Assembly (NCBI RefSeq): GCF_013346665.1
Contig: NZ_JABVBB010000038.1
Location: forward strand, 62,001-126,000
DNA from: Sulfitobacter maritimus
Lineage (GTDB): Bacteria > Pseudomonadota > Alphaproteobacteria > Rhodobacterales > Rhodobacteraceae
Length of the DNA stretch: 64,000 nucleotides
Direction of reading: 5' to 3'
The translations under genes and the position numbers were made by a program. Positions within the stretch are counted from its first letter, which is position 1. The number at the start of each line of letters is the position of its first letter. Shown here in pieces: positions 1 to 64,000 of the stretch. The notes beneath the pieces are model-generated. The model was not told where the DNA came from. It ran no database searches and saw nothing but the letters and a program-made list of their open reading frames with translations.

Positions 1-1357
1 CGGTCCAGCCTGCTTCTTCGAGCAGCTTGGATGCGCGGCGTGCATTGCGGCGATCGAGCAAGCGGCTCGGGTCAGAAGTATGCGGCACAACAGCAGGCGC
101 GTTCAGCATCTCGGCAGGGACCAGATCACCAAGGCTTTCCAGCAGAGCAAGCTCCGCCCCTTCGGGCGCACCCTGCGCCATCAGCGGCGTGTCTTGAGTA
201 AAGGAGGCGCGGTGGTTGAACAGCCCGTATTGCAGCGACTCGTTCGTCCACTCGAAATTGAACATCAGCGCCACGGCCTCGCGCACCCGGCGGTCTTGCA
301 GCGCTTCGCGACCAAGGTTGAAGATGATACCGGAGGGTGTCGGGGGCGATCCGTCGGGCAGTTCGGCCTTTACGATATTGCCGTCGGTCACCTTGGAAAA
401 GTCATAACCTGTCGCCCATTTCTTTGAATCGCCTTCGGCGCGGAACGTGTATTCGCCCGCTTTGAACGCCTCAAAGGCCGAGGTGTCATCGCTAAAGATC
501 TCCAACCGGATGCGGTCAAAGTTCATGCGACCTCGGTTGATCGGCAGATCTTTACCCCAATAGTCCGGATTGCGTTTCAACACGATCCGCTTGGTCAGAT
601 CGATGCTATCGATCATATAGGCACCCGAACCGGGAGGCGGGTCCATCCAGCTGTCTTTCAACCCATTGCCGGTTTCCTCGAACCACTTCTTTGGCCAAGC
701 GGGCACGCCACCCACGGTCTCAATCAGGCTACGGCGCGAGATCCCGTCGGCGAAGGTGAATTTGACGGTGTGATCGTCCAGCGCCTCGACTTTAGGAATA
801 CGTTTGCGCACCGCATCGGCGTAGGATTTCAGCCCCTCGTCCAGCAGCAGATTGTGCGAGAAAACAATGTCATGCGCTGTCACCGGCGTGCCATCGGAAA
901 ACCGTGCCTCAGGACGCATGTTAAAGATCACCCATGATTTGTCCTCTGGGTACTCAAGGCTTTCACAAAGCAGACAATAGCTTTCGCCATAGGCATCTGC
1001 GGGAAGCGGCTCGCCACTTGGCGCTTCGCCCAGCAGGCTCTCAAACCCAAAGATCGAAAACAGATGCGCCCGGCCCTTGCCCGAATAGGGGTTCATCGAA
1101 TCGAGCGTGCCGACAAAGGGCAGCGAAATCTCACCGCCTTTGGGGGCGTCCGGGTTAACGTAATCAAAATGCTCGAAATCCGCCGGATAGGTCAGATCGC
1201 CGTAGAAGGAATAGCCATGGCTCTTGATGATTTTTTGCTCCTGAGCGGAGGCCGCCCCCGCAAGCAGAACAAGCACCGTCAGCATCATCGTCGCCATCCA
1301 AAGCGGCATGCTATGGTCCGACTGACGGGTCGCGACGCGGGTCTGGGCTCTGGGCAT
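1..1357 (-). CDS. Peptide/microcin C-type ABC transporter substrate-binding protein (YejA-like), C-terminus cut off by window edge
   Basis: A long open frame on the minus strand starts at 1357 and runs off the left edge, so about 452 residues are visible and the C-terminus is missing. The N-terminus has a basic stretch, a hydrophobic segment and an AASA-type signal peptidase site near residue 39, so the mature protein should be periplasmic. The start of the mature domain (YGDLTYPADFEHFDYVNP, then DAPKGG) is typical of the YejA branch of the SBP_bac_5 family, which delivers oligopeptides to a YejBEF permease/ATPase. Family members are about 600 residues long. The permease genes would lie beyond the left edge if the operon is intact. 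A later Met at residue 17 is an alternative start. The family call is firm; the substrate is inferred. Confidence 0.85.
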   Translation of the reverse strand, partial: MPRAQTRVATRQSDHSMPLWMATMMLTVLVLLAGAASAQEQKIIKSHGYSFYGDLTYPADFEHFDYVNPDAPKGGEISLPFVGTLDSMNPYSGKGRAHLFSIFGFESLLGEAPSGEPLPADAYGESYCLLCESLEYPEDKSWVIFNMRPEARFSDGTPVTAHDIVFSHNLLLDEGLKSYADAVRKRIPKVEALDDHTVKFTFADGISRRSLIETVGGVPAWPKKWFEETGNGLKDSWMDPPPGSGAYMIDSIDLTKRIVLKRNPDYWGKDLPINRGRMNFDRIRLEIFSDDTSAFEAFKAGEYTFRAEGDSKKWATGYDFSKVTDGNIVKAELPDGSPPTPSGIIFNLGREALQDRRVREAVALMFNFEWTNESLQYGLFNHRASFTQDTPLMAQGAPEGAELALLESLGDLVPAEMLNAPAVVPHTSDPSRLLDRRNARRASKLLEEAGWT

Positions 1358-1538
1358 AGGTCACTCCTTGGCGGGGCATAGTCCGGATCATTGCGTCATG
1401 TAGGCTAACGCTGTGAAGCGCCAAGATACAAGTTGCGAATATGTTATCTAAGCAGCCTGGGCGGTGGATTGCGAAAGCGAGGTCAATGCGAAGCCGTTGA
1501 CCGTTCCGATCAAGGTATTGCGCCGCCCCACAAACGCA

Positions 1539-1563
1539 AAAGCCGCCCCAAAGGGCGGCCTCA
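1539..1563 (-). terminator. Intrinsic terminator after the cytochrome c gene
   Basis: GCCGCCC and GGGCGGC arms enclose a four-base loop. On the minus strand the hairpin is followed by TTTTGCG, about 20 bp past the cytochrome stop codon. Confidence 0.75.
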
Positions 1564-1584
1564 CATACGCAATATCGCGTTCTA

Positions 1585-2085
1585 TCAGTTCGAAACGCTT
1601 TGCAGATAAGCGATCACGTCCGCCCGGTCTTCAACCTTGCGCAGACCCGCGAAGCCCATTGTGGTGCCGGGGGCGTAGCCTTTGGGGCTTTCGAGGAAAG
1701 CGCTCAGTTCTTCCGGGGTCCAGTCGCCTTCAAGCGAGGTCAGCGCGCCGGAGTAGCCAAAGCCATCCACCGCTGCAATGTCGCGGCCAACCACACCGTC
1801 CAGATGAGGGCCGGTGGCGTCGGTGCCGTCAACTTTGTGGCAGGCGGCGCATTTGCGGAAGACTTTGGAGCCGCTGTCGGCATCGGCTTCGGCCATAATG
1901 GCAGAGAAATCCACCTCTTCAGCGGCTTCGTCACCGCCGGCATCAGCCACTTCGATCACATAGGATGGCTCGCCATGCGCGTCGGCGTGGTAAATCTCTT
2001 CACCCGCCCATTTGCCCAGCAGAAGTACCAACCAGGCGCCAAACACGCCGGCTGCGATTTTGGTCAGGGTCATTGTATCGAACAT
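1585..2085 (-). CDS. Membrane-anchored c-type cytochrome (cytochrome c552/CycM-like)
   Basis: This 166-residue protein has one N-terminal transmembrane segment (about residues 6-26) that acts as an uncleaved anchor, then an acidic linker, then a class I cytochrome c domain. The heme attachment motif is C79-A-A-C82-H83, and a GTTMGF segment near residue 143 supplies the likely axial methionine. Such proteins carry electrons from the cytochrome bc1 complex to the terminal oxidase on the periplasmic face of the membrane. The gene ends in a strong terminator and is divergent from pheA. It stands alone here, with no oxidase genes nearby, so the partner oxidase cannot be told from context. Confidence 0.9.
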   Translation of the reverse strand: MFDTMTLTKIAAGVFGAWLVLLLGKWAGEEIYHADAHGEPSYVIEVADAGGDEAAEEVDFSAIMAEADADSGSKVFRKCAACHKVDGTDATGPHLDGVVGRDIAAVDGFGYSGALTSLEGDWTPEELSAFLESPKGYAPGTTMGFAGLRKVEDRADVIAYLQSVSN

Positions 2086-2239
2086 GCGTCAGGGTCCATC
2101 ACTTGGTATTGGCACCATGGCCGGGCCACGGTTCTTGGCGTCGTTGCAGGCGTATCTATTGCTTTCCCTTGGCGCAGGCAAGGTGTAGTTACCGCGACCA
2201 ATTGACCAATCCCGCACCGTTGCTATCAGGATGCTGCCC

Positions 2240-3097
2240 ATGACCCGCCAGACCACCCCGCGCATCGCCTTTCAAGGAGCGCTTGGCGCCTATAGTCACG
2301 AGGCTTGCTTGCAGGCTGCGCCCGACATGGAACCGGTGCCGTGTCAGTCGTTCGAAGGGGTCATCCGCGCTGTCCGCGAAGGCCGCGCTGATCTGGCGAT
2401 GCTGCCGGTAGAGAACACAACCTATGGCCGCGTGGCCGACATCCACCGGCTTTTGCCCGAAAGCGGGCTGCATATAATTGGTGAGGCTTTCGTGCGGGTC
2501 CGCATTGCCCTTATGGCGCGTCCTGGCGTTGCCCTGTCTGACATTCAGCATGTGCGCGCTCATCTGGTGTTGCTCCCACAGGCACGTAGCTTCTTGCAAA
2601 AACATGGCATTACCTCTGAACCGGCGGCTGATTCTGCGGGCGCGGCGGCGGAACTGGCTGTCTCGGACAGCCTGACAGATGGGGTCTTGGCCAGTGAGGT
2701 CGCCGCTGAGATCCATGGGCTGGACGTGTTGGCGCGCGATATCGAAGACCTTGACCACAACACCACCCGCTTTTTGTTAATGGCGCCCGAGATCGACCTG
2801 AGCCGCCGCGCAGAGCGAATGCTGACCACCTTCGTATTCGAAGTGCGTAACATTCCAGCAGCGCTTTACAAAGCGATGGGCGGCTTTGCCACGAACGGCG
2901 TAAACATGACCAAGCTGGAAAGCTACATGGTCGGCGGATCGTTCACCGCCACGCAGTTCTACGCAGATATCGAAGGCCATCCCGATGACCCGGCGGTGAA
3001 ACGCGCGCTCGATGAACTGGGGTATTTCACCAATATGCTTGAGATCCTCGGCGTCTATCCCGCTCACCCTGATCGGGGGGCGTCCGGGGGGATGTAA
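2240..3097 (+). CDS. pheA: Prephenate dehydratase
   Basis: This enzyme converts prephenate to phenylpyruvate in phenylalanine synthesis. It is a monofunctional form of about 285 residues: a PDT domain (about 5-180) with the catalytic TTRF motif (in DHNTTRFLL), then an ACT domain. There is no fused chorismate mutase. The ACT motif that in E. coli PheA reads ESRP, and helps bind feedback phenylalanine, reads ESYM here. I prefer the ATG at 2240 over the one at 2231 because an AGGA lies at good spacing before it. The gene converges on the SRPBCC gene, with a GC-rich palindrome between them. Confidence 0.95.
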   Translation: MTRQTTPRIAFQGALGAYSHEACLQAAPDMEPVPCQSFEGVIRAVREGRADLAMLPVENTTYGRVADIHRLLPESGLHIIGEAFVRVRIALMARPGVALSDIQHVRAHLVLLPQARSFLQKHGITSEPAADSAGAAAELAVSDSLTDGVLASEVAAEIHGLDVLARDIEDLDHNTTRFLLMAPEIDLSRRAERMLTTFVFEVRNIPAALYKAMGGFATNGVNMTKLESYMVGGSFTATQFYADIEGHPDDPAVKRALDELGYFTNMLEILGVYPAHPDRGASGGM

Positions 3098-3100
3098 CCC

Positions 3101-3121
3101 GCGGGCGGAAATTCCGCCCCG
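3101..3121. terminator. Palindrome between convergent pheA and SRPBCC gene
   Basis: GGGCGGA/TCCGCCC arms with a 3-base loop sit in the 32-bp convergent gap. It is likely a shared transcription end, although no clear T-run follows on either strand. Confidence 0.5.
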
Positions 3122-3129
3122 CAGCGCGT

Positions 3130-3603
3130 TTAGGCCTGAAGCCTGCGGGCGTGGCGCTCTTCCATGCTGCGGGCATATTCCGCGACGCGCTGCTTGTATT
3201 TCTTGGTCAGATTGGTCTTGGCCAGCTTCAGCGATTGCACCCAAAGCCGCGCGGACAGGGTCAGCGGTTTGACCTCAAGCGCCACCAGAATCCGCGTACG
3301 GTTGCGCGAAAGAGCCATCAACTCAAACGACATCTGCGCCGCCATCCCGGCAGAGATACTGTCGAGCGCCATTTCATCTGGGCGGTCAAAGGTGACCATC
3401 TCGACCGTCATTTCGCGTTTCTTGCCACGCAGGGGGAAAACGGCTTTCCACGTCATGCCCACACCAGGCGTGTGCAAGCTGTCTACCCGTTGCACCTCGG
3501 CACCGCGGCGCATGGCAGAACGCTCAAAGCTCTCAAAGTCGCACAACATGGCGAAAACCGCCTCAATAGGCGCTTCGATGTCTTCCTTGGTGGAAAATTT
3601 CAT
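3130..3603 (-). CDS. SRPBCC/START-like domain protein
   Basis: This protein of about 157 residues begins MKFSTKEDIEAPIEAVFAML, the typical first strand and helix of the SRPBCC (Bet v 1/polyketide cyclase-like) fold. It has a hydrophobic cavity fold and no catalytic motif I can name. Its C-terminus is very basic (KTNLTKKYKQRV, then RHARRL). The frame extends upstream to a TTG at 3636, but the ATG at 3603 lies directly before the conserved domain start and is the likely start. It is not in an obvious operon: it converges on pheA and lies just downstream of nudC on the same strand. The function is unknown; lipid or small hydrophobic ligand binding is the family expectation. Confidence 0.8.
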   Translation of the reverse strand: MKFSTKEDIEAPIEAVFAMLCDFESFERSAMRRGAEVQRVDSLHTPGVGMTWKAVFPLRGKKREMTVEMVTFDRPDEMALDSISAGMAAQMSFELMALSRNRTRILVALEVKPLTLSARLWVQSLKLAKTNLTKKYKQRVAEYARSMEERHARRLQA

Positions 3604-3664
3604 GCCGCTCGGTCCAATTCTTCTGCTCTCAATCAACGATTTTCTATCGTTATGTCACGCTATG

Positions 3665-4633
3665 TTAAAGCAATGTATCCGCAAGCCAGTTTTCCAGCAA
3701 GAAATGTGCAATCGCGCCACTTCGGGCCGGCAGCAGGCGCGGATGCGCGCCGGCAAAGACCTCCATCATCTCTTCACGGCTGACCCAAAGCGCATCTTCG
3801 ATTTCCACCGGGTCGATGGTGATCTCGTGGCTCAGCGCTTCGCCTGCGCAGCCCAACATCAGTGAGGACGGGAAGGGCCAAGGTTGGCTTGCGAGATACT
3901 GCACGGCGCCCACCTGCACCCCGGCTTCTTCAAAGACTTCGCGGCGTACGGCAGCTTCCATGGTTTCACCGGGTTCGACAAAACCGGCAAGGAGGGAATA
4001 CATGCCCTCCGGCCAACCGGGAGAGCGCCCCATCAACACCGAATTGCGATGGGTGATCAGCATAATAACAACCGGATCAGTGCGCGGAAAATGGGCACCG
4101 CCGCAGGCGGGACATTGGCGCTGCCAGCCGCCTTGGGTCACGTCGGTTGCCGCCCCGCAGCGGGCGCAATGGCCGTGGGTTTCATGCCAGCCAAGGATCG
4201 CCTTGCCGCTGGCCGCCAATTCTGCATCGCGCGGCGACAGCCATGTCATCACGCGCCGCAATTCAGCAAAGACCATGTCATCGCCCAACAACGGATGCCG
4301 CTGCTCGCTCGGGTCGAGAAAAGCGCCAAGCTGACCTTGGTCCAGATGTTCGGGCGCCCAGTTGGACAGATCAACGGCAAAGCGTCCGGCCCCATCCTCC
4401 CGACCCAGCAAGATCGGCGCGGCGCGCGCCTCGGCAAGAGCGGGGTGGTCCATCGGCAGCCGCACCAGCGCCGCAGGGCGTTCGGGCTGGATGAGGGGCT
4501 TGCCGCGCCAAAAGACAATCGCCCGCGCTGCAGGATCAGCCGCAAGTGCGGCCATTGCCGCAGGATCGCCACGCAATTCTCCGGCGCGGTCCAACGCCGA
4601 TCCTCCAAAGGTGACCGTTTCCGCGTGACGCAT
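3665..4633 (-). CDS. nudC: NAD+ diphosphatase / RNA decapping hydrolase, Nudix family
   Basis: This enzyme hydrolyses NAD(H) to NMN and AMP, and NudC enzymes also remove NAD caps from RNA. At 322 residues it has the full NudC layout: an N-terminal domain, a four-cysteine zinc ribbon (CARCG and CPACG, about residues 156-175), then the Nudix domain with the box GFVEPGETMEAAVRREVFEE. This is followed by the SQPWPFPSS sequence that separates NudC (SQPWPFPxS) from other Nudix enzymes. All catalytic glutamates of the box are present. The gene is divergent from the SRP RNA gene. Confidence 0.95.
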   Translation of the reverse strand: MRHAETVTFGGSALDRAGELRGDPAAMAALAADPAARAIVFWRGKPLIQPERPAALVRLPMDHPALAEARAAPILLGREDGAGRFAVDLSNWAPEHLDQGQLGAFLDPSEQRHPLLGDDMVFAELRRVMTWLSPRDAELAASGKAILGWHETHGHCARCGAATDVTQGGWQRQCPACGGAHFPRTDPVVIMLITHRNSVLMGRSPGWPEGMYSLLAGFVEPGETMEAAVRREVFEEAGVQVGAVQYLASQPWPFPSSLMLGCAGEALSHEITIDPVEIEDALWVSREEMMEVFAGAHPRLLPARSGAIAHFLLENWLADTLL

Positions 4634-4760
4634 GTTTCACCGCCCTCCCGCCGTTATTTGGCTTTAGAATGAAGGCTTGTCACGACCGCTGACCCATAGC
4701 AACGCAACGCGGACGCAAATTTCTGATGGTTGCACATCGGTCAGAGGCGTCCTATATGGG

Positions 4761-4862
4761 GCTTGAGAGGTTGGTGCGGGCAGGCGCCTCGCCAACCCGG
4801 TCAGATCCGGAAGGAAGCAGCCGTAACGAGCCCCGCTTGGGTCGTTATCAGCCTCTCACCAA
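4761..4862 (+). ncRNA. ffs: Signal recognition particle RNA, bacterial small (4.5S) type
   Basis: The hallmark apical loop GTCAGATCCGGAAGGAAGCA lies at about 4800-4819. It has the asymmetric loop and GGAA tetraloop that bind Ffh. GAGAGG near 4765 pairs with CCTCTC near 4852 to close the hairpin, giving a transcript of about 100 nt. ffs next to the dnaX-ybaB-recR region is common in alphaproteobacteria. The 5' and 3' ends are estimates from base pairing. The 260 bp from here to 5123 hold a TCGTTTC-GAA-GAAACGA hairpin (about 4897-4913) but no gene that I can support. Confidence 0.93.
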
Positions 4863-5123
4863 CGTCGTATCGCGCAGCGATGCGACGCCCCCGGCAGTCG
4901 TTTCGAAGAAACGATGAGAGGGGCGCCCTCCAATTATTCACATAACTTTCCCCGAGATGCCCGCCCGCGGGAACCACGGGCAACGTGCTCCCTCCCCCCT
5001 GAGGCGATTTTGCAACGCTTAAGGTAAATGCATCGCTTGCTTATCCTGGGACGCAATGGCGGCTATCGACGGCAGCCTCGCCCCCCAGGGAGGGCGCCCA
5101 CCTCATCCATTCATTACTCTGCC

Positions 5124-5957
5124 TTACAACCGATCCGCCTCAAACGTATCGCAAGCGGCGACCTGCCCTGTGTCAAACCCGCGCTCAAACCAACGCGCGC
5201 GCTGCTCGGACGTCCCATGGGTGAAAGTATGCGGCTGCGGTACCTGCCCTGCTTGACGCTGTAGATGATCATCGCCAATCATCCGCGCCGCGTTCAGCGC
5301 TTCTTGCAGATCGCCCTTCTCCATCAAGCCTTCGACATTCGACGCCCAGATTCCGGAAAAACAATCGGCCATCAACTCCAGCCGCACCGTCAGAGCGTTG
5401 GCCTCAACTTCCGACGACTGCTGCCGCATTTGGCTTACCTGCGGCAGCACGCCGATCTCATTCTGTACATGATGCGCAACTTCGTGTGCGATCACATAGG
5501 CCGCCGCGAAATCGCCCCCGGCCCCCAGCCGCTGCTCCATCGTGCGAAAGAAGGCAACGTCGAGATAGGCCATCCGGTCCGCCGGGCAGTAGAACGGCCC
5601 GGTCGCGCCAGAGGCACCGCCACAGGCGCTTTGGGTCACGCTGTCGAACACCACCAGTTTCGGCGGGGTGTAGGTCTCGCCCAATTGCTCTTGGAAAATG
5701 CGGCTCCAAACCTGCTCAGTCGTGGTCAAGACGCGAGCGGCAAAATCAACCTGCGGATCTTCATTCTCGGACAGCGGGCGCGACTGCTGAACCTGTCCGC
5801 CGCCCTGCCCGGTCAGCAGCGGGCTCACATCAATCCCGGTGAAATAACCGATCGCCATGACCGCCAGCACGCCAACAAGCCCAAGCCCCCCGGCCTTGCC
5901 CGCCCCCCCGCTGCGCCGAATGATATTCTTGCTTCGTCCGATCCCCCGCAAGCGCAT
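5124..5957 (-). CDS. Neutral zinc metallopeptidase (YpfJ family)
   Basis: This 277-residue protein starts with MRLRGIGRSKNIIRR and a glycine-rich stretch, then has one transmembrane helix (about residues 25-42). The rest should be periplasmic. The metal-binding motif HEVAHHVQ is present near residue 160, with a downstream ELMADCFSGIWA helix that probably carries the third ligand. This matches the YpfJ/KPN_02809 family (zincin-like, about 280-300 residues). It carries two well-conserved cysteines (ACGG and FYC). The substrate is unknown. The gene stands between ffs and a small DUF202 gene transcribed the other way. Confidence 0.9.
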   Translation of the reverse strand: MRLRGIGRSKNIIRRSGGAGKAGGLGLVGVLAVMAIGYFTGIDVSPLLTGQGGGQVQQSRPLSENEDPQVDFAARVLTTTEQVWSRIFQEQLGETYTPPKLVVFDSVTQSACGGASGATGPFYCPADRMAYLDVAFFRTMEQRLGAGGDFAAAYVIAHEVAHHVQNEIGVLPQVSQMRQQSSEVEANALTVRLELMADCFSGIWASNVEGLMEKGDLQEALNAARMIGDDHLQRQAGQVPQPHTFTHGTSEQRARWFERGFDTGQVAACDTFEADRL

Positions 5958-6020
5958 GGGCAGCCTCCCGCTATGTCATAGTTTGTTGCCATATGAACGC
6001 GCAGGCCGCTAAATGGTTCA

Positions 6021-6383
6021 ATGAGCGATAAAAATGATCTTGCCAAAGACCGCACCGATTGGGCCGAGGACCGCACGATCCTCGCCAATGAGCGCACTTT
6101 TGCAGGCTGGATGCGCACCGGCATGGCAGCCGTCGCTGTGGCAATCGGCCTGCGCGCCGTGTTTCGCGAGTTCGAACCGACATGGGTGGCCAAAGCGGTC
6201 TCGTCGGTTTTCATCGCCGCTGCGCTCTATGTCTATTGGGCCGCGCAGGCCTCCGCCGCAGAGACCCAAAAGCGGTTGAGCGACCATCATGCCAATGCCC
6301 AGCCCAACGGGCGGCTGAAGATCTTGGCCATCATCCTCGCCGTCGCCTCTGCCGGGACCGGAGTGATCCTCTGGATGCTCTGA
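6021..6383 (+). CDS. DUF202 (YidH-like) small membrane protein
   Basis: The protein has 120 residues. A charged N-terminus (DRTDWAEDRTILANERTF) carries the family signature with the ANERTF/AWxRT pattern, and three transmembrane helices follow (about residues 31-46, 57-75 and 98-119). It is an inner membrane protein of unknown function. It is divergent from the metallopeptidase with a 63-bp gap, and dnaX follows 75 bp downstream on the same strand. Confidence 0.85.
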   Translation: MSDKNDLAKDRTDWAEDRTILANERTFAGWMRTGMAAVAVAIGLRAVFREFEPTWVAKAVSSVFIAAALYVYWAAQASAAETQKRLSDHHANAQPNGRLKILAIILAVASAGTGVILWML

Positions 6384-6458
6384 CCTCGGCAAGCCCGGTG
6401 GACGCCACGAGCCGGAACGCCTAGTTTGCAGCCTTAACCGAATCCGATCTGGGGCATC

Positions 6459-8210
6459 ATGACAGATACATCCGCCTACCGCGTGCTGGCCCGTAAATAC
6501 CGGCCCGAGACCTTTGCCGATCTTGTCGGGCAGGACGCCATGGTGCGCACGCTGAAAAACGCATTCGCTGCCGACCGGATCGCGCAGGCTTTCGTGATGA
6601 CCGGCATTCGTGGCACTGGCAAGACAACCACGGCGCGGATCATCGCTAAAGGGATGAACTGTATCGGACCAGACGGCAACGGCGGGCCGACGACCGATCC
6701 CTGCGGCGTGTGTGAGCATTGCACCGCCATCATGGAAGGCCGCCATGTCGACGTGATGGAGATGGACGCCGCGTCAAACACCGGGGTCGCCAACATTCGA
6801 GAGATCATCGATTCGGTGCACTACCGTGCGGCTTCGGCCCGCTACAAAGTCTATATCATCGACGAAGTGCACATGCTCTCGACTGGCGCTTTCAACGCGC
6901 TGTTGAAAACATTGGAAGAGCCGCCGGAGCACGTCAAATTCATCTTTGCCACCACCGAGATCCGCAAAGTGCCGGTGACGGTGCTTTCGCGCTGCCAGCG
7001 CTTTGACCTGCGCCGGATCGAGCCGGAGGTGATGATCGCCTTGCTGCGCAAGATCGCCACCGCCGAGGGGGCCGAGATTACCGATGACGCGCTGGCATTG
7101 ATCACCCGCGCCGCCGAAGGCTCGGCCCGTGATGCGACCTCGTTGTTGGATCAGGCGATCAGCCACGGCGCGGGCGAGACCGGGGCCGAACAGGTCCGCG
7201 CGATGCTGGGTCTGGCCGACCGGGGCAGGGTGCTGGACCTCTTCGACATGGTGCTGCGCGGCGATGCGGGGGCCGCGCTGACCGAGCTTTCGGCGCAATA
7301 CGCCGACGGGGCAGACCCGATGGCGGTGCTGCGCGATTTGGCTGAGATCACGCATTGGGTCTCAGTCGTGAAAATCACGCCCGACGCCGCCGAAGACCCC
7401 ACCATCGCCCCCGAAGAACGCGCCCGTGGCCAGCAAATGGCAGAGACCATCCCGATGCGCGTGCTGACCCGCCTGTGGCAGATGCTACTTAAAGCCCTGG
7501 ATGAGGTCGCCGCCGCGCCCAATGCGATGATGGCAGCCGAAATGGCCGTGATCCGCCTCACGCATGTGGCCGACCTGCCCTCTCCCGAGGAACTGGTACG
7601 CAAGCTGCAAAACAGCAGCCCGCCCTCTACTCCAATCGGTGGCGGCGGCGGCAATGGAGCCGCGCAGGGCAACCCCGGCGCACAGGCGGTGCATCAGGCC
7701 CAACAGCGCATGGCGTCCAACCCCGGCCCGCAGGGGCAGACCACAGCGCTGGCGCAAGACCTCGACGCCGCCCTGGCCCGTTTCCCGACCTTCGAACATG
7801 TGGTCGAGCTGATCCGCGTGAACCGCGATGTGAAACTGCTGGTCGAGGTCGAGACCTGCGTGCAACTCGCCGCCTATCAACCGGGCCGTATCGAATTTGT
7901 CCCCACCGACGACGCGCCCCGCGATCTTGCGCAGCGGCTGGGACAAAAGCTGCAACTCTGGACCGGCAACCGCTGGGCGGTGTCGCTGGTCAACGAAGGC
8001 GGTGCGCAAACCATCGCGCAAATCCGTGATGCCCGCGAATTAGCGCTGAAAGCCAAGGCCGAAGACCACCCGATGATGCAGGCCGTGCTGGCGCAATTCC
8101 CTAAGGCCCGGATCACCGCGATCCGCACGCCCGAAGACCTCGCCGCCGCCGCCACCGCCGAAGCGCTGCCGGAGGTCGAAGACGAATGGGATCCGTTCGA
8201 GGACGGTTGA
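6459..8210 (+). CDS. dnaX: DNA polymerase III subunit gamma/tau (clamp loader)
   Basis: This is the ATPase of the replicative clamp loader. The AAA+ domain is complete: Walker A GIRGTGKTTTAR (about residues 47-58), a four-cysteine zinc module (C68, then CGVCEHC), Walker B-type YIIDEVHML, and the sensor/SRC segment SRCQRF. A domain III region and a Gly/Ala/Pro/Gln-rich linker (about 395-430) follow, then a C-terminal tau-like domain ending in an acidic tail (DEWDPFEDG). The length is 583 residues. I see no obvious slippery A-run for a programmed frameshift. ybaB and recR follow on the same strand, the conserved bacterial order. Confidence 0.97.
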   Translation: MTDTSAYRVLARKYRPETFADLVGQDAMVRTLKNAFAADRIAQAFVMTGIRGTGKTTTARIIAKGMNCIGPDGNGGPTTDPCGVCEHCTAIMEGRHVDVMEMDAASNTGVANIREIIDSVHYRAASARYKVYIIDEVHMLSTGAFNALLKTLEEPPEHVKFIFATTEIRKVPVTVLSRCQRFDLRRIEPEVMIALLRKIATAEGAEITDDALALITRAAEGSARDATSLLDQAISHGAGETGAEQVRAMLGLADRGRVLDLFDMVLRGDAGAALTELSAQYADGADPMAVLRDLAEITHWVSVVKITPDAAEDPTIAPEERARGQQMAETIPMRVLTRLWQMLLKALDEVAAAPNAMMAAEMAVIRLTHVADLPSPEELVRKLQNSSPPSTPIGGGGGNGAAQGNPGAQAVHQAQQRMASNPGPQGQTTALAQDLDAALARFPTFEHVVELIRVNRDVKLLVEVETCVQLAAYQPGRIEFVPTDDAPRDLAQRLGQKLQLWTGNRWAVSLVNEGGAQTIAQIRDARELALKAKAEDHPMMQAVLAQFPKARITAIRTPEDLAAAATAEALPEVEDEWDPFEDG

Positions 8211-8262
8211 TCCCTACCCCCTCACGCCACATATAAACGACAATGCAACAAGGAGACCCCAG

Positions 8263-8607
8263 ATGCTCAAGGGATTAGGCGGCCTCGGCGATATGGCCGG
8301 GATGATGAAAAAAGCGCAGGAAATGCAGGGCAAAATGGCCGAACTGCAAGAGGAGATGCACAACATCACCGTCGAAGGTGAATCCGGTGCGGGCCTCGTC
8401 AAAGCGACCTGTAGCGCCAAGGGTGAGTTGAAGGGCCTCGATATCGACCCATCGATCTTTAACAAGGACGAGAAAGAAGTCGTCGAAGACTTGATCCTCG
8501 CCGCGATCAAAGACGCCCAGAGCAAAGCTTCGGAGCGTGCGCAGGCCGAGATGAGTAAGCTGACCGAAGGCATGGGTCTGCCCGCAGGTATGAAACTGCC
8601 TTTCTAA
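8263..8607 (+). CDS. YbaB/EbfC family nucleoid-associated protein
   Basis: This 114-residue protein has the family's typical start (MLKGLGGLGDMAGMMKKAQ), the long amphipathic helix MAELQEEMHNITVEGESG, and the small sheet around VKATCSAKGELKGLDIDPS. EbfC-type proteins bind DNA as dimers. Their genes almost always lie between dnaX and recR, as here (52 bp after dnaX, preceded by AAGGAG). The exact cellular role is not settled. Confidence 0.95.
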   Translation: MLKGLGGLGDMAGMMKKAQEMQGKMAELQEEMHNITVEGESGAGLVKATCSAKGELKGLDIDPSIFNKDEKEVVEDLILAAIKDAQSKASERAQAEMSKLTEGMGLPAGMKLPF

Positions 8608-8613
8608 ACGGTT

Positions 8614-8629
8614 GGGGCGGAAACGCCCC
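8614..8629 (+). terminator. GAAA-tetraloop hairpin between ybaB and recR
   Basis: GGGGCG-GAAA-CGCCCC is followed by a pyrimidine-rich tract (TTCCCCTTTCCC). It could partly end transcription or set the ybaB/recR ratio; it is not a strong T-run terminator. Confidence 0.45.
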
Positions 8630-8656
8630 TTCCCCTTTCCCGAATAGGTGCCATCC

Positions 8657-9250
8657 TTGAGCTCTACCCGCGACATTGACGCCCTGATCGAGCTTATGGC
8701 GAAACTGCCCGGCCTCGGCCCTCGTTCGGCCCGGCGCGCGGTGCTGCACCTGATCCGCAAGCGCGCGCTGCTGCTGACGCCTTTGTCCGACCTGATGCAG
8801 ACCGTCGCTGCCACGGCGCGGGAATGTCTCAACTGCGGCAATGTCGGTACCGCTGATATTTGCGACATCTGCACATCGGAAAAACGTGCCAATGGCGAGC
8901 TTTGCGTGGTTGAAGACGTCGCCGACCTCTGGGCGATGGAACGTTCGGGTGTGTTTAAGGGACGGTATCATGTGCTCGGCGGCACGCTCTCGGCGCTTGA
9001 TGCGATTGGCCCGCAAGAATTGCGTATTCCGCGACTGGTGGACCGGATCGATACCGAAGGGGTGACCGAAGTGATCCTCGCTTTGAACGCCACCATCGAC
9101 GGACAAACCACGGCGCATTACATCGCGGATCAGTTGGAGGGCCGGGTGCGGCTCACGTCGCTCGCGCAGGGCGTTCCGATTGGCGGTGAGTTGGACTACC
9201 TCGACGACGGCACAATCACTGCCGCTATGCAGGCCCGCAAGTCGCTTTGA
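8657..9250 (+). CDS. recR: Recombination protein RecR
   Basis: RecR acts with RecF and RecO in loading RecA at gaps. It shows an N-terminal helix-hairpin-helix ([17 protein letters not shown]), a four-cysteine zinc finger (C59NCG, then C68DIC) and a Toprim domain ([12 protein letters not shown], then [17 protein letters not shown]). The length is about 197 residues. Start choice: GTG at 8648 is possible, but TTG at 8657 (reading [13 protein letters not shown]) has an AGG nine bases upstream and matches where the family starts. recO lies at 48034-48759 in this same window. Confidence 0.95.
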
Positions 9251-9267
9251 CCCCCTGGAATCAAAGC

Positions 9268-9303
9268 GGGCCGCCTGCCCCTCCCAAAGCTGGCGGCCCT
9301 TTT
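9268..9303 (+). terminator. Intrinsic terminator after recR
   Basis: GGGCCGCC and GGCGGCCC arms are followed directly by TTTT, in the convergent gap between recR and the decarboxylase gene. Confidence 0.7.
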
Positions 9304-9324
9304 CCCGGCGACGCTAATCGGCTT

Positions 9325-10497
9325 TCAGAGCACGATCACATCAAGCGGCGGAAATCCGTTAAATCCAACCGAACTGTACGAGCTTGTGTAGGCACCGCAA
9401 GCGCGAATCATCACTTTATCGCCATCTTTTAGCGCCAAAGGCAGGTGGATCGGGCGTTTTTCATAAAGAATATCCGCTGAATCGCAGGAGGGGCCGGCCA
9501 AAACGCAGGGTCCGGTCTCTTCGCCGTCATGCGGCGTGACGATCTGATAACGAATCGCCTCGCCTTCAGTCTCAGCCAGACCCGAAAAACGCCCGATATC
9601 AAGATAGACCCAGCGGTGCAGATCATCGGCGGATTTGCGGCTGACCAGCATGACTTCGGCGGCGATATGCCCCGCCTCGGCCACCAGCCCCCGGCCCGGC
9701 TCTGCCATCACTTGCGGCACATCGCCAAAGCGAGCTTTGACGGCATCCATCACAGCCTCCGCATAAGCGCGGGGTGCCTCGATGCTTTCGCCATAGAAAG
9801 CCGGGAAGCCACCACCGAGGTTCAGCAATTGCAGGTCATGCCCATCCGCACGGGCGGCGTGCCAAAGCGGCGCCACCTGATCTAATACGGGGTTCCAGAA
9901 CTCGGCCTTGCGGGTTTGCGAGCCGACGTGAAAGGACAGGCCATATGGCACGAGGCCCACCGCAACCGCATGGTTCAGCAGCGCAGGCAGCGCCGAACCG
10001 GCACAGCCGAACTTCCGGCTAAGCGGCCAGTCAGCCATGGAATTTTCGACGATCAGACGCAGGTAGACCCGCGCCCCCGGCGCATGGGTGGCGATCTTGT
10101 CCAACTCGGCTTCGCTGTCAGCCGCGAACAGGGTCACGCCTGCCGAATGGGCAAAGGCGATGTCGGAGGCGCGTTTGATGGTGTTGCCGAAAGAGATGTT
10201 CTCAGGCTTAGCCCCTTGGCTAAGGCAAAGCTCAATCTCGGCACGCGATGCCGCGTCAAAGCCGGAGCCTTTTTTGACCAGCAGACGAATGATCTCCGGG
10301 GCCGGGTTCGCCTTCACCGCATAGTGGATATGAGCCGCGCCCAGACCCTTGTGCAACGCGTTATATTGCGCGGCGACACGATCACGGCTGATGACCAGCG
10401 TGGGTTTGTCAAAGCTGTTGGCAGCGATATAGGCCGCGGCCGGATCGGAAAAGGCGGGGGATGCGGCGCGCAAGGCGCCGGGGACGGTAGCGTTCAT
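9325..10497 (-). CDS. Ornithine/lysine decarboxylase, alanine-racemase-fold PLP enzyme (group IV)
   Basis: The enzyme decarboxylates a basic amino acid, probably ornithine to putrescine, the first committed step to polyamines. It has the group IV (eukaryotic ODC/DapDC-like) layout: a PLP barrel with the Schiff-base lysine in HYAVKANP (K62), a phosphate-binding EPGRGLVAEAGH segment and a dimer-interface GPSCDSAD motif. Both active-site halves are present in 390 residues. I chose the ATG at 10497 because GGAG lies six bases upstream; the frame reaches an ATG at 10503. Ornithine versus lysine preference cannot be read from these motifs. The leader upstream is structured and looks like a regulatory RNA. 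Confidence 0.88.
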   Translation of the reverse strand: MNATVPGALRAASPAFSDPAAAYIAANSFDKPTLVISRDRVAAQYNALHKGLGAAHIHYAVKANPAPEIIRLLVKKGSGFDAASRAEIELCLSQGAKPENISFGNTIKRASDIAFAHSAGVTLFAADSEAELDKIATHAPGARVYLRLIVENSMADWPLSRKFGCAGSALPALLNHAVAVGLVPYGLSFHVGSQTRKAEFWNPVLDQVAPLWHAARADGHDLQLLNLGGGFPAFYGESIEAPRAYAEAVMDAVKARFGDVPQVMAEPGRGLVAEAGHIAAEVMLVSRKSADDLHRWVYLDIGRFSGLAETEGEAIRYQIVTPHDGEETGPCVLAGPSCDSADILYEKRPIHLPLALKDGDKVMIRACGAYTSSYSSVGFNGFPPLDVIVL

Positions 10498-10513
10498 GGT
10501 CATCTCCAAAGAG

Positions 10514-10640
10514 CAGGTGGGGCTGGTTCCCCGCGTGTCGTTTCAAGAGACGTTACCGTCGCTACATAAACGCGGGTCAGTCAGGGTAGGAACTGACCGG
10601 CCAGAGGCGCGTGCGTTGGCGTCTGTAAGGCGCCATGTAC
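10514..10640 (-). promoter_or_regulatory. Structured mRNA leader of the decarboxylase, candidate speF-type element
   Basis: Reading the minus strand toward the gene, I see GGTCAG-(12 nt)-CTGACC, then a GACG-GTAA-CGTC GNRA-loop hairpin, then the SD. Upstream, TTGTAC and TACATG spaced by 16 bp could be a promoter. Alphaproteobacterial ornithine decarboxylase genes often carry the conserved speF RNA motif here, and the arrangement fits. I could not run a covariance search, so the identity is an inference. Confidence 0.5.
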
Positions 10641-10689
10641 GCCGTTCTAGGATTCGTACAAGGGGTAAAATCGGGCTTTGCGGAAATAG

Positions 10690-11838
10690 TTAGTCATCTT
10701 TGTCTTCCCAGTCTTCGCCGATGGGGTCGCGATCTCTTTTGCGTTCCTCTTTGATCATATCTTTGGTCTCTTGTTCCTCTTCTGGATCGCTCTCCTCAGG
10801 GTCGCTTTCAGCGGCTTCGGTCTTGGCCAAGGCCAGCACGAACCACATGGGGAAGTGATCCGATCCAATCTTATCCAGCCGGTCCATTTCCAGCAGGCGG
10901 AACTGCGGGTCGTGGAACAGGTGGTCCAGCGGCCAGCGCATCCATGGCATTGTCGCGCTGAACGTGTTGTACATGCCGCGCCCCACGCGCGGGTCCAACA
11001 GGCCAGAGAGCCGCTGAAAACGCCGGGTCGTGGTTGACCAAGCCACATCGTTCAAATCGCCCGACACCACGGCAGGCAGCGGATCCTTTTCAGCCTCTAT
11101 GCCGACCAAGGCGATCTCGCTGTCGCGTCCCTTTGTATCATGTTCGATAACAGGCGGTTCGGGATGGACCACATACAAGCGGAAATCCTCGCCCACTGGC
11201 AGATGCACCCGTGCGCGGATCGAAGGCACCTCGCGGGTCACGAGTTCGCGCACCTCCACCTCCGACAGCGGCAGTTTGGACATGACGCAAAGCCCATAGC
11301 CGTTATCAAGCGGCACATCGATGCGCTGCGCGTAATTCTTGCCCAAGCTCTCATCCAGCGCGTCGATCCAATCCTGATCCACCTCAATCGCCATGAAAAT
11401 ATCCGGCACCCGCGCCTCCACGAGGGCGATGAGCTTGCCGTAGTCGCGGTTGGACTTTTTCACGTTCGCGGCCAGCAGGCTAAAGTGACGGTCTGTCTCT
11501 CGACGTAGGTCTGGCGAGGCGGCGAGCGATTGCTTGCGCCAGAGCGGGGTGAATTTGGTGATATAAAGCGCCTGAAGTGCTGCAACGCCAAGCATCAGCG
11601 CGATGCCGATCATCCCAGAGGTCGTCGTCGGTCCCTGTATTGACGCAAAGGCCACGGCCAACAGCAGAGCCAGACCGAGGAATTGCTCACGTGGGAAAGC
11701 CAGCCCCCGGATCGCGCCGAAAGGCACTTTGCTCAGCGGCAGCAGGGTGCAAAGTATCAGCACCCCCGCCACTCCCCAGATCATCCAGCTCAATGCCGTT
11801 TCCAAACCATCCCCCGATGCGACACAGCTTTTCATCAA
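10690..11838 (-). CDS. Membrane-anchored endonuclease/exonuclease/phosphatase (EEP) family protein
   Basis: This 382-residue protein has about three N-terminal transmembrane helices (roughly residues 14-34, 50-68 and 72-92) followed by an EEP hydrolase domain. The DNase I-like metal and catalytic signatures are present: a glutamate in DIFMAIEVD, SGDLND, and the terminal GSDHFPMWF. The C-terminal 45 residues are a highly charged acidic/basic tail (EESDPEEEQE, then KEERKRDRD). Family relatives include phosphodiesterases of unknown substrate in Rhodobacteraceae. It could cleave nucleic acids or phospholipids; the sequence does not decide. The gene lies downstream of trcR on the same strand, behind a terminator. 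Confidence 0.85.
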   Translation of the reverse strand: MMKSCVASGDGLETALSWMIWGVAGVLILCTLLPLSKVPFGAIRGLAFPREQFLGLALLLAVAFASIQGPTTTSGMIGIALMLGVAALQALYITKFTPLWRKQSLAASPDLRRETDRHFSLLAANVKKSNRDYGKLIALVEARVPDIFMAIEVDQDWIDALDESLGKNYAQRIDVPLDNGYGLCVMSKLPLSEVEVRELVTREVPSIRARVHLPVGEDFRLYVVHPEPPVIEHDTKGRDSEIALVGIEAEKDPLPAVVSGDLNDVAWSTTTRRFQRLSGLLDPRVGRGMYNTFSATMPWMRWPLDHLFHDPQFRLLEMDRLDKIGSDHFPMWFVLALAKTEAAESDPEESDPEEEQETKDMIKEERKRDRDPIGEDWEDKDD

Positions 11839-11844
11839 AACAAA

Positions 11845-11873
11845 ACAGGGCGCCGGAAAAACCGACGCCCTGT
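11845..11873 (-). terminator. Intrinsic terminator of trcR
   Basis: ACAGGGCG/CGCCCTGT arms, with an inner CGG/CCG, are followed on the minus strand by TTTTGTTTTG. Confidence 0.8.
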
Positions 11874-11928
11874 CACTTTAACACATCCTTGTGGCGAAAG
11901 TTCCTTTCGCCGTAATGCCTGAAGCGGC

Positions 11929-12708
11929 TTAGCCTTTGTCCTTATCCTCAGCGTCGTCATCTTCATCAGAGCTGTCGGGCAGCGAGAAGAAGCTGTCGGC
12001 GTCAGAGTAATCGCCTTTTGCGTGGTCGTCTTCGTCCTCATCATCCGCGCTGTTGCCGGAGAGGGTGAAGGTTTCCAGCCCTTCGATGGCCGTGGGTATT
12101 TTCGGCTCATTATCCATGCCAAGGCTCTGCTCGGTCGACACCAGCTTGCGGCGCTCGTCGTCGTTCATCACTTCGCCCGCAGCGGCCTTTTTCGCGGCAG
12201 CCTTTTGCACGGCGGCGTCAAGCTCGGACTGTTTGCACAGGCCCAAAGCAACCGGATCAATCGGCTGGATATTGGCGATGTTCCAATGCGTGCGCTCGCG
12301 AATCGCTTGAATCGTTGGCTTGGTGGTGCCCACCAGTTTGCTGATCTGACCATCGCTGAGTTCGGGGTGGAATTTGACCAACCACAGGATCGAGGCCGGA
12401 CGGTCCTGACGTTTGCTGAGCGGTGTATAGCGCGGGCCACGGCGTTTCTCTTCGCCCTCGGCGGCAGCGTTGAACTTAAGCTTCAGCTTGTGCAGCGGAT
12501 TGTTTTGCGCCGCGTCAATTTCTTCTTGCGTCAACTGGTTGTTGGCAACCGGATCAAAACCCTTCACGCCCTGCGCCACATCACCATCGGCGATGCCCTG
12601 CACTTCCAACTCATGCATGCCGACGAAATCGGCGATCTGCTTGAAGCTGATGGTGGTGTTGTCCACGAGCCAGACGGCGGTGGCTTTGGCCATAATCGGT
12701 TTTGCCAT
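11929..12708 (-). CDS. trcR: DUF1013 family cell-cycle transcriptional regulator TrcR
   Basis: This 259-residue protein has the highly conserved DUF1013 core: MAKPIMAKATAVWLVDNTTI at the start, then helix-turn-helix-like segments around FKQIADFVGMHELEVQGI and ISKLVGTTKPTIQAIRERTH. A disordered acidic tail (DDEDEDDHAKG, then DSSDEDDDAEDKDKG) follows. TrcR is restricted to alphaproteobacteria. In Caulobacter it binds RNA polymerase at promoters and affects essential cell-cycle genes. The repeated helical module suggests recognition of tandem elements. It stands alone with its own terminator, divergent from the RNase T2 gene. Confidence 0.9.
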   Translation of the reverse strand: MAKPIMAKATAVWLVDNTTISFKQIADFVGMHELEVQGIADGDVAQGVKGFDPVANNQLTQEEIDAAQNNPLHKLKLKFNAAAEGEEKRRGPRYTPLSKRQDRPASILWLVKFHPELSDGQISKLVGTTKPTIQAIRERTHWNIANIQPIDPVALGLCKQSELDAAVQKAAAKKAAAGEVMNDDERRKLVSTEQSLGMDNEPKIPTAIEGLETFTLSGNSADDEDEDDHAKGDYSDADSFFSLPDSSDEDDDAEDKDKG

Positions 12709-12831
12709 GTCACTCTCCTAAAAACGCAATTTTCCCGTCGCCTGAAAGGCTGTCCTGCTTGGCAGAACGGTCTTCATTGTCGGGGAAGTTGGCGGCTGTA
12801 TACTGGCTCAAACATCATAAGGAAAGACAAA

Positions 12832-13476
12832 ATGCAGTTCCTGCGCGCCTGCCTGCTGATCCTCGGGCTGCTTGCCCCGACTGCCGCACTGACTGACGGG
12901 GAGCGCGCAGGCGTGTTTGACTACTACGTTATGTCGCTGTCGTGGTCACCCAATTGGTGCGAATTGACAGGCGATGCACGCCAATCCCCGCAATGCGATG
13001 CGGACAAAAATCACGGTTGGACCCTGCACGGCCTCTGGCCGCAGTTCACGCGTGGCTACCCGTCATACTGTCAAAGCGGACAGCGCCCGCCCAGCCGCAG
13101 CCAGACCAGCGCAATGGCTGATATCATGGGCACCGGCGGCTTGGCGTGGCACCAATGGAAGAAACACGGCTCTTGCAGCGGTCTGAACCCGGCGGACTAT
13201 TTCGCCCTGTCGCGAAAGGCTTATGCTCGCATCAACCGGCCCGAGGTTTTTCGCAAACTAGACCGCACGGTTAGCCTACCGGCTTCCGTGGTCGAGGATG
13301 CGTTCTTGAAAGCGAACCCTGACCTGACTGCCCAAGGCATTACGATCACCTGCAAGCAAGGCCATATTCAAGAGACGCGTATCTGCCTGTCACGTGACCT
13401 CAATTTCATTCCCTGTGGCCCGGACGTGCAGCGCGATTGCAGCCTTGATGACGCTCTGCTCACGCCGCTGCGCTAA
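12832..13476 (+). CDS. Secreted ribonuclease T2 family protein
   Basis: This enzyme cleaves RNA through a 2',3'-cyclic phosphate. It has about 214 residues with an N-terminal signal peptide (MQFLRACLLILGLLAPTAAL), so it should act in the periplasm or outside the cell. Both catalytic segments of the family are intact: CAS I as HGWTLHGLWPQ and CAS II as WHQWKKHGSC. Eight or more cysteines are spaced for disulfides. Likely roles are scavenging phosphate or nucleosides from external RNA. The open frame extends far upstream, but GGAAAG before the ATG at 12832 and the signal peptide fix the start. Confidence 0.95.
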   Translation: MQFLRACLLILGLLAPTAALTDGERAGVFDYYVMSLSWSPNWCELTGDARQSPQCDADKNHGWTLHGLWPQFTRGYPSYCQSGQRPPSRSQTSAMADIMGTGGLAWHQWKKHGSCSGLNPADYFALSRKAYARINRPEVFRKLDRTVSLPASVVEDAFLKANPDLTAQGITITCKQGHIQETRICLSRDLNFIPCGPDVQRDCSLDDALLTPLR

Positions 13477-13492
13477 AGCGTTCGTGTGAAAA

Positions 13493-13518
13493 CGGGAGAG
13501 GCGTAATTTCCTCTCCCG
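13493..13518. terminator. Hairpin after RNase T2 gene
   Basis: CGGGAGAGG/CCTCTCCCG arms with an 8-base loop. No T-run follows on the plus strand. The rest of the convergent gap to 13619 is AT-rich with two GTTAAC palindromes (near 13580-13599). Confidence 0.55.
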
Positions 13519-13619
13519 CAATCAATGCCTTTCGGCTCTCCAGCACGGCGACCGGCGTCCCGTTCGACCGCGCCTTAAGTTAACAAAGTGTTGGTTAACA
13601 ATTCGTTACTGTCAAATTT

Positions 13620-14630
13620 TTATTGATCGCCCCCAGCGCCCGGCTCGCCGCCAACCTTCAACACGATTTTGCCGATATGGCCGCTGGCCTCCATCCGGCG
13701 ATGCGCATCATTCGCTTGCTCATAATCATAGGTGCTGTCCATCACCGGGGCGATACGGCCAGAATCCAGCAGCGGCCAAACGTTTTGCAGCAGTTCCTCG
13801 GCGATCCGCGCTTTGGCGAGGTCGCTCTGGGGCCGCAGGGTTGAGCCTGTCATGGTCAGACGGCGGGTCATCAACGTGGCGAAATTCACCTCTTTCTTGG
13901 CTCCTTGCAGGAACGCGATTTGCACCAGCCTGCCGTCCTCGGCCAAGGCCTTGAAGTTCCGGTCAATATAGCTGCCGCCGACCATATCAAGGACGACATC
14001 CGCCCCGCCTTCGGCCTGCATGACATCCACGAAATCCGTATCCCGGTAATTGATCGCCACCTCGGCTCCGAGCTTCATACAGGCCGCGCATTTGCTGTCT
14101 GTCCCGGCGGTCACAAAGACCCGCGCGCCCAAAACGCGGGCCAGTTGGATCGCGGTTGTCCCGATGCCGGAAGAGCCGCCATGGATCAGCACCTTTTCCC
14201 CGGCCTTAAGCCCGCCTCGCATAAATAGGTTGGACCATACGGTGAAGAATGTCTCAGGCAGACAGGCCGCCTCTTTCAGCCCCATCCCACTGGGGATCGG
14301 CAGGCAATGTGCCGCGGGCGTGGCCACATATTCTGCATAGCCACCACCGGGCAGCAATGCGCAGACCAGATCACCCGGTGCGAGTGTGGTCACCCCCGGT
14401 CCGACCTCAACCACTTCGCCCGACGCCTCCAACCCAGGCAGATCGCTGGCCGTAGCGGGCGGCGCATATTTGCCGGCACGTTGCAGTGCGTCGGGACGGT
14501 TCACCCCGGCGTAGGCGACCTTGATAACGATTTGTCCGTGTTTCGCTTGGGGACGCGGGCGAGTGGTGCTTTGAAGAACATCTGGCCCGCCGGGTTCCGT
14601 GATTTCGATTGCGCGCATGGTCTCTGTCAT
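13620..14630 (-). CDS. NAD(P)H:quinone oxidoreductase, zinc-independent MDR family (PIG3-like)
   Basis: This 336-residue medium-chain dehydrogenase/reductase has an N-terminal GroES-like domain (PGGPDVLQ, then AGVNRPDALQRAGKY) and a nucleotide-binding domain with HGGSSGIGTTAIQLA. It has no catalytic or structural zinc cysteines, as expected for the quinone oxidoreductase/PIG3 branch, which transfers hydride from NADPH to quinones. It is divergent from the acyl-CoA ligase gene. It has no clear pathway partner, and its specific substrate is unknown. Confidence 0.9.
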   Translation of the reverse strand: MTETMRAIEITEPGGPDVLQSTTRPRPQAKHGQIVIKVAYAGVNRPDALQRAGKYAPPATASDLPGLEASGEVVEVGPGVTTLAPGDLVCALLPGGGYAEYVATPAAHCLPIPSGMGLKEAACLPETFFTVWSNLFMRGGLKAGEKVLIHGGSSGIGTTAIQLARVLGARVFVTAGTDSKCAACMKLGAEVAINYRDTDFVDVMQAEGGADVVLDMVGGSYIDRNFKALAEDGRLVQIAFLQGAKKEVNFATLMTRRLTMTGSTLRPQSDLAKARIAEELLQNVWPLLDSGRIAPVMDSTYDYEQANDAHRRMEASGHIGKIVLKVGGEPGAGGDQ

Positions 14631-14727
14631 GTCTGAAGTATCCTCGGGTCTGGTTTTGCCGCAGCCTAACGGCGCGTCTCAGAGCATGCACCCGGAATTT
14701 CCACACCCGCGACAAAGGGAGGGGCGG

Positions 14728-15957
14728 ATGGGCGTGCAGGATAGGTTTGTATGGCACGACGCGGCGCGGCTTTTTCACGGCACGCAGGAAGTGCCTCGTG
14801 CACCAATGTCGCATGGCACGCTGTTCCGCCCCCTGCCCGCGACCCCCGCGGCTGAGGCTTTGCCAGCCCTGACTGCCGCCCTTGCGGCATGTGCGCCCTT
14901 CTGCCTGAGCGACCACGCCCTGCCCGCCAACCTCACCTGTCCCCTGGGGGGTTTCCTGACCCTCACCGGCGGCGCATCAGGCCAGCCCAAAGCGGTGCGG
15001 CGCAGTCAATCGTCGTGGATCGCCAGTTTCGACGTCAACGCCGCCCGGTTCTCCCTCCGCCCCGCTGACAGCGTTGCTGTGTTAGGTCAGCTTAGTCACT
15101 CGCTATCGCTCTATGCTGTGTTAGAGGCGCTGCACCTTGGGCTTGATGCGCATTTCTTAGCCGATCAATCCCCCCGCAGCCAGGCAGCACTTATTGCGCA
15201 AGCGGGCGCCACGATCCTCTACGCCACGCCGACGCAGTTGCGTTTGCTGGCACGCGGGGCGCGGGGGCCGCTTTCTTCGTTGCGGCTGGTGCTTTGTGGT
15301 GGCGGCGCATTGGATCCGGCGACGCGCACGGCGGTTGAAGCGCTTTGTCCGAATGCCGCACTGCATGTGTTCTATGGCGCGGCAGAGACAAGCTTTATCA
15401 CCTTGGCCGATGCGCAGACCCCCGCCGGATCGGTGGGCCGCCCCTACCCCGGCGTTGCGCTGCGTCTTCTGGATGAGGCCGGAGACCCCACTTCAGGTGT
15501 CGGCGAAATTTGGGTCCGCAGCCCCTACCTTTTCAAAGGATACGCGATGGGGAGCAGCGCCGACACCCGCTGGCGCGATGGTTTTGTCAGCGTGGGTGAG
15601 ATGGGCAAACTGGACGCCGAAGGCAATTTGTGGATCAGCGGGCGCCGGCAGCGCATGGTACAAATCGCCGATCAACTGGTCTTTCCCGAGGTGATTGAGG
15701 CGCTGATCGCTTCAAAGGCAAGCGTTGCCTGTGCCGTCCTACCGCGCGAGGATGCCCTGCGCGGGCATCATCTTGTGGGCGTGGTCGAAGGCACAGAAAG
15801 CGCGGCGCTCGCAGACCGGATTATCGCAGACTGTCGCGCCGCGGTTGGCAGGCTCGTCGCGCCACGGCGCGTCTATTTCACCCAAAGCCTGCCGCTGCTT
15901 CCCTCGGGCAAGATCGACCTACGCGCCCTGTCCGACTGGTTGGAGGCGCAGCCGTGA
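14728..15957 (+). CDS. AMP-forming acyl-CoA ligase (ANL superfamily), short form beside biotin transport genes
   Basis: The protein has about 409 residues, clearly shorter than the usual 500-550. The N-terminal subdomain is reduced, but the adenylation motifs remain: LTGGASGQPKAV (A3), FYGAAETSF (A5), DGFVSVGEMGKLD (A7, with Glu where TGD is usual), an ISGRRQRMVQIADQLVFP hinge, and the catalytic lysine in LPSGKIDL (A10). AGGGAGGGG just upstream supports the start at 14728. Its stop overlaps the thiolase GTG by four bases, so the two are translationally coupled. The tail-to-tail neighbour is bioY. Ligase-thiolase-BioY linkage is known from the Bacillus yhfUTS cluster, which suggests a role in biotin-precursor or fatty acid supply. 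The acyl substrate is unknown. Confidence 0.85.
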   Translation: MGVQDRFVWHDAARLFHGTQEVPRAPMSHGTLFRPLPATPAAEALPALTAALAACAPFCLSDHALPANLTCPLGGFLTLTGGASGQPKAVRRSQSSWIASFDVNAARFSLRPADSVAVLGQLSHSLSLYAVLEALHLGLDAHFLADQSPRSQAALIAQAGATILYATPTQLRLLARGARGPLSSLRLVLCGGGALDPATRTAVEALCPNAALHVFYGAAETSFITLADAQTPAGSVGRPYPGVALRLLDEAGDPTSGVGEIWVRSPYLFKGYAMGSSADTRWRDGFVSVGEMGKLDAEGNLWISGRRQRMVQIADQLVFPEVIEALIASKASVACAVLPREDALRGHHLVGVVEGTESAALADRIIADCRAAVGRLVAPRRVYFTQSLPLLPSGKIDLRALSDWLEAQP

Positions 15958-17060
15958 GCGGTGCTTTTGTCATCTCAGCCTGTCGCAGCGCGGTTGCCCC
16001 ACGCGGGGGCGCCTTGGCGCATTTGGCGCTGCCAGACCTCGCCGCCCCCGTGCTGCGTGGTGCATTGACCCGCGCCGGTCTTGCGGTTGAGCAGGTGGAC
16101 GAAGTGATCTGTAGCACCGCCATTGGCCCCGGTGGCAACCCGGCGCGGAGCATCGCCCTCGCGGCGGGACTGCCGGAACATATCGCGGGGCTCAGCATCG
16201 ATCGGCAATGCGCGGGGGGCTTGGATGCGCTGGCGCTGGCCGGGCAGATGATCCTAAGCGGCGCGGCGGATGTTGTCGTGGCAGGCGGCGCTGAAAGCTA
16301 TTCGCGCCAACCTTTGCGCTATAAAACCTTTGCCGATGGCCGACCGCCCGAACCCTATCGGCAAGCCCCCTTCACCCCTTGGCCCGACCGCGACCCAGAT
16401 ATGACCGAAGCCGCAGCGGCGCTTGCTCAGTCATTGGGGATCGACCGCGCGGCGCAGGACGCATGGGCGGTGGAGAGCCACGCAAAAGCCCGTGCACATC
16501 CGCCGCGGGACGCGGAAATCCTGCCCCTTGCGGGGCTGACGCAAGATGCATTTACACGCCGATTGACGCCCGCGCTGTGCCAACGCGCCAAGGTGCTCGC
16601 CGGAGACATCACCGCTGCCAATGCCGCTGTCGCAGCGGACGCTGCGGCCTTTTGCGTGGTGGTCTCAGAGCGTGTCGCCGCGTCCCTCCCGACGCCCAAA
16701 GTTGCCCTTTTGGCGACGGCCACGAAAGGCGGCAGACCAGAAGAGCCGGGGCTGGCGCCGCTGGTGGCAATTGAAGACGTGTTGCGGCGCGGCGCATTAA
16801 CAGCGTCTGACCTCGACCTTGCAGAGATTATGGAAGCCTATGCCGTACAGGCCATCGCCTGTGTCACCGGAGCCGGGATCGTGCCGGAGATCGTGAACCT
16901 CGGTGGCGGGGCGCTGGCACGGGGGCATCCGATCGGCGCTTCGGGGGCGATCAATGCGGTCCGGCTGTGGCATGAATTGGTCGCGCGGGGCGCTGGCACC
17001 GGGCTGGCGGCAATCGCGGCAGCGGGAGGGATCGGCTCGGCCGCGTTGATGCGATTGTGA
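15954..17060 (+). CDS. Thiolase family protein lacking the canonical second catalytic cysteine
   Basis: The 368-residue thiolase fold is complete in length (slightly short of the usual 390). The nucleophile is present (C86 in DRQCAGG), as is the histidine loop GGGALARGHPIGASGA. Two normally invariant sites differ. The NEAFA motif reads MEAYA, and the C-terminal CxGGG motif that carries the acid/base cysteine reads AAAGGIGSA. Classical biosynthetic or degradative thiolase chemistry may therefore be impaired, or the reaction differs. The GTG start overlaps the ligase stop. It converges on bioY across a palindrome. Paralog YhfS has the same neighbourhood in Bacillus. I cannot assign a substrate. 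Confidence 0.85.
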   Translation: MSGAFVISACRSAVAPRGGALAHLALPDLAAPVLRGALTRAGLAVEQVDEVICSTAIGPGGNPARSIALAAGLPEHIAGLSIDRQCAGGLDALALAGQMILSGAADVVVAGGAESYSRQPLRYKTFADGRPPEPYRQAPFTPWPDRDPDMTEAAAALAQSLGIDRAAQDAWAVESHAKARAHPPRDAEILPLAGLTQDAFTRRLTPALCQRAKVLAGDITAANAAVAADAAAFCVVVSERVAASLPTPKVALLATATKGGRPEEPGLAPLVAIEDVLRRGALTASDLDLAEIMEAYAVQAIACVTGAGIVPEIVNLGGGALARGHPIGASGAINAVRLWHELVARGAGTGLAAIAAAGGIGSAALMRL

Positions 17061-17061
17061 G

Positions 17062-17086
17062 GGCCCGCCCCGAAACAGGGCGGGCC
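17062..17086. terminator. Bidirectional terminator between thiolase and bioY
   Basis: Perfect GGCCCGCCC/GGGCGGGCC arms with a 7-base loop fill the 33-bp convergent gap. Confidence 0.7.
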
Positions 17087-17093
17087 GATAGGG

Positions 17094-17639
17094 TCAGGCG
17101 CGCGACAGCAGGCTCGCCGGGCGTGCCTTTGCCAAGCCGGAGGTGATGAAACCTGCCAGAACGGCTTTGATCAGATCGCCGGGGATGAAGGCCTGTACCA
17201 GCAGCGTTGCTTCGACCACGGTCTTATTCAAGGTCATCATCATCCCGAAAATGCCAAAGATATAGACCACCAGCGTGCCGCCGATCACCGAAGCGACCCC
17301 AGCGGCGAGGCCAACTGGTGCGCTGCGCCACTGGTCCATGATGAAACCGGTCACAAAAGCGCCGATTGGAAAGCCGACAAGGAAGCCCACTGTGGGCGAG
17401 GCAAAGACGCCCAAACCACCACGACCCCCGGCCAGAAGCGGCAAGCCAAGGGCCACCAGCCCAACAAACAGCAGAGCCGCCAGCCCGCCGCGCCATGCGC
17501 CCAGCACGGTGCCGCAGAGCATAACGCCCAGCGTCTGTGCGGTGATGGGTACGCCAAAGCCAAGCGTGAATTTCGGGATCAGGCCCAGAGCCGCGATAAG
17601 AGCGGCGAAAAGGGCGATCATGGTCAGGTTGCGTTCCAT
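17094..17639 (-). CDS. bioY: Biotin transporter substrate-binding (S) component
   Basis: BioY is the membrane S component that binds biotin in the ECF transporter. It has 181 residues with five to six hydrophobic helices. It carries the family segment GVPITAQTLGVMLCGTVLGAWRG near the N-terminus (about residues 29-51) and AGGRGGLGVFASPTVGFLVG in the middle, which line the biotin pocket. Genes for the T and A components follow it in gene order on the minus strand (bioM, then bioN, then bioY as transcribed). It could also work alone, as some BioY proteins do, but the complete bioMNY set argues for the high-affinity tripartite form. Confidence 0.95.
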   Translation of the reverse strand: MERNLTMIALFAALIAALGLIPKFTLGFGVPITAQTLGVMLCGTVLGAWRGGLAALLFVGLVALGLPLLAGGRGGLGVFASPTVGFLVGFPIGAFVTGFIMDQWRSAPVGLAAGVASVIGGTLVVYIFGIFGMMMTLNKTVVEATLLVQAFIPGDLIKAVLAGFITSGLAKARPASLLSRA

Positions 17640-17702
17640 GGGGGGTGTCCTCGGTTTGATTTTAGCATTTGGGTAAGCCAGCCCCTCGCCCCGGTCAAGC
17701 GC

Positions 17703-18299
17703 TCAGAGGCCACCGCGCGCCCGCAGGGCTTCGGCCACATGTTCGGCGTCATCGATGGCCAAGACGGTGAAGGGCATGATGATCCGCCACCCCGCCCGCC
17801 GACGCGACCGCGCCCGCCACGCGAGGGACAGCATCTGCCCCTTTGACGCTAAAACCGGCGTGAAACGCACCACCAGTGCCACGGCGAGCTCAAGGCTACG
17901 GGTGCGCACGCCAAACCGGCGGAGCGGCGCTGCAAGCCAGCGCACTACACCCATCATATCGCTGAGCTTGGTCGTCATGGTAACGAGGTTCGCCAAGCCC
18001 ACGGCGGTCCCCATACGCAATGCGATGACCATCCCCACCCCGAAATCGTCGGTCAGCAGGTGCCATAGCAGAATAAGCGCGACAAAGGGCCAAAGCATCC
18101 GCAGCCGCCCCAAACCGACCCGCAGAAAGGCCCGCCCCGGCAAGGCATAGAGCAGCAACATTCCGGCGCAGAAAGCGAACTGCCATGCTGGGTCCTCCAC
18201 CGCGAAAAGCACAAGTGTCGCGGCACAAAGCGCGGCGAGCTTGGCACCCGCCGGCCAGTGATGGGCGCGGGTCTCAACCGGCGAGGTCAGAGAGATCAT
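17703..18299 (-). CDS. bioN: Biotin ECF transporter transmembrane (T) component
   Basis: This CbiQ/EcfT-family protein of about 199 residues has four to five transmembrane helices. The two short coupling motifs that dock into the ATPase are visible: ARS in SLAWRARSRRR and ARG in EALRARGGL at the very end. I chose the ATG at 18299 because everything upstream in this frame overlaps the ATPase gene and has no EcfT character. The 26-bp overlap with bioM is typical for these operons. The product couples ATP hydrolysis to BioY. Confidence 0.9.
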   Translation of the reverse strand: MISLTSPVETRAHHWPAGAKLAALCAATLVLFAVEDPAWQFAFCAGMLLLYALPGRAFLRVGLGRLRMLWPFVALILLWHLLTDDFGVGMVIALRMGTAVGLANLVTMTTKLSDMMGVVRWLAAPLRRFGVRTRSLELAVALVVRFTPVLASKGQMLSLAWRARSRRRAGWRIIMPFTVLAIDDAEHVAEALRARGGL

Positions 18300-19008
18300 C
18301 TCGCGCCCCCAATTCCCGCATCCGCGTTTCAAAGTTGCGCAACACCGGACGGGCGGCGCCTTGTTCTGCGACCTCGCCCTGCTCCAACCACAGGATATGA
18401 TCGTAATCGGCCACCGCTGCCGGATCATGGGTGATATGAACCAGCGTAAGGACCAGCCCAGCCAACACCCGCTCCAGATGCAGCCGCGTTGGAATGTCGA
18501 GCCCGGCAAAGGGCTCATCCAGCACCAGCACCCGAGGTTGCATCGCCAGTACCGCCATCAGACAGACCAACTGCCGCTGCCCTTGGGAAAGCTGGTGGAT
18601 CGAAGCCTGCGCCCAATGCCGCCGGTCAAACTGATTAAGGATCGCGGTGACACCCCGCGCCGCTTCAGCCTTGGACTGGCCCATTTGGTGCAACCCAAAG
18701 GCGAGCTCCTCTTCCACAGTCGGAAAGATGATCTGATGGTCCGGGTTCTGAAATAGGATGCCAATGGCCCCAAGTGCGCGGCGGCGGTCACGCGCCACAT
18801 CGACGCCGTTGATCCGCACTTGCCCTTGATCGGCAGTCACAAGCCCCGACAACACCCGCGCAAAAGAGGTCTTGCCAGAACCATTGCGCCCGACAATCCC
18901 AACCCGCGCCGCGTCGGATTGCAGGCTCACATCTCTCAGCACCGGCACGCCGCCGGGGGTGTAACTGATTTTATCAATGTCGATGAGCGGAAGGGTCGGG
19001 CTGGTCAT
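18274..19008 (-). CDS. bioM: Biotin ECF transporter ATPase (A) component
   Basis: This is an ABC ATPase of about 244 residues. It has Walker A GRNGSGKTS, the Q-loop in the ECF-type sequence ILFQNPDHQIIFPTVEEELA, the signature LSQGQRQ, Walker B VLVLDEPFAGLD and the switch histidine in VHITHDP. The start at 19008 gives MTSPTLPLIDIDKISY, with an AGG upstream. It is the first gene of bioM-bioN-bioY as transcribed. In many Rhodobacterales these genes are under BioR, but I did not find the BioR-like TTATMKATAA palindrome in the 75 bp before it. Confidence 0.93.
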   Translation of the reverse strand: MTSPTLPLIDIDKISYTPGGVPVLRDVSLQSDAARVGIVGRNGSGKTSFARVLSGLVTADQGQVRINGVDVARDRRRALGAIGILFQNPDHQIIFPTVEEELAFGLHQMGQSKAEAARGVTAILNQFDRRHWAQASIHQLSQGQRQLVCLMAVLAMQPRVLVLDEPFAGLDIPTRLHLERVLAGLVLTLVHITHDPAAVADYDHILWLEQGEVAEQGAARPVLRNFETRMRELGARDDLSDLAG

Positions 19009-19066
19009 CGCGCGCCTGTGTGAAACCAAGTGCCCTGCCCTAACATCTGCTGCGCGGACGGGAAAG

Positions 19067-19096
19067 CCCACCGTGTCTTTTGCTTAGCGCGGTGGG
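19067..19096 (-). terminator. Hairpin at the end of the COQ9 gene
   Basis: CCCACCG and CGGTGGG arms overlap the last codons of the COQ9 gene. On the minus strand they are followed by CTTTCCC, a moderate terminator before bioM. Confidence 0.45.
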
Positions 19097-19776
19097 GTCC
19101 AGCGGCCCGGCAGGTCTGCATCACGCGTGGAGCGTGGTGCCTTGATATGACTCAAGAACCAATTCGGCCCTGCCATCAAACGGCTGAGCGTCGGGCTTTC
19201 GCGGACCTGCGCTTTGAGCTTTTCGATCTGCATCACATCGTCGATCCGGCGATCAAGGAAGGACCATGTGGCACCATGCCCCTCGCTGCTGTCGCCCAGC
19301 CAATAAAGCAATGTCGCGGAATAGACGCCAGCCAGTGTGGCCCGTTTGCTGTACCAATTCACATCATCCGAAGTGTCGCCCAAGGCGGTCCAAATCGCGT
19401 CACAGGTCTCCCAGATCAGCCGCGCCCCTTCGGGTGCGTGATGTGGCAGCGCAAAAAGCGTGCTGCCCCGGCGAATGATCTCGCGGTCACCCGCCTCTAG
19501 CCGCAGGCGTAGCGCTTTGGCGATCCGGTCGCGAAACCGCAAGTTAGACAGGTCTGCATCGGCCAAACCTTTTAGCATCTGGGCGTCGCCGCGCTTGTGA
19601 TAGGCCACGGCAAGATCCACCGCACCGCGCGGGCAGATTGCGCGGGCCACAGCAGGGTCCAGCCCGCTGTCTTTTACCGCAGCGTTGAACGTAGCGGACG
19701 ACCAGCCGTCAAACGGCACATGCATCAACGCGGCATCAAGCAATTGGTCTTTGGGGTCTGCTTTCGGCGGGGTCAT
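19084..19776 (-). CDS. COQ9 family protein (ubiquinone synthesis accessory factor)
   Basis: This 230-residue protein has a TetR-like helical fold without a functional DNA-binding profile. It shows the family's DGWSSATFNAAVKDSGLD start and the C-terminal WSFLDRRIDDVMQIEKLKAQ segment. COQ9 binds lipids and presents ubiquinone precursors to the hydroxylase COQ7. Rhodobacteraceae keep a homolog next to rpsU, as here (divergent from it). GGAG before the ATG at 19776 fixes the start; the frame runs further upstream into the rpsU promoter region. Confidence 0.88.
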   Translation of the reverse strand: MTPPKADPKDQLLDAALMHVPFDGWSSATFNAAVKDSGLDPAVARAICPRGAVDLAVAYHKRGDAQMLKGLADADLSNLRFRDRIAKALRLRLEAGDREIIRRGSTLFALPHHAPEGARLIWETCDAIWTALGDTSDDVNWYSKRATLAGVYSATLLYWLGDSSEGHGATWSFLDRRIDDVMQIEKLKAQVRESPTLSRLMAGPNWFLSHIKAPRSTRDADLPGRWTPPR

Positions 19777-19886
19777 GAGACGCTCCTTTCGGGGCCGTAT
19801 GGGGTGGACAAACAGGATATAGCTTGCTATAGGCCCATTTCCTGCAATTCCTTGCAACTTTATCCTAGAAAGGTGGTGACAACCAC

Positions 19887-20093
19887 ATGCAGGTTAGTGT
19901 TCGCGACAACAACGTCGATCAGGCCCTTCGGGCTCTGAAGAAAAAGCTACAGCGCGAAGGCGTTTTCCGTGAAATGAAGCTCAAGCAACATTTCGAGAAA
20001 CCGTCCGAGAAAAAAGCGCGCGAGAAAGCTGAAGCGATCCGCCGTGCCCGTAAGCTGGCACGCAAAAAAGCGCAACGCGAAGGTATGATGTAA
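19887..20093 (+). CDS. rpsU: 30S ribosomal protein S21
   Basis: The 68 residues begin [20 protein letters not shown] and end in a very basic helix, the standard S21. It sits near the anti-Shine-Dalgarno region of the small subunit and helps initiation. AGGTGG lies just upstream of the start. A strong terminator follows at 20125-20154, so it is monocistronic. It is divergent from the COQ9 gene. Confidence 0.98.
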
Positions 20094-20124
20094 ATCATTC
20101 CCGCGACACGCGACAGATATAGAA

Positions 20125-20154
20125 CCCCCGGTGCCTGACGGCAGCGGGGGTTTT
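20125..20154 (+). terminator. Intrinsic terminator of rpsU
   Basis: CCCCCGGTGCC-TGAC-GGCAGCGGGGG (one mismatch) is followed by TTTTGTTT. Confidence 0.88.
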
Positions 20155-20180
20155 GTTTATGGGGGAGAGCAGTTGGAGCC

Positions 20181-20361
20181 GGGCAGCGCCAGACCGCGGG
20201 GTGGCGCTCGAAACTTCAGCAATTGGGCAGTTTATGGCAGCGGCAATAGCCCTGAGACCGCGGGACGGCACTACCCTAGCAAAAGCGCCAGCTCCCCGCA
20301 CCAGAGATGCGCATTCGAATGATGGCACGCCTCTGGCGTGACGGGCGGTCTGGCGCTGCCC
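20181..20361. ncRNA. Gene-free structured element closed by a perfect 17-bp inverted repeat (candidate ncRNA or small mobile repeat)
   Basis: The 320-bp gap between rpsU and the Lrp gene holds no convincing gene. It contains a perfect 17-bp inverted repeat: 20181-20197 (GGGCAGCGCCAGACCGC) with its complement at 20345-20361. Inside, GGGG-TGGCGCT (20198-20208) pairs with AGCGCCA (20284-20290) plus CCCC (20294-20297). A side hairpin CCAGAG/CTCTGG lies at about 20301-20336. Together they form a three-way junction of about 180 nt. The strand is unknown, and there is no clear target duplication. It could be an unassigned small RNA, a miniature element or a relic. Confidence 0.4.
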
Positions 20362-20421
20362 AGCGGGCATACGCCCTTGATTCCGGGCTGATGTGCTACG
20401 GTCGGCCGATGTGCCTTCTAG

Positions 20422-20880
20422 CTACACCGGCAGCGCCGTGGTCTTACACACTGTCCTAAGCGCGAAACTCGATTGCATCTGCGCTACCCCTGGCAGCCGC
20501 GCCAGATGCTGACGGTGTATCCGCGCAAAATCTTCGGTGTTCTCGGCCACAATCTTCAACAGATAATCCGCTGTCCCCGCCATCAGATGGCACTCCAATA
20601 CATCGGGAATCCGCGACACAGACTTCTCGAAGGCCTCCAACACCTCCTCGGCCTGCGCCTGCAGGGTAATCTCGACAAAGACCGTCGTCGGCATATCCAG
20701 CTTGCGCGGGTCCAGCAGGGCGACATAGTCACGGATATAGCCCTCCTTCTCCAACCGTTGCACACGTCGGTGGCAGGCAGAGGGCGACAAATGCACCACG
20801 TCTGACAGGTCGGAATTGGACATCCGTCCATCGCGCTGTAAGGCGCGCAAGACACGTCGATCGATCTCATCCAAGGGCAT
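20422..20880 (-). CDS. Lrp/AsnC family regulator, probable alanine dehydrogenase regulator (AldR-like)
   Basis: This 152-residue protein has an N-terminal helix-turn-helix (LDEIDRRVLRALQRDGRMSN, then LSPSACHRRVQRLEKEGYI) and a C-terminal RAM ligand domain (VFVEITLQAQAEEVLEAFE, then CHLMAGTADYLLKI). The gene is divergent from ald across 139 bp. In several proteobacteria and mycobacteria such an Lrp paralog activates ald when alanine is abundant. Palindromic AT-rich sites lie in the shared gap. The link to ald is inferred from position. Confidence 0.9.
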   Translation of the reverse strand: MPLDEIDRRVLRALQRDGRMSNSDLSDVVHLSPSACHRRVQRLEKEGYIRDYVALLDPRKLDMPTTVFVEITLQAQAEEVLEAFEKSVSRIPDVLECHLMAGTADYLLKIVAENTEDFARIHRQHLARLPGVAQMQSSFALRTVCKTTALPV

Positions 20881-20914
20881 ATCCGCAATACTTTCGCGTC
20901 AGACTTCAGTAATA

Positions 20915-20991
20915 CGAAATACTATTCGAAGATAGCGCAGATTGGCGACCCTAATTTCGCAGGGATATGCAGAGATATTGTGATATTTCTG
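20915..20991. promoter_or_regulatory. Two dyad sites in the Lrp-ald intergenic region
   Basis: CAGAGATAT-TGTG-ATATTTCTG (20970-20991, one mismatch between arms) lies 28 bp before the ald start. CGAA-ATACTA-TTCG lies at 20915-20928. Their AT-rich dyad form and position fit operators for the adjacent Lrp-type regulator. Confidence 0.5.
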
Positions 20992-21019
20992 TTCCCCTAC
21001 GGAGGAGGAGGAACCCCCA

Positions 21020-22138
21020 ATGAAAATCGGATGCCCGACAGAAATCAAACCGCAGGAATTCCGCGTCGGCCTCACGCCAAACGCCGCACAGGAGGCTATC
21101 GCCCACGGGCATGACGTCTATGTGCAGGCGGGCGCCGGGGTCGGCGCGGGATTTGAAGATGCGGATTATACCGCCGCTGGCGCGACCATCATCGACACGG
21201 CAGAGGAAATCTTTGCCAAAGCCGATATGATCGTGAAGGTCAAAGAACCGCAGGCCGGAGAGCGCAAGATGCTGCGCGAAGGGCAGTTGCTCTTTACCTA
21301 CCTGCACCTTGCGCCAGACCCGGACCAGACCCATGATCTGCTGGCTTCCGGCTGTACGGCCATCGCCTATGAAACTGTGACCGACCGCAATGGCGGTCTG
21401 CCTCTGCTGGCCCCGATGTCCGAAGTCGCGGGCCGCTTGGCGCCTCAGATGGGTGCCTGGACCTTACAAAAGGCCAATGGTGGCCGGGGTGTGCTGATGG
21501 GCGGTGTTCCCGGTGTTGGTCCGGCCCGCGTTATGGTGATCGGTGGCGGCGTTGTGGGCATCAACGCGGCACGTGTGGCGGCTGGCATGGGTGCTGATGT
21601 TACGGTTCTGGACCGCTCCCTGCCCCGCCTCAGCCTGCTGGACGATCTGTTTCAGGGGCGGCTCAAAACGGGCTATTCCTCTACCGGCTTGGTGGAACAA
21701 CTGCTGCCAGAAGTCGATATGGTGGTCGGCGCAGTGTTGATCCCCGGAGCCGCGGCGCCCAAGCTGGTCAGCCGCAAGCAGATGGCGATGATGAAACCGG
21801 GCGCGGTGCTGGTGGACGTCGCCATTGATCAGGGCGGCTGCTTTGAGACCTCCAAAGCCACGACCCACCAAGACCCGATTTATGAGGTCGACGGCATCAT
21901 GCACTATTGCGTTGCCAATATGCCCGGCGCCGTTGCCCGCACCGCCACCATGGCGCTGAGCAACGCCACCATGCCCTTCATGCTGGCGCTGGCCAACAAA
22001 GGCTGGAAACAAGCTTGCGCCGATGATCCGCATCTGAAAGCGGGCTTGAACGTCCACGCGGGCAAGCTCACCTATGCCGCCGTGGGTGAAGCGCTCAGCA
22101 TCGACAGTATTTCTGCGGATGACGCCATCGCGGCCTAA
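21020..22138 (+). CDS. ald: Alanine dehydrogenase
   Basis: This NAD-dependent enzyme converts L-alanine and pyruvate plus ammonia reversibly. Its 372 residues start [20 protein letters not shown]. The substrate lysine and histidine segments are present (MIVKVKEPQ, then FTYLHLAPD), as are the Rossmann motif [15 protein letters not shown] and the C-terminal [28 protein letters not shown] upstream is an unusually strong ribosome binding region. A bidirectional terminator follows. Control by the divergent Lrp protein is likely. Confidence 0.97.
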
Positions 22139-22158
22139 TACCGTCTGCGCCTAAAACC

Positions 22159-22187
22159 AAAAGGCCCGCCGCGAGGACGGGCCTTTT
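22159..22187. terminator. Bidirectional terminator between ald and mscL
   Basis: AAAAGGCCCG and CGGGCCTTTT arms give T-runs on both strands. Confidence 0.88.
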
Positions 22188-22207
22188 CCAGGGGTCTTTG
22201 GTGTCTG

Positions 22208-22639
22208 TCACCGGTTTTTCAGCGCGTCTCTGATTTCGAGCAAAACATCGACTTGCGAAGGGGCGGTTTGCACTTCGGGTGCGACCTCATCCGGCTTTTC
22301 CGCCGCAGATTTCACCTTGTTGACCATCTTGACCAAGATAAAAACGACAAAGGCGATGATGAAGAAATTGATCACCGCCATAAGAAATGAGCCATAGGCA
22401 AAGACCGATGCCCCCGCCTCCCGCGCCTGTTCGAGCGAGGCATTTGGCGGCACGTCACCCGAGAGCACTGCGTAGTTATTGGTGAAATCCACCCCGCCGG
22501 TGAACAGCCCGATGATGGGGTTAATCAAATCCGCCACAAGCGACGACACAATGGCCGTAAAGGCCGCACCGACGATAATCCCCACAGCCATGTCCATGAC
22601 ATTGCCCTTGGCGATGAAGTCCTTAAATTCCTGAATCAT
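22208..22639 (-). CDS. mscL: Large-conductance mechanosensitive channel
   Basis: MscL opens under membrane tension to release solutes on osmotic downshock. It has 143 residues. The start [20 protein letters not shown] contains the amphipathic S1 helix; TM1 is [16 protein letters not shown]; a periplasmic loop carries [19 protein letters not shown]2 is [19 protein letters not shown]; and a cytoplasmic helix ends in [11 protein letters not shown]. The ATG at 22639 fits the family start; the frame extends upstream without similarity. Confidence 0.97.
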
Positions 22640-22764
22640 TGCTTCGTCCCTCCGATATGACGCGGACCTTTTTGGTCTTTCCGGGAAATAGTGGAGAGCG
22701 AAAGCCGTTCGGGTCAATCTTTGTTTACGCTGTGCCGCGCATTTAGGCGGGCGAACCCAGCGGT

Positions 22765-23886
22765 TTAGCGGGAGAAGGACACCTTCATCACCGCCCCGCC
22801 AGCCCCAAAATCGGCCTCCAACCGGCCATTCAATTGCTCAGCAGCGGAGGTCATTAGCATTTTGCCAAGACCGGTGCTGTCAGCGCCCGATACCTGCCCG
22901 CAATGACCGCCGCCGCTGTCGCGACATTCAAGCAGCCAGCAGTCTTCGCCCCGGGCACGGAGCGAGAGCGTGATCTCCCCCGCTTGATCATTGGGGAACG
23001 CATGTTTGATTGAATTGGCGACGAATTCACTGACGATCATACCGATGGCCGAAGCCTGCATGACGTCCAGTTCCCCCTCATCCGCGCTGGTCATGATAGC
23101 GACGCTCTCCGGCGCACCCGCCGCCAACAGCTTGCCCAATTGCGTGAGAAATGAAACCGTCTGCACCGTGCCTTCGCCATCGCGGGTCATCAATTCGCTG
23201 TGCAGGGAAGCCACCGCGCCGAAGCGCCGTTCAACCAGCGCCAAGACATCCTTGGCATCAGGATCGTCCACCTTGCGCGTGGCCATGCGCAGCAAAGACG
23301 CGATGGTTTGAAAGGAGTTTTTAACCCGGTGGTCCATCTCGGCCCGCAGAGCGGCTTCAAGCCGGATTTTCTTGCGCAACTCCAGTTGCATCATCACATG
23401 CCGCGAAAGAGTCTGAAGCGCCTGTTTCTGAAAATCGTTGAGATGGCGCGGCTTGGTGTCCAGCACACAGAGTGTCCCGATCACCTGCCCATTGGGCGCG
23501 ACAAGGTTTGCCCCGGCATAAAACTGAACTTTGGGATCGCCAACAAAAAGCGGATTATCGACGGTGCGAGGGTCCGCGCCCATATCAGAAATTTCCGTGA
23601 ATTCCGTGCTCAGGATCGCATGGGAGCAGACCGATTGATCCAAGGTCGTCTCCTGAGGCTCAAACCCGACCCGCGCCTTGAACCACTGCCGCCCCTCATC
23701 AACCAAGCTGATCAGCGAGACCGGCGTATCGCAGATTTTCGAAGCAAGCTCGACAATATCGTCGAAATCAGCCTCCGCTTCGGTGTCCAGAACATTATAG
23801 GAATGCAACGTCTTAAGACGCTCATCCTGTTTGGGGGGCGTGTCGGCTAAAATGAACCTTGTCCTTTTCGTCTTGGCGCGCTGCAA
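22765..23886 (-). CDS. GAF-domain sensor histidine kinase (HisKA_2/HWE-like)
   Basis: About 373 residues. An N-terminal GAF domain (about 30-170) precedes a phosphoacceptor helix [17 protein letters not shown] with the HRVKN signature of the HisKA_2 class. An HATPase follows, with [11 protein letters not shown] (N box) and a G-rich lid (STGLGKMLM). There is no transmembrane segment, so it is a cytosolic sensor. Kinases of this class often feed the alphaproteobacterial general stress response, but no response regulator or PhyR/NepR gene is adjacent. The only upstream start is TTG at 23886 without a good SD; an ATT preceded by AAGGACAAGG a few codons later is possible. The start is uncertain. 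Confidence 0.87.
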
Positions 23887-24042
23887 TCCGCGCGCAATCG
23901 AGTGACGTCTGTAGCCGCTGATCCGACAGAGGCTCGCATAGGCATTATTTTAGTCTGCGCCTTCGCAGCGTCCAGCCCGGGATCGAGGCGATTCGCTCTG
24001 GGGGACTTGATTAATGTTAACAACCGCCCTTTTGCCAGATCA

Positions 24043-24486
24043 TCACCCCGGCAAAGCACCAGTCAACACATAGCGCAGAATTTCTACCACCTGTGCTGGC
24101 TCGGAGGCAACAGCCAGAGCTGCCGCATCTACTTCCTTAAGCGCATGGGCGTGATCGGCGCCGTGCAGGACGATCAGCGACTTGCCAAGCGCCGCCGCAT
24201 AGCCCGCGTCAAAGGCTGCGTTCCATTGCTTGTATTCATCGCCAAAGCGCACCACGACCACATCTGCCTCGGCGATCGCCTTGCGGGTGCGGATCGCATT
24301 GATTTGTGCGCCCTTGCGGTCGTGCCAGAACTTGTCATCCTCGGCCCCAAGGATCGCCACGCCGCAATCATCGCTGGCGGCGTGGTCGGTGACCGGCGCG
24401 GTGAAGGTCACGTCGAGCCCTTCGGCTCCTGTGATAATCTGTTCGCGCCAGTCGGTATGAATTTCACCAGAGAGATAGACTTTCAT
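24043..24486 (-). CDS. YtoQ family protein
   Basis: The protein has 147 residues starting MKVYLSGEIHTDWREQI. The pattern of an N-terminal VYLSGEI strand, a central ADVVVVRFGDEYKQWNAAFDAG segment and GKSLIVLH resembles the nucleoside 2-deoxyribosyltransferase-like fold. No experimental role is known to me, so the enzyme activity is an inference. The ATG at 24486 is preceded by GAAAGGGCGG. It lies just downstream of pheT on the same strand, with a 16-bp gap, and is probably cotranscribed. Confidence 0.85.
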   Translation of the reverse strand: MKVYLSGEIHTDWREQIITGAEGLDVTFTAPVTDHAASDDCGVAILGAEDDKFWHDRKGAQINAIRTRKAIAEADVVVVRFGDEYKQWNAAFDAGYAAALGKSLIVLHGADHAHALKEVDAAALAVASEPAQVVEILRYVLTGALPG

Positions 24487-24502
24487 CGTTCCGCCCTTTC
24501 GT

Positions 24503-26899
24503 TCAGCCGCGCAGCACGCCGCCTGTGGCTTTGGTGACTTTTTCGACAACCTTAGCGCCAACCGCTTCGATATCGACATCTTTCAGCGTCTTGTCAGAGG
24601 GCTGCAAGCGCACTGTGATGGCAAGGGATTTCTTACCTTCGCCAAGGCTGCCGCCGATGAATTCGTCAAACACGCGGACATCTTCGATGAGATTTTTATC
24701 CGCGCCCTTGGCCGCGTTCACCAGCGTCAGTGCCTCGACATCAGCATCGACGACAAAGGCAAAGTCACGCTCGACCGCCTGAAAATCGCTGATCTGCAGG
24801 GCCGGGCGCGTGGCACCGGATTTGCGGGGCAGCGGCACTTCGGCGGGGTAAATGGTGAAAGCCATCGCCGGGCCTTTGACATCCATCGCGGCGAGCACGC
24901 GCGGGTGCACTTCGCCAAAGACACCGAGCACCTTTTTCGGGCCGAGGCAGATTTTGCCATGACGGCCCGGATGCCACCACTCCGCCGCGCCGCGCAGGAT
25001 TTGCACCTTGGCGGGCGCACCGATGGCCGCAAGCACGGCTTCGGCGTCGGCTTTGGCGTCAAACACATCCACTGCCCGCGCAGCACCATGCACGTCACGT
25101 GGCCCAGTGCGGCCTACGAGCAGGCCGCTCACCATCATCTGCTCTTCGCCCGGCTCACCACCGGAGAAGGCCGGACCCACCTCAAACAGCGCCATATCGG
25201 CAAAGCCGCGTGCCCGATTGCGGGCGGCGGCCTGCAACAGGCCGGGCAGCAGATCGGGGCGCATGTGGCTCATGTCCGACGAGATCGGGTTTTCGAGGCG
25301 AGTCTCCTCTGTGCCGCCGCCAAAGAGCGCGGCAGAGGCTTGGTCGATGAAGCTGTAGGTTACACATTCGTTGTAGCCGAGCGCCGCCGCCGTGCGCCGT
25401 GCGGTCACCACGCGGCGTTGCATGGGCGAGAGTACAGGGCGCGGCACGCCTGCGGTCAGACGCGGCAGCGGCTTGCCTTCCAGCTTGGTGAGCGAGGCGA
25501 TCCGCGCCACTTCCTCAACCAGATCAGCTTCACCCTGCACATCGGGCCGCCAGCTTGGCACCTGCGCCATGTCGCCGTCGAGTTGGAAACCAAGCGCGGT
25601 CAGCGTCTGGCGCTGGTCGCTTTCGGGGATCGTCATGCCGACGAGCGATTGCACCTTTGCCGCGTCCAGCTTGTAAGCGCGGCGGGTGTCCGGCACTTGG
25701 CCGGCAACCACAACCTCAGACGCCTCACCGCCCGCGTGATCCAAGATCATCCGCGTCGCGTGTTCGATGCCATAAGGCGTCCACGCCGGGTCCACACCGC
25801 GCTCGAAACGGTAACGCGCGTCCGAGTTGATCTTGAGCGCACGGCCTGCATAGGCGATCTGCACCGGGTCCCAGTAAGCGCTTTCGACAAAGACGTTCAC
25901 CGTGTCTTCGGTCACGCCTGTCGCTTCGCCGCCCATGATGCCCGCGATGCTTTCGACACCATTATCATCGGAAATGACCATCTGCCCCGCTTGCAGGGTG
26001 TAGGTCTTTTCATCCAGCGCCGCGATCTCTTCGCCGCCCTTGGCACGGTGAACGCGCAGGTTGCCCTTGACCTTATCAGCGTCAAAGACATGCAGCGGGC
26101 GGTTGCGGTCAAAGGTGAAGAAGTTGGTCACATCGACGAGGAAGGAGATCGGACGCAGCCCAATCGCACGCAGACAATCCTGCAACCACTGCGGGCTGGG
26201 GCCGTTCTTCACGCCCCGGATCACGCGGCCATAGAAGACCGGGCAGCCGTCCAGCGTGTCTTCGTCAATGCTGACGTTAATGGGCGAGGCAAAGCTGCCT
26301 TCGACCGCATCACAATCACGCGGTTTCAACTTGCCCAAGCCCCGCGCCGCGAGGTCCCGCGCAATGCCCCGCACGCCGAGCGCATCGGGGCGGTTGGGGG
26401 TGATGGCGATCTCGATCACCGGGTCGACCTTCGCGGGGTCATTCTCGGCCAGCCAATCAATGAAACGGTCGCCGGGCTTGCCCGAGGGCAATTCGATGAT
26501 GCCGTCGTGCTCTTCGCTGAGCTCCATCTCGCGTTCGGAGGCCATCATGCCGAAGCTCTCCACGCCGCGAATTTTGCCGACGCCGATGGTCGTGTCGATC
26601 CCCGACACATAGACGCCCGGCTTGGCCACGACGACGGTGATCCCCGCCCGCGCGTTCGGCGCGCCGCAGATGATCTGCATGACGCCTTCGTCGGTTTCCA
26701 CCTGACAGACGTTCAGCCGGTCGGCATCGGGGTGTTTCTCGGCCGATTGCACATAGCCGAGGGTAAAGTCAGCCAGCTTCGCCGCCGGGTTCTCGACGCC
26801 TTCAACTTCGAGGCCGAGGTCGGTCAGGGCATAGGTGATCTCATCAATCGACGCCGTGGTGTCGAGATGGTCCTTGAGCCAGGAGAGAGTGAATTTCAT
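24503..26899 (-). CDS. pheT: Phenylalanine--tRNA ligase beta subunit
   Basis: The beta subunit of the alpha2-beta2 enzyme has 798 residues. Domains in order: an N-terminal OB/EMAP-like tRNA-binding domain (YVQSAEKHPDADRLNVCQV), B3/B4 editing (RIRG-like GVRGIARDLAARG, then CPVFYGRVIRG), a B5 DNA-binding fold, the catalytic-like core, and a C-terminal ferredoxin-fold anticodon domain (QPSDKTLKDVDIEAVGAKVV). It is separated from pheS by an extra membrane-protein gene, which is atypical. A 680-residue antisense frame across it is a composition artefact. Confidence 0.98.
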   Translation of the reverse strand: MKFTLSWLKDHLDTTASIDEITYALTDLGLEVEGVENPAAKLADFTLGYVQSAEKHPDADRLNVCQVETDEGVMQIICGAPNARAGITVVVAKPGVYVSGIDTTIGVGKIRGVESFGMMASEREMELSEEHDGIIELPSGKPGDRFIDWLAENDPAKVDPVIEIAITPNRPDALGVRGIARDLAARGLGKLKPRDCDAVEGSFASPINVSIDEDTLDGCPVFYGRVIRGVKNGPSPQWLQDCLRAIGLRPISFLVDVTNFFTFDRNRPLHVFDADKVKGNLRVHRAKGGEEIAALDEKTYTLQAGQMVISDDNGVESIAGIMGGEATGVTEDTVNVFVESAYWDPVQIAYAGRALKINSDARYRFERGVDPAWTPYGIEHATRMILDHAGGEASEVVVAGQVPDTRRAYKLDAAKVQSLVGMTIPESDQRQTLTALGFQLDGDMAQVPSWRPDVQGEADLVEEVARIASLTKLEGKPLPRLTAGVPRPVLSPMQRRVVTARRTAAALGYNECVTYSFIDQASAALFGGGTEETRLENPISSDMSHMRPDLLPGLLQAAARNRARGFADMALFEVGPAFSGGEPGEEQMMVSGLLVGRTGPRDVHGAARAVDVFDAKADAEAVLAAIGAPAKVQILRGAAEWWHPGRHGKICLGPKKVLGVFGEVHPRVLAAMDVKGPAMAFTIYPAEVPLPRKSGATRPALQISDFQAVERDFAFVVDADVEALTLVNAAKGADKNLIEDVRVFDEFIGGSLGEGKKSLAITVRLQPSDKTLKDVDIEAVGAKVVEKVTKATGGVLRG

Positions 26900-26938
26900 G
26901 TTATCTCTTTCTTCGTCATTCGCCTTCTCGGCATTGTC

Positions 26939-27328
26939 TCATTTTAGTGCCTGGACGATAATATCGGATGTCAGGCCACTAATTAGGTATGGTACCGAGA
27001 CCGCGCAAAAACCGGTTACTAAGCGAAAGACAACCCGCACTAGTTTTCTATCATTCCGCCAATTGTAACGATCAAACAGCATCGCGATCACGTAGTTACT
27101 TCCAGTCAAAATATACACGCCCAAGGCTATGAAGCCCGAAAGCCAAAGGAGGAGTAATAAATCTGATTCGAATTTGAACATCCCCGCTTTCAGCAAACCG
27201 AGGACAAGACCTGCTTGAATGACTGAGAACACGAAACCGAAAATCGTAGACGCTCTTTTCCACGCAATTTCGTTTGATTCTACATCTAGATTATCAGAAC
27301 CAAACAACGGCCCCATTGTTCTCTTCAT
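26939..27328 (-). CDS. Small membrane protein of unknown function inserted between pheS and pheT
   Basis: I do not recognise this 129-residue protein. It has a charged N-terminus and three hydrophobic segments (about residues 27-50, 56-84 and 97-126), so it is probably an inner membrane protein. It has a textbook ribosome binding site (GGAGGTGAA before the ATG) and clean 25- and 39-bp gaps to pheS and pheT, so it should be translated from the pheST mRNA. Its DNA is visibly more AT-rich than its neighbours, with codons such as ATA, TTA and AAT. This suggests recent acquisition. Confidence 0.75.
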   Translation of the reverse strand: MKRTMGPLFGSDNLDVESNEIAWKRASTIFGFVFSVIQAGLVLGLLKAGMFKFESDLLLLLWLSGFIALGVYILTGSNYVIAMLFDRYNWRNDRKLVRVVFRLVTGFCAVSVPYLISGLTSDIIVQALK

Positions 27329-27353
27329 TTCACCTCCGCTGGGATAGGTTTGC

Positions 27354-28427
<1,074 letters not shown>

Positions 28428-28599
28428 GACAGGCCCTTGGAATAATACCCCGTCCTGCTAGCCCCCCCGCCCCGTGAATGCAAGCCGTAGGGGTTGCGGC
28501 ACTATGGCGGAACTACCACCTCTGCGAAGCGTTAGCCCGCATCCCCTGGCGCGCCCTCATTGCAGCGGCGCGCCCAAACTCCCCCGAAAGGAGAGACCT

Positions 28600-29274
28600 A
28601 TGAAAATCCTGATGGTTCTGACGTCCCATGATGAACTGGGCGACACCGGCAACAAGACCGGCTTCTGGCTCGAAGAATTCGCGGCCCCCTATTACGTCTT
28701 CAAAGACGCCGGCGCAGATGTGACCCTCGCCTCGCCCAAAGGCGGGCAGCCGCCGCTTGACCCCAACAGCGACAGCGACGACGCGCAGACCGACGCCACG
28801 CGCCGCTTCAAAGGCGACGATGCCGCGCAGAAAGACCTCGCCTCGACCAAAGTGCTGGGCGAAGTGGATGCTGACGATTTCGATGCGATCTTCTACCCCG
28901 GCGGCCACGGCCCGCTGTGGGACTTGGCCACCGACCCCGACAGCAAGCGCCTGATTGAGACCTTCTGGGCCTCCGACCGCCCTGTCGGTGCCGTCTGTCA
29001 CGCCCCGGCGGTGCTCAAAAACACGCAACACGACGGCAAGCCGCTGGTCTCCGGCAAACGCGTCACTGGCTTTACCAACACCGAGGAAGAGGGCGTTGGC
29101 CTCACCGATGTGGTGCCCTTCCTGGTTGAGGACATGCTGAAGGAAAACGGCGGCGACTACAGCAAAGGCGACGACTGGGCGTCTTATGTGCTGGTCGACG
29201 GCAAGCTGGTCACCGGCCAGAACCCCGCCTCTTCCGAGGAAGCAGCCAAAGAATTGCTGGCGCTGTTGAAATAA
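28600..29274 (+). CDS. Type 1 glutamine amidotransferase-like / DJ-1/PfpI family protein
   Basis: This 224-residue protein starts MKILMVLTSHDELGDTG after AAAGGAGAG. The nucleophile elbow GAVCHAPAVLK carries the catalytic cysteine of the DJ-1/PfpI superfamily, and AIFYPGGHGPLWDLA supplies the conserved glutamate/histidine region. Its layout resembles the Hsp31/YajL-like group for which glyoxalase III or chaperone/deglycase roles are discussed. Which applies cannot be told from sequence. An upstream extension of the frame lacks similarity. Confidence 0.9.
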   Translation: MKILMVLTSHDELGDTGNKTGFWLEEFAAPYYVFKDAGADVTLASPKGGQPPLDPNSDSDDAQTDATRRFKGDDAAQKDLASTKVLGEVDADDFDAIFYPGGHGPLWDLATDPDSKRLIETFWASDRPVGAVCHAPAVLKNTQHDGKPLVSGKRVTGFTNTEEEGVGLTDVVPFLVEDMLKENGGDYSKGDDWASYVLVDGKLVTGQNPASSEEAAKELLALLK

Positions 29275-29360
29275 CCGGCATGGGGCGCAATCAGCGCCCC
29301 CTTTCCCTTTTGGAACTGCGGGGCCAATCGGATCGTTTTGCTCCTGAAAGGAACCCCGAT

Positions 29361-29537
29361 ATGACTGAATATGATCGCACCACTGGCGAGCCGTGGAATG
29401 ACGCTGACCTCGACCAGCTTCGCATTCTGGCAGCTGAGGATAAGGCGCTCGGCGTTATTGCTGTGCAACTGGGCCGAACTGAACGAGCCGTTTTGCACAA
29501 GGCCAAGGCGGAGGGGATCAGCCTGATGGGCGCCTAG
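29361..29537 (+). CDS. Small putative helix-turn-helix protein
   Basis: This 58-residue product has a start preceded by AAAGGA. WNDADLDQLRILAAEDKALGVIAVQLGRTERAV reads like a homeodomain/SANT-type three-helix unit, with a second-helix LGVIAVQLG and recognition-type helix RTERAVLHKA. Proteins of this size and pattern occur widely in Rhodobacteraceae as hypotheticals. Its stop codon shares the CTAG with the stop of the opposite-strand Hint gene. DNA binding is an inference. Confidence 0.7.
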   Translation: MTEYDRTTGEPWNDADLDQLRILAAEDKALGVIAVQLGRTERAVLHKAKAEGISLMGA

Positions 29538-30727
29538 CCCATTAGAAGCCGCGCCCCACGATCCAAATGTCGGTCGATGAGTTTCTTTTGACGGGCAAGC
29601 GGCGGGATTTCATGCACCGGAACCTCGATATCTCGGTCTCTCATCGCGGCGGGGAACAGGGTCTCAAGTTCGTCGCGCTGCGCCTTGCTCAGGCTGCGCT
29701 GTGCAGCGCTGTTGAGCAAAAAGCTCTCTGTCGGCGCGCCTTCGGCAAAGATCACCTCATGCCGCGCAAAAACGAGGTGGTAATATGTCACCTGTTCGAC
29801 CCCCCGTTCGACATAGATCCCCGGCATTTCCGTCAGCCGGGCTGCGGCGACCAAGACCGACGCCGTGCCGAGCATCCTGCGCACAACGTTGGACTGGGCA
29901 ACCATCCGGTGTTGGCGCGACACGCAAAGATCGCGTTTCGGCAGCCCCGCCCCCAAAGCCCCGGCGATAATCCGAACCGGATAGAGCCTCGGGTTCTTGC
30001 GCAACTCTCTCGCCCCCACGCGACGGCAGAGTACGGTGACAAGCCGTTGGTAGCCTCCGTCCTGGGTTAGCACCTGATCGCCGGGCTGCAACGCCTCTAC
30101 CGGGACCTCTCCGCGCACGGTCGCGATCAGGGTGCCGCGCGTGAAACAGGTAACGCTGGCAGGCTTCAAGTCGCTCTCTTCCCGCATTGTATCAATGTCA
30201 GAATTCCACCGCAGGTCACCCAAAAGCCCGCCTTCTGGCAGGCCAGAGAAATCGATCCGCATCGTGGTATAGAGATCGCCAACCGCAGGGCTTTCCGCGA
30301 GGTTAACGACCCCCGAATAGGTGGCGGTCAGTTCGCCGGGCTTGTCCGCGTGTTCAGGCGCGACCCTGAAGGGGAACCCTTGCAAGGAGCCCGGCGTCGA
30401 TGCGCCGCCGTGGTACTCGTGCGCTGTGGTCGTATCGAAAACCGAACTCGCAGGCTGGAGGTCAAGCTCCAACGAGGTCAGCAGTTTGGTCGTTTTCAGG
30501 TCATGCCACTCATAGCCATAAAACATCTCAATGTTTTCGCCCGCAGCTCCGCCGTTGGTATAGGGATCAAGCGCTTTCCAGACGAGCGTTTCTGTCGTGC
30601 CGTCGGCATAGGTGGCGGTCACAACCGCGCCTTCCAGATCGACACCCCGAGAGCTCGTGTCCTCTCGGATGCCATGCATGGACTCGTGCGGGTCTTCGTC
30701 CAGCCGGACGACGTCAATGGTGGGCAT
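29534..30727 (-). CDS. Hint-domain (intein/hedgehog-like) protein
   Basis: The protein has 397 residues from the ATG at 30727. The N-terminal 190 residues form a beta-rich domain of unknown fold with no signal peptide. A Hint module then begins with VTCFTRGTLIATVRGEVPVEALQPGDQVLT, with the N-terminal cysteine typical of self-cleaving Hint units, and ends near YYHLVFARHEVIFAEGAPTES. There is no downstream extein-like domain, only a 70-residue Arg/Leu-rich tail. Roseobacters carry many such solo Hint proteins, often near RTX or secreted proteins. Cleavage or linkage activity is possible but unproven. Part of the C-terminal histidine-asparagine logic of inteins is not evident. Confidence 0.88.
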   Translation of the reverse strand: MPTIDVVRLDEDPHESMHGIREDTSSRGVDLEGAVVTATYADGTTETLVWKALDPYTNGGAAGENIEMFYGYEWHDLKTTKLLTSLELDLQPASSVFDTTTAHEYHGGASTPGSLQGFPFRVAPEHADKPGELTATYSGVVNLAESPAVGDLYTTMRIDFSGLPEGGLLGDLRWNSDIDTMREESDLKPASVTCFTRGTLIATVRGEVPVEALQPGDQVLTQDGGYQRLVTVLCRRVGARELRKNPRLYPVRIIAGALGAGLPKRDLCVSRQHRMVAQSNVVRRMLGTASVLVAAARLTEMPGIYVERGVEQVTYYHLVFARHEVIFAEGAPTESFLLNSAAQRSLSKAQRDELETLFPAAMRDRDIEVPVHEIPPLARQKKLIDRHLDRGARLLMG

Positions 30728-30918
30728 TGCGCAGACCACCAATTCCAAAAATCACTGCGTTATAAATCCGTCTCACCTGCGAATCCTGCCTGAAATGCAC
30801 CCTGTTTTTCCGGCGCGTGTTCAGGCTCCATTATGCGCAGTGCTGTGCAAAGCGCGTGACCAAAACAAGGGATTGTTAAGGCAACTTCGAGACCGCAGCA
30901 GTCCGCCGTGAAAAGCAA

Positions 30919-30943
30919 AAAGCCCCGCCAAATGGCAGGGCTT
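30919..30943 (-). terminator. Intrinsic terminator of rpmI-rplT
   Basis: The AAAGCCCCGCC/GGCAGGGCTTT hairpin gives GGGGCTTTTTGCTTTT on the minus strand, just past rplT. Confidence 0.85.
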
Positions 30944-30967
30944 TCGCAAATTCAAAGCAATGTCAGC

Positions 30968-31333
30968 TTAGGCTGCCAGTGCGTCCTGCGCCTGCTTGAC
31001 GATCGCGCCAAAGGCTTCGGGCTCATGCACGGCCAGATCGGCCAGAACCTTACGGTCCACTTCGACGCCGGCCAGTGTCAGACCGTTGATGAAGCGGCTG
31101 TATGTCAGCGCTTCGTCGTGGCTGCGCACGGCGGCGTTGATCCGCTGGATCCACAGGGCGCGGAAGTTGCGCTTGCGGTTCTTACGGTCACGCGTTGCAT
31201 ATTGGTTGGCCTTGTCGACCGCCTGCGTGGCGACCTTGAAGACGTTCTTGCGCCGACCATAGTAGCCTTTTGCGGCTTTGATGATCTTCTTGTGACGCGC
31301 GTGGGTGACTGTACCACCTTTTACTCGGGACAT
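30968..31333 (-). CDS. rplT: 50S ribosomal protein L20
   Basis: L20 is needed early in 50S assembly. In 121 residues it has the basic N-terminal extension ([29 protein letters not shown]) cut to family pattern, then the globular helical domain ([25 protein letters not shown]). It follows rpmI with a 15-bp gap; infC is not adjacent. Confidence 0.98.
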
Positions 31334-31348
31334 CTCGGTACTCCTATA

Positions 31349-31549
31349 TCAGCGGGCGTAGGGCATGAAGCCCTTGATGATCTTTGCATCGGGCTCGGAC
31401 AAAGCTGTCGTGCCGCGTGCGTTACGGATGAACTTGTTGGTCCGCTTGATCATACCGTGCTGTTTACCAGCTTGGCTGCCGATGACCTTACCAGTCGCCG
31501 AGACCTTGAAGCGCTTTTTGGCGCTCGATTTCGTCTTCATCTTGGGCAT
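31349..31549 (-). CDS. rpmI: 50S ribosomal protein L35
   Basis: The 66-residue L35 starts [20 protein letters not shown] at 31549. The frame extends upstream for 70 unrelated codons, so the internal ATG preceded by GGAAATG is the true start. It is cotranscribed with rplT. The 124-bp upstream gap is where an L20 autoregulatory leader would lie, but I see no convincing structure there. Confidence 0.97.
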
Positions 31550-31673
31550 TTCCGTCTCCGTCTTTTGAGTTCGGTATAAACACGACTCGGCATGCCACTT
31601 GAGGCCGGTCGTGCAGGCTAAGATGCGCCGTATAGGCGGGCGCGGGTGCGGATGCAAGAGGTTTCGATGCAGT

Positions 31674-31898
31674 TTAGGGCAGGATGTCAGCCGCCACGGA
31701 AACAAAGACATTCGGCAACTTAGCAAAGCTGTAGCCGCCCGGATTTTTCTGCAGGGCATAGAGGATCAGCCCCCCGGAGATTAGCACCGTCAATGCCGAG
31801 GCGCGCGGGGAACGCCGGTCACTCACAGCCGATAGGATAGAGGGGACGGACAGAACCGCCAAAAGGCAACCTATGACCAAGGCCAGATCGGTATCCAT
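31674..31898 (-). CDS. Small conserved membrane protein
   Basis: This 74-residue protein has two hydrophobic helices ([21 protein letters not shown] and [15 protein letters not shown]) and a short C-terminal periplasmic or cytoplasmic tail. It has no recognisable domain. The gene lies 29 bp downstream of pyk on the same strand, so it is probably cotranscribed. The function is unknown. Confidence 0.7.
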
Positions 31899-31927
31899 AT
31901 CGCCCCTTCTTTCGCGTTCGGCTCAGG

Positions 31928-33373
31928 CTACTCCGGATCAGAGGCGTAAATCAAACGTTCATCGCAGGGGGCCACACGTAGGATATTGGTGCTGCCCGGC
32001 ACGTTGAACGGCACGCCCGCCGTTACCACCACATGATCCTCCGGCCCGGCATAGCCTTCGGCCAAGGCCGCTTTGGCTGCGCTAATCACAGCGAGTTTGA
32101 ACCGGTCATGCCCATCGGTGATGATGCAATTCGTCCCCCAGCTGAGCGCAAGGCGACGGGCTGTCCCCACCAGGGGCGAGAGCGCAATGATCGGCACGCG
32201 GGGCCGTTCGCGGGCGGTCAGCAGCGCGGTGGTGCCGGATTGGGTGAAACAACAGATCGCCTTGATGTCCGTCGTCTCGGCAATCTCCCGTGCGGCGGCG
32301 ACGATACCATCAGCGACAGTCATCCGGTCCGCCTTGCGCGAGGATTCGATGATCTGTGTATAGGTCGGATCGGCCTCCACCTCTTGGGCGACATTGTCCA
32401 TCGTGGTGACGGCTTCGATCGGATAATCCCCAGCGGCGGATTCAGCGCTGAGCATCACGGCGTCTGCCCCCTCATAGATCGCGGTGGCGACATCCGACAC
32501 TTCGGCGCGGGTGGGCATCGGGCTTTCGATCATCGATTCCAGCATCTGTGTCGCCACGATCACCGGCTTCGCCGCTGCGCGGCATTTGCGCACCAGACGT
32601 TTCTGGATCGGCGGCACGTTCTGCACTGGCAGTTCGACGCCCAGATCGCCCCGCGCTACCATAATGCCATCGCTGACCTCCAGAATATCCTCAAAGCGCT
32701 TTACCGCGGCGGGCTTTTCGATCTTTGACAGGATCGCGGCTCGGCCTTTGACCAACTCACGCGCTTCCGTCACATCCTCCGCCCGCTGCACAAAGCTCAG
32801 CGCCAGCCAATCAACGCCCAACTCGCAGACGAACTCCAGATCAGCGCGGTCTTTGTCGGACAGCGCCGCCAGCGGCAGCAGCACATCTGGCACGTTCACG
32901 CCCTTGCGGTTGGAAATCACCCCGCCGGTGATCACTTCGCAATTGGCGTAATCAGCGCCGCAGTCGCGCACCTTGAGCCGGATTTTCCCATCGTTGACCA
33001 GCAGGCTCGCCCCCGGCTCCAAGGCCGCGAAAATCTCGGGATGTGGCAGGCAGACGCGGCTTGCATCGCCGGGGGTCTCATCCAAATCGAGCCGGAAATC
33101 CGCGCCTTCTTCGAGCGCTGGCCCCTCGCCCTCAAACACACCCACGCGCAGCTTCGGCCCTTGCAGGTCGGCCAAGATGCCAATCGCCCCACCGGTCTCC
33201 TCCTCTACCTCTCGGATGATCCGGTGCTTTTTGCGGATCTCCTCATGGCTGCCGTGGCTCATGTTCAGCCGAAAGACATCCGCGCCCGCTTTATGCAAAG
33301 CACCGATCATCTCGCGGGTCTCAGAGGCAGGCCCCAGCGTGGCCACGATCTTTACATTGCGCAAACGTCTCAT
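31928..33373 (-). CDS. pyk: Pyruvate kinase
   Basis: This enzyme makes pyruvate and ATP from phosphoenolpyruvate. It has 481 residues from the ATG at 33373 (MRRLRNVKIVATLGPAS), preceded by GGAAGAG. Domain A is interrupted by the B lid, the active-site segments ISKIEKPAAVKRFEDIL and MVARGDLGVELP are present, and a C-terminal allosteric domain follows. A perfect 20-bp palindrome lies 35 bp upstream, in the expected promoter, so regulation by a LacI-type repressor is likely. Confidence 0.97.
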   Translation of the reverse strand: MRRLRNVKIVATLGPASETREMIGALHKAGADVFRLNMSHGSHEEIRKKHRIIREVEEETGGAIGILADLQGPKLRVGVFEGEGPALEEGADFRLDLDETPGDASRVCLPHPEIFAALEPGASLLVNDGKIRLKVRDCGADYANCEVITGGVISNRKGVNVPDVLLPLAALSDKDRADLEFVCELGVDWLALSFVQRAEDVTEARELVKGRAAILSKIEKPAAVKRFEDILEVSDGIMVARGDLGVELPVQNVPPIQKRLVRKCRAAAKPVIVATQMLESMIESPMPTRAEVSDVATAIYEGADAVMLSAESAAGDYPIEAVTTMDNVAQEVEADPTYTQIIESSRKADRMTVADGIVAAAREIAETTDIKAICCFTQSGTTALLTARERPRVPIIALSPLVGTARRLALSWGTNCIITDGHDRFKLAVISAAKAALAEGYAGPEDHVVVTAGVPFNVPGSTNILRVAPCDERLIYASDPE

Positions 33374-33407
33374 AACTCTTCCTTCGTATCCCAAGTCGCC
33401 CTCCGGG

Positions 33408-33427
33408 CGATGTTACCGGTAACATCG
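33408..33427. promoter_or_regulatory. Perfect 20-bp palindromic operator upstream of pyk
   Basis: CGATGTTACCGGTAACATCG is its own reverse complement. The central CG and TGTTAC/GTAACA arms are typical of LacI-family operators (GntR-type sites in E. coli; CceR/PckR-type regulators of central carbon genes in alphaproteobacteria). It would overlap the pyk promoter and block initiation when occupied. Confidence 0.75.
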
Positions 33428-33526
33428 GTTGCCTTGCGGGGTATCGACCCTATGCTTGCCTGTCAAAGGTTTCATTAGAATGACGGGCCACAGCGGCGCC
33501 GTCCAGCGCTATGAAAAGGAAAGCCC

Positions 33527-33838
33527 ATGCCCAGCCAACAAGAGATTGAACTTCAGGCCGCCGCCTTTCGCCGGTTGCAGAAACATCTGATGGAAGATCG
33601 GACCGATGTGCAGAACATCGATTTGATGAACCTCGCCGGCTTTTGCCGCAACTGCCTGTCGCGCTGGTATCAAGAGGCCGCTAATGAGCGCGGGATTGAG
33701 ATGGATAAGTCGGAAGCGCGGGAGTTGTTCTACGGGATGACGATGGATGAGTGGAAAGCCAACTATCAGACCGAGGCGAACGACAATCAGAAAGAGGCAT
33801 TCAAAACCGCTTTTGCTGAAAATGTGGGGAAAGACTGA
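33527..33838 (+). CDS. DUF1244 family protein
   Basis: This 103-residue small soluble protein has the conserved DUF1244 core (FRRLQKHLMEDRTDVQNIDLMN, then GFCRNCLSRWYQEAA) with two cysteines in CRNC. The helical fold is known from structural genomics, but the function is unknown. It stands alone, divergent from pyk. After its TGA the same frame stays open for 55 codons without a start codon. Confidence 0.9.
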   Translation: MPSQQEIELQAAAFRRLQKHLMEDRTDVQNIDLMNLAGFCRNCLSRWYQEAANERGIEMDKSEARELFYGMTMDEWKANYQTEANDNQKEAFKTAFAENVGKD

Positions 33839-34005
33839 CATTGCCCACCGACGGGCGGCAATGCGCCCTTTGATGGCGCAACCCCCCAAGGCAATCACAA
33901 CGATGACCCCCGCGGCGGGGCGGGGGCGATCCGATCGGCAGGCGCGGCTGGCGCGGACAGCGCCCCATCCTCATCGGTCTCAACCCCGCTACCGCCGCCT
34001 GTCGT

Positions 34006-34464
34006 CTAAAAAAGGTAAAGCACGAGCCAATCGGCCTTCAATGCAGGACGCGGGCCGCCTTCGATCTCGACCGTGGCGGCAAAGGTGGTCATCAGATCGC
34101 CCCGCCCGCGCAGCTTGGCTTCGGTCAAGGTGAACCGGCCCCGAATTCGCTTGCCCGCATGCACCGGCGCGATAAAGCGCACCCCGTCAAACCCATAGTT
34201 CACCGAGGCCTTTGCCTCTGCCACCTTGGGCAGCGCGCCATAGGCCATGCCTGACATCATCGAAAGCGTCAGCATCCCATGCGCCACCGTGCCGCCAAAG
34301 TCGGTCTGGGCTGCGCGGATGGGGTCGACGTGGATAAACTGATGGTCCTCGGTCACATCGGCAAAAGCATCGATCCGCGCCTGATCCATCCTGAACCACG
34401 GCGAGACGCCCAGCTCACGCCACACGGCCTGTTGCATCTGCTCTTTGCTGATCTCGCTTTGCAT
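34006..34464 (-). CDS. MaoC-family (R)-specific enoyl-CoA hydratase-like protein
   Basis: The 152-residue hot-dog fold carries the hydratase 2 motif FADVTEDHQFIHVDPIRAA (catalytic Asp/His) and GTVAHGMLTLSMMSGM. Such enzymes hydrate enoyl-CoA in fatty acid or polyhydroxyalkanoate metabolism. A single MaoC unit of this size is commonly annotated as a MaoC family dehydratase. No PHA or beta-oxidation gene is adjacent, so the pathway is open. Confidence 0.9.
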   Translation of the reverse strand: MQSEISKEQMQQAVWRELGVSPWFRMDQARIDAFADVTEDHQFIHVDPIRAAQTDFGGTVAHGMLTLSMMSGMAYGALPKVAEAKASVNYGFDGVRFIAPVHAGKRIRGRFTLTEAKLRGRGDLMTTFAATVEIEGGPRPALKADWLVLYLF

Positions 34465-34571
34465 CGCCCCTCCTGCCTAGGCCCAGCTTAGCGGGATTTA
34501 CCTCTTGGCCGAAAGGGCTTTGCATCCGTCACGGCTTCTCGCATCCTGTCCCAAACAGGAACGGAGCCTTT

Positions 34572-35015
34572 ATGAACACCCCCCTTCTCGCCCTAGTGGT
34601 AGTGGCAATCGCAGGTGGCGCAGTCGCATTGCAAACCCCGATCAATGCCGCCTTGGGCCGCAACATAGGCAGCGGCGTGGCAGCTGCGGCGGTGTCCTTT
34701 GGCGTTGGGTTTGCCATTTTGCTGGCGGTGTTGCTGTTGCGCGGCGAATTGAGCGCCTTGCCCCGTATTATCGCGACGCCACCGGTCTTGCTTTTGGGCG
34801 GCGTGCTGGGGGCGTTCTATGTCTGGGCTGTGCTCTGGGCGATTCCGACGTTGGGGGCGTTGACGGTGATTTCAGCGCTGATCCTTGGCCAGTTGAGCGC
34901 GGCACTGGTGATCGATGCGACGGGGCTTTTGGGCCTGACGGTGCAGGCGATCACCCCTACCCGCATTGCCGCCGCCGCGCTGGTGGCGGCGGGGCTGGTG
35001 TTGTCGCGGTTCTGA
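34572..35015 (+). CDS. DMT-superfamily inner membrane protein (DUF606/YdcZ-like)
   Basis: The protein has 147 residues with five predicted transmembrane helices. It begins MNTPLLALVVVAIAGGAVAL, with the QTPINAALGRNIGS signature of the DUF606 family, which forms half-size transporters that may work as pairs. The substrate is unknown. AGGAACGGAG lies upstream. The gene is convergent with the D-amino-acid aminotransferase gene, with a three-base gap. Confidence 0.85.
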   Translation: MNTPLLALVVVAIAGGAVALQTPINAALGRNIGSGVAAAAVSFGVGFAILLAVLLLRGELSALPRIIATPPVLLLGGVLGAFYVWAVLWAIPTLGALTVISALILGQLSAALVIDATGLLGLTVQAITPTRIAAAALVAAGLVLSRF

Positions 35016-35018
35016 GGG

Positions 35019-35879
35019 TCAGATCGCAGTTTTGCGCATTTCCGCGATGTAAATTTCACGCAAGCGCGGCGCCAGTTTACCCGGCGTGCCGCTGCCGATC
35101 TTGGCGCCGTCAATCTCAACCACTGGCGTCACGAAAGCACTGGCGGAGGTCACAAACGCCTCATCTGCCTGCTGCGCCTCTTCAATGGTGAAGTTGCGCT
35201 CTTCCACCTGCATCTGCGCCTCACGAGCCAGTTCCAACACCGCCTTGCGGGTGATGCCGTGCAGGATGTCGTTAGAGGTTTCGCGCGTGATGATCTTGCC
35301 GTCTTTCACGATATAAGCGTTGTTCGACGTGCCTTCGGTGACGAAACCATCCTCGACCATCCAAGCGTCTTCGACACCGGCTTTCTTGGCCATCATCTTG
35401 CCCATCGAGGGGTAGAGCAGCTGCACTGTTTTGATATCGCGGCGGCCCCAGCGGATGTCTTCGATGCTGATCACACGGATACCGTCACGGGCGGCAGGGT
35501 TGTCGGCCAGCCCCGGTTTGGATTGGGTGAACAGCACCAGCGATGGCGCGGTGGTGTCGGGGTTAGGGAAAGCAAAATCGCGGTCGCCATCCGACCCACG
35601 CGTGACCTGAAGGTAAATGAGACCATCCTTGATGTCGTTCAACCGCACCAACTCGCGGTGAATTTCCAACAACTCTTCGGTGGTGGCAGGCGCGCGCATA
35701 TCCAACTCGTTCATCGAGCGGGTTAGCCGTTCGGCATGGCCGTCGAAAGCGATGAGCTTGCCATCCAACACGCTCGTCACCTCATAGACCCCATCGGCCA
35801 TCAGAAAACCCCGGTCAAAAATCGAGACCTTGGCCTGATCCTCGGGCAGATATTCGCCGTTTACATAGACAGTTCGCAT
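35019..35879 (-). CDS. D-amino-acid aminotransferase (class IV PLP enzyme)
   Basis: This 286-residue class IV aminotransferase starts MRTVYVNGEYLPEDQAKVS. The catalytic lysine is in RRDIKTVQLL, and the cofactor glutamate and TSNN segment follows in DGFVTEGTSNNAYIV, as in Bacillus D-amino acid aminotransferase. A D-specific role fits the neighbours: it is the third gene of an operon with dgcN and dgcA, two bases after dgcA. Branched-chain or aminodeoxychorismate lyase activity is the alternative within this fold. Confidence 0.85.
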   Translation of the reverse strand: MRTVYVNGEYLPEDQAKVSIFDRGFLMADGVYEVTSVLDGKLIAFDGHAERLTRSMNELDMRAPATTEELLEIHRELVRLNDIKDGLIYLQVTRGSDGDRDFAFPNPDTTAPSLVLFTQSKPGLADNPAARDGIRVISIEDIRWGRRDIKTVQLLYPSMGKMMAKKAGVEDAWMVEDGFVTEGTSNNAYIVKDGKIITRETSNDILHGITRKAVLELAREAQMQVEERNFTIEEAQQADEAFVTSASAFVTPVVEIDGAKIGSGTPGKLAPRLREIYIAEMRKTAI

Positions 35880-35881
35880 GG

Positions 35882-36847
35882 TCACCCCCAAAGCGCAGCA
35901 ACGGGGGGATGCACGCCCGCGCCGTCGAATTTCAAAGCATTGTCGCGGTCTTCTGCCAGAAGCAGCGGGCCGTCAAGGTCCACGACCTTTGCCCCTTGCG
36001 CGACCAGCGTCGCCGGAGCCATGGCCAACGATGAGCCGACCATGCAGCCGACCATGACGTCAAACCCTTCGGCCCGCGCCGCATCGCGCAACGCCAGCGC
36101 TTCGGTCAGCCCGCCGGTTTTGTCGAGCTTGATGTTCACCACATCGTATTTGCCCTTGAGGCCCGGCAGACTGGCCCGGTCATGGCAGCTCTCATCCGCA
36201 CAGACGGGCACCGGGCGCTCCATGCCCAGCAGCGCCTCATCTTCACCTGCGGGTAGAGGTTGTTCGACCAGCGCCACACCAAGACGAACCAGATGTGGCG
36301 CAAGGTCGGCGTAGACCTCTGCCGACCAACCTTCATTGGCGTCGATGATGATGGTGGCGTCGGGCGCTCCGGCGCGGACCGCTTCAAGACGCGGCATGTC
36401 GTCGGGCGTGCCGAGCTTGATTTTCAGCAGCGGCCGCTGCGCATGTTTCGCCGCCTGTGCGCGCATTGCTTCGGGGTCGTCTAACGAGAGGGTATAGGCC
36501 GTCACCTCCGGCCCCGGCGCGGTCAACCCGGCCAGTTCCCATACCCGCTTGCCTGCGCGTTTGGCTTCCAGATCCCAAAGGGCGCAATCGACCGCATTGC
36601 GCGCGGCTCCGGCGGGCAGCAGATCGTAGAGCGCTTGCCGCGTGATATCACCGGGCAAGCCGTTGATCTCTGCCGTGACCGATTCGAGGGTTTCGTCGTA
36701 GCGAGCGTAAGGCACACACTCGCCCCAGCCGGTCACGCCGCCCTCCGTCACGCGGACGGTGAGCACCTTGGCCTCGGTCCGCGAACCGCGACTGATGGTA
36801 AAGACCTGCGCCAGTTTGAAGGTATCTGCGGTAACGTCGATCTGCAT
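35882..36847 (-). CDS. dgcA: Enolase-superfamily epimerase, probable N-acetyl-D-glutamate racemase (DgcA-like)
   Basis: This 321-residue member of the muconate lactonizing enzyme subgroup has the acid/base lysines in LLKIKLG and VVNIKLDKTGG. The three metal ligands are in IIDANEGW, VEQPL and CADESCHD. It would usually be annotated as a dipeptide (L-Ala-D/L-Glu) epimerase. Directly after a DUF1611/DgcN gene, it better fits DgcA, which racemises N-acetyl-D-glutamate to the L-form. A GTG at 36853 overlaps the dgcN stop as GTGA, so the start could be there; I used the ATG at 36847. Confidence 0.8.
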   Translation of the reverse strand: MQIDVTADTFKLAQVFTISRGSRTEAKVLTVRVTEGGVTGWGECVPYARYDETLESVTAEINGLPGDITRQALYDLLPAGAARNAVDCALWDLEAKRAGKRVWELAGLTAPGPEVTAYTLSLDDPEAMRAQAAKHAQRPLLKIKLGTPDDMPRLEAVRAGAPDATIIIDANEGWSAEVYADLAPHLVRLGVALVEQPLPAGEDEALLGMERPVPVCADESCHDRASLPGLKGKYDVVNIKLDKTGGLTEALALRDAARAEGFDVMVGCMVGSSLAMAPATLVAQGAKVVDLDGPLLLAEDRDNALKFDGAGVHPPVAALWG

Positions 36848-36849
36848 GG

Positions 36850-37851
36850 TCACAGCGCCGCCAATGCGTCAGCCAGTCGGGCGCCACCTTGGCGGAAGGG
36901 ATCGACTGCGGGCAGGCCAAGCCGCTCTTCGACCTCGGCCAGATAGGCCTCAGCCTCGGCTTCGGACATGTGGTAGGTGTTGACCGAAATACCGACGACC
37001 TTGCAGTTGGGGTTCGGCACCTGCGCCAGCGTCAGCGCCATGTCACGCACCGCTTCCAAACTGGGCAAGGAGTATTCTGGCAGCCCGCGCATATGGGTCC
37101 GGGTCGGCTCGTGGCAGAGGATCAGCGCATCGGGCTGGCCGCCGTGGATCAGCGCCATGGTCACGCCGGAGTAGGAGACGTGGAACAGGCTGCCCTGCCC
37201 TTCGATAATGTCCCAGTGATCATCGTCATTGTCGGGCGTCAGATATTCCACCGCGCCCGCCATAAAGTCCGCAATCACCGCATCCAGCGGCACACCGTCA
37301 CCAGTGATCAGAATGCCGGTCTGGCCGGTGGCGCGGAAGGTGCTCTTCATGCCCTTTTCGCGCATCGCCTCATCTAGCGCGAGCGCCGTGTACATCTTGC
37401 CGACCGAGCAATCGGTGCCTACAGCCAAGACCCGCTTGCCGCTGCGCTTCTTGCCATCGGCAATCGGGTATTCAACACTGGGCACGCGCACGTCATGTAG
37501 GGTGGTGCCATTGGCTTTGGCAGCGGCCACCAGATCGGCCTCATCACGCAGCAGGTTGTGCAGGCCAGAGGCGATGTCGAAACCCATGTTCAGCGCCTCG
37601 ATCAGCACCTCTTTCCACGCCGCGCTGATCTTGCCGCCCCGATTGGCCACGCCGATGACCAATGTCTCTGCTCCGGCCTCGCGCGCTTCGGCCAATGTCA
37701 TGTCCTTCAGACCGAGGTCGGCCTTGCAGCCCTCCATGCGGAACTGGCCGACGGCATTGTCAGGCCGCCAGTCTTTGATGCCTTGGGCAACCTTGGCAGA
37801 AAGGGAGTCGGGCGCGTCACCCAGAAAGAGCAGATAGGGGGTTTTGATCAT
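36850..37851 (-). CDS. dgcN: DUF1611 protein, probable D-glutamate N-acetyltransferase (DgcN-like)
   Basis: This 333-residue protein has a P-loop (VLAVGTDCSVGKMYTALAL, about residues 144-162) and the DUF1611 fold. Members with an adjacent enolase-family racemase have been shown in marine proteobacteria to acetylate D-glutamate (DgcN), the first step of a D-glutamate catabolic route. This gene is followed directly by dgcA and a D-amino acid aminotransferase. It would initiate the operon, divergent from mcl1. Assignment is by operon context and family, not by motif alone. Confidence 0.82.
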   Translation of the reverse strand: MIKTPYLLFLGDAPDSLSAKVAQGIKDWRPDNAVGQFRMEGCKADLGLKDMTLAEAREAGAETLVIGVANRGGKISAAWKEVLIEALNMGFDIASGLHNLLRDEADLVAAAKANGTTLHDVRVPSVEYPIADGKKRSGKRVLAVGTDCSVGKMYTALALDEAMREKGMKSTFRATGQTGILITGDGVPLDAVIADFMAGAVEYLTPDNDDDHWDIIEGQGSLFHVSYSGVTMALIHGGQPDALILCHEPTRTHMRGLPEYSLPSLEAVRDMALTLAQVPNPNCKVVGISVNTYHMSEAEAEAYLAEVEERLGLPAVDPFRQGGARLADALAAL

Positions 37852-38015
37852 GGCAGGCCTCCGGCGTTAAATTTGTGCGCATATTGCGCGTGAGAATACG
37901 CAAGTGCGTGGCGTTGTCGACGCATCAACAGGTAAATGCGCTGCAATTTTCGCGGAAAGTTACCGTCTGCGCAAAAATCGTGCGTTGGCCTTGCTCAGAT
38001 CCCTCAGCGTGAAAA

Positions 38016-38054
38016 TGCTGCAACTGCGAAATCCGCTTGCGATTGGGGACGCAA
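38016..38054 (+). promoter_or_regulatory. Upstream region of mcl1 with a 15-bp sequence shared with mcd and a TTGCG dyad
   Basis: TGCTGCAACTGCGAA (38016-38030) recurs exactly before mcd (45854-45868), a gene of the same pathway. Just after it is TTGCG-(8 nt)-CGCAA (38037-38054). Both lie 55-95 bp before mcl1. This suggests a common regulator of the ethylmalonyl-CoA pathway, perhaps of the RamB/ScfR type. Confidence 0.55.
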
Positions 38055-38107
38055 TTTCCTACCAGAAAGCAGAACCCATATGAAACAATATTACCTATAG
38101 GTGCCCT

Positions 38108-39067
38108 ATGAGCTTCCGCATTCAGCCCGCCGCCCCTGCCCGCCCGAACCGCTGCCAATTGTTCGGCCCCGGCTCCCGCCCGGCGATTTTCGAGAAGATG
38201 GCAGCCTCGGATGCCGATGTGATTAACCTTGACCTTGAGGACAGCGTTGCACCGTCCGACAAAGACAGCGCGCGTGCCAATATTATCAAGGCGATTTCGG
38301 ACATCGACTGGGGCAACAAGACTCTTTCGGTGCGGATCAACGGGTTGGACACGCCCTACTGGTACCGTGATGTGGTGGAATTGCTGGAACAGGCCGGACC
38401 GCGGCTCGATCAGATTATGATTCCCAAAGTTGGCTGCGCCGCAGATGTCTATGCCGTGGATGCGCTGGTGACTGCCGTGGAGACCGCCAAGGGCCGCGAG
38501 AAGAAGATCAGCTTTGAAGTCATCATCGAATCCGCCGCCGGTATCGCCCATGTGGAAGAAATCGCCGCCTCCTCGCCGCGCTTGCAGGCGATGTCGCTCG
38601 GGGCTGCCGATTTTGCTGCGTCGATGGGCATGCAGACCACCGGCATCGGCGGCACGCAGGAAAACTATTACATGCAGCGCGGCGATCAGAAGCACTGGTC
38701 CGACCCCTGGCACTGGGCGCAGGCGGCAATCGTAGCGGCCTGCCGGACGCATGGGGTGCTGCCGGTTGACGGGCCATTCGGTGACTTCTCTGACGACGAA
38801 GGCTTCCGCGCGCAGGCGCGGCGCTCGGCGACACTGGGGATGGTAGGCAAGTGGGCGATCCACCCCAAACAGGTGGCGCTGAGCAATGAGGTATTCACCC
38901 CCTCTGAAGAAGCCGTGGCCGAAGCGCGTGAGATTCTGGCAGCGATGGAAGAGGCCAAGGCAAAGGGCGAGGGCGCGACCGTTTATAAGGGGCGTTTGGT
39001 GGATATTGCCAGTATTAAACAGGCTGAGGTGATTGTGCGGCAGTCTGAGATGATTGCCCAACGCTGA
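38108..39067 (+). CDS. mcl1: L-malyl-CoA / beta-methylmalyl-CoA lyase
   Basis: This CitE/HpcH-type C-C lyase has 319 residues starting [20 protein letters not shown]. The substrate arginine and magnesium ligands are in [21 protein letters not shown] and [17 protein letters not shown], and the C-terminal lid [15 protein letters not shown] is present. In Rhodobacter Mcl1 cleaves beta-methylmalyl-CoA to glyoxylate plus propionyl-CoA in acetate assimilation. Another pathway enzyme, Mcd, lies at 45906 with a shared upstream motif. Simple malyl-CoA lyase of the serine cycle is the alternative. Confidence 0.92.
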
Positions 39068-39083
39068 GCGCTTTTGGCAAGCC

Positions 39084-39119
39084 GCCGGGGGCGCTGCCCC
39101 CGGACCCCCGCGGGTATTT
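39084..39119. repeat. GC-rich intergenic palindrome of roseobacter type
   Basis: CCGGGGGCGCTGCCCCCGG (39084-39102) is followed by ACCCCCGCGGGTATTTAAAAAA. Very similar palindromes recur between genes in many Rhodobacteraceae genomes. Here it could also end mcl1 transcription. I see only this full copy in the window. Confidence 0.6.
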
Positions 39120-39222
39120 AAAAAAGGATGAAGGTGAAGAGGTGCTACGCGCCTTGGCCAAACCCGCGTTGCAAACCGGCGCGTTGCGCTCCATATACAC
39201 AGGCAACAAGCCGGAGCATGCA

Positions 39223-40185
39223 ATGACCCAATATCTGGATTTCGAAAAACCACTGGCCGAGATCGAAGGCAAGGCGGAAGAGCTGCGGGCGCTGGCCCGG
39301 TCCAACGAAGAGATGGACATCACCGCCGAGGCTCAGGCGCTGGACAAGAAAGCCGCCGTGATGCTGGAGGACCTTTATGGGTCGCTCACGCCTTGGCGCA
39401 AATGTCAGGTGGCGCGTCATCCGGAACGGCCGCATTGCAAAGACTATATCGAGGCGCTGTTTACCGAGTTCACGCCACTGGCGGGAGACCGGAACTTTGC
39501 CGACGACCATGCTGTTATGGGCGGCTTGGCGCGGTTCAATGACACGCCGGTGGTGGTGATTGGCCATGAGAAAGGCAATGACACCAAGAGCCGGATTGAG
39601 CGCAATTTTGGCATGGCGCGGCCTGAAGGTTATCGTAAGGCGGTGCGGTTGATGGAACTGGCGGATAAGTTCAATCTGCCGGTGGTGACCATTGTTGACA
39701 CGCCCGGCGCCTACCCCGGCAAGGGGGCCGAAGAGCGCGGACAGTCCGAGGCGATTGCGCGTTCGACGGAGAAATGTTTGCAGATCGGTGTGCCGCTTAT
39801 CAGCGTAATCGTTGGCGAAGGCGGGTCTGGCGGGGCGGTGGCTTTTGCCACGGCGAACCGTGTCGCGATGCTGGAACATTCGGTTTATTCGGTCATCACA
39901 CCCGAGGGCTGCGCGTCGATCCTGTGGAAAGACAGCGAGAAAATGCGCGAAGCTGCTGAGCAGATGCGTTTGACGGCGGATGAGCTTAAGACGCTTGGGG
40001 TGATTGATCAGATTATTCCGGAGCCCATGGGCGGCGCGCACCGTCATGCCGATGAGACGATCAAGGCCGTAGGCAAAGCGCTTGCCGACATGCTGAAAGA
40101 GCTGGACGGCAAAGGCGGCGAAGCGCTGATCAAAGACCGTCGCACCAAGTTTCTTGAAATGGGCCGCAAGGGGCTGGCGGCTTAA
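39223..40185 (+). CDS. accA: Acetyl-CoA carboxylase carboxyltransferase subunit alpha
   Basis: With AccD this subunit transfers carboxyl from biotin to acetyl-CoA, the first step of fatty acid synthesis. It has 320 residues from the ATG at 39223 ([21 protein letters not shown]). The crotonase-fold core is intact, including FPVVT-like [23 protein letters not shown] and [15 protein letters not shown]. The upstream frame extension is rejected. Its last bases overlap the stop of the convergent GNAT gene. Confidence 0.97.
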
Positions 40186-40628
40186 GCCAGCTTTGCCTTG
40201 AAGCGCGGATCGGGTGTGATCTGATCAAAGCCAGCGCGGCGGTAAAACGTCTGCACGCGCTGGTTGCGTGGATCTGTGCCGACCGTGACATAGGTACAGC
40301 CCCGCTGCTGTGCGTGATCCAGCGCGGCCTGCACCAATGCGCGCCCCAGACCTTTGCCTCGCGCTGTGTCGCAGACGAACAAATGGTGTAGATCCATCCC
40401 GCGTGCGCCGAATTGCAATTGCATTTGCGGGGTGAGTGCCGCATAGCCGCGCAGCCCTGTAGTGCCTTCGGCCACCAGCAATGTAATCCATGGGGCGGGG
40501 CCGAGGCTGTCGCGTTCGAGTGCTGCAAGCGTGAGCGTGGCCGTGTCGCCATGGTAGGCGGCCAGCGCATGGGCGAGGTCGAGAACCATTGGTAGGTCAG
40601 ATTTTTCAGCAGGGCGAATTACAGGCAT
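40182..40628 (-). CDS. GNAT family N-acetyltransferase
   Basis: This acetyl-CoA-dependent acyltransferase fold has 148 residues, starting [20 protein letters not shown] at 40628. Motif A is [24 protein letters not shown] (Q/RxxGxG pyrophosphate loop), and a C-terminal FYRRAGF follows. The acceptor is unknown. A GTG further upstream is less likely because GAAAGAGACGAC precedes the chosen ATG. Confidence 0.85.
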
Positions 40629-40921
40629 GTCGTCTCTTTCTGTGATCACCACAGGGAGACAAGCAAAGCCGCGCTGTGGCGGCTTGTGGATATGGAAATG
40701 GTGCCGCGCCGGTTAGGAGCGGGGGTAATAGACTGTTGTGAAGCAGATCATTTCCATGAAGCGTAGATGCGCCTCTGCCGCGCGCCTGTCAAGCGCCGCT
40801 TTCGTGAGCGGCTGTGATTTGCAAACGGCCCCCACGGACCCGATATTTGTAGTACAGGGCGTCTGCGACACCCCTGTGCCGCCCGACTGCCCTTTTTCGT
40901 CACCGTACAAGGGAGTCTGTC
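40629..40921. other. Gap of about 290 bp with a hairpin, no supported gene
   Basis: GCCGCT-TTCGTG-AGCGGC (40795-40812) is a stable hairpin. A GTG-started frame of 63 codons (40738-40929) overlaps the next start and lacks a clear SD; I do not accept it as a gene. The hairpin may belong to the leader of the following gene. Confidence 0.4.
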
Positions 40922-41227
40922 ATGTATAAACGTATCCTCACTGCCGCCCTGCTCTTTGGCATGGCCTGCACCGGGCCACCGGCTTGGGCACAAGCCTGCG
41001 CCCCGCGCGCGGCGCTCACCGCAAAATTGGAAGCCGCCTATGGCGAGACCCTTTCGGCGCGGGGGCTTCAAAACCCGACCGCGCTGATCGAAGTCTTTGC
41101 TTCTGCTGAAAGCGGCAGCTTCACCGTCTTGATGAGCCGGCCCGATGGCATCAGTTGCATCCTATCCACTGGCACGCATTGGATGGTCGAACCGGCCCCA
41201 CCGCGCAAGAAGGGCGCGGCAAGTTGA
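40922..41227 (+). CDS. Small secreted protein of unknown function
   Basis: This 101-residue protein has a clear signal peptide (MYKRILTAALLFGMACTG, with AWAQA|C cleavage near residue 24). The mature part of about 77 residues has two cysteines (in ACAPRAALT and ISCILSTGTHW) that could form a disulfide, and the end GTHWMVEPAPPRKKG is seen in many Rhodobacteraceae hypotheticals. It is probably periplasmic. I do not know the function. An upstream SD-like AAGGGAG lies at good distance. Confidence 0.75.
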   Translation: MYKRILTAALLFGMACTGPPAWAQACAPRAALTAKLEAAYGETLSARGLQNPTALIEVFASAESGSFTVLMSRPDGISCILSTGTHWMVEPAPPRKKGAAS

Positions 41228-41242
41228 GCTTGGGATCGGCTG

Positions 41243-41893
41243 TTAACTCGCCAGCATCCGCAGGCCTTGGGTGACATCGGAGCGCACGGCCAGCCGCAGA
41301 CCGGGCTCGTCCCCGGCGCGGAGGGCCGCGATAATCAGCCGGTGGAAATGCGGTGGCTCCGTCCGCCGCAGGCGACCATAGAGCGCGCGCATCGTTGGCC
41401 CCATCTGAAGCCAAACTGTTTCAGCCATAGCCAGCATCGCGGGTGCCTGAGCGCGCAGGTAGAGCGTGCGGTGAAATTCGAGGTTGGTGCGGATGTAGCT
41501 AACCGCATCGCGATGTGCGACCGCTTCGGCGATATTGGTGTTGATTGTCTGCATCCGTTCGATCAGCGCCATATGGGCGCGCGGCAGGGCGCGTGAGGCC
41601 AATTCGACTTCTAACAGAGCCCGCAGCGCCGCCAATTCCTCAATCCGTTCGTTGCTTAACTCAGGCGTGGAGATGCGGCCTGAGGTCGACATGGTCAGCG
41701 CGCCTTCGGCTGCCAGACGCCGCACCGCTTCGCGGGCGGGGGTCATCGACACGTCGTATTCTCGCCCCACGCCGCGCAGGGTAAGCGCGTGGCCGGGGGG
41801 CAGATCGCCGTGCATGATACGCGAGCGCAACCCGCGATAAACGCGGTCATGGGCCAGCGGCGTGGCCTCAACGGGGCGGGGGCTTAGGTTCAT
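41243..41893 (-). CDS. GntR family transcriptional regulator (FCD type)
   Basis: This 216-residue regulator has an N-terminal winged helix (DRVYRGLRSRIMHGDLPPGHALTLRG, then DVSMTPAREAVRRLAAEGAL) and a C-terminal FCD all-helical ligand domain, with metal-ligand-type histidine in FHRTLYLRAQ and FHRLIIAALRAGDE. The ligand is unknown; FCD proteins usually sense carboxylic acids. No adjacent catabolic operon is divergent from it, so the target may be elsewhere. Confidence 0.9.
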   Translation of the reverse strand: MNLSPRPVEATPLAHDRVYRGLRSRIMHGDLPPGHALTLRGVGREYDVSMTPAREAVRRLAAEGALTMSTSGRISTPELSNERIEELAALRALLEVELASRALPRAHMALIERMQTINTNIAEAVAHRDAVSYIRTNLEFHRTLYLRAQAPAMLAMAETVWLQMGPTMRALYGRLRRTEPPHFHRLIIAALRAGDEPGLRLAVRSDVTQGLRMLAS

Positions 41894-42018
41894 AGGAGGG
41901 TTGTGATCACAAGCCGCTCCAAGGTCAAGCGCGGGGTTTTAGGCGACGGGCGAAACAGCCGTTGCCCTACGCCGCGCTGCGCTCTATCGGGGGGCCAAAT
42001 CGTTATAGGAGCCGCACC

Positions 42019-42312
42019 GTGAGCCAACGAAACTTCATTCGCCATGTGGTCTTTTTCTCTGCCAAGGACCCGAAAGACATTCCTGCGATCGTAGCGGGGC
42101 TTTGGAAACTCGCCGATATCCCTTATTCGACGACCTTCGAGATTTGCGAAAACACCCGCGTCGACGCGCTTTCAGGCGATGTGGATGTGGTGGTCTATGC
42201 CGAGTTCCCCGATGCCGAGGCGCTCGCCGCATATAAGGCGCATCCGATTTACCAAGAGGCCATCGATATCGTGCGGCCTTTGCGCGATATGCGTGTGCCT
42301 GCGGATTTTTAA
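42019..42312 (+). CDS. Dabb (stress-responsive A/B barrel) domain protein
   Basis: This small dimeric ferredoxin-like barrel of about 97 residues has the GTG start at 42019 (after AGGAG) giving MSQRNFIRHVVFFSAKD. The HVVFF strand with VYAEFPDAEALAAYKAHPIYQE is the family signature. Some members are enzymes (olivetolic acid cyclase-like) and others respond to salt stress; no specific role is visible. It lies eight bases before pabB, so it may be cotranscribed. Confidence 0.88.
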   Translation: MSQRNFIRHVVFFSAKDPKDIPAIVAGLWKLADIPYSTTFEICENTRVDALSGDVDVVVYAEFPDAEALAAYKAHPIYQEAIDIVRPLRDMRVPADF

Positions 42313-42320
42313 GTCGCGCT

Positions 42321-43451
42321 ATGGCTGGCCATTGCGTTCTTTTTGACACTGGCCCGCTGGGGCGTGGCACGGGATTTCGCGCGCCACAGCGGATCATCAG
42401 CGCAGCAACCCCGGCGGAGGTGCCGGCAGCCTTTGCGGCGCTTGAGGCGGCGCAGGCGAGTGGTGCTTGGCTGGCGGGGTATGCGAGTTATGAGTTGGGC
42501 TACCTCGGCTCTCGTAAGCTGTGCGATCTAATGCCTGCTGAACGTGGCCTACCCTTGCTGCATTTCGGGGTGTTTGATGCCCCTCAAGCGCATCGTTTCG
42601 AGGACGCAGCGGGGGATGCAAGCCTGTCTGACCTTACCCCGGATTGGGATTTCGCCCAATATGAAGCCGCCTTTGCGCAGGTGCAGGATTTCATCACGGC
42701 CGGTGACATTTATCAGGCCAATCTGACCTTTGGGATGGAGGGCCGCCATACCGGCACGCCCGCCGCGCTTTACGCCCGGTTGCGCCAGCGTCAGAAGGTG
42801 GAACATGGCGCCTTTGTTGATTTGGGCGGCCCAGTGCTACTCTCGCGCTCGCCTGAGTTGTTCTTTGCGCTGTCGGCCGACGGACATCTAACCGCGCGCC
42901 CGATGAAAGGCACGGCACGGCGCGGGCTGGATGCTGTCGAAGATGCCGAACTGCGTGCCGAACTCGCTGCCTCGGAAAAGAACATGGCCGAGAACCTGAT
43001 GATCGTGGATCTGCTGCGCAACGACATCAGCCGGATCGCTGAACTTGGCAGTGTTAAAGTGCCGGAGCTTTTCGAGATCGAAACCTATGAGACGCTGCAT
43101 CAAATGACCTCGCGCGTCACGGCGCAGATCTTGCCGGGCAAGCGTCTGGCCGACATCTTTCATGCGCTTTTCCCCTGTGGGTCGATCACCGGTGCGCCCA
43201 AAATCCGCGCCATGCAGATTCTGCGCGCGCTAGAGCTCGCCCCACGCGATGCCTATTGCGGCGCGGTGGGCTGGATTGCGCCCTCTGGTGCGATGCAGTT
43301 CAACGTGGCGATCCGCACGGCGACCTGCCATGCCGATGGGCGGCTGCGGCTAAATGTTGGTGGTGGCGTGGTGCATGACAGCACAGCTGAGGATGAATAT
43401 GCTGAAGCGCTGCTGAAAGCACGTTTCGCAACCCTGCCTCAAAACCGATAG
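42321..43451 (+). CDS. pabB: Aminodeoxychorismate synthase component I
   Basis: With a glutamine amidotransferase it makes 4-amino-4-deoxychorismate for folate. The 376-residue form has a short N-terminal part and a complete chorismate-binding domain: RPMKGTARRG, ENLMIVDLLRNDISRIAELG and FPCGSITGAPKIRAMQIL. The lysine in the MKGT segment is the ADCS/anthranilate synthase discriminator. pabC and pabA are not in this window. The gene ends inside the opposite-strand SprT-like gene by 13 bp. Confidence 0.92.
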   Translation: MAGHCVLFDTGPLGRGTGFRAPQRIISAATPAEVPAAFAALEAAQASGAWLAGYASYELGYLGSRKLCDLMPAERGLPLLHFGVFDAPQAHRFEDAAGDASLSDLTPDWDFAQYEAAFAQVQDFITAGDIYQANLTFGMEGRHTGTPAALYARLRQRQKVEHGAFVDLGGPVLLSRSPELFFALSADGHLTARPMKGTARRGLDAVEDAELRAELAASEKNMAENLMIVDLLRNDISRIAELGSVKVPELFEIETYETLHQMTSRVTAQILPGKRLADIFHALFPCGSITGAPKIRAMQILRALELAPRDAYCGAVGWIAPSGAMQFNVAIRTATCHADGRLRLNVGGGVVHDSTAEDEYAEALLKARFATLPQNR

Positions 43452-44125
43452 CGGTGCAGCCCGCCACCGTGGTCACGCAGCCATTGGCGGGGGGCTTGAT
43501 AATCACCGTAAATCCGCGTGACTTCGGCCCAGAAGGCAGGCGAGTGGTTCATCTGCGCCAGATGCGCGACCTCATGTGCGGCAACGTAATTGAGCACCTC
43601 CGGTGGGGTCATGATCAGCCGCCAAGAGAACATCAGCCCGCCGTCGCTGGTGCAAGACCCCCAGCGAGACCGCGTGTCGCGCAGGGTGAGGCGGTGGTAG
43701 GGGCGGCCCAGCCGTTCGGCATAGTCATCACAAGCCCCCGCGAGCCTGTCTCGGGCCACTTCCCGCAGATGCGCGGCCAAACGTTTGCCGATGCTCTCTT
43801 CAGCCCCCGGCACAGTGATTTCGGCCTCCCCGATCCGCACGCCGCGCCCCTGCCCTGCGGTAACACGCAGCATCTTACCGCCGACCGGAATCTCCGCACC
43901 GGGGGCGACGACGACATCCGCGCCGCGGGCGGCAAGATGCTGGCGAATCCAGTCTTCCTTAGCTTCGGCAAAGTCCAAAGCCTCGCGCTTGGCCAGCCGT
44001 TTGGGCATGGTCAGCGTGACCCGTCCGTCCAACTGCGAGATTCGCAACGAGATGCGCCGCGCACGCGCTGAACGGCGCAGAGTGAGGGGAATCGGCGGGT
44101 TGCCGGGCAGCACATGGTCTTTCAT
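43439..44125 (-). CDS. SprT/YgjP-like zinc metalloprotease
   Basis: This 228-residue protein has the DUF45 architecture. The zinc motif HEVAHLAQMNHSPAFW provides HExxH and a downstream histidine, and WGSCTSDGGLMFSWRLIMTPP precedes it. YgjP-like proteins are presumed zinc proteases of unknown target. There is no signal peptide. The nearest upstream gene on the opposite strand is the TIGR02300 protein, so this unit is probably monocistronic. Confidence 0.9.
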   Translation of the reverse strand: MKDHVLPGNPPIPLTLRRSARARRISLRISQLDGRVTLTMPKRLAKREALDFAEAKEDWIRQHLAARGADVVVAPGAEIPVGGKMLRVTAGQGRGVRIGEAEITVPGAEESIGKRLAAHLREVARDRLAGACDDYAERLGRPYHRLTLRDTRSRWGSCTSDGGLMFSWRLIMTPPEVLNYVAAHEVAHLAQMNHSPAFWAEVTRIYGDYQAPRQWLRDHGGGLHRYRF

Positions 44126-44236
44126 TACCGGGGCAACGTCCCTAGATAGAGGCCAAAGCCTTTGACAGTGCCCCCCTCATATGGCACTTGGCCGGAATCA
44201 TCTACACGCAACAGCAATATTATAAAGGGGTGTTTC

Positions 44237-44566
44237 ATGCCCAACGAAGAATGGGGAACCAAGCGCCTGTGCCCCACTACGGGCAAGCGCTTCTATGACC
44301 TCAACAAAAATCCGATCATCAGCCCCTACACGGGCGAAGAGGTCGAGGTCGACAACGCCAAGTCGCGCATGATTGCGGCGGATGCCGAGGATGCGGTCAC
44401 AGCAAAAGCCAAGAAGGGCGACAAAGTTGACGACGAGTCGCTCGTCGATGACGATGATGCCGTAGACGTTGATCTGGACGATGATCTGCTGGACGACGAT
44501 GACGACGACACGGATACTGTCCCGCTCGACGATCTGGCCGAAGTCGCCACAGACGACGAAGATTAA
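44237..44566 (+). CDS. TIGR02300 family acidic protein
   Basis: This 109-residue product has an N-terminal zinc-like segment WGTKRLCPTTGKRFYDLNKNPIISPYT, conserved across alphaproteobacteria (TIGR02300). A low-complexity acidic tail follows, with long runs of aspartate (DDDAVDVDLDDDLLDDD and DDDDTDTV). The family sometimes lies upstream of tRNA genes, as here (tRNA-Ala 94 bp later). The function is unknown. The ATG at 44237 follows AAAGGGGTG. Confidence 0.85.
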   Translation: MPNEEWGTKRLCPTTGKRFYDLNKNPIISPYTGEEVEVDNAKSRMIAADAEDAVTAKAKKGDKVDDESLVDDDDAVDVDLDDDLLDDDDDDTDTVPLDDLAEVATDDED

Positions 44567-44659
44567 TTAATCGGCGGCGGGGTCAATTTTCCGCTTGATC
44601 CCGCCTCCACCAGCGCCTAGACAGCGGCGCATGACGACCCGGATCGCACGATCCACGAT

Positions 44660-44735
44660 GGGGCCTTAGCTCAGCTGGGAGAGCGCCTGCATGGCATGCA
44701 GGAGGTCAGCGGTTCGATCCCGCTAGGCTCCACCA
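44660..44735 (+). tRNA. tRNA-Ala (GGC anticodon), CCA encoded
   Basis: Cloverleaf: acceptor GGGGCCT pairs with AGGCTCC (one G-T). The D arm is AGCTCAGCTGGGAGAGC. The anticodon stem is CCTGC/GCAGG with loop ATGGCAT (anticodon GGC). The T arm is AGCGG-TTCGATC-CCGCT. The discriminator A is followed by CCA. The length is 76 nt. Its 3' half is duplicated at 44817-44846. Confidence 0.95.
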
Positions 44736-44816
44736 TCACCACTCCTTCGCAAATTCAGATATGGCTCGCCCGTTAATGGGGCTGACTGACGCGCATCCGC
44801 TTCGCGGCTACTCTGA

Positions 44817-44846
44817 GTCAGCGGTTCGATCCCGCTAGGCTCCACC
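44817..44846 (+). repeat. Copy of the tRNA-Ala 3' end (attachment-site-like direct repeat)
   Basis: These 30 bp (GTCAGCGGTTCGATCCCGCT, then AGGCTCCACC) repeat 44705-44734 exactly, 112 bp downstream. They contain the T arm and acceptor end but no rest of a tRNA. Such repeats flank elements that integrate at tRNA 3' ends. The 82 bp between the copies carry no gene. About 150 bp follow to the TauE gene without a feature beyond a small ACCGC/GCGGT hairpin. Confidence 0.85.
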
Positions 44847-44997
44847 CAACGCCTTACTAGCTTTAACGGTCGGCAACCGCGTTGAAAAAGCGGTGAGGGA
44901 GGCAGCGCCCCACAATCGGCTCAACGCTATCTGGTGGCTACAAAGACGCCTTGCGCCTGCAATCAAGGTCCGGTGCCTAAGGCCTGATTCCCGATCT

Positions 44998-45762
44998 TTA
45001 AAACACCGCCCGGCGAATCAAGTTCAGTCCCGCGACCAGCAGCACCACCAAGGTCATCTTTCGAAACAGCACCGGATCGACCCGGTCCATCACCTTGCCG
45101 CCGAGCCACACCCCAAGCATCACCGGGGCGAGCAGCAGCGCAGAGAACGGCCATGTTTGCGCATTGAGCACCCCCGACCCCACATGCGCGCCGAGCAGCG
45201 CCACAGCACCCAACCCGTAGATCACCCCCTGTATGCGCATTTGGTCGTGCTTATCTGTGCCGAGCGCGGTCAGATAGGCCACTGTTGGCGGCCCCCAGAC
45301 ACCCGACATACCGCCAATCGCTCCGGCAAAACTGCCCACTGCGGCCTCCACCCGCGCGGAGCGGCGGGGCAGGTGGAATTTGTATTTCGACAGTTGCAGC
45401 AAGGTGAAAAACACCACCGGGCCACCGATCAGCAAGAGCAGGGTCGATTGCGGCACTGATTGCACCAGCTGCGCTGTGATCGTCATAGCGACCGCGCCGA
45501 ACAGCAGGAAAATCCAGAACAAGCGAATGGTCCGCAGCGCCGCCTTTGGCCCCTGCCGCAACGCTTGAAACGCATTTGCCAAGACAGTGGGCAGGATCAA
45601 ACCAGCAAGCGCCAGTTCCGGCGCCATAAAGGTGGTCAGCCCGGAAATTAAGATAAGCGGCAACGCAAAGCCGACCACGCCTTTAACGAATCCGGCACAG
45701 AGCCCAATGACCAATGCGGCGTAAAACTCGAACGGGGTGAGAAAGGGGAAAATACTGTCCAT
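44998..45762 (-). CDS. TauE/SafE family sulfite/organic anion exporter
   Basis: This protein of about 254 residues has seven to eight transmembrane helices. It shows the duplicated family motif in ALVIGLCAGFVKGVVGFALPLIL and VGSFAGAIGGMSGVWGPPTVAYLTALG. Members export sulfite or other small anions; the substrate here is unknown. In roseobacters that oxidise sulfonates or DMSP, sulfite export is plausible, but no sulfur genes are adjacent. The ATG at 45762 fits the first helix; the frame's further upstream part covers the mcd promoter. Confidence 0.87.
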   Translation of the reverse strand: MDSIFPFLTPFEFYAALVIGLCAGFVKGVVGFALPLILISGLTTFMAPELALAGLILPTVLANAFQALRQGPKAALRTIRLFWIFLLFGAVAMTITAQLVQSVPQSTLLLLIGGPVVFFTLLQLSKYKFHLPRRSARVEAAVGSFAGAIGGMSGVWGPPTVAYLTALGTDKHDQMRIQGVIYGLGAVALLGAHVGSGVLNAQTWPFSALLLAPVMLGVWLGGKVMDRVDPVLFRKMTLVVLLVAGLNLIRRAVF

Positions 45763-45853
45763 GCCGCTACATAGCAGGCTATTTCGCCGCTGCACGACGA
45801 AAATCACCACGCAAGAATAGAACAAAACGCCGCAGCGAAACGTATCTTTGTTG

Positions 45854-45868
45854 TGCTGCAACTGCGAA
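45854..45868 (+). promoter_or_regulatory. 15-bp sequence shared with the mcl1 upstream region
   Basis: TGCTGCAACTGCGAA lies 37 bp before the mcd start, in the gap between mcd and the TauE gene. It is identical to 38016-38030 before mcl1. Read on the other strand it is two near-repeats, TTCGCAG and TTGCAGC. It is a possible binding site of a common regulator. Confidence 0.55.
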
Positions 45869-45905
45869 GGCGCTATGTCTGCCTGCAAGCAAGAAAGGAC
45901 AGCCC

Positions 45906-47588
45906 ATGGCACATGACGGTCAGGACATGATGATGCAAAGCGTAATTCTCGACGATCTGACGGGGCTGACCGGCGCAGCCCTTCCGCCGCTAGACCGGCT
46001 GCTCGATACCGCCATCGCCGCCGTGCGCGCTCAGGTGAGCGATGGCGACCGCGTATCGGCCAAGTTAATTGAGGCTAACCAAACAGCAGCGCATGGCCTT
46101 GCCTGGCTCGCCACCTATGTGCAGGCGCTGCGCCAGATGCAGCTTTGGGCCGAACGCTTGCAGGAGGACGGACGCTTTGGCGAAGTGGAGCAATTGCTGC
46201 ACCAGATCGCTTTTGGCGAATACCTCTGCCAGATCAGCGGCGGCATTCAGATGAACCAAGGCGAAATGCTGCGCCTGCAAGATTTGGGGTTGAGCGCCGA
46301 AGATAGCGCTGCGCTGGATAACCCAGCCATCACTACCCTGACCCGCTCTGGCAACACGCAGGCCGCGCGCAGCCGTTTGGTCGAACTGATGCAGGAACGC
46401 AATGCCGACGTCACCTTTGGCGTCAGTGGTCTGGATGAAGAGCTTGAGATGATCCGCGACCAATTCCGCCGCTACGCGGTGGAGAAGGTCGAACCCTACG
46501 CCCATGACTGGCACCTTAAGGATGAATTGATCCCGATGGAGGTGATCGAGGAACTGGCCGAAATGGGTGTCTTCGGCCTGACCATCCCCGAGGAATACGG
46601 CGGGCTGGGCCTGACCAAAGCCTCAATGTGCGTGGTCAGCGAGGAACTGTCGCGCGGCTATATCGGGGTCGGCTCGCTCGGCACCCGGTCTGAGATCGCG
46701 GCGGAACTGATCCTCTGTGGCGGCACCGACGCCCAGAAAGAGAAATGGCTCCCCCGCATCGCCAGCGCCGAAACCTTGCCCACGGCGGTCTTTACCGAGC
46801 CGAACACTGGCTCTGACCTTGGCAGCCTGCGCACACGCGCGGTGAAGGACGGGGACGATTACAAGGTGACTGGCAACAAGACATGGATCACCCATGCCGC
46901 CCGCACCCATGTGATGACCCTGCTGGCGCGCACCGACCCTGAGACCACCGACCACCGGGGCCTGTCGATGTTTCTGGCCGAAAAGACCCCCGGCGACAAC
47001 GCCACCCCCTTCCCCACCCCCGGCATGACCGGCGGGGAGATCGAGGTTCTGGGCTATCGCGGCATGAAGGAATATGAGCTTGGTTTCGATGGCTTCGAGG
47101 TGAAAGGTGAGAACCTTCTGGGCGGCGAAGAGGGGCGCGGCTTTAAACAGTTGATGGAGACATTCGAGTCCGCCCGCATCCAGACCGCCGCCCGCGCCAT
47201 CGGCGTGGCGCAATCGGCGCTGGATATCTCGATGCAATACGCACAAGACCGCAAGCAATTCGGCAAAGCGCTCATCAACTTCCCCCGCGTGTCGGGCAAG
47301 CTGGCGATGATGGCGGTGGAACTGATGGTAGCGCGGCAGCTGACCTACTACAGCGCCTTTGAGAAAGACGCCGGACGCCGCTGCGACGTAGAAGCGGGCA
47401 TGGCGAAACTGCTCGGTGCGCGGGTCGCTTGGGCGGCGGCGGATAATGGCCTACAAATCCACGGCGGCAACGGCTTTGCGCTGGAGTATAAGATCAGCCG
47501 GGTGCTTTGCGATGCCCGAATTCTCAACATCTTTGAGGGCGCAGCGGAGATCCAAGCGCAGGTCATCGCGCGGCGTTTGCTTGGCTAA
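45906..47588 (+). CDS. mcd: (2S)-methylsuccinyl-CoA dehydrogenase
   Basis: This FAD enzyme oxidises (2S)-methylsuccinyl-CoA to mesaconyl-CoA in the ethylmalonyl-CoA pathway. At 560 residues it is longer than common acyl-CoA dehydrogenases because of an N-terminal extension of about 160 residues, a hallmark of Mcd. The core has AVFTEPNTGSDLGSLRTRAVK, the catalytic glutamate region near FEGAAEIQAQVIARRLLG and the flavin contact ITHAARTHVM. AAGAAAGGAC precedes the ATG. mcl1, a later enzyme of the route, lies 7 kb away with the same upstream 15-mer. Confidence 0.92.
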   Translation: MAHDGQDMMMQSVILDDLTGLTGAALPPLDRLLDTAIAAVRAQVSDGDRVSAKLIEANQTAAHGLAWLATYVQALRQMQLWAERLQEDGRFGEVEQLLHQIAFGEYLCQISGGIQMNQGEMLRLQDLGLSAEDSAALDNPAITTLTRSGNTQAARSRLVELMQERNADVTFGVSGLDEELEMIRDQFRRYAVEKVEPYAHDWHLKDELIPMEVIEELAEMGVFGLTIPEEYGGLGLTKASMCVVSEELSRGYIGVGSLGTRSEIAAELILCGGTDAQKEKWLPRIASAETLPTAVFTEPNTGSDLGSLRTRAVKDGDDYKVTGNKTWITHAARTHVMTLLARTDPETTDHRGLSMFLAEKTPGDNATPFPTPGMTGGEIEVLGYRGMKEYELGFDGFEVKGENLLGGEEGRGFKQLMETFESARIQTAARAIGVAQSALDISMQYAQDRKQFGKALINFPRVSGKLAMMAVELMVARQLTYYSAFEKDAGRRCDVEAGMAKLLGARVAWAAADNGLQIHGGNGFALEYKISRVLCDARILNIFEGAAEIQAQVIARRLLG

Positions 47589-47657
47589 GCGCAGCGGGGG
47601 TTGAACCTGCCGCCGCTGTCAGGGACATAGGCGGCAGTTCACCTGAAAGGATGCCCA

Positions 47658-48050
47658 ATGCGCATGTTTCTGATCCTCGCCAGCCTTGTCGTTCTGCCCC
47701 AATGCCAAAGCGACAGCACGCCTGACGTCTATGGCGATGGCAGCACGACTTGGCAGCTTACGACGCTGAATGGCAATCCGGTCACTGCCCGTGCCACGCT
47801 GATGTTCCCCGAGGCAGGTCAGATCGCTGGCAAAGCGCCCTGCAACAACTACAGCGGACCAATGACAGCCGAATTCCCGGCGTTTGAGACAGGCCCGATC
47901 GCCGCCACCCGCATGGCATGCCCGGATTTGGCGGTGGAAACCGAATTCCTGAACGCACTGGATCAAGCCACGACCGCCACGGTCGACGATGGCATGTTGA
48001 CGCTATCAAACGGTAACGCTGCGACGCTGGTGTTCAGAGCCGCCGACTAA
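47658..48050 (+). CDS. META-domain (HslJ-like) lipoprotein/secreted protein
   Basis: This 130-residue protein has a signal sequence ending VVLPQC; the cysteine suggests lipoprotein processing, although glutamine before it is atypical. The META domain is recognised in [19 protein letters not shown], then [16 protein letters not shown] and [16 protein letters not shown]. HslJ-type proteins are linked to heat or outer membrane stress. Its end overlaps the recO gene on the other strand by 17 bp. Confidence 0.85.
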
Positions 48051-48759
48051 AGGCATCGATAAAGCGCGCGCGGGCTTCTGGCAGCGGTTTACCGCCCAGA
48101 TCCCGCGCCAGATGGGCGGAGAGGAAGTGGCCGGTGGTGGTCAACCCCTGCGCCACTTCAGCGTCACTCCCCGCCCCGCCGCGCAGCACCGGGGGCAGCG
48201 GCAGCAGACGGTCGGCCCAATCGCCTGCGCCCTTGGCTGAGACTGCCCTGCCGGATTTGGGCGAGACATAGATCAGCCCTTCATGCGCCCCGGTGACCGC
48301 GCAGGTGTCGAGGTCGAGCGCATAGCCCATTTCTTCGAGCAGCCGCAGTTCCCATTTGAGATAGGCCAGCGGCCAGATCTCGCCCTGCCCCAGCATGTCC
48401 AAGAGCGCTTCAGTGCGTTGGTAAAGCGCGGGGTGCGGCTCGCGTTCGGGCAGGCAAAAGGACAGCAGCGCCGTTACTGCGTTCAACCCCGCCAGCGCCA
48501 GTCGGTCTTGCATTGCTACAGCGGCACGGCTGCGCAGCGGTTCCACGGTAAAGGCGCCAATATGGTCCTCCAACCGCGCCCGCCACGCCAAATCAAGCTG
48601 GGCGCCGGGCTGGAGGCTGGGCGCGATCTTGCGGCTGGTGCCGCCACGCACAACGCCCGCATGGCGGCCCTGTTCGGGGGTGAAGACTTCGATAATCGCA
48701 GAGGTTTCGCCATGTCGCCGCGCGCTGAGCAAGATGCCTTGATCGCGCCACTCCATCAA
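48034..48759 (-). CDS. recO: DNA repair protein RecO
   Basis: RecO binds single-stranded DNA and with RecR loads RecA. It has 241 residues. The OB fold starts [27 protein letters not shown], with [13 protein letters not shown], and a helical domain follows. The usual zinc site is reduced (only CAVTGAHEG has a cysteine). It is the last gene of the era-recO minus-strand run and overlaps DUF1491 by four bases. Confidence 0.95.
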
Positions 48760-49085
48760 CTGAACCCCGGCTCGTCCAACAGGTGGCGACCCTGACGGTC
48801 CTCCACCTCAATCACCCAAAGGTCCGGATCAAAACTGCGCTGGCGGGTGACGGTGGCATCGACTTCAGGCTCCGCGCCGGAGGCCAGTTCAATCCACTTC
48901 CGATCTCCGGTCATCAGATCAAAGGAGCGCTGGAACAGCACCGCGTTGCCATCCAGCGTGGCCAGTTTCACCAGCACCGCGCCACCGGTGTCATCGCCAT
49001 GGGCTACCACGAAAGCGGGGATATCCTGCAACCGCAGCCGGGTCAGATAGGCATCCACCCAGAAGCGCGCGGTCAGACGGGGCAT
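48756..49085 (-). CDS. DUF1491 family protein
   Basis: This 109-residue protein has the family pattern [22 protein letters not shown], then [17 protein letters not shown] and [17 protein letters not shown]. It is a small alphaproteobacterial protein with no assigned function. It sits between era and recO, overlapping recO by four bases, a constant place in Rhodobacterales. It may act in the same RNA/DNA maintenance context, but that is inference. Confidence 0.88.
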
Positions 49086-49094
49086 GTTCGGTTC

Positions 49095-50003
49095 TTAGTC
49101 GTTGCCATCTTTGAAATCCAAGCCCATCTCGGAATAACGCTCGGCCTCTTCCAGCCAGTTGGCGCGGACCTTGACCTGCAAGAACAGATGCACCTTGCGG
49201 CCAAGGAACTCTTCAAGCTCCTCCCGCGCGGCCTTGCCCACGGCCTTGATCGTCTCACCCTTGTTGCCCAGCACAATGCCCTTGTGACCGTCGCGCACGA
49301 CATAGACCAACTGGTCGATCCGGGCGGAGCCGTCTTTGCGCTCTTCCCAATTCTCGGTCTCGACCGTGAGCTGATAAGGCAATTCCTGATGCAGACGCAG
49401 GGTCAGCTTTTCGCGGGTGATCTCGGCCGCGATATTGCGCATTGGCAGGTCAGCGATCTGGTCTTCGGGGTAGAGCCACGGCCCTTCCGGCACCTCGCCC
49501 GCCAGCCATTCGCGCAGCGTGTCGACGCCATGGCCGCGCTCGGCAGAGATCATAAAGGTCTCGGTAAAGTCGAAAGCCGCGTTCATCTTCTCAGTGAGGC
49601 CCAGCAGGACCGGCGCCTCGACGCGGTCAATCTTGTTGATCGCCAGCGCCACACGACGTCCCTTGGCGATGTTGCCAAGCTCTTCGAGGATGCGTTCCAC
49701 GCCCTCGGTCATGCCGCGATGCGCTTCGATCAGCAGGACGATCACATCCGCATCCGCAGCCCCGCCCCAAGCGGCGGCAACCATCGCGCGGTCCAAACGG
49801 CGGCGCGGCTGGAACAGTCCGGGCGTATCGACGAAGACAAGTTGCGAGTCACCCTCCATCGCGACGCCGCGGATGCGGGCGCGGGTGGTCTGAACCTTAT
49901 GGGTCACGATCGAGACCTTGGCTCCCACCATGCGGTTCAGCAGCGTGGATTTGCCCGCGTTGGGCTCTCCGATCAGGGCGACGAATCCGGCGCGGGTGGT
50001 CAT
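49095..50003 (-). CDS. era: GTPase Era
   Basis: Era binds the 3' end of 16S rRNA and aids 30S maturation. It has 302 residues with G1 [10 protein letters not shown]2 region TTRARI, G3 DTPG, G4 NKID and a C-terminal KH domain ([22 protein letters not shown]). The start overlaps the rnc stop by four bases, typical of the lepB-rnc-era operon. Confidence 0.98.
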
Positions 50004-50686
50004 GAGTTACTCTCCAATTGCCGCAGCAGCGTGGTGGCGGCGGCCTGTTCAGCGGCGCGTTTCGAAGGCGCGGTGGCAGCGGCTTCGGCACCATTGTCGA
50101 GCCGCGCTGTAATGGTAAAGACCGGCGCGTGGTCTGGCCCGCTGCGCCCGGTCTGGACATAGCGCGGCGGATTGAACCCGCGCGCTTGCGCCCATTCCTG
50201 CAAGGCGGTCTTGGCGTCGCGGGCGTCTTCCTTGACGGTCTTGAGGCGATCACCCCAAAGCCGCAGCACCAAATCCTTGGCCGCGTCAAAGCCGGCATCA
50301 AGATAGACCGCTGCGATCACCGCTTCAATTGCATCGCCCAAAAGCGCCTGCTTGCGCCGCCCGCCCGAAATCATCTCAGAGCGACCCAGCTTAAGCACCT
50401 TGCCCAGATCAATTTCACGCGCCACATCGGCGCAGGTTTCTTTGCGCACCAATGCGTTGAAACGCGGGGCCAACTGGCCCTCGGTGGCACCGGGATCCAG
50501 CGCCAGCAACGCTTCGGCCATGACAAGGCCCAAGACCCGGTCGCCCAGAAACTCCAACCGCTGGTTGTCGTCCCGGTTGGCCGAGGACATCGACGCGTGG
50601 GTCACCGCTCGGCCCAGCAGTTCCGGCTTGCCAAAGCTGTGACCGATCCGCGCCTCGAAGGCTTTAAGATCCCCGCTCAGCTTCAT
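50000..50686 (-). CDS. rnc: Ribonuclease III
   Basis: RNase III cleaves double-stranded RNA in rRNA and mRNA processing. It has 228 residues: an endonuclease domain with [19 protein letters not shown] and the metal acidics ([16 protein letters not shown]), then a dsRNA-binding domain ([21 protein letters not shown]-like, ending in [17 protein letters not shown]). It overlaps lepB by four bases and era by four bases, in frame order lepB-rnc-era. Confidence 0.98.
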
Positions 50687-51519
50687 CTGACCGCTTCAAA
50701 GAAACGGTCGCCGCGCCATGTCCAGAAGAACAGCATCGAGCGGCCCGCAGAGCTGAACATGATCCGGTCCGCACGGCCAATGAGGTTCTCAAACGGCACG
50801 AAGCCCACGCCCCCCGCCCGCTGCGCCAGACGGCTGTCGGCAGAGTTGTCGCGGTTGTCGCCCATGAAGAAGTAATGCCCCTCGGGCACGGTATAGACAC
50901 CGGTGTTGTCCGACTGCTGGTCGCCGATGTTCAGCACCGGATAAGAGACGCCATTGGGCAGGGTTTCGATCTGGCGGCTCTTTTTGCACACGCCGCCTTG
51001 GCCCACGGGACCATTTTCGCAGCGCGGGCGCAGGCGTTGTGGACCCTGCGGGGCCATAACCTCTTCAAACACGCCATCGTCTTCATGCTTAACCGGGGTG
51101 CCATTCAGGCTGATCACGCCATTGCGGATCTGCACCTTATCGCCGGGCAGGCCAATCAGACGTTTAATATAGTCGCGCCCCGACACCGGGTGACGGAAAA
51201 CGACCACATCGCCGCGCTCAGGTTCCGATCCAAAGAGCCGCTCGTTGTCCCCATCAAAGACCCCGCAAACATCCTTGGCGTCGATCTCAATCCCCATGCC
51301 GGGCAGCATCAGGCTGGGGCAGGAAGCATAGGAGTAGCCATAGGCCATCTTGTTCACAAAGAGGAAATCACCAATCAGCAGGGTCTCTTTCATCGAGCCG
51401 GACGGAATCCAAAAGGGCTGGAAAAAGAGCGTCCGAAAGACACCGGCGATCAGCAGCGCCCAGAAGATGGTCTTGATGGTTTCGACAAAGGCGTTGCCGG
51501 TTTTTTCCTTGGCGGCCAT
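50683..51519 (-). CDS. lepB: Signal peptidase I
   Basis: LepB removes signal peptides of secreted proteins. It has 278 residues with an N-terminal transmembrane helix ([16 protein letters not shown]). The catalytic serine is in [10 protein letters not shown] and the lysine in [22 protein letters not shown]. The conserved [21 protein letters not shown] segment follows. The gene begins the lepB-rnc-era-DUF1491-recO run, with acpS 113 bp upstream. Confidence 0.98.
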
Positions 51520-51632
51520 GCGGCGCTCCTGACATATCGGTTTGGCGTTACATGCTTGGCGCTGTCGGGCAAGTCAAGAGAAGCGGCAAGCCTCAGCCAC
51601 CGGGGGCCGGGAATTGGCCGATAACGCGGCGT

Positions 51633-52034
51633 TCAGGACCGGGGCCGCGCCTCAATCACCACGAATGCCTGCGCCCAAGGGTGATCGTCGGTCAGGGTGA
51701 CATGGATGATGGCCTCATGGCCCGGCGGCGTCATCTCGGCCAAACGCTCAGCGGCCCAGCCTGTTACCTCCATCACCGGCTGCCCGGTGCGCAGGTTGCT
51801 GACAGCCATGTCGCGCCATGCGATCCCCATGCGCAGCCCGGTGCCGAGCGCTTTGGAACAGGCCTCTTTCGCGGCCCAGCGTTTGGCATAGGTGCCAGCG
51901 ACATCGCGGCGACGCTCAGCCTTGCGCTGTTCGACTTCGGTGAACACGCGGTTGCGAAAACGGTCACCGAAACGGTCTAGCGTGCCTTGGATACGGTCGA
52001 TATTTGCCAAGTCGGTGCCGATGCCAAGGATCAT
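51633..52034 (-). CDS. acpS: Holo-[acyl-carrier-protein] synthase
   Basis: AcpS transfers 4'-phosphopantetheine from CoA to acyl carrier protein. The product from the ATG at 52034 has 133 residues ([23 protein letters not shown]). The catalytic D ([10 protein letters not shown]) and E in [19 protein letters not shown] are both present. The frame extends 14 codons upstream, but the family starts at MILGIG. Its place between pdxJ and lepB is standard in alphaproteobacteria, although here a DUF2383 gene and a terminator separate it from pdxJ. Confidence 0.95.
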
Positions 52035-52132
52035 TGCGTGCCAATCTCTTCTGCGGGGTTCCGGCCAATAGACCATGGCCTGCGCTCAAGGAAAAGCCGA
52101 ATGCGGCGCGGGATCTGTGCGTGGGAACGCAA

Positions 52133-52158
52133 AACGCCGCCCCGAAAGGAGCGGCGTT
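52133..52158 (-). terminator. Intrinsic terminator after the four-helix protein gene
   Basis: The AACGCCGC/GCGGCGTT hairpin gives GGCGTTTTGCG on the minus strand, 25 bp after the DUF2383 stop. It isolates this gene from acpS. Confidence 0.8.
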
Positions 52159-52182
52159 CACTGTAGTCAAATTCGGTTCGCT

Positions 52183-52626
52183 TTATGCGGCAGCGTGGCG
52201 GGCCTTCTCGGCCTTTGCCTCATCAATCGCACGCTGCACATCGGCACGTTGCTGGGTCAGGAACTCGTAGCCCGGACGACCAGCAGTAGCTTTGATCGCG
52301 TCATCATAGTTTTCGATCAAAGCGGATTCACCGTTGATGATCTCGTCATAGACCGCTTCGTCGTCACCGGTCACGGCATCGCGCAGCTTGAGCCAACCAC
52401 GGTGTGCGGTTGCGGCAGCGGAGCCTTCTTCGGACACGTCGACGCCTTCAACGCCCAACTGGCGGTGCAGCTCGGTGTGGAATTTCTCACGCTCAGCAAT
52501 GCGCTTGTCGAAAAAGCCAACAAAGCTCGCCTCATCCGAGACCTGTTTGCGGGATTCACGGTAGCCATCGCGGCTGTCGATCAGGCGGGTGTGCAGTTTC
52601 TTCAATGTGTCGATATGGTCGCTCAT
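52183..52626 (-). CDS. PA2169-type four-helix-bundle protein (DUF2383)
   Basis: The protein has 147 residues, almost entirely helical, starting MSDHIDTLKKLHTRLIDSRDGY. The family pattern has four amphipathic helices with ferritin-like spacing (FVGFFDKRIAEREKFHTELHRQL, then YDEIINGESALIENYDDAIKAT). Metal ligands of real ferritins are not obvious. Members are often stress- or stationary-phase induced. The exact role is unknown. It has its own terminator and interrupts the usual pdxJ-acpS adjacency. Confidence 0.85.
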   Translation of the reverse strand: MSDHIDTLKKLHTRLIDSRDGYRESRKQVSDEASFVGFFDKRIAEREKFHTELHRQLGVEGVDVSEEGSAAATAHRGWLKLRDAVTGDDEAVYDEIINGESALIENYDDAIKATAGRPGYEFLTQQRADVQRAIDEAKAEKARHAAA

Positions 52627-52728
52627 TATTGCCTCCTAGCTATGTTACCAGTCTGCCGTCCCAACGCGGCAGCGCGGCAATAGGTCCATAGCATTCGCAG
52701 CAATGAGTGGTTTTTCGCCGCGCCCCGA

Positions 52729-53481
52729 TCAGCCCTCTCGCGCTTTGTCCATCAGACGGCGCATCTCGGCAATCGCAGGTTCCAGCCCGAGGAAGATCGC
52801 CTCACCGATCAGAAAATGTCCGATGTTCAACTCGCGCACCTCTGGGAATGCCGCGACGGGGGTGACGGTGTCATAGGTCAGTCCGTGGCCCGCATGAACC
52901 TCTAGCCCCAGCGAGGCGGCGAAAACCGACATATCGCGCAGTTTGGACAGTTCGGCATCCGCTTCCTCCCAACGGCCCTCGGCATAGGCATCGCAATAGG
53001 CGCCGGTGTGCAGTTCAATCACCTCGGCCCCGATCCGGTTTGCGGCTTCGATCTGCGCGCGCTCGGCGGCGATAAAGATCGACACGCGGCTGCCCGCTTC
53101 GCGCAGAGGGGCGATGAAATGGGCGAGTTTGTTCTCTTCCCGCGCAACCTCCAGCCCCCCTTCGGTGGTGCGTTCCTCGCGCTTTTCGGGGACGATGCAC
53201 ACGGCGTGGGGCTTATGACGCAAGGCGATCTGCTGCATCTCATCGGTGGCCGCCATCTCGAAGTTCAGCGGCACCGAAAGCACATCCATCAGCCCTTCAA
53301 TGTCAGCGTCCGAGATATGGCGCCGGTCTTCGCGTAGATGGGCGGTAATCCCATCAGCGCCGGCTTTCTCGGCAATCTTGGCAGCGCGCAGCGGGTCCGG
53401 ATAGGCCCCACCCCGCGCGTTGCGCACGGTTGCCACATGGTCGATGTTCACGCCCAATCTCAGCTTTGGTTGGTCAGCCAT
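52729..53481 (-). CDS. pdxJ: Pyridoxine 5'-phosphate synthase
   Basis: PdxJ joins 1-deoxyxylulose 5-phosphate and aminoacetone phosphate in vitamin B6 synthesis. The 250-residue TIM barrel starts MADQPKLRLGVNIDHVATVRNAR, with the family signatures GADGITAHLREDRRHI, VCIVPEKREERTTEGG, ELHTGAYCDAY and HAGHGL. The ATG at 53481 fits the family; the frame reaches upstream. It follows DUF2062 and rsh on the same strand. Confidence 0.97.
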   Translation of the reverse strand: MADQPKLRLGVNIDHVATVRNARGGAYPDPLRAAKIAEKAGADGITAHLREDRRHISDADIEGLMDVLSVPLNFEMAATDEMQQIALRHKPHAVCIVPEKREERTTEGGLEVAREENKLAHFIAPLREAGSRVSIFIAAERAQIEAANRIGAEVIELHTGAYCDAYAEGRWEEADAELSKLRDMSVFAASLGLEVHAGHGLTYDTVTPVAAFPEVRELNIGHFLIGEAIFLGLEPAIAEMRRLMDKAREG

Positions 53482-53621
53482 GGTCGTCCCTTTCGCATTT
53501 CTTGAGCCGACCATAGGTCGGAATTTTGGGCAACCCCATAGGCAGATCGCGAATTTTCAAAAATTTGTCGGCATCGGGCGACAAGGGCCGCTTTCGGGCA
53601 GCGTTGCGCCTGAGGGCCGGA

Positions 53622-54278
53622 CTAATCCGCGTGGCGCTTAGCGTCGGCCTTTTGCGCGGCCTTATGCTTAAGTGCCTCAAACTTAGCCTTAATCATCCCA
53701 CGCCGCCGCTTTTGATAGGCGCGCAGCACCGGGACCGATACGTAATAGGCAATAGAGGCGCAGATCATCCCCGGCAGCACGCCCCCGATCAGATAGGGGT
53801 AGAACACCTGGTGGAAGAAAACGGTCAAACCGCTCCAATCCATCGTGGCATCAGTAAAAATCGCCACGAAGTTTTCCTGCAAGTCCCGCCCGGCGTCGAG
53901 AAATTTGCCCCCAAAAGAGCGGTGTTCGGTCGCAGAGACAGGCGCACCCAGAAGCCAGTGACCAGTTTGCAAAGCCGCGATGCCAATCGGCACGTAGGTC
54001 AACGGGTTGCCAAAGAAGGTCGCCATCAGCGCCGCCAGCATGTTGCCGCGCATCAGCCGTGAGATCAGGGCCGCGACGACGAAATGCATCCCGTAAAAAG
54101 GGGTGAAGGTGGTGAACACCCCTGCCCAAATCCCCCGCGCAATGCGTTCAGGACTGTCCGGCAGGCGGCGCATCCGATGTTTGACATAGTGAAACGCACG
54201 CGTCCAACCACCGCGCGGCCACAGAAACTCGGCCAGCGCGCGCAGGGTCGGTTTCGGGTCGCGGCGTTTGAAAATCAA
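53622..54278 (-). CDS. DUF2062 domain membrane protein
   Basis: This 218-residue protein has the DUF2062 sequence FTPFYGMHFVVAALISRLMRGNMLAAL and FFGNPLTYVPIGIAALQTGHWLLG with three to four transmembrane helices, and a basic C-terminus rich in lysine. In other bacteria DUF2062 domains are fused to glycosyltransferases. Here it stands alone between rsh and pdxJ, a common alphaproteobacterial place. The function is unknown. Confidence 0.85.
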   Translation of the reverse strand: MIFKRRDPKPTLRALAEFLWPRGGWTRAFHYVKHRMRRLPDSPERIARGIWAGVFTTFTPFYGMHFVVAALISRLMRGNMLAALMATFFGNPLTYVPIGIAALQTGHWLLGAPVSATEHRSFGGKFLDAGRDLQENFVAIFTDATMDWSGLTVFFHQVFYPYLIGGVLPGMICASIAYYVSVPVLRAYQKRRRGMIKAKFEALKHKAAQKADAKRHAD

Positions 54279-54314
54279 ATCTTTCGTCCAGTCTCGGCGT
54301 TACGTTTGCCCGGA

Positions 54315-56465
54315 TCAGGCGGGTTCTTCAGCACTCTTCCCCGCGCTCATGTTACGGTGTCTACTGACATCGGCAACTTCGCTCTCGGCTTCAAGGGTGG
54401 ACATCAGCGAATGTAGATGCGTCACGTCCCGCAGGTCCACATAGATCAGCAAACGGTAAAAGTCAGGTTTGCGTTCTACGAACTCAAGATTGGAGATATT
54501 GGCCGAGGCCTCCCCAATCAAGGTGCAAACCCGGCCCAACACCCCTGCCCCATTGCCAATCGTGATGTCGAGCCCGCTGGTATAGACCGCCGGATGGCTG
54601 CCATCATGCCAGCGCAGGTCAAGCCAACGGTCCGGCTGGTCTTCGTATTCCGACAGGCGGTCACAGTCGATGGCGTGAACGGTCACCCCTTTGCCGCGAA
54701 AGGTGATGCCAACGATCCGCTCACCGGGCAGCGGCGTGCAGCAGGGGGCGCGGTCAAAGCTCTGGCCCGGCTCCAGCCCCACCACCGCGCGGCGCACATC
54801 AATCTGATCGCCTTTCTGCGGGGCAAGGTCAGGATAAACAGATTCGACCACTTCACGCCCGGTCAGTTCAGAACTGCCCAACCGCGCCAAGACTTCGTCC
54901 GGACCATTCAGCCGCATGTTTTTGGCCACTGTGCGCAGCACCTTGTCTGTCGCCGTCTTGCCGACCTGGCTAAAGGCAGAACGCGCCAACTCACGGCCCA
55001 GTTTGACGAAACGCTCCCGATCGACTTCGCGCAGCGAGCGTCGGATCGCGGATTTGGCCTTGCCGGTGGTGGCAATGTCGAGCCATGTCGCCTGCGGGGT
55101 CTGGCCCTGCGCGGTGGTGATCTCAATCGACTGGCCGTTCTTGATCCGGGTCCAAAGCGGCACGCGCATCCCGTCGATCTTGGCCCCGACGCAGGCATTG
55201 CCGATCCGCGTGTGGATCGCATAGGCGAAATCAATCGGCGTCGCCCCGCGCGGCAGTTTCACCACATCGCCCTTGGGCGTGAAGCAGAACACTTGGTCGG
55301 CGTACATCTCAAGCTTTACGGCTTCGAGGAAATCCTGATGGTCGGTCTCTGCGTCGAATTGTTCGGTAAGCTGGCTGATCCACTTCGCGGGATCGACAGC
55401 AAAGGGGTTCCGGCTGCGCACACCATCGCGATAAGACCAATGCGCGGCAACGCCGGTCTCGGCCACGTCATTCATCTGCCGCGTGCGAATTTGCACCTCA
55501 ACCCGCTTGCCATCACGGCCCGACACGGTGGTGTGGATTGAGCGGTAGCCGTTGGTCTTGGGCTGGCTGATGTAATCCTTGAACCGCCCCGGCACGGCCC
55601 GCCAGCGACGGTGGATCGTGCCAAGGGTGCGGTAGCAATCCTCCTCAGACGCCGTGATCACGCGAAAGCCGTAGATGTCGGACAGGCGCGAAAAGCTCTG
55701 CTCCTTTTCCTCCATCTTGCGCCAAATCGAATAGGGCTTTTTGGCGCGGCCAAAGACCTCGGCTTCAATCCCGGCCTTCTCCAACTCGACCCGCATATCG
55801 CCGGTGATCCGCTGGATCACGTCGCCGGTATCGCGTTGCAAGGTGATGAAACGGCGGATGATCGACGCGCGGGCATCAGGGTTGAGCACGCGAAAGGCGA
55901 GGTCTTCAAGCTCTTCGCGCATCCACTGCATACCCATACGGCCCGCCAGCGGCGCGTAAATATCCATCGTCTCGCGGGCTTTTTTAATCTGCTTATCCGG
56001 GCGCATCGACTTGATCGTGCGCATATTATGCAGACGGTCTGCGAGTTTGACCAAGATCACCCGCAGGTCCTTGGACATCGCCATAAACAGCTTGCGGAAG
56101 TTCTCCGCCTGTTTGGTCTCGGTCGAGTTGAGCTGAAGATTGGTCAGCTTGGTGACACCATCGACCAGCTCGGCCACTTCACCGCCAAAGAGGCTCTGCA
56201 CCTCGGCATAAGACGCCTTGGTGTCTTCAATCGTGTCGTGCAGCAGAGCGGTGATGATCGTTGCGTCATCCAACTGTTGCTCGGTCAGGATCGCGGCAAC
56301 GGCAACAGGATGGGTAAAATAGGCCTCGCCAGAATGGCGGAACTGGCCATCGTGCATCTGCGCGCCGTAGTCAAACGCCGCGCGGATCAATGCTTCATTG
56401 GTTCGGGGATTGTAGCCCTGAACGAGGGCGATCAAGTCGTCGGCAGTGATGTCGGCGCTGTTCAT
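54315..56465 (-). CDS. rsh: Bifunctional (p)ppGpp synthetase/hydrolase (Rsh/SpoT)
   Basis: This is the single long RSH enzyme of alphaproteobacteria, with 716 residues. In order it has an HD hydrolase domain (RHSGEAYFTHPVAVAAIL, then LLHDTIEDT), a synthetase domain (GRAKKPYSIWRKMEE, then DIYGFRVI, SIHTTVSG and VEVQIRTRQMN), a TGS domain (VFCFTPKGDVVKLPRGATPIDFAYAIHT), and a C-terminal ACT domain. Key HD and RelA-domain residues look intact, so both activities are expected. It lies between rpoZ and DUF2062, as in related genomes. Confidence 0.97.
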   Translation of the reverse strand: MNSADITADDLIALVQGYNPRTNEALIRAAFDYGAQMHDGQFRHSGEAYFTHPVAVAAILTEQQLDDATIITALLHDTIEDTKASYAEVQSLFGGEVAELVDGVTKLTNLQLNSTETKQAENFRKLFMAMSKDLRVILVKLADRLHNMRTIKSMRPDKQIKKARETMDIYAPLAGRMGMQWMREELEDLAFRVLNPDARASIIRRFITLQRDTGDVIQRITGDMRVELEKAGIEAEVFGRAKKPYSIWRKMEEKEQSFSRLSDIYGFRVITASEEDCYRTLGTIHRRWRAVPGRFKDYISQPKTNGYRSIHTTVSGRDGKRVEVQIRTRQMNDVAETGVAAHWSYRDGVRSRNPFAVDPAKWISQLTEQFDAETDHQDFLEAVKLEMYADQVFCFTPKGDVVKLPRGATPIDFAYAIHTRIGNACVGAKIDGMRVPLWTRIKNGQSIEITTAQGQTPQATWLDIATTGKAKSAIRRSLREVDRERFVKLGRELARSAFSQVGKTATDKVLRTVAKNMRLNGPDEVLARLGSSELTGREVVESVYPDLAPQKGDQIDVRRAVVGLEPGQSFDRAPCCTPLPGERIVGITFRGKGVTVHAIDCDRLSEYEDQPDRWLDLRWHDGSHPAVYTSGLDITIGNGAGVLGRVCTLIGEASANISNLEFVERKPDFYRLLIYVDLRDVTHLHSLMSTLEAESEVADVSRHRNMSAGKSAEEPA

Positions 56466-56501
56466 GCCATCTGCCTCTCGGCCCCGGCTGGGGCGCGGGG
56501 G

Positions 56502-56855
56502 TTAACCCTGCCCTTGCGCGGCCATCAACTGGCGCAGCAACATTTCTTCGGACATGCTGTCTTCTTCTGGCTTGTCCTGCTCGGCACCCATCAGAAGCGC
56601 CATGGCGTCGTCTTCAGGCTCATCAACCTCGATCTGGCTCTGGTTGCTCTCGATCAGACGCTCGCGCAGATCGTCGGCGGACTGCGTTTCTTCAGCAATT
56701 TCGCGCAGGGACACGACAGGGTTCTTGTCGTTGTCGCGGTCAACGGTGAGCGGCGATCCGGCAGAAATCTCGCGGGCGCGGTGCGCGGCCAGCATAACGA
56801 GTTCGAAACGGTTCGGAACCTTATCCACACAATCTTCGACGGTGACGCGGGCCAT
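56502..56855 (-). CDS. rpoZ: RNA polymerase omega subunit
   Basis: In 117 residues the conserved omega core is [33 protein letters not shown], with [19 protein letters not shown] following, then an acidic tail ([15 protein letters not shown]). Omega assists assembly of RNA polymerase and, with DksA, ppGpp binding. Adjacent rsh makes functional sense. It is preceded by folK on the same strand. Confidence 0.97.
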
Positions 56856-56928
56856 GAAGCCTCCAATATCTCATTTGCTGCCAGAAGTGCGTTATTTAGG
56901 CCTCTTCTGGCAGATTTACAAGTCACTA

Positions 56929-57537
56929 TTACATGCGGCGCACAGCAGCCCTATCGCGCTCCGGCAGGGCGTCGAGCATCGCGCGCACCGGCATTTTCAG
57001 CAGCGGATGCACCCAATCGGGCGCGACGTCTGCGAGCGGCACCAAGACAAAGGCGCGGTCCTGAAGCCGGGGATGCGGCAAGATAAGTTGATCCGGCGTC
57101 CGGCCAATCTGTGCCTCAAGCGGCAGATCACGCCATATCTTGTGTGTGTTACGGTCTGGCATCACGATACCATCAACCGCCAGCAAATCCAGATCCAGCG
57201 TGCGCTGCCCCCAACGCTGGGTCCGCTCGCGGCCAAACTTAGCCTCGATACGGTGTAACACGGCCAAGGCCTGCGCCGGGGTCCAAGGCGCCTCAATCCG
57301 CACGGCGCCATTCACATAATCCGGACCAGCACCTGCGGGAAAGGCCGGAGTGTGGTAGAATGGGCTTATGGCGCGAATCACTGCGCCAGATGTTTGCATA
57401 AATTTCAACGCGGCCGTTAGTGTTTCCCGAGGCGTCCCTACGGAAGATGTAAGGTTTCCGCCAAGCGCTATAAGCATGCTGCGCACAGGAATGTGCGTAT
57501 TATTGCCGAGTTCTCCGCTTGTTAACCCTTGCGACAT
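56929..57537 (-). CDS. folK: 2-amino-4-hydroxy-6-hydroxymethyldihydropteridine diphosphokinase
   Basis: HPPK activates the pterin for folate synthesis. It has 202 residues. The core begins at MLIALGGNLTSS (about residue 21), then the substrate segments FYHTPAFPAGAGPDYVNGAV, RTLDLDLLAVDGIVM and PHPRLQDRAFVLVPLADVAP are present. Whether translation starts at the ATG at 57537 or at the internal Met at 57477 is uncertain; neither has a strong SD. pabB for the same pathway lies at 42321. Confidence 0.95.
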   Translation of the reverse strand: MSQGLTSGELGNNTHIPVRSMLIALGGNLTSSVGTPRETLTAALKFMQTSGAVIRAISPFYHTPAFPAGAGPDYVNGAVRIEAPWTPAQALAVLHRIEAKFGRERTQRWGQRTLDLDLLAVDGIVMPDRNTHKIWRDLPLEAQIGRTPDQLILPHPRLQDRAFVLVPLADVAPDWVHPLLKMPVRAMLDALPERDRAAVRRM

Positions 57538-57660
57538 GTCGTGAAAACCTTAGTTAGGAAAAACGCCTGCGTTTAGCTGTGGTTATCTGACTTGTGTCAA
57601 ACAGTGGCAAGCAGTGATAATATTGGGAAGTGCGGCGACGTGAGCCGAAAGGATAATTGA

Positions 57661-58215
57661 ATGTTCTACAAAGATGAGCGTCTGGCGCTGTTTATTGATG
57701 GCTCCAACCTCTACGCCGCGGCAAAATCGTTAGGTTTTGACATTGATTATAAACTACTGCGACAAGAGTTTATGCGACGTGGAAAGCTCTTAAGGGCGTT
57801 TTATTACACCGCACTTCTTGAAAACGACGAATATTCCCCGATTCGCCCGCTCGTCGACTGGCTGAACTACAACGGCTTTAGCATGGTCACCAAACCAGCC
57901 AAAGAATACACCGACAGCATGGGCCGCCGAAAGGTGAAGGGCGACATGGACATCGAACTGGCCGTGGACGCCATGGAACTGGCCCCCCGCGTTGATCATA
58001 TCGTCATCTTTTCCGGCGATGGGGACTTCCGCCCCTTAGTCGAAAGCCTGCAACGCCAGGGTGTGCGCGTGTCGGTTGTGTCGACCATCCGCAGCCAACC
58101 CCCCATGATCTCGGATGATCTGCGCCGCCAAGCGGACAACTTCATCGATCTAGACGACCTGCGCGATGTCATTGGCCGCCCGCCACGCGAACCAATGGAA
58201 CCCGCCGCCAGCTGA
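57661..58215 (+). CDS. NYN-domain (LabA-like PIN-fold) protein
   Basis: This 184-residue protein starts MFYKDERLALFIDGSNLYAAAKSL. The NYN/PIN-type acidic cluster is present: FIDGSNL, KGDMDIELAVDAM and IFSGDGDFRPLVESLQRQG. This predicts a metal-dependent ribonuclease or RNA-binding function, as in LabA/DUF88 proteins. It has no extra domain such as OST-HTH. It lies upstream of the LuxR gene across a 255-bp gap rich in hairpins. Confidence 0.88.
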   Translation: MFYKDERLALFIDGSNLYAAAKSLGFDIDYKLLRQEFMRRGKLLRAFYYTALLENDEYSPIRPLVDWLNYNGFSMVTKPAKEYTDSMGRRKVKGDMDIELAVDAMELAPRVDHIVIFSGDGDFRPLVESLQRQGVRVSVVSTIRSQPPMISDDLRRQADNFIDLDDLRDVIGRPPREPMEPAAS

Positions 58216-58294
58216 TTTTACAGCGCACGATCGCTTTCGTTCAAAGATCTAAAATCGCTTCGCCGGGGCCGCGACCCGAACAACAATCCGCCGA

Positions 58295-58340
58295 CTGACC
58301 TGCAAATAACAGGTCAGCGACGCTAGGCGTCCCTGACCTG
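58295..58340 (+). promoter_or_regulatory. Three alternating copies of an 8-bp sequence forming competing hairpins
   Basis: CTGACCTG (58295-58302), CAGGTCAG (58310-58317) and CTGACCTG (58333-58340). The middle copy can pair with either neighbour. The second hairpin continues as GACGC-TAG-GCGTC. The pair 58295-58317 also resembles a shortened lux-box (ACCTG/CAGGT). It lies 130-175 bp before the LuxR-type gene. Confidence 0.6.
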
Positions 58341-58420
58341 TGAAATGATTCAAATACCCCAGGGAAGATACAATACAGCACATGTTCCCATGCGTTCCCC
58401 TTGATTTGAATATAGCATAT

Positions 58421-58456
58421 CTGCCTAATGGCAGGCGACCCCCCGATAAAGGGGGG
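58421..58456 (+). promoter_or_regulatory. Twin hairpins directly before the LuxR gene SD
   Basis: CTGCC-TAAT-GGCAG (58421-58434) and CCCCCC-GATAAA-GGGGGG (58439-58456) stand in tandem. The second ends three bases before the AAGGAG ribosome site. If transcribed, they should influence translation of the following gene. TTGATT-(17 nt)-CCTAAT (58401-58429) might be its promoter. Confidence 0.5.
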
Positions 58457-58470
58457 CCAAAGGAGCCCCA

Positions 58471-59214
58471 ATGCTGGTCGACGCCGCTGTAAAGCTTGAG
58501 CAGATAGAGGATATCGACAGACTCTGGCAGGGATTGGTTGCCACCTTGCGAGATTTGGGCTTTGCCCATGCTGTTCATATCAGCGTCGATGCGAATTTTA
58601 GCGCGCCCCAGTTGCGCTGCACGATTCCCGATCTCTACAGCCAATTGCCACCGGAACAGGACCCGTTTTTGCACCATCTGTGCAACCGCTATGAGGTCCT
58701 GACGATCGGCAATGCCTTCGTTCATCACTACCCTGAGGTGACAGAAGCAGAACATAAATTCATCACGCATGCCGCCCACCATGGGTTGAATGCCGCCTTT
58801 GCCGTGCCGATGCGCCTGCAAGGGTCAGAGCGTTTTGGCGGATTTATTATCGGCAATGACATGGATGCGGAGACCTTTGAGCAGAGCTTTCATGACATGG
58901 CCGAGGAATTGCGTCTGTTCTGCCTGCTGATGCACCGGCGGATCGAAGACCTCACCAACACCTTCCCGCTGCCTCTGCCGGTTCGCCCTGCTGCCTTTGA
59001 CAGCCTCAGCCCCCGCGAAGCGGAGGTGGTGAACTTGCTCGCCCATGGCTACAGCCGACAGGAAACCGCTGATCTGTGCGGCCTGTCGGTGCATACGGTT
59101 TCTGATTATGCGAAATCAGGTTACCGCAAGCTGGGCATCCGCAACCGCGCCCAAGCGGCAGCGCTTGTGCATAGCGCACCGCAGAAAGGCGCTGGCGCCC
59201 CGTCAGACGGGTAG
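58471..59214 (+). CDS. LuxR-type autoinducer-binding-domain transcriptional regulator (solo)
   Basis: This 247-residue regulator has an N-terminal autoinducer-binding-like domain (about 10-165) and a C-terminal LuxR helix-turn-helix ([26 protein letters not shown], then [19 protein letters not shown]). In the ligand domain the conserved Asp-Pro (QDPFLHHL) and Gly remain, but the tryptophan that follows in AHL receptors is not apparent. No luxI is in the window, so it is a solo regulator. AAGGAG precedes the ATG. Its leader has unusual hairpins. Confidence 0.88.
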
Positions 59215-59266
59215 ACGAACAGCCCTCAAGCCCTTACCTCTGCGCCAAGCCACCCGGAGACCTGCC

Positions 59267-60217
59267 ATGACCAAGCCGCCGCTAACCCTTTACCTCGCTG
59301 CCCCGCGCGGTTTCTGCGCAGGCGTGGACCGGGCGATCAAGATCGTTGAGATGGCGCTCGAAAAATGGGGGGCGCCGGTCTATGTGCGCCATGAGATCGT
59401 TCACAACAAGTTCGTCGTGGACGGGCTGCGCGACAAGGGTGCGATCTTTGTCGAAGAACTGACCGAATGTCCCGATGACCGTCCGGTAATTTTCTCGGCC
59501 CATGGCGTGCCGAAATCGGTGCCTAGCGCGGCGCAGGCACGCAATATGATTTATGTCGATGCCACCTGCCCCTTGGTTAGCAAAGTGCATATCGAAGCGC
59601 AGCGCCACGCCGATGCCGGCCTGCAAATCATCATGATCGGCCATGCGGGTCACCCCGAGACGATCGGCACCATGGGGCAGTTGCCCGAAGGCGATGTCCT
59701 TCTGGTCGAAACTCCGGAAGATGTCGCAACGGTTAACGTACGCGACGAGACACGCCTCGCCTATGTCACCCAGACCACGCTGAGCGTCGATGACACCGCG
59801 GATATCGTGGCCGCGCTGCAAGCCCGCTTTCCCGCCATCATCGGCCCCCACAAGGAAGACATCTGCTACGCCACCACCAACCGCCAAGAAGCGGTCAAAG
59901 CGATGGCGCCCAAATGCGATGCCATGCTGGTGGTGGGCGCGCCGAATTCGTCAAACTCCAAACGTCTGGTCGAGGTCGGCGCCCGTGCAGGCTGCGCCTA
60001 TGCGCAACTGGTGCAGCGGGCTGACGACATCGACTGGCGCGCACTCGAAGGCATCAGCAGCATCGGCATCACCGCAGGTGCCTCGGCCCCCGAAGTGTTG
60101 ATTAACGAGGTGATCGACGCCTTCAAAACCCGCTATGACGTGACCAGTGAACTGATTGAGACCGCGCAGGAAAACGTTGAATTCAAAGTACCTCGCGTCC
60201 TGCGCCAGCCCGCCTGA
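59267..60217 (+). CDS. ispH: 4-hydroxy-3-methylbut-2-enyl diphosphate reductase
   Basis: IspH is the last step of the MEP isoprenoid pathway, an iron-sulfur enzyme. It has 316 residues from the ATG at 59267. The three cluster cysteines are visible in [23 protein letters not shown] and [10 protein letters not shown], and the substrate loop is [14 protein letters not shown] long upstream frame extension has no similarity. rnhA follows 55 bp downstream on the same strand. Confidence 0.97.
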
Positions 60218-60272
60218 TTGACCCGCGCGCCCGCCGCGCCTAAACCGCATCGAAACCGCGACGGGAGCCGAC

Positions 60273-60737
60273 ATGCCAGACCTTTATGCCTACACAGACG
60301 GAGCCTGCTCCGGCAATCCCGGCCCCGGCGGCTGGGGGGTGTTGATGCGCGCCATGGAGGGCGACAAGGTCGTCAAAGAGCGTGAGCTAAAGGGCGGCGA
60401 GGCGCAGACCACCAACAACCGCATGGAACTGATGGCCGCGATCTCGGCGCTGGAATCGCTCAGCCGCCCGACCGAGATCACGCTGGTGACCGACAGCAAC
60501 TACGTCAAGAACGGCATCACCGGCTGGATTTACGGCTGGAAGAAAAACGGCTGGAAGAATGCGGCAAAAAAGCCTGTTAAAAACGCCGAGCTTTGGCAGC
60601 GGCTCGACGCGGCCAATGCGCGGCACAATGTGACCTGGAAATGGGTCAAGGGCCATGCCGGCCACCCCGAGAACGAGCGTGCGGATGAGCTGGCCCGCGC
60701 GGGCATGGCGCCTTTCAAACCGGGCGCGCGCAAGTGA
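60273..60737 (+). CDS. rnhA: Ribonuclease HI
   Basis: RNase HI degrades the RNA strand of RNA-DNA hybrids. It has 154 residues with all four catalytic acidic residues in their motifs: [27 protein letters not shown] and ENERADELA. The basic protrusion [18 protein letters not shown] is present. The TRIC gene overlaps its stop by four bases (GTGA), so translation is coupled. Confidence 0.97.
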
Positions 60738-61357
60738 CGCTGCTGGCCCTGCTCGACTATGCCGCCGTCTTGGTCTTTGCCATCACCGGCGCATTGGTCG
60801 CGAGCCGGGCGCAACTTGATATCGTGGGCTTTGCCTTTATCGCCTCCCTCACTGCCGTGGGCGGTGGCACGATCCGCGACCTCCTGCTCAACCGCAACAC
60901 GATTTTCTGGATCGAAACCCCCAGCATGCTCGGCGTCGCCATCCTCGCCGCGCTGGTGGTCTTTTTCACCGCCCACCTACTTGAAAGCCGTTATCGTGCA
61001 TTGATCTGGCTTGATAGTTTCGCGCTTGCCGTCGCCGTGGCCGCGGGGGTGGGCGTTGCCATGTCCCAAGACCAATCCGCAGCGATCATCATCGTCATGG
61101 GCATGATCACCGGCTGCATGGGTGGCCTGATGCGCGATGTGGTCGTTGGCCAACTGCCGCTGGTTTTGACCCAAGGCGAACTCTACGCCTCCGCCGCCCT
61201 TTCGGGTGCCGCTATGGCCGTGCTGCTCGCGCCTCATACCGATGGGACGCTCTACCCGCTCCTCGCCTGCGCCATCACCACATGGGTCCTCCGCGCCGGC
61301 TCACTCTATTTTGGATGGCACCTTCCGGTGTATAAAAGCACCCCGCCCAAAAGCTAG
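60734..61357 (+). CDS. TRIC-type cation channel / UPF0126 family membrane protein
   Basis: This 207-residue protein has seven transmembrane helices and two internal repeats with the glycine-rich signatures [14 protein letters not shown] and [19 protein letters not shown]. This is the bacterial YadS/UPF0126 family, related to trimeric intracellular cation channels. Physiological substrate and role are unknown; some members affect glycine transport. The GTG start overlaps rnhA. It is convergent with fmt over 74 bp. Confidence 0.88.
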
Positions 61358-61431
61358 ACCCTCTCTTTTAGGCTCAAAATACTTCCGCCGAAGGCAACGC
61401 GTCCCCTTGAGGATGCGATAAAGACTCCGGC

Positions 61432-62346
61432 CTAAGCCTCTCCCAAACGCGCCCCAACCGGGATCTGCGCACCGCGCTGAAACACATCCGCCTTCTGCGC
61501 GCCCTTACCCGCTTTCTGCAAATGTGTCAGCCGCACCGCTCCAGCGCCACAGGCCACCCGCAAATCTTCTGACAGCACTTCACCCGGCGCGCCCTCTCCC
61601 TCATCCAGCACCGAACCCAGCACCTTCACCCGTTGGCCGTCGATCTCAAACCACGCGCCGGGAAAGGGCGACAGGCCCCGGATCAGTCGATCAACTTCGA
61701 CCGCTGGACGGGTCCAGTCGATCCGCGCTTCAGCCTTGTCGATCTTGGCGGCATAGGTCACGCCCTCCTCCGGCTGCGGCTTTGGGGTAAGGTCCGCCAA
61801 CTGCGCCAGCGCCTTGTTGATCGCCAGCGCCCCCATGCCGCTGAGCCGATCGTGCAGTTCGGCTGTGGTCTCCGCCGCGCCGATCTCTGTCTCTTCGCAA
61901 AGCAGCACCGGCCCGGTGTCGAGCCCCGCTTCCATCTGCATGATGCATACGCCGGTCTTCTCATCCCCCGCCATGATCGACCGATGGATCGGCGCGGCCC
62001 CCCGCCAGCGTGGCAAAAGGCTGGCATGAATGTTCAAACAGCCATGTTTCGGCGCATCCAAAATCGCTTGCGGCAGGATCAGCCCATAAGCGACCACCAC
62101 TGCCGCCTCGGCCTCAAGCTCGGCGAATTCTTCTTGGGTGTCTGGATGTTTGAGCGAAATTGGATGCCGCACCAACAGGCCCAGAGCCTCCGCCCGCTGC
62201 TGGACCGGGCTGGGGCGGGGTTTCTTGCCGCGCCCTGCCGGACGTGGTGGCTGGCAATAGACGGCGCTAATGTCGTGCCCGGCCTGCACCAGCGCATCCA
62301 GAACCGGCACCGAGAACTCCGGCGTACCCATAAAGATCAGTCGCAT
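61432..62346 (-). CDS. fmt: Methionyl-tRNA formyltransferase
   Basis: Fmt formylates initiator Met-tRNA, producing the substrate removed by peptide deformylase. The N-terminal formyltransferase fold of this 304-residue enzyme has [20 protein letters not shown] and [21 protein letters not shown] with the catalytic Asn-His, plus [13 protein letters not shown] with the Asp. A C-terminal beta-barrel tRNA-binding domain follows. It is the last gene of the def-def-def-fmt cluster. Confidence 0.98.
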
Positions 62347-62381
62347 CGCGTTCCTCCTGACGGTCCGGCCCCTGCGGGCGG

Positions 62382-62879
62382 TCAGCCGTTTGCCTTGCGG
62401 GCCTTGCGCAACAGCATGTCGCGCTTTGTTTTGCTGAGGTTGTCGAAATACATCTTGCCCGCCAGATGGTCGATCTGGTGCTGCACGCTCACGGCTTCAA
62501 GCCCAACAAAATCACGCTCGACCTCCGCGCCCGTCTCATCAAGGAACCGCACCTTCACCCCACGTGGGCGACGGATCACAGCACTAAATCCGGGCAGGTT
62601 GGGGCTGGCTTCTTCGTAAGGGTGCAGCACGGCAGAGGCGTCGACGATGACCGGGTTCGCCAGCCGGATGCGCTTGTTGCGCGCCTTGGAAGCATCAACC
62701 ACGGCGACCTGCAACATCACGCCAATCTGCGGCGCGGCAAGGCCGACGCCGGGCATCGCGTCCATCGTTTCGATCATGTCATCCCAAAGGGTGCGGATTT
62801 CGTCCGTCACCGCCTCAATGGGTGCTGCGGGGCTGCGCAAGCGTTTGTCGGGCCAAGGGACATAGCGGCGTAGGGTCAT
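62382..62879 (-). CDS. Peptide deformylase paralog without the metal-binding motifs, probably catalytically inactive
   Basis: The 165-residue deformylase fold keeps motif 1 ([10 protein letters not shown]) but loses the others. The EGCLS motif that holds the metal-ligand cysteine reads [10 protein letters not shown], with no cysteine, and HExxH reads HQIDH, with glutamine for the catalytic glutamate. Typical PDF activity is therefore not expected. It overlaps the start of the middle paralog's stop by four bases (ATGA), so the three def genes are coupled. It could be a regulatory subunit or have another role. Confidence 0.85.
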
Positions 62880-63373
62880 TGGGCGTTAAACTCCGCAATC
62901 TTGGCGGCGCGGGTGTCCGCGTCCAGATGATCGAAGGTCACCACGCCATCAAGGTGATCCATCTCATGCTGCGCGATCAGCGCGGCGGCACCCTCAAGGC
63001 TTTGCACATAACGGCCGCCGTTTACCCCGGTCCAGACCATCTGCACCTGCGACGGGCGCGAAATGTCGGTGCTGATACCGGGGATGCTGAGGCAGCCTTC
63101 GGTATTGGTGACGCGCTCTTCGCCGATCTCCTGAAACATCGGGTTGATACAGACCAGCGGGTCGGACTTACCCTCTTTCCAGCTCGCGTCCATCACGAAA
63201 ATCCGCAACATCGCCCCGACCTGCGGCCCGGCGAGACCTCGGCCCGGCGCGGCATACATGGTTTCCAGCATCTCAGCAGCAAGCTGCTTAATCTTTGGCG
63301 TGATCTCTTCAATCGGCGCACAGATCTCAGCCAGACGCGGATCGGGCCAACGGACGATCTCCAGAACGCTCAT
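62876..63373 (-). CDS. def: Peptide deformylase (middle paralog)
   Basis: This enzyme removes the formyl group from nascent N-terminal Met. It has 165 residues with the metal motif EGCLSIPG and HEMDHLDG intact. Motif 1 reads GRGLAGPQVG, where the usual GxGLAAPQ has Ala instead of the second Gly, a mild deviation. Probably active. It is coupled by four-base overlaps to both neighbouring deformylase genes. Confidence 0.92.
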   Translation of the reverse strand: MSVLEIVRWPDPRLAEICAPIEEITPKIKQLAAEMLETMYAAPGRGLAGPQVGAMLRIFVMDASWKEGKSDPLVCINPMFQEIGEERVTNTEGCLSIPGISTDISRPSQVQMVWTGVNGGRYVQSLEGAAALIAQHEMDHLDGVVTFDHLDADTRAAKIAEFNAQ

Positions 63374-63897
63374 CCTCGGGCCAACTCGCGTTTCAGCTTC
63401 ACCATTTTGCGGGTGATCATCTGACGTTTCAGCGGTTTGAGGTAGTCGATAAAGAGCTTCCCATCGAGGTGGTCGATCTCATGCTGAACACAGGTCGCCC
63501 AAAGCCCATCAAAGGCCTCCTGCTGCTCGTTCCCATCCCGGTCCAGCCAGCGGACTTCAACTTCCGCCGGGCGGGTCACATCGGCGAATTGCTCGGGGAT
63601 GCTCAGGCAGCCTTCCTCATAGGTGTTCAGCTCCTCCGATGCGGCCACGATCTCGGGGTTGAACATCAAGAGCGGGCGCGGTGCCTCGCGCTCTTCCTTG
63701 ACACAATCCAGCACAATCACGCGGCTCAGCACACCGACCTGCGGCGCGGCAAGGCCGATGCCCGGCGCGTCATACATGGTGGCCAGCATGTCATCGCCCA
63801 ACACGCGCAACTCGTCGCTGAGGTCAGCGACAGGGGCTGCGGTTTTCTTGAGCCGTGGGTCGGGGTGCAAAAGGATTGGGCGTTTCATCCCGATCAT
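63370..63897 (-). CDS. def: Peptide deformylase (canonical copy)
   Basis: This is the main deformylase by sequence, with 175 residues. All three motifs are intact: GIGLAAPQVG, EGCLSIPEQ and QHEIDHLDG. The start is MIGMKRPILLHPDP at 63897, with the internal ATG at 63888 also possible. It is the first gene of the def-def-def-fmt cluster as transcribed, followed by coupled paralogs. Confidence 0.95.
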   Translation of the reverse strand: MIGMKRPILLHPDPRLKKTAAPVADLSDELRVLGDDMLATMYDAPGIGLAAPQVGVLSRVIVLDCVKEEREAPRPLLMFNPEIVAASEELNTYEEGCLSIPEQFADVTRPAEVEVRWLDRDGNEQQEAFDGLWATCVQHEIDHLDGKLFIDYLKPLKRQMITRKMVKLKRELARG

Positions 63898-63984
63898 TTA
63901 GGCCATGCCCGTGCATCGCGCAACCGGGGGCTTGCAGCGCCTGCGGCAGCCGTTAGCTTGGCTGCAACATCAGGAGTGATCAGC

Positions 63985-64000
63985 ATGAGTTTTGACGAGA
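63985..64000 (+). CDS. Start of a gene cut by the window edge
   Basis: An ATG (codons for MSFDE) preceded by AGGAG with 9-12 bp spacing opens a frame at the right edge, divergent from def. Only five codons are visible, so no product can be named. Confidence 0.5.

Follow-up and report, generated by a model that had tools for sequence, protein, structure and literature searches.

Repeated 15-mer upstream of mcl1 and mcd

Two genes of the ethylmalonyl-CoA (EMC) pathway, mcl1 and mcd, carry an identical 15-mer, TGCTGCAACTGCGAA, in their promoters, which raises the question of whether it is the site of a shared regulator and, if so, of which one. Both genes lie in the stretch of 64,000 nucleotides of Sulfitobacter maritimus analysed here (the window). 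An exact search confirmed the two copies reported in the first-pass annotation, both on the gene strand (Table 1), and yielded no other copy in the window or in the 3.785-Mb genome. The predicted products match the CitE/malyl-CoA lyase family and the acyl-CoA dehydrogenase family, respectively, with scores below the curated cut-offs; the names mcl1 and mcd come from homology.

Table 1. Features of the mcl1 and mcd promoters in the window
Feature	Position	Strand	Remark
X site of mcl1 (TGCTGCAACTGCGAA)	38016..38030	+	exact match; PhaR-like half-sites TGC-N4-GCR; begins 92 bp 5' of the ATG (38108)
Putative -35 of mcl1, CTTGCG	38036..38041	+	by eye; 5 bp 3' of X
Y box 1 of mcl1 (CGCAATTTCCTACC)	38050..38063	+	overlaps putative -10
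Y box 2 of mcl1 (TGAAACAATATTAC)	38081..38094	+	31 bp past box 1
mcl1	38108..39067	+	beta-methylmalyl-CoA/L-malyl-CoA lyase, 319 aa
Y box 1 of mcd (CGCAAGAATAGAAC)	45810..45823	+	
Y box 2 of mcd (CGTATCTTTGTTGT)	45841..45854	+	31 bp past box 1
Putative -35 of mcd, TTGTGC	45851..45856	+	by eye; TTGCGC in the majority of relatives
X site of mcd (TGCTGCAACTGCGAA)	45854..45868	+	exact match; begins 52 bp 5' of the ATG (45906); overlaps putative -35, stops short of -10
Putative -10 of mcd, TATGTC	45874..45879	+	by eye; 17 bp past putative -35
mcd	45906..47588	+	methylsuccinyl-CoA dehydrogenase, 560 aa, acyl-CoA dehydrogenase family

Taken alone, the bare repeat is a weak signal and statistically nothing special: the window holds 44 distinct 15-mers repeated on the same strand, against a mean of 8.6 and a maximum of 18 in 20 runs of a third-order Markov model. 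The genome scan that had been proposed, with up to two mismatches, did return 15 matches in the own genome, but the reversed pattern already gave 9. The exact 15-mer was rejected as a genome-wide marker, being both too strict and too weak. A degenerate scan with one mismatch gave 83 matches versus 31 for the control, and the majority of the contexts of 15-mer-like matches that were inspected lay inside predicted ORFs. For genome-wide work, these searches were replaced by a matrix.

The position of the site relative to the promoter elements varies by gene, from 5' of the putative -35 at mcl1 to the -35/-10 region at mcd; the latter appears repressor-like. The CTTGC of the putative -35 is present in most mcl1 promoters compared and is retained in two genomes without PhaR (G003, G358). 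A separate conserved element, Y, consists of two 14-mers about 17 bp apart and is found in the mcl1, mcd and ccr promoters, and less clearly at ecm. It might be an ScfR-type site.

Conservation and gene targets

The 15-mer rises above chance because it is conserved in relatives; a lack of such conservation was one of the refutations named in the first-pass annotation. It is one copy of a motif, YKCTGCRNNTGCRAAR (hereafter X), which 92 of 100 family mcl1 promoters carry, for the most part near -88 to -100 relative to the start. This set excludes four promoters from genomes in which the regulator PhaR was undetected, and second, weaker mcl1 paralogues were removed before counting. Three of six further divergent PhaR-positive genomes also have X at mcl1, the exceptions being G054, G017 and G059. 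At mcd, X is present in 64 of 69 PhaR-carrying genomes (30/30 in a first set and 34/39 in a second), within 90 bp of the start and, for 7 of the 34 positives of the second set, on the opposite strand. Over 30 genomes, 231 matches were obtained versus 22 for the reversed pattern, a 10.5-fold excess, while none of 28 genomes of the same class outside the family has X 5' of mcd. This conservation is decisive and, judged from the sequences compared, marks X as a real and widely conserved control site 5' of the acetate-assimilation genes of Rhodobacteraceae.

The earlier suggestion of a shared site at EMC promoters stands for mcl1 and mcd, for 11 of 30 ccr promoters, for an mch-like gene in two genomes and for phaC; relatives of X with the N3 spacing described below stand 5' of ecm and ccr. 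In an untargeted scan, the same-strand downstream genes were mcd (6 genomes), a MaoC hydratase (5; G000, G053, G009, G005 and G041), mcl1 (2) and the mch-like gene (2). The last (L243, L248) was named from its sequence; it has no NCBIfam match, and the dehydratase domain PF13452 is found in L243 only. X precedes five of the seven phaC genes examined (those of the own genome, G055, G042, G049 and G018); of these genomes, G018 has neither an mcd nor an mcl1 match. Matches beyond the known targets are mostly in predicted ORFs, with 22 of 69 distinct sites outside them by crude gene calls.

Two X-like sites lie by a DUF1127-like small gene (named by eye) and an apbC-like gene (L183), for which no tie to the pathway was established. 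Synteny was rejected as an explanation for the sites that mcd shares: flanks of up to 10 kb on each side of 80 mcl1 relatives contained no mcd homologue above 60% identity, and gave two weak acyl-CoA dehydrogenase matches, at 34%.

Half-sites and spacing

The core of X, TGCR-NN-TGCR, is composed of two YGCR half-sites in an inverted repeat, as in the operators of PhaR. The ordinary PhaR site has one central base (N3), whereas the 15-mer has two (N4) at both window sites. The half-sites of 16 published PhaR sites of S. meliloti, with four exoH sites left out, were used to build a matrix. For mcl1, the median score is 16.2 at N4 and at most 3.2 at nine other spacings; the published sites themselves have a median of 22.9 and a minimum of 16.8. 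The score for ccr is 12.3 at N3, and mcd gives 10.4 at N3, 12.0 at N4 and 15.0 at N9.

Sites of the N3 type are common in the same pathway. An N3 palindrome is present in all 12 usable ecm promoters, 26 of 30 ccr promoters have N3 within their final 110 bp, and N3 overlaps N4 in 27 of 30 first-set mcd promoters, the own genome not being among these. The mcd promoters of relatives include TTTGTTGCGCTGCAC, a stretch of the phaZ site of S. meliloti, to which PhaR binds efficiently. Where other phaC genes carry X, that of G009 carries the published R. sphaeroides form, CTGCATGGCAG. Of the eight mcl1 promoters that lack X, five match the N3 consensus of PhaR within the corresponding 70 bp, with 0.69 expected, although such replacement of N4 by N3 rests on few cases, because N3 also occurs in the same stretch of 28 of 92 X-bearing promoters and 7 of 100 background windows. 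No report of PhaR binding at the N4 spacing was found in the portion of the PhaR literature covered.

Co-occurrence of X and PhaR

The own genome encodes a PhaR above the TIGR01848 cut-off (L096:10982-11527), in a phaZ-phaC-phaP region, and 385 of 395 family genomes have one. A search for a solved PhaR structure gave no match at E up to 0.001. X is found at mcd in 34 of 39 PhaR-positive versus one of seven PhaR-undetected genomes (Fisher p 3e-4), and at mcl1 in 16 of 19 versus one of four (p 0.04). At mcd the site is thus gone from all but one of the genomes in which PhaR was undetected, with few independent losses among them. The six that lack both PhaR and X at mcd have no phaC match either. 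In four of them the loss is confounded because the mcd upstream regions are AT-rich (GC 0.29-0.33 versus a mean of 0.56). In the other two, G003 and G358, X is gone while the flanking mcd promoter elements are kept; they belong to one genus and count as one event. The ccr promoter of G003 has neither N3 nor N4.

There are exceptions in both directions. G111 has X at mcd and mcl1 with PhaR undetected, and its phaP promoter retains two N3 palindromes. Among the five PhaR-positive genomes lacking X at mcd, G001 has N3 nearby, G057 has N3 and a looser N4, G015 has a looser N4, and G190 and G029 have neither. Three of the 19 PhaR-positive genomes lack X at mcl1, G310 among these also lacking N3.

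Discussion

We consider it probable that the 15-mer is a copy of a family-wide operator, X, bound by PhaR, and propose that EMC genes are induced through titration of this protein by the stored bioplastic PHB. X points to PhaR because of its half-sites, because N3 sites occur in the same pathway and because X, PhaR and phaC are lost jointly. A separate, Rhodobacteraceae-specific EMC regulator with a PhaR-like half-site, which some lineages would have lost along with their PHB genes, would account for the N4 spacing retained at mcl1, the confinement of X at mcd to the family, the asymmetric AAA tail of X and the case of G111. This seems unlikely, however, given that N3 PhaR sites take the place of X at some mcl1 promoters and at the G009 phaC and recur at ecm and ccr, that X stands at phaC in a genome without mcd or mcl1 matches, and that X and the N3 site of ccr are both gone from G003.

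The regulator type proposed in the first-pass annotation, an acyl-CoA regulator of the RamB/ScfR type, is not supported as the protein acting at X and is very improbable. Its presumed box, for which we take TTTGCAAA-like sequences, is absent as an exact match from all 141 mcl1, mcd and ccr promoters; with one mismatch it occurs in 32 of them versus 7 shuffled, but such an excess is to be expected, given that many copies of X end in TGCAAA. A double box with at most four mismatches was found 6 times versus 0 in shuffled promoters. Deletion of RamB does alter EMC gene expression in P. denitrificans, yet the RamB boxes of that species differ from X (PMC10370305, oligonucleotide 46). Least probable is that X is a core-promoter feature or chance repeat with no regulator of its own: the overlap with the putative -35 at mcd and the unremarkable statistics of the bare repeat would suit it, whereas the shift of X from 5' of -35 at mcl1 to between -35 and -10 at mcd, the retention of the surrounding mcd elements in G003 and G358, and the excess over the reversed pattern argue against it.

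In published work, PhaR is a PHB-sensing repressor of phasin genes that binds PHB granules and is thereby sequestered. On the PhaR reading, when PHB is lacking the protein would occupy the X and N3 sites, between -35 and -10 at mcd and directly 5' of -35 at mcl1, keeping the EMC genes and phaC low. A surplus of acetyl-CoA would then lead to PHB granules, onto which PhaR would be titrated, and the EMC genes would go up jointly. We infer that PhaR binds the N4 form, in which direction it regulates each gene, and that titration induces the EMC pathway. A bolder proposal, which we offer tentatively as somewhat short of probable, is that in Rhodobacteraceae the PHB granule is the sensor by which the EMC pathway is switched. 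Expression of mcl1, mcd, ccr, ecm and mch would be held down by PhaR, acting at N3 and distinct N4 operators, until nascent PHB titrates it, so that acetate assimilation would be signalled primarily by the storage polymer and not by a soluble CoA ester.

Kremer et al. 2023 (PMC10370305) call the mechanism of EMC-pathway upregulation "enigmatic". PhaR would give the pathway a named candidate regulator whose sites at its genes are mapped, with PHB titration as a possible and testable answer. If true, a single protein would couple acetate assimilation to the storage polymer, which would be relevant to metabolic engineering based on PHB and the EMC pathway. Titles, abstract openings and selected passages of mainly open-access literature contained no account of PhaR controlling EMC genes in Rhodobacteraceae.

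Comparison with known systems

In Methylorubrum extorquens, the EMC gene ccr is regulated by CcrR, of the TetR family; its likeness to the X system lies in the regulation of an EMC gene. In Paracoccus denitrificans, a related bacterium, RamB (ScfR family; PMC10370305) is likewise a regulator with a link to this pathway. Its class 2 boxes, TGACAAACCTTACA and TGACAATACTGACT with an 18-bp spacer, are unlike X; it is the two-box layout of Y that resembles theirs.

Operators of PhaR (AniA) appear in the covered literature as CTGCNNNGCAG in R. sphaeroides, a YGCRNYGCR core in S. meliloti and TGCRNYGCASMA in B. diazoefficiens. X differs from them in its N4 centre at mcl1, phaC, the mch-like gene and the own-genome mcd, and in its EMC-pathway targets, none of which was encountered in that part of the PhaR literature. 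It is like these alphaproteobacterial operators in its YGCR half-sites, its promoter-proximal position and the presence of phaC among its targets, and is further linked to them in that the pathway also has N3 forms (at ecm, ccr and the majority of mcd genes) and that genomes without PhaR and phaC lack X at mcd.

Results

The 15-mer that the first-pass annotation placed before mcl1 and mcd, genes named here via homology (no NCBIfam equivalog exceeds its cut-off for either), is confirmed as an exact match at both positions. It starts 92 bp (mcl1) and 52 bp (mcd) before the ATG, and the whole 3.785-Mb genome holds these two exact copies only. The genome scan suggested there, with up to two mismatches, returns 15 matches versus 9 for the reversed-pattern control. 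The window has 44 different 15-mers repeated on the same strand, where 8.6 would be expected, so the bare repeat is unremarkable alone; what sustains the idea of a shared site is its conservation in relatives. A copy with one mismatch, L003:1501 (C16:44478 of the same genome), lies near an ArsR/arsenate-reductase fusion gene, with no pathway link seen.

Features of the window around the two promoters
Feature	Position	Strand	Remark
DgcN (DUF1611)	36850-37851	-	divergent from mcl1
15-mer	38016-38030	+	before mcl1
Y (two boxes)	38050-38094		mcl1 promoter
mcl1	38108-39067	+	
TauE/SafE permease	44998-45912	-	divergent from mcd; similar-looking protein opposite mcd in four other genomes
Y (two boxes)	45810-45854		mcd promoter
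15-mer	45854-45868	+	before mcd
mcd	45906-47588	+	
X-like match	46264-46285		within mcd coding sequence; score 19.1; probably chance

The 15-mer is one copy of a motif, X, of the family Rhodobacteraceae. In the majority of promoters of mcl1 relatives (best 80 of 568), a site related to X occupies positions around -88 to -100 and has CTTGC after it. No mcd homologue was found within these loci, so mcd was fetched separately; the first 30 loci are the closest of 59, and 22 of the remaining 29 were covered as well: 20 in the held-out test, and G003 and G033 read separately. An X matrix scores above 8 in 30/30 mcd and 76/81 mcl1 promoters, on which it was itself trained, and in 0 (mcd) and 1 (mcl1) of the shuffled controls, one shuffle each. 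Outside the training set, X is present in 34/39 mcd and 16/19 mcl1 promoters of genomes positive for the PHB-sensing repressor PhaR, those without it at mcd being G015, G057, G001, G190 and G029. Pooled mcl1 promoters, counted at the usual position only, carry X in 92/100, the 80 named relatives being pooled irrespective of PhaR status. Six further PhaR-positive genomes, chosen as divergent, have X at mcl1 in three cases, on the opposite strand, and none of 28 alphaproteobacterial genomes outside the family has it before mcd. The conservation sought by the first-pass annotation thus holds at both genes across the family, and X is a real, conserved operator.

The pattern YKCTGCRNNTGCRAAR matches 231 times in 30 genomes versus 22 times for the reversed control, with one match in G003 and a mean of 7.9 in the other 29. 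Among the matches listed, we read the contexts of 70 loci (40 from six genomes, known mcd matches omitted) plus six S. maritimus loci, which hold 69 distinct X sites, 22 of them outside the ORFs predicted by a crude gene caller. Same-strand genes recurring 3' of X are mcd (6 genomes), a MaoC-type enoyl-CoA hydratase (5), mcl1 (2) and an mch-like gene (2). The S. maritimus ccr promoter carries two X-like copies 21 bp apart, one scoring 9.9 by the matrix, and 11/30 ccr promoters of relatives score above 8. Of the further pathway genes that the first-pass annotation proposed to check, ccr and, in two genomes, an mch-like gene are preceded by X. Among seven phaC genes viewed (the start in G023 is ambiguous), X lies 34-39 bp before the start in S. 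maritimus, G055, G042, G049 and G018, and G009 has CTGCATGGCAG in its place; neither mcd nor mcl1 is matched in G018.

Two other X-like occurrences were recorded. One genome, G005, has a site 99 bp upstream of pntA (transhydrogenase alpha, family confirmed; L193:1501), plausibly an NADPH link to Ccr. In S. maritimus contig C28, two sites spaced by 378 bp (L183:2547-2568 and 2925-2946) resemble each other in the sequence that follows them; they are flanked by a small DUF1127-like gene and an apbC-like gene, each identified by eye.

PhaR (PF07879) is present in 385/395 family genomes; of the ten without detected PhaR, seven have mcd and four mcl1. X occurs there in 1/7 mcd and 1/4 mcl1 promoters, a difference from the PhaR-positive genomes with Fisher p values of 3e-4 and 0.04. 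The sole exception is G111, an assembly of 590 contigs at 92% completeness. It still has phaC and also phaP, which is preceded by two perfect N3 palindromes (half-sites with one central base), so phaR is probably absent from the assembly rather than the genome; we can only infer this, because the contig runs on beyond phaP without phaR. No phaC match was found in the other six mcd-bearing genomes. In G003 and G358, the mcd promoters retain GTATTTTTGTTGCGC and, with the spacing unchanged, CTATGCC, the X span being replaced, and X is also missing at mcl1 of both and at ccr of G003. G033 (74% complete), likewise lacking PhaR, has no X at mcl1 and, by eye, none at mcd or ccr. Since G003 and G358 belong to one genus, and the other four PhaR-less genomes without X have AT-rich mcd upstream regions (GC 0.29-0.33), there are few independent losses, and the evidence is weaker than the Fisher values suggest. 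The mcd match of G003 (C1:3246592-3248226) is reported with one internal TAA.

A half-site matrix was derived from 16 published PhaR sites of S. meliloti, all in promoters noted for efficient binding; the four exoH sites were excluded. On mcl1 promoters its median is 16.2 at N4 (two central bases) and at most 3.2 at nine other spacings; on ccr promoters it is 12.3 at N3. The mcd promoters score 10.4 at N3, 12.0 at N4 and 15.0 at N9, the last because three half-sites stand in a row; N3 overlaps N4 in 27/30, and their TTTGTTGCGCTGCAC is a portion of the S. meliloti phaZ operator. An N3 palindrome lies directly 5' of TTGAC in 12/12 usable ecm promoters (S. maritimus and 11 of 20 fetched, after dropping eight partial hits without a start and one mis-set start), and N3 falls within the last 110 bp before ccr in 26/30. 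Of the eight mcl1 promoters without X, five (0.69 expected) contain N3 within the corresponding 70-bp stretch, four of the five at the X position; N3 also falls in that stretch in 28/92 X-bearing promoters and in 7/100 background windows.

Discussion

Judged from its half-sites, from N3 sites elsewhere in the pathway and from its absence along with PhaR and phaC, X is most likely bound by PhaR as an operator of ethylmalonyl-CoA (EMC) pathway genes, a confidence slightly lowered because three of the divergent genomes lack X at mcl1. With promoter elements assigned by eye, X at mcd overlaps the putative -35 and stops before the -10, which suits repression. At mcl1 it stops 5 bp before the putative -35, a placing shared approximately by the ecm N3 site, and regulation from there could be of either sign. 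PhaR is an established phasin repressor that PHB sequesters (PMC12542648). On the proposed reading it would keep EMC genes down until PHB forms. In M. extorquens, PhaR takes part in partitioning acetyl-CoA; in the passages on this, the EMC steps named are limited to phaA, phaB and one PhaA-like gene (PMC6520949).

PhaR would share control with at least one further input, since a second element, Y, stands beside X in the same promoters and is partly retained, by eye, in PhaR-less G003. Y consists of two 14-bp boxes of the CGCAATTTAATACC type in the mcl1, mcd and ccr promoters, less clearly in ecm, with 25-32 bits of information versus 7.5-9.0 in shuffles. Their spacing of about 17 bp is approximate, as neighbouring gaps score almost as high. 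The two-box layout resembles that of ScfR sites.

In X, YGCR half-sites form an inverted repeat around two central bases, where published PhaR sites have a single base between identical half-sites, and the two window sites miss the strict PhaR consensus because their centre is N4. According to Maehara and colleagues, N4 is reportedly also permitted for the P. denitrificans PhaR. The published forms compared are CTGCNNNGCAG for R. sphaeroides and, from the same paper, WNWD2NYGCRNYGCRNH2WNW for S. meliloti (PMC12542648); for B. diazoefficiens the site is TGCRNYGCASMA (PMC6201568), and repeated TGC is reported for P. denitrificans (PMC10888616).
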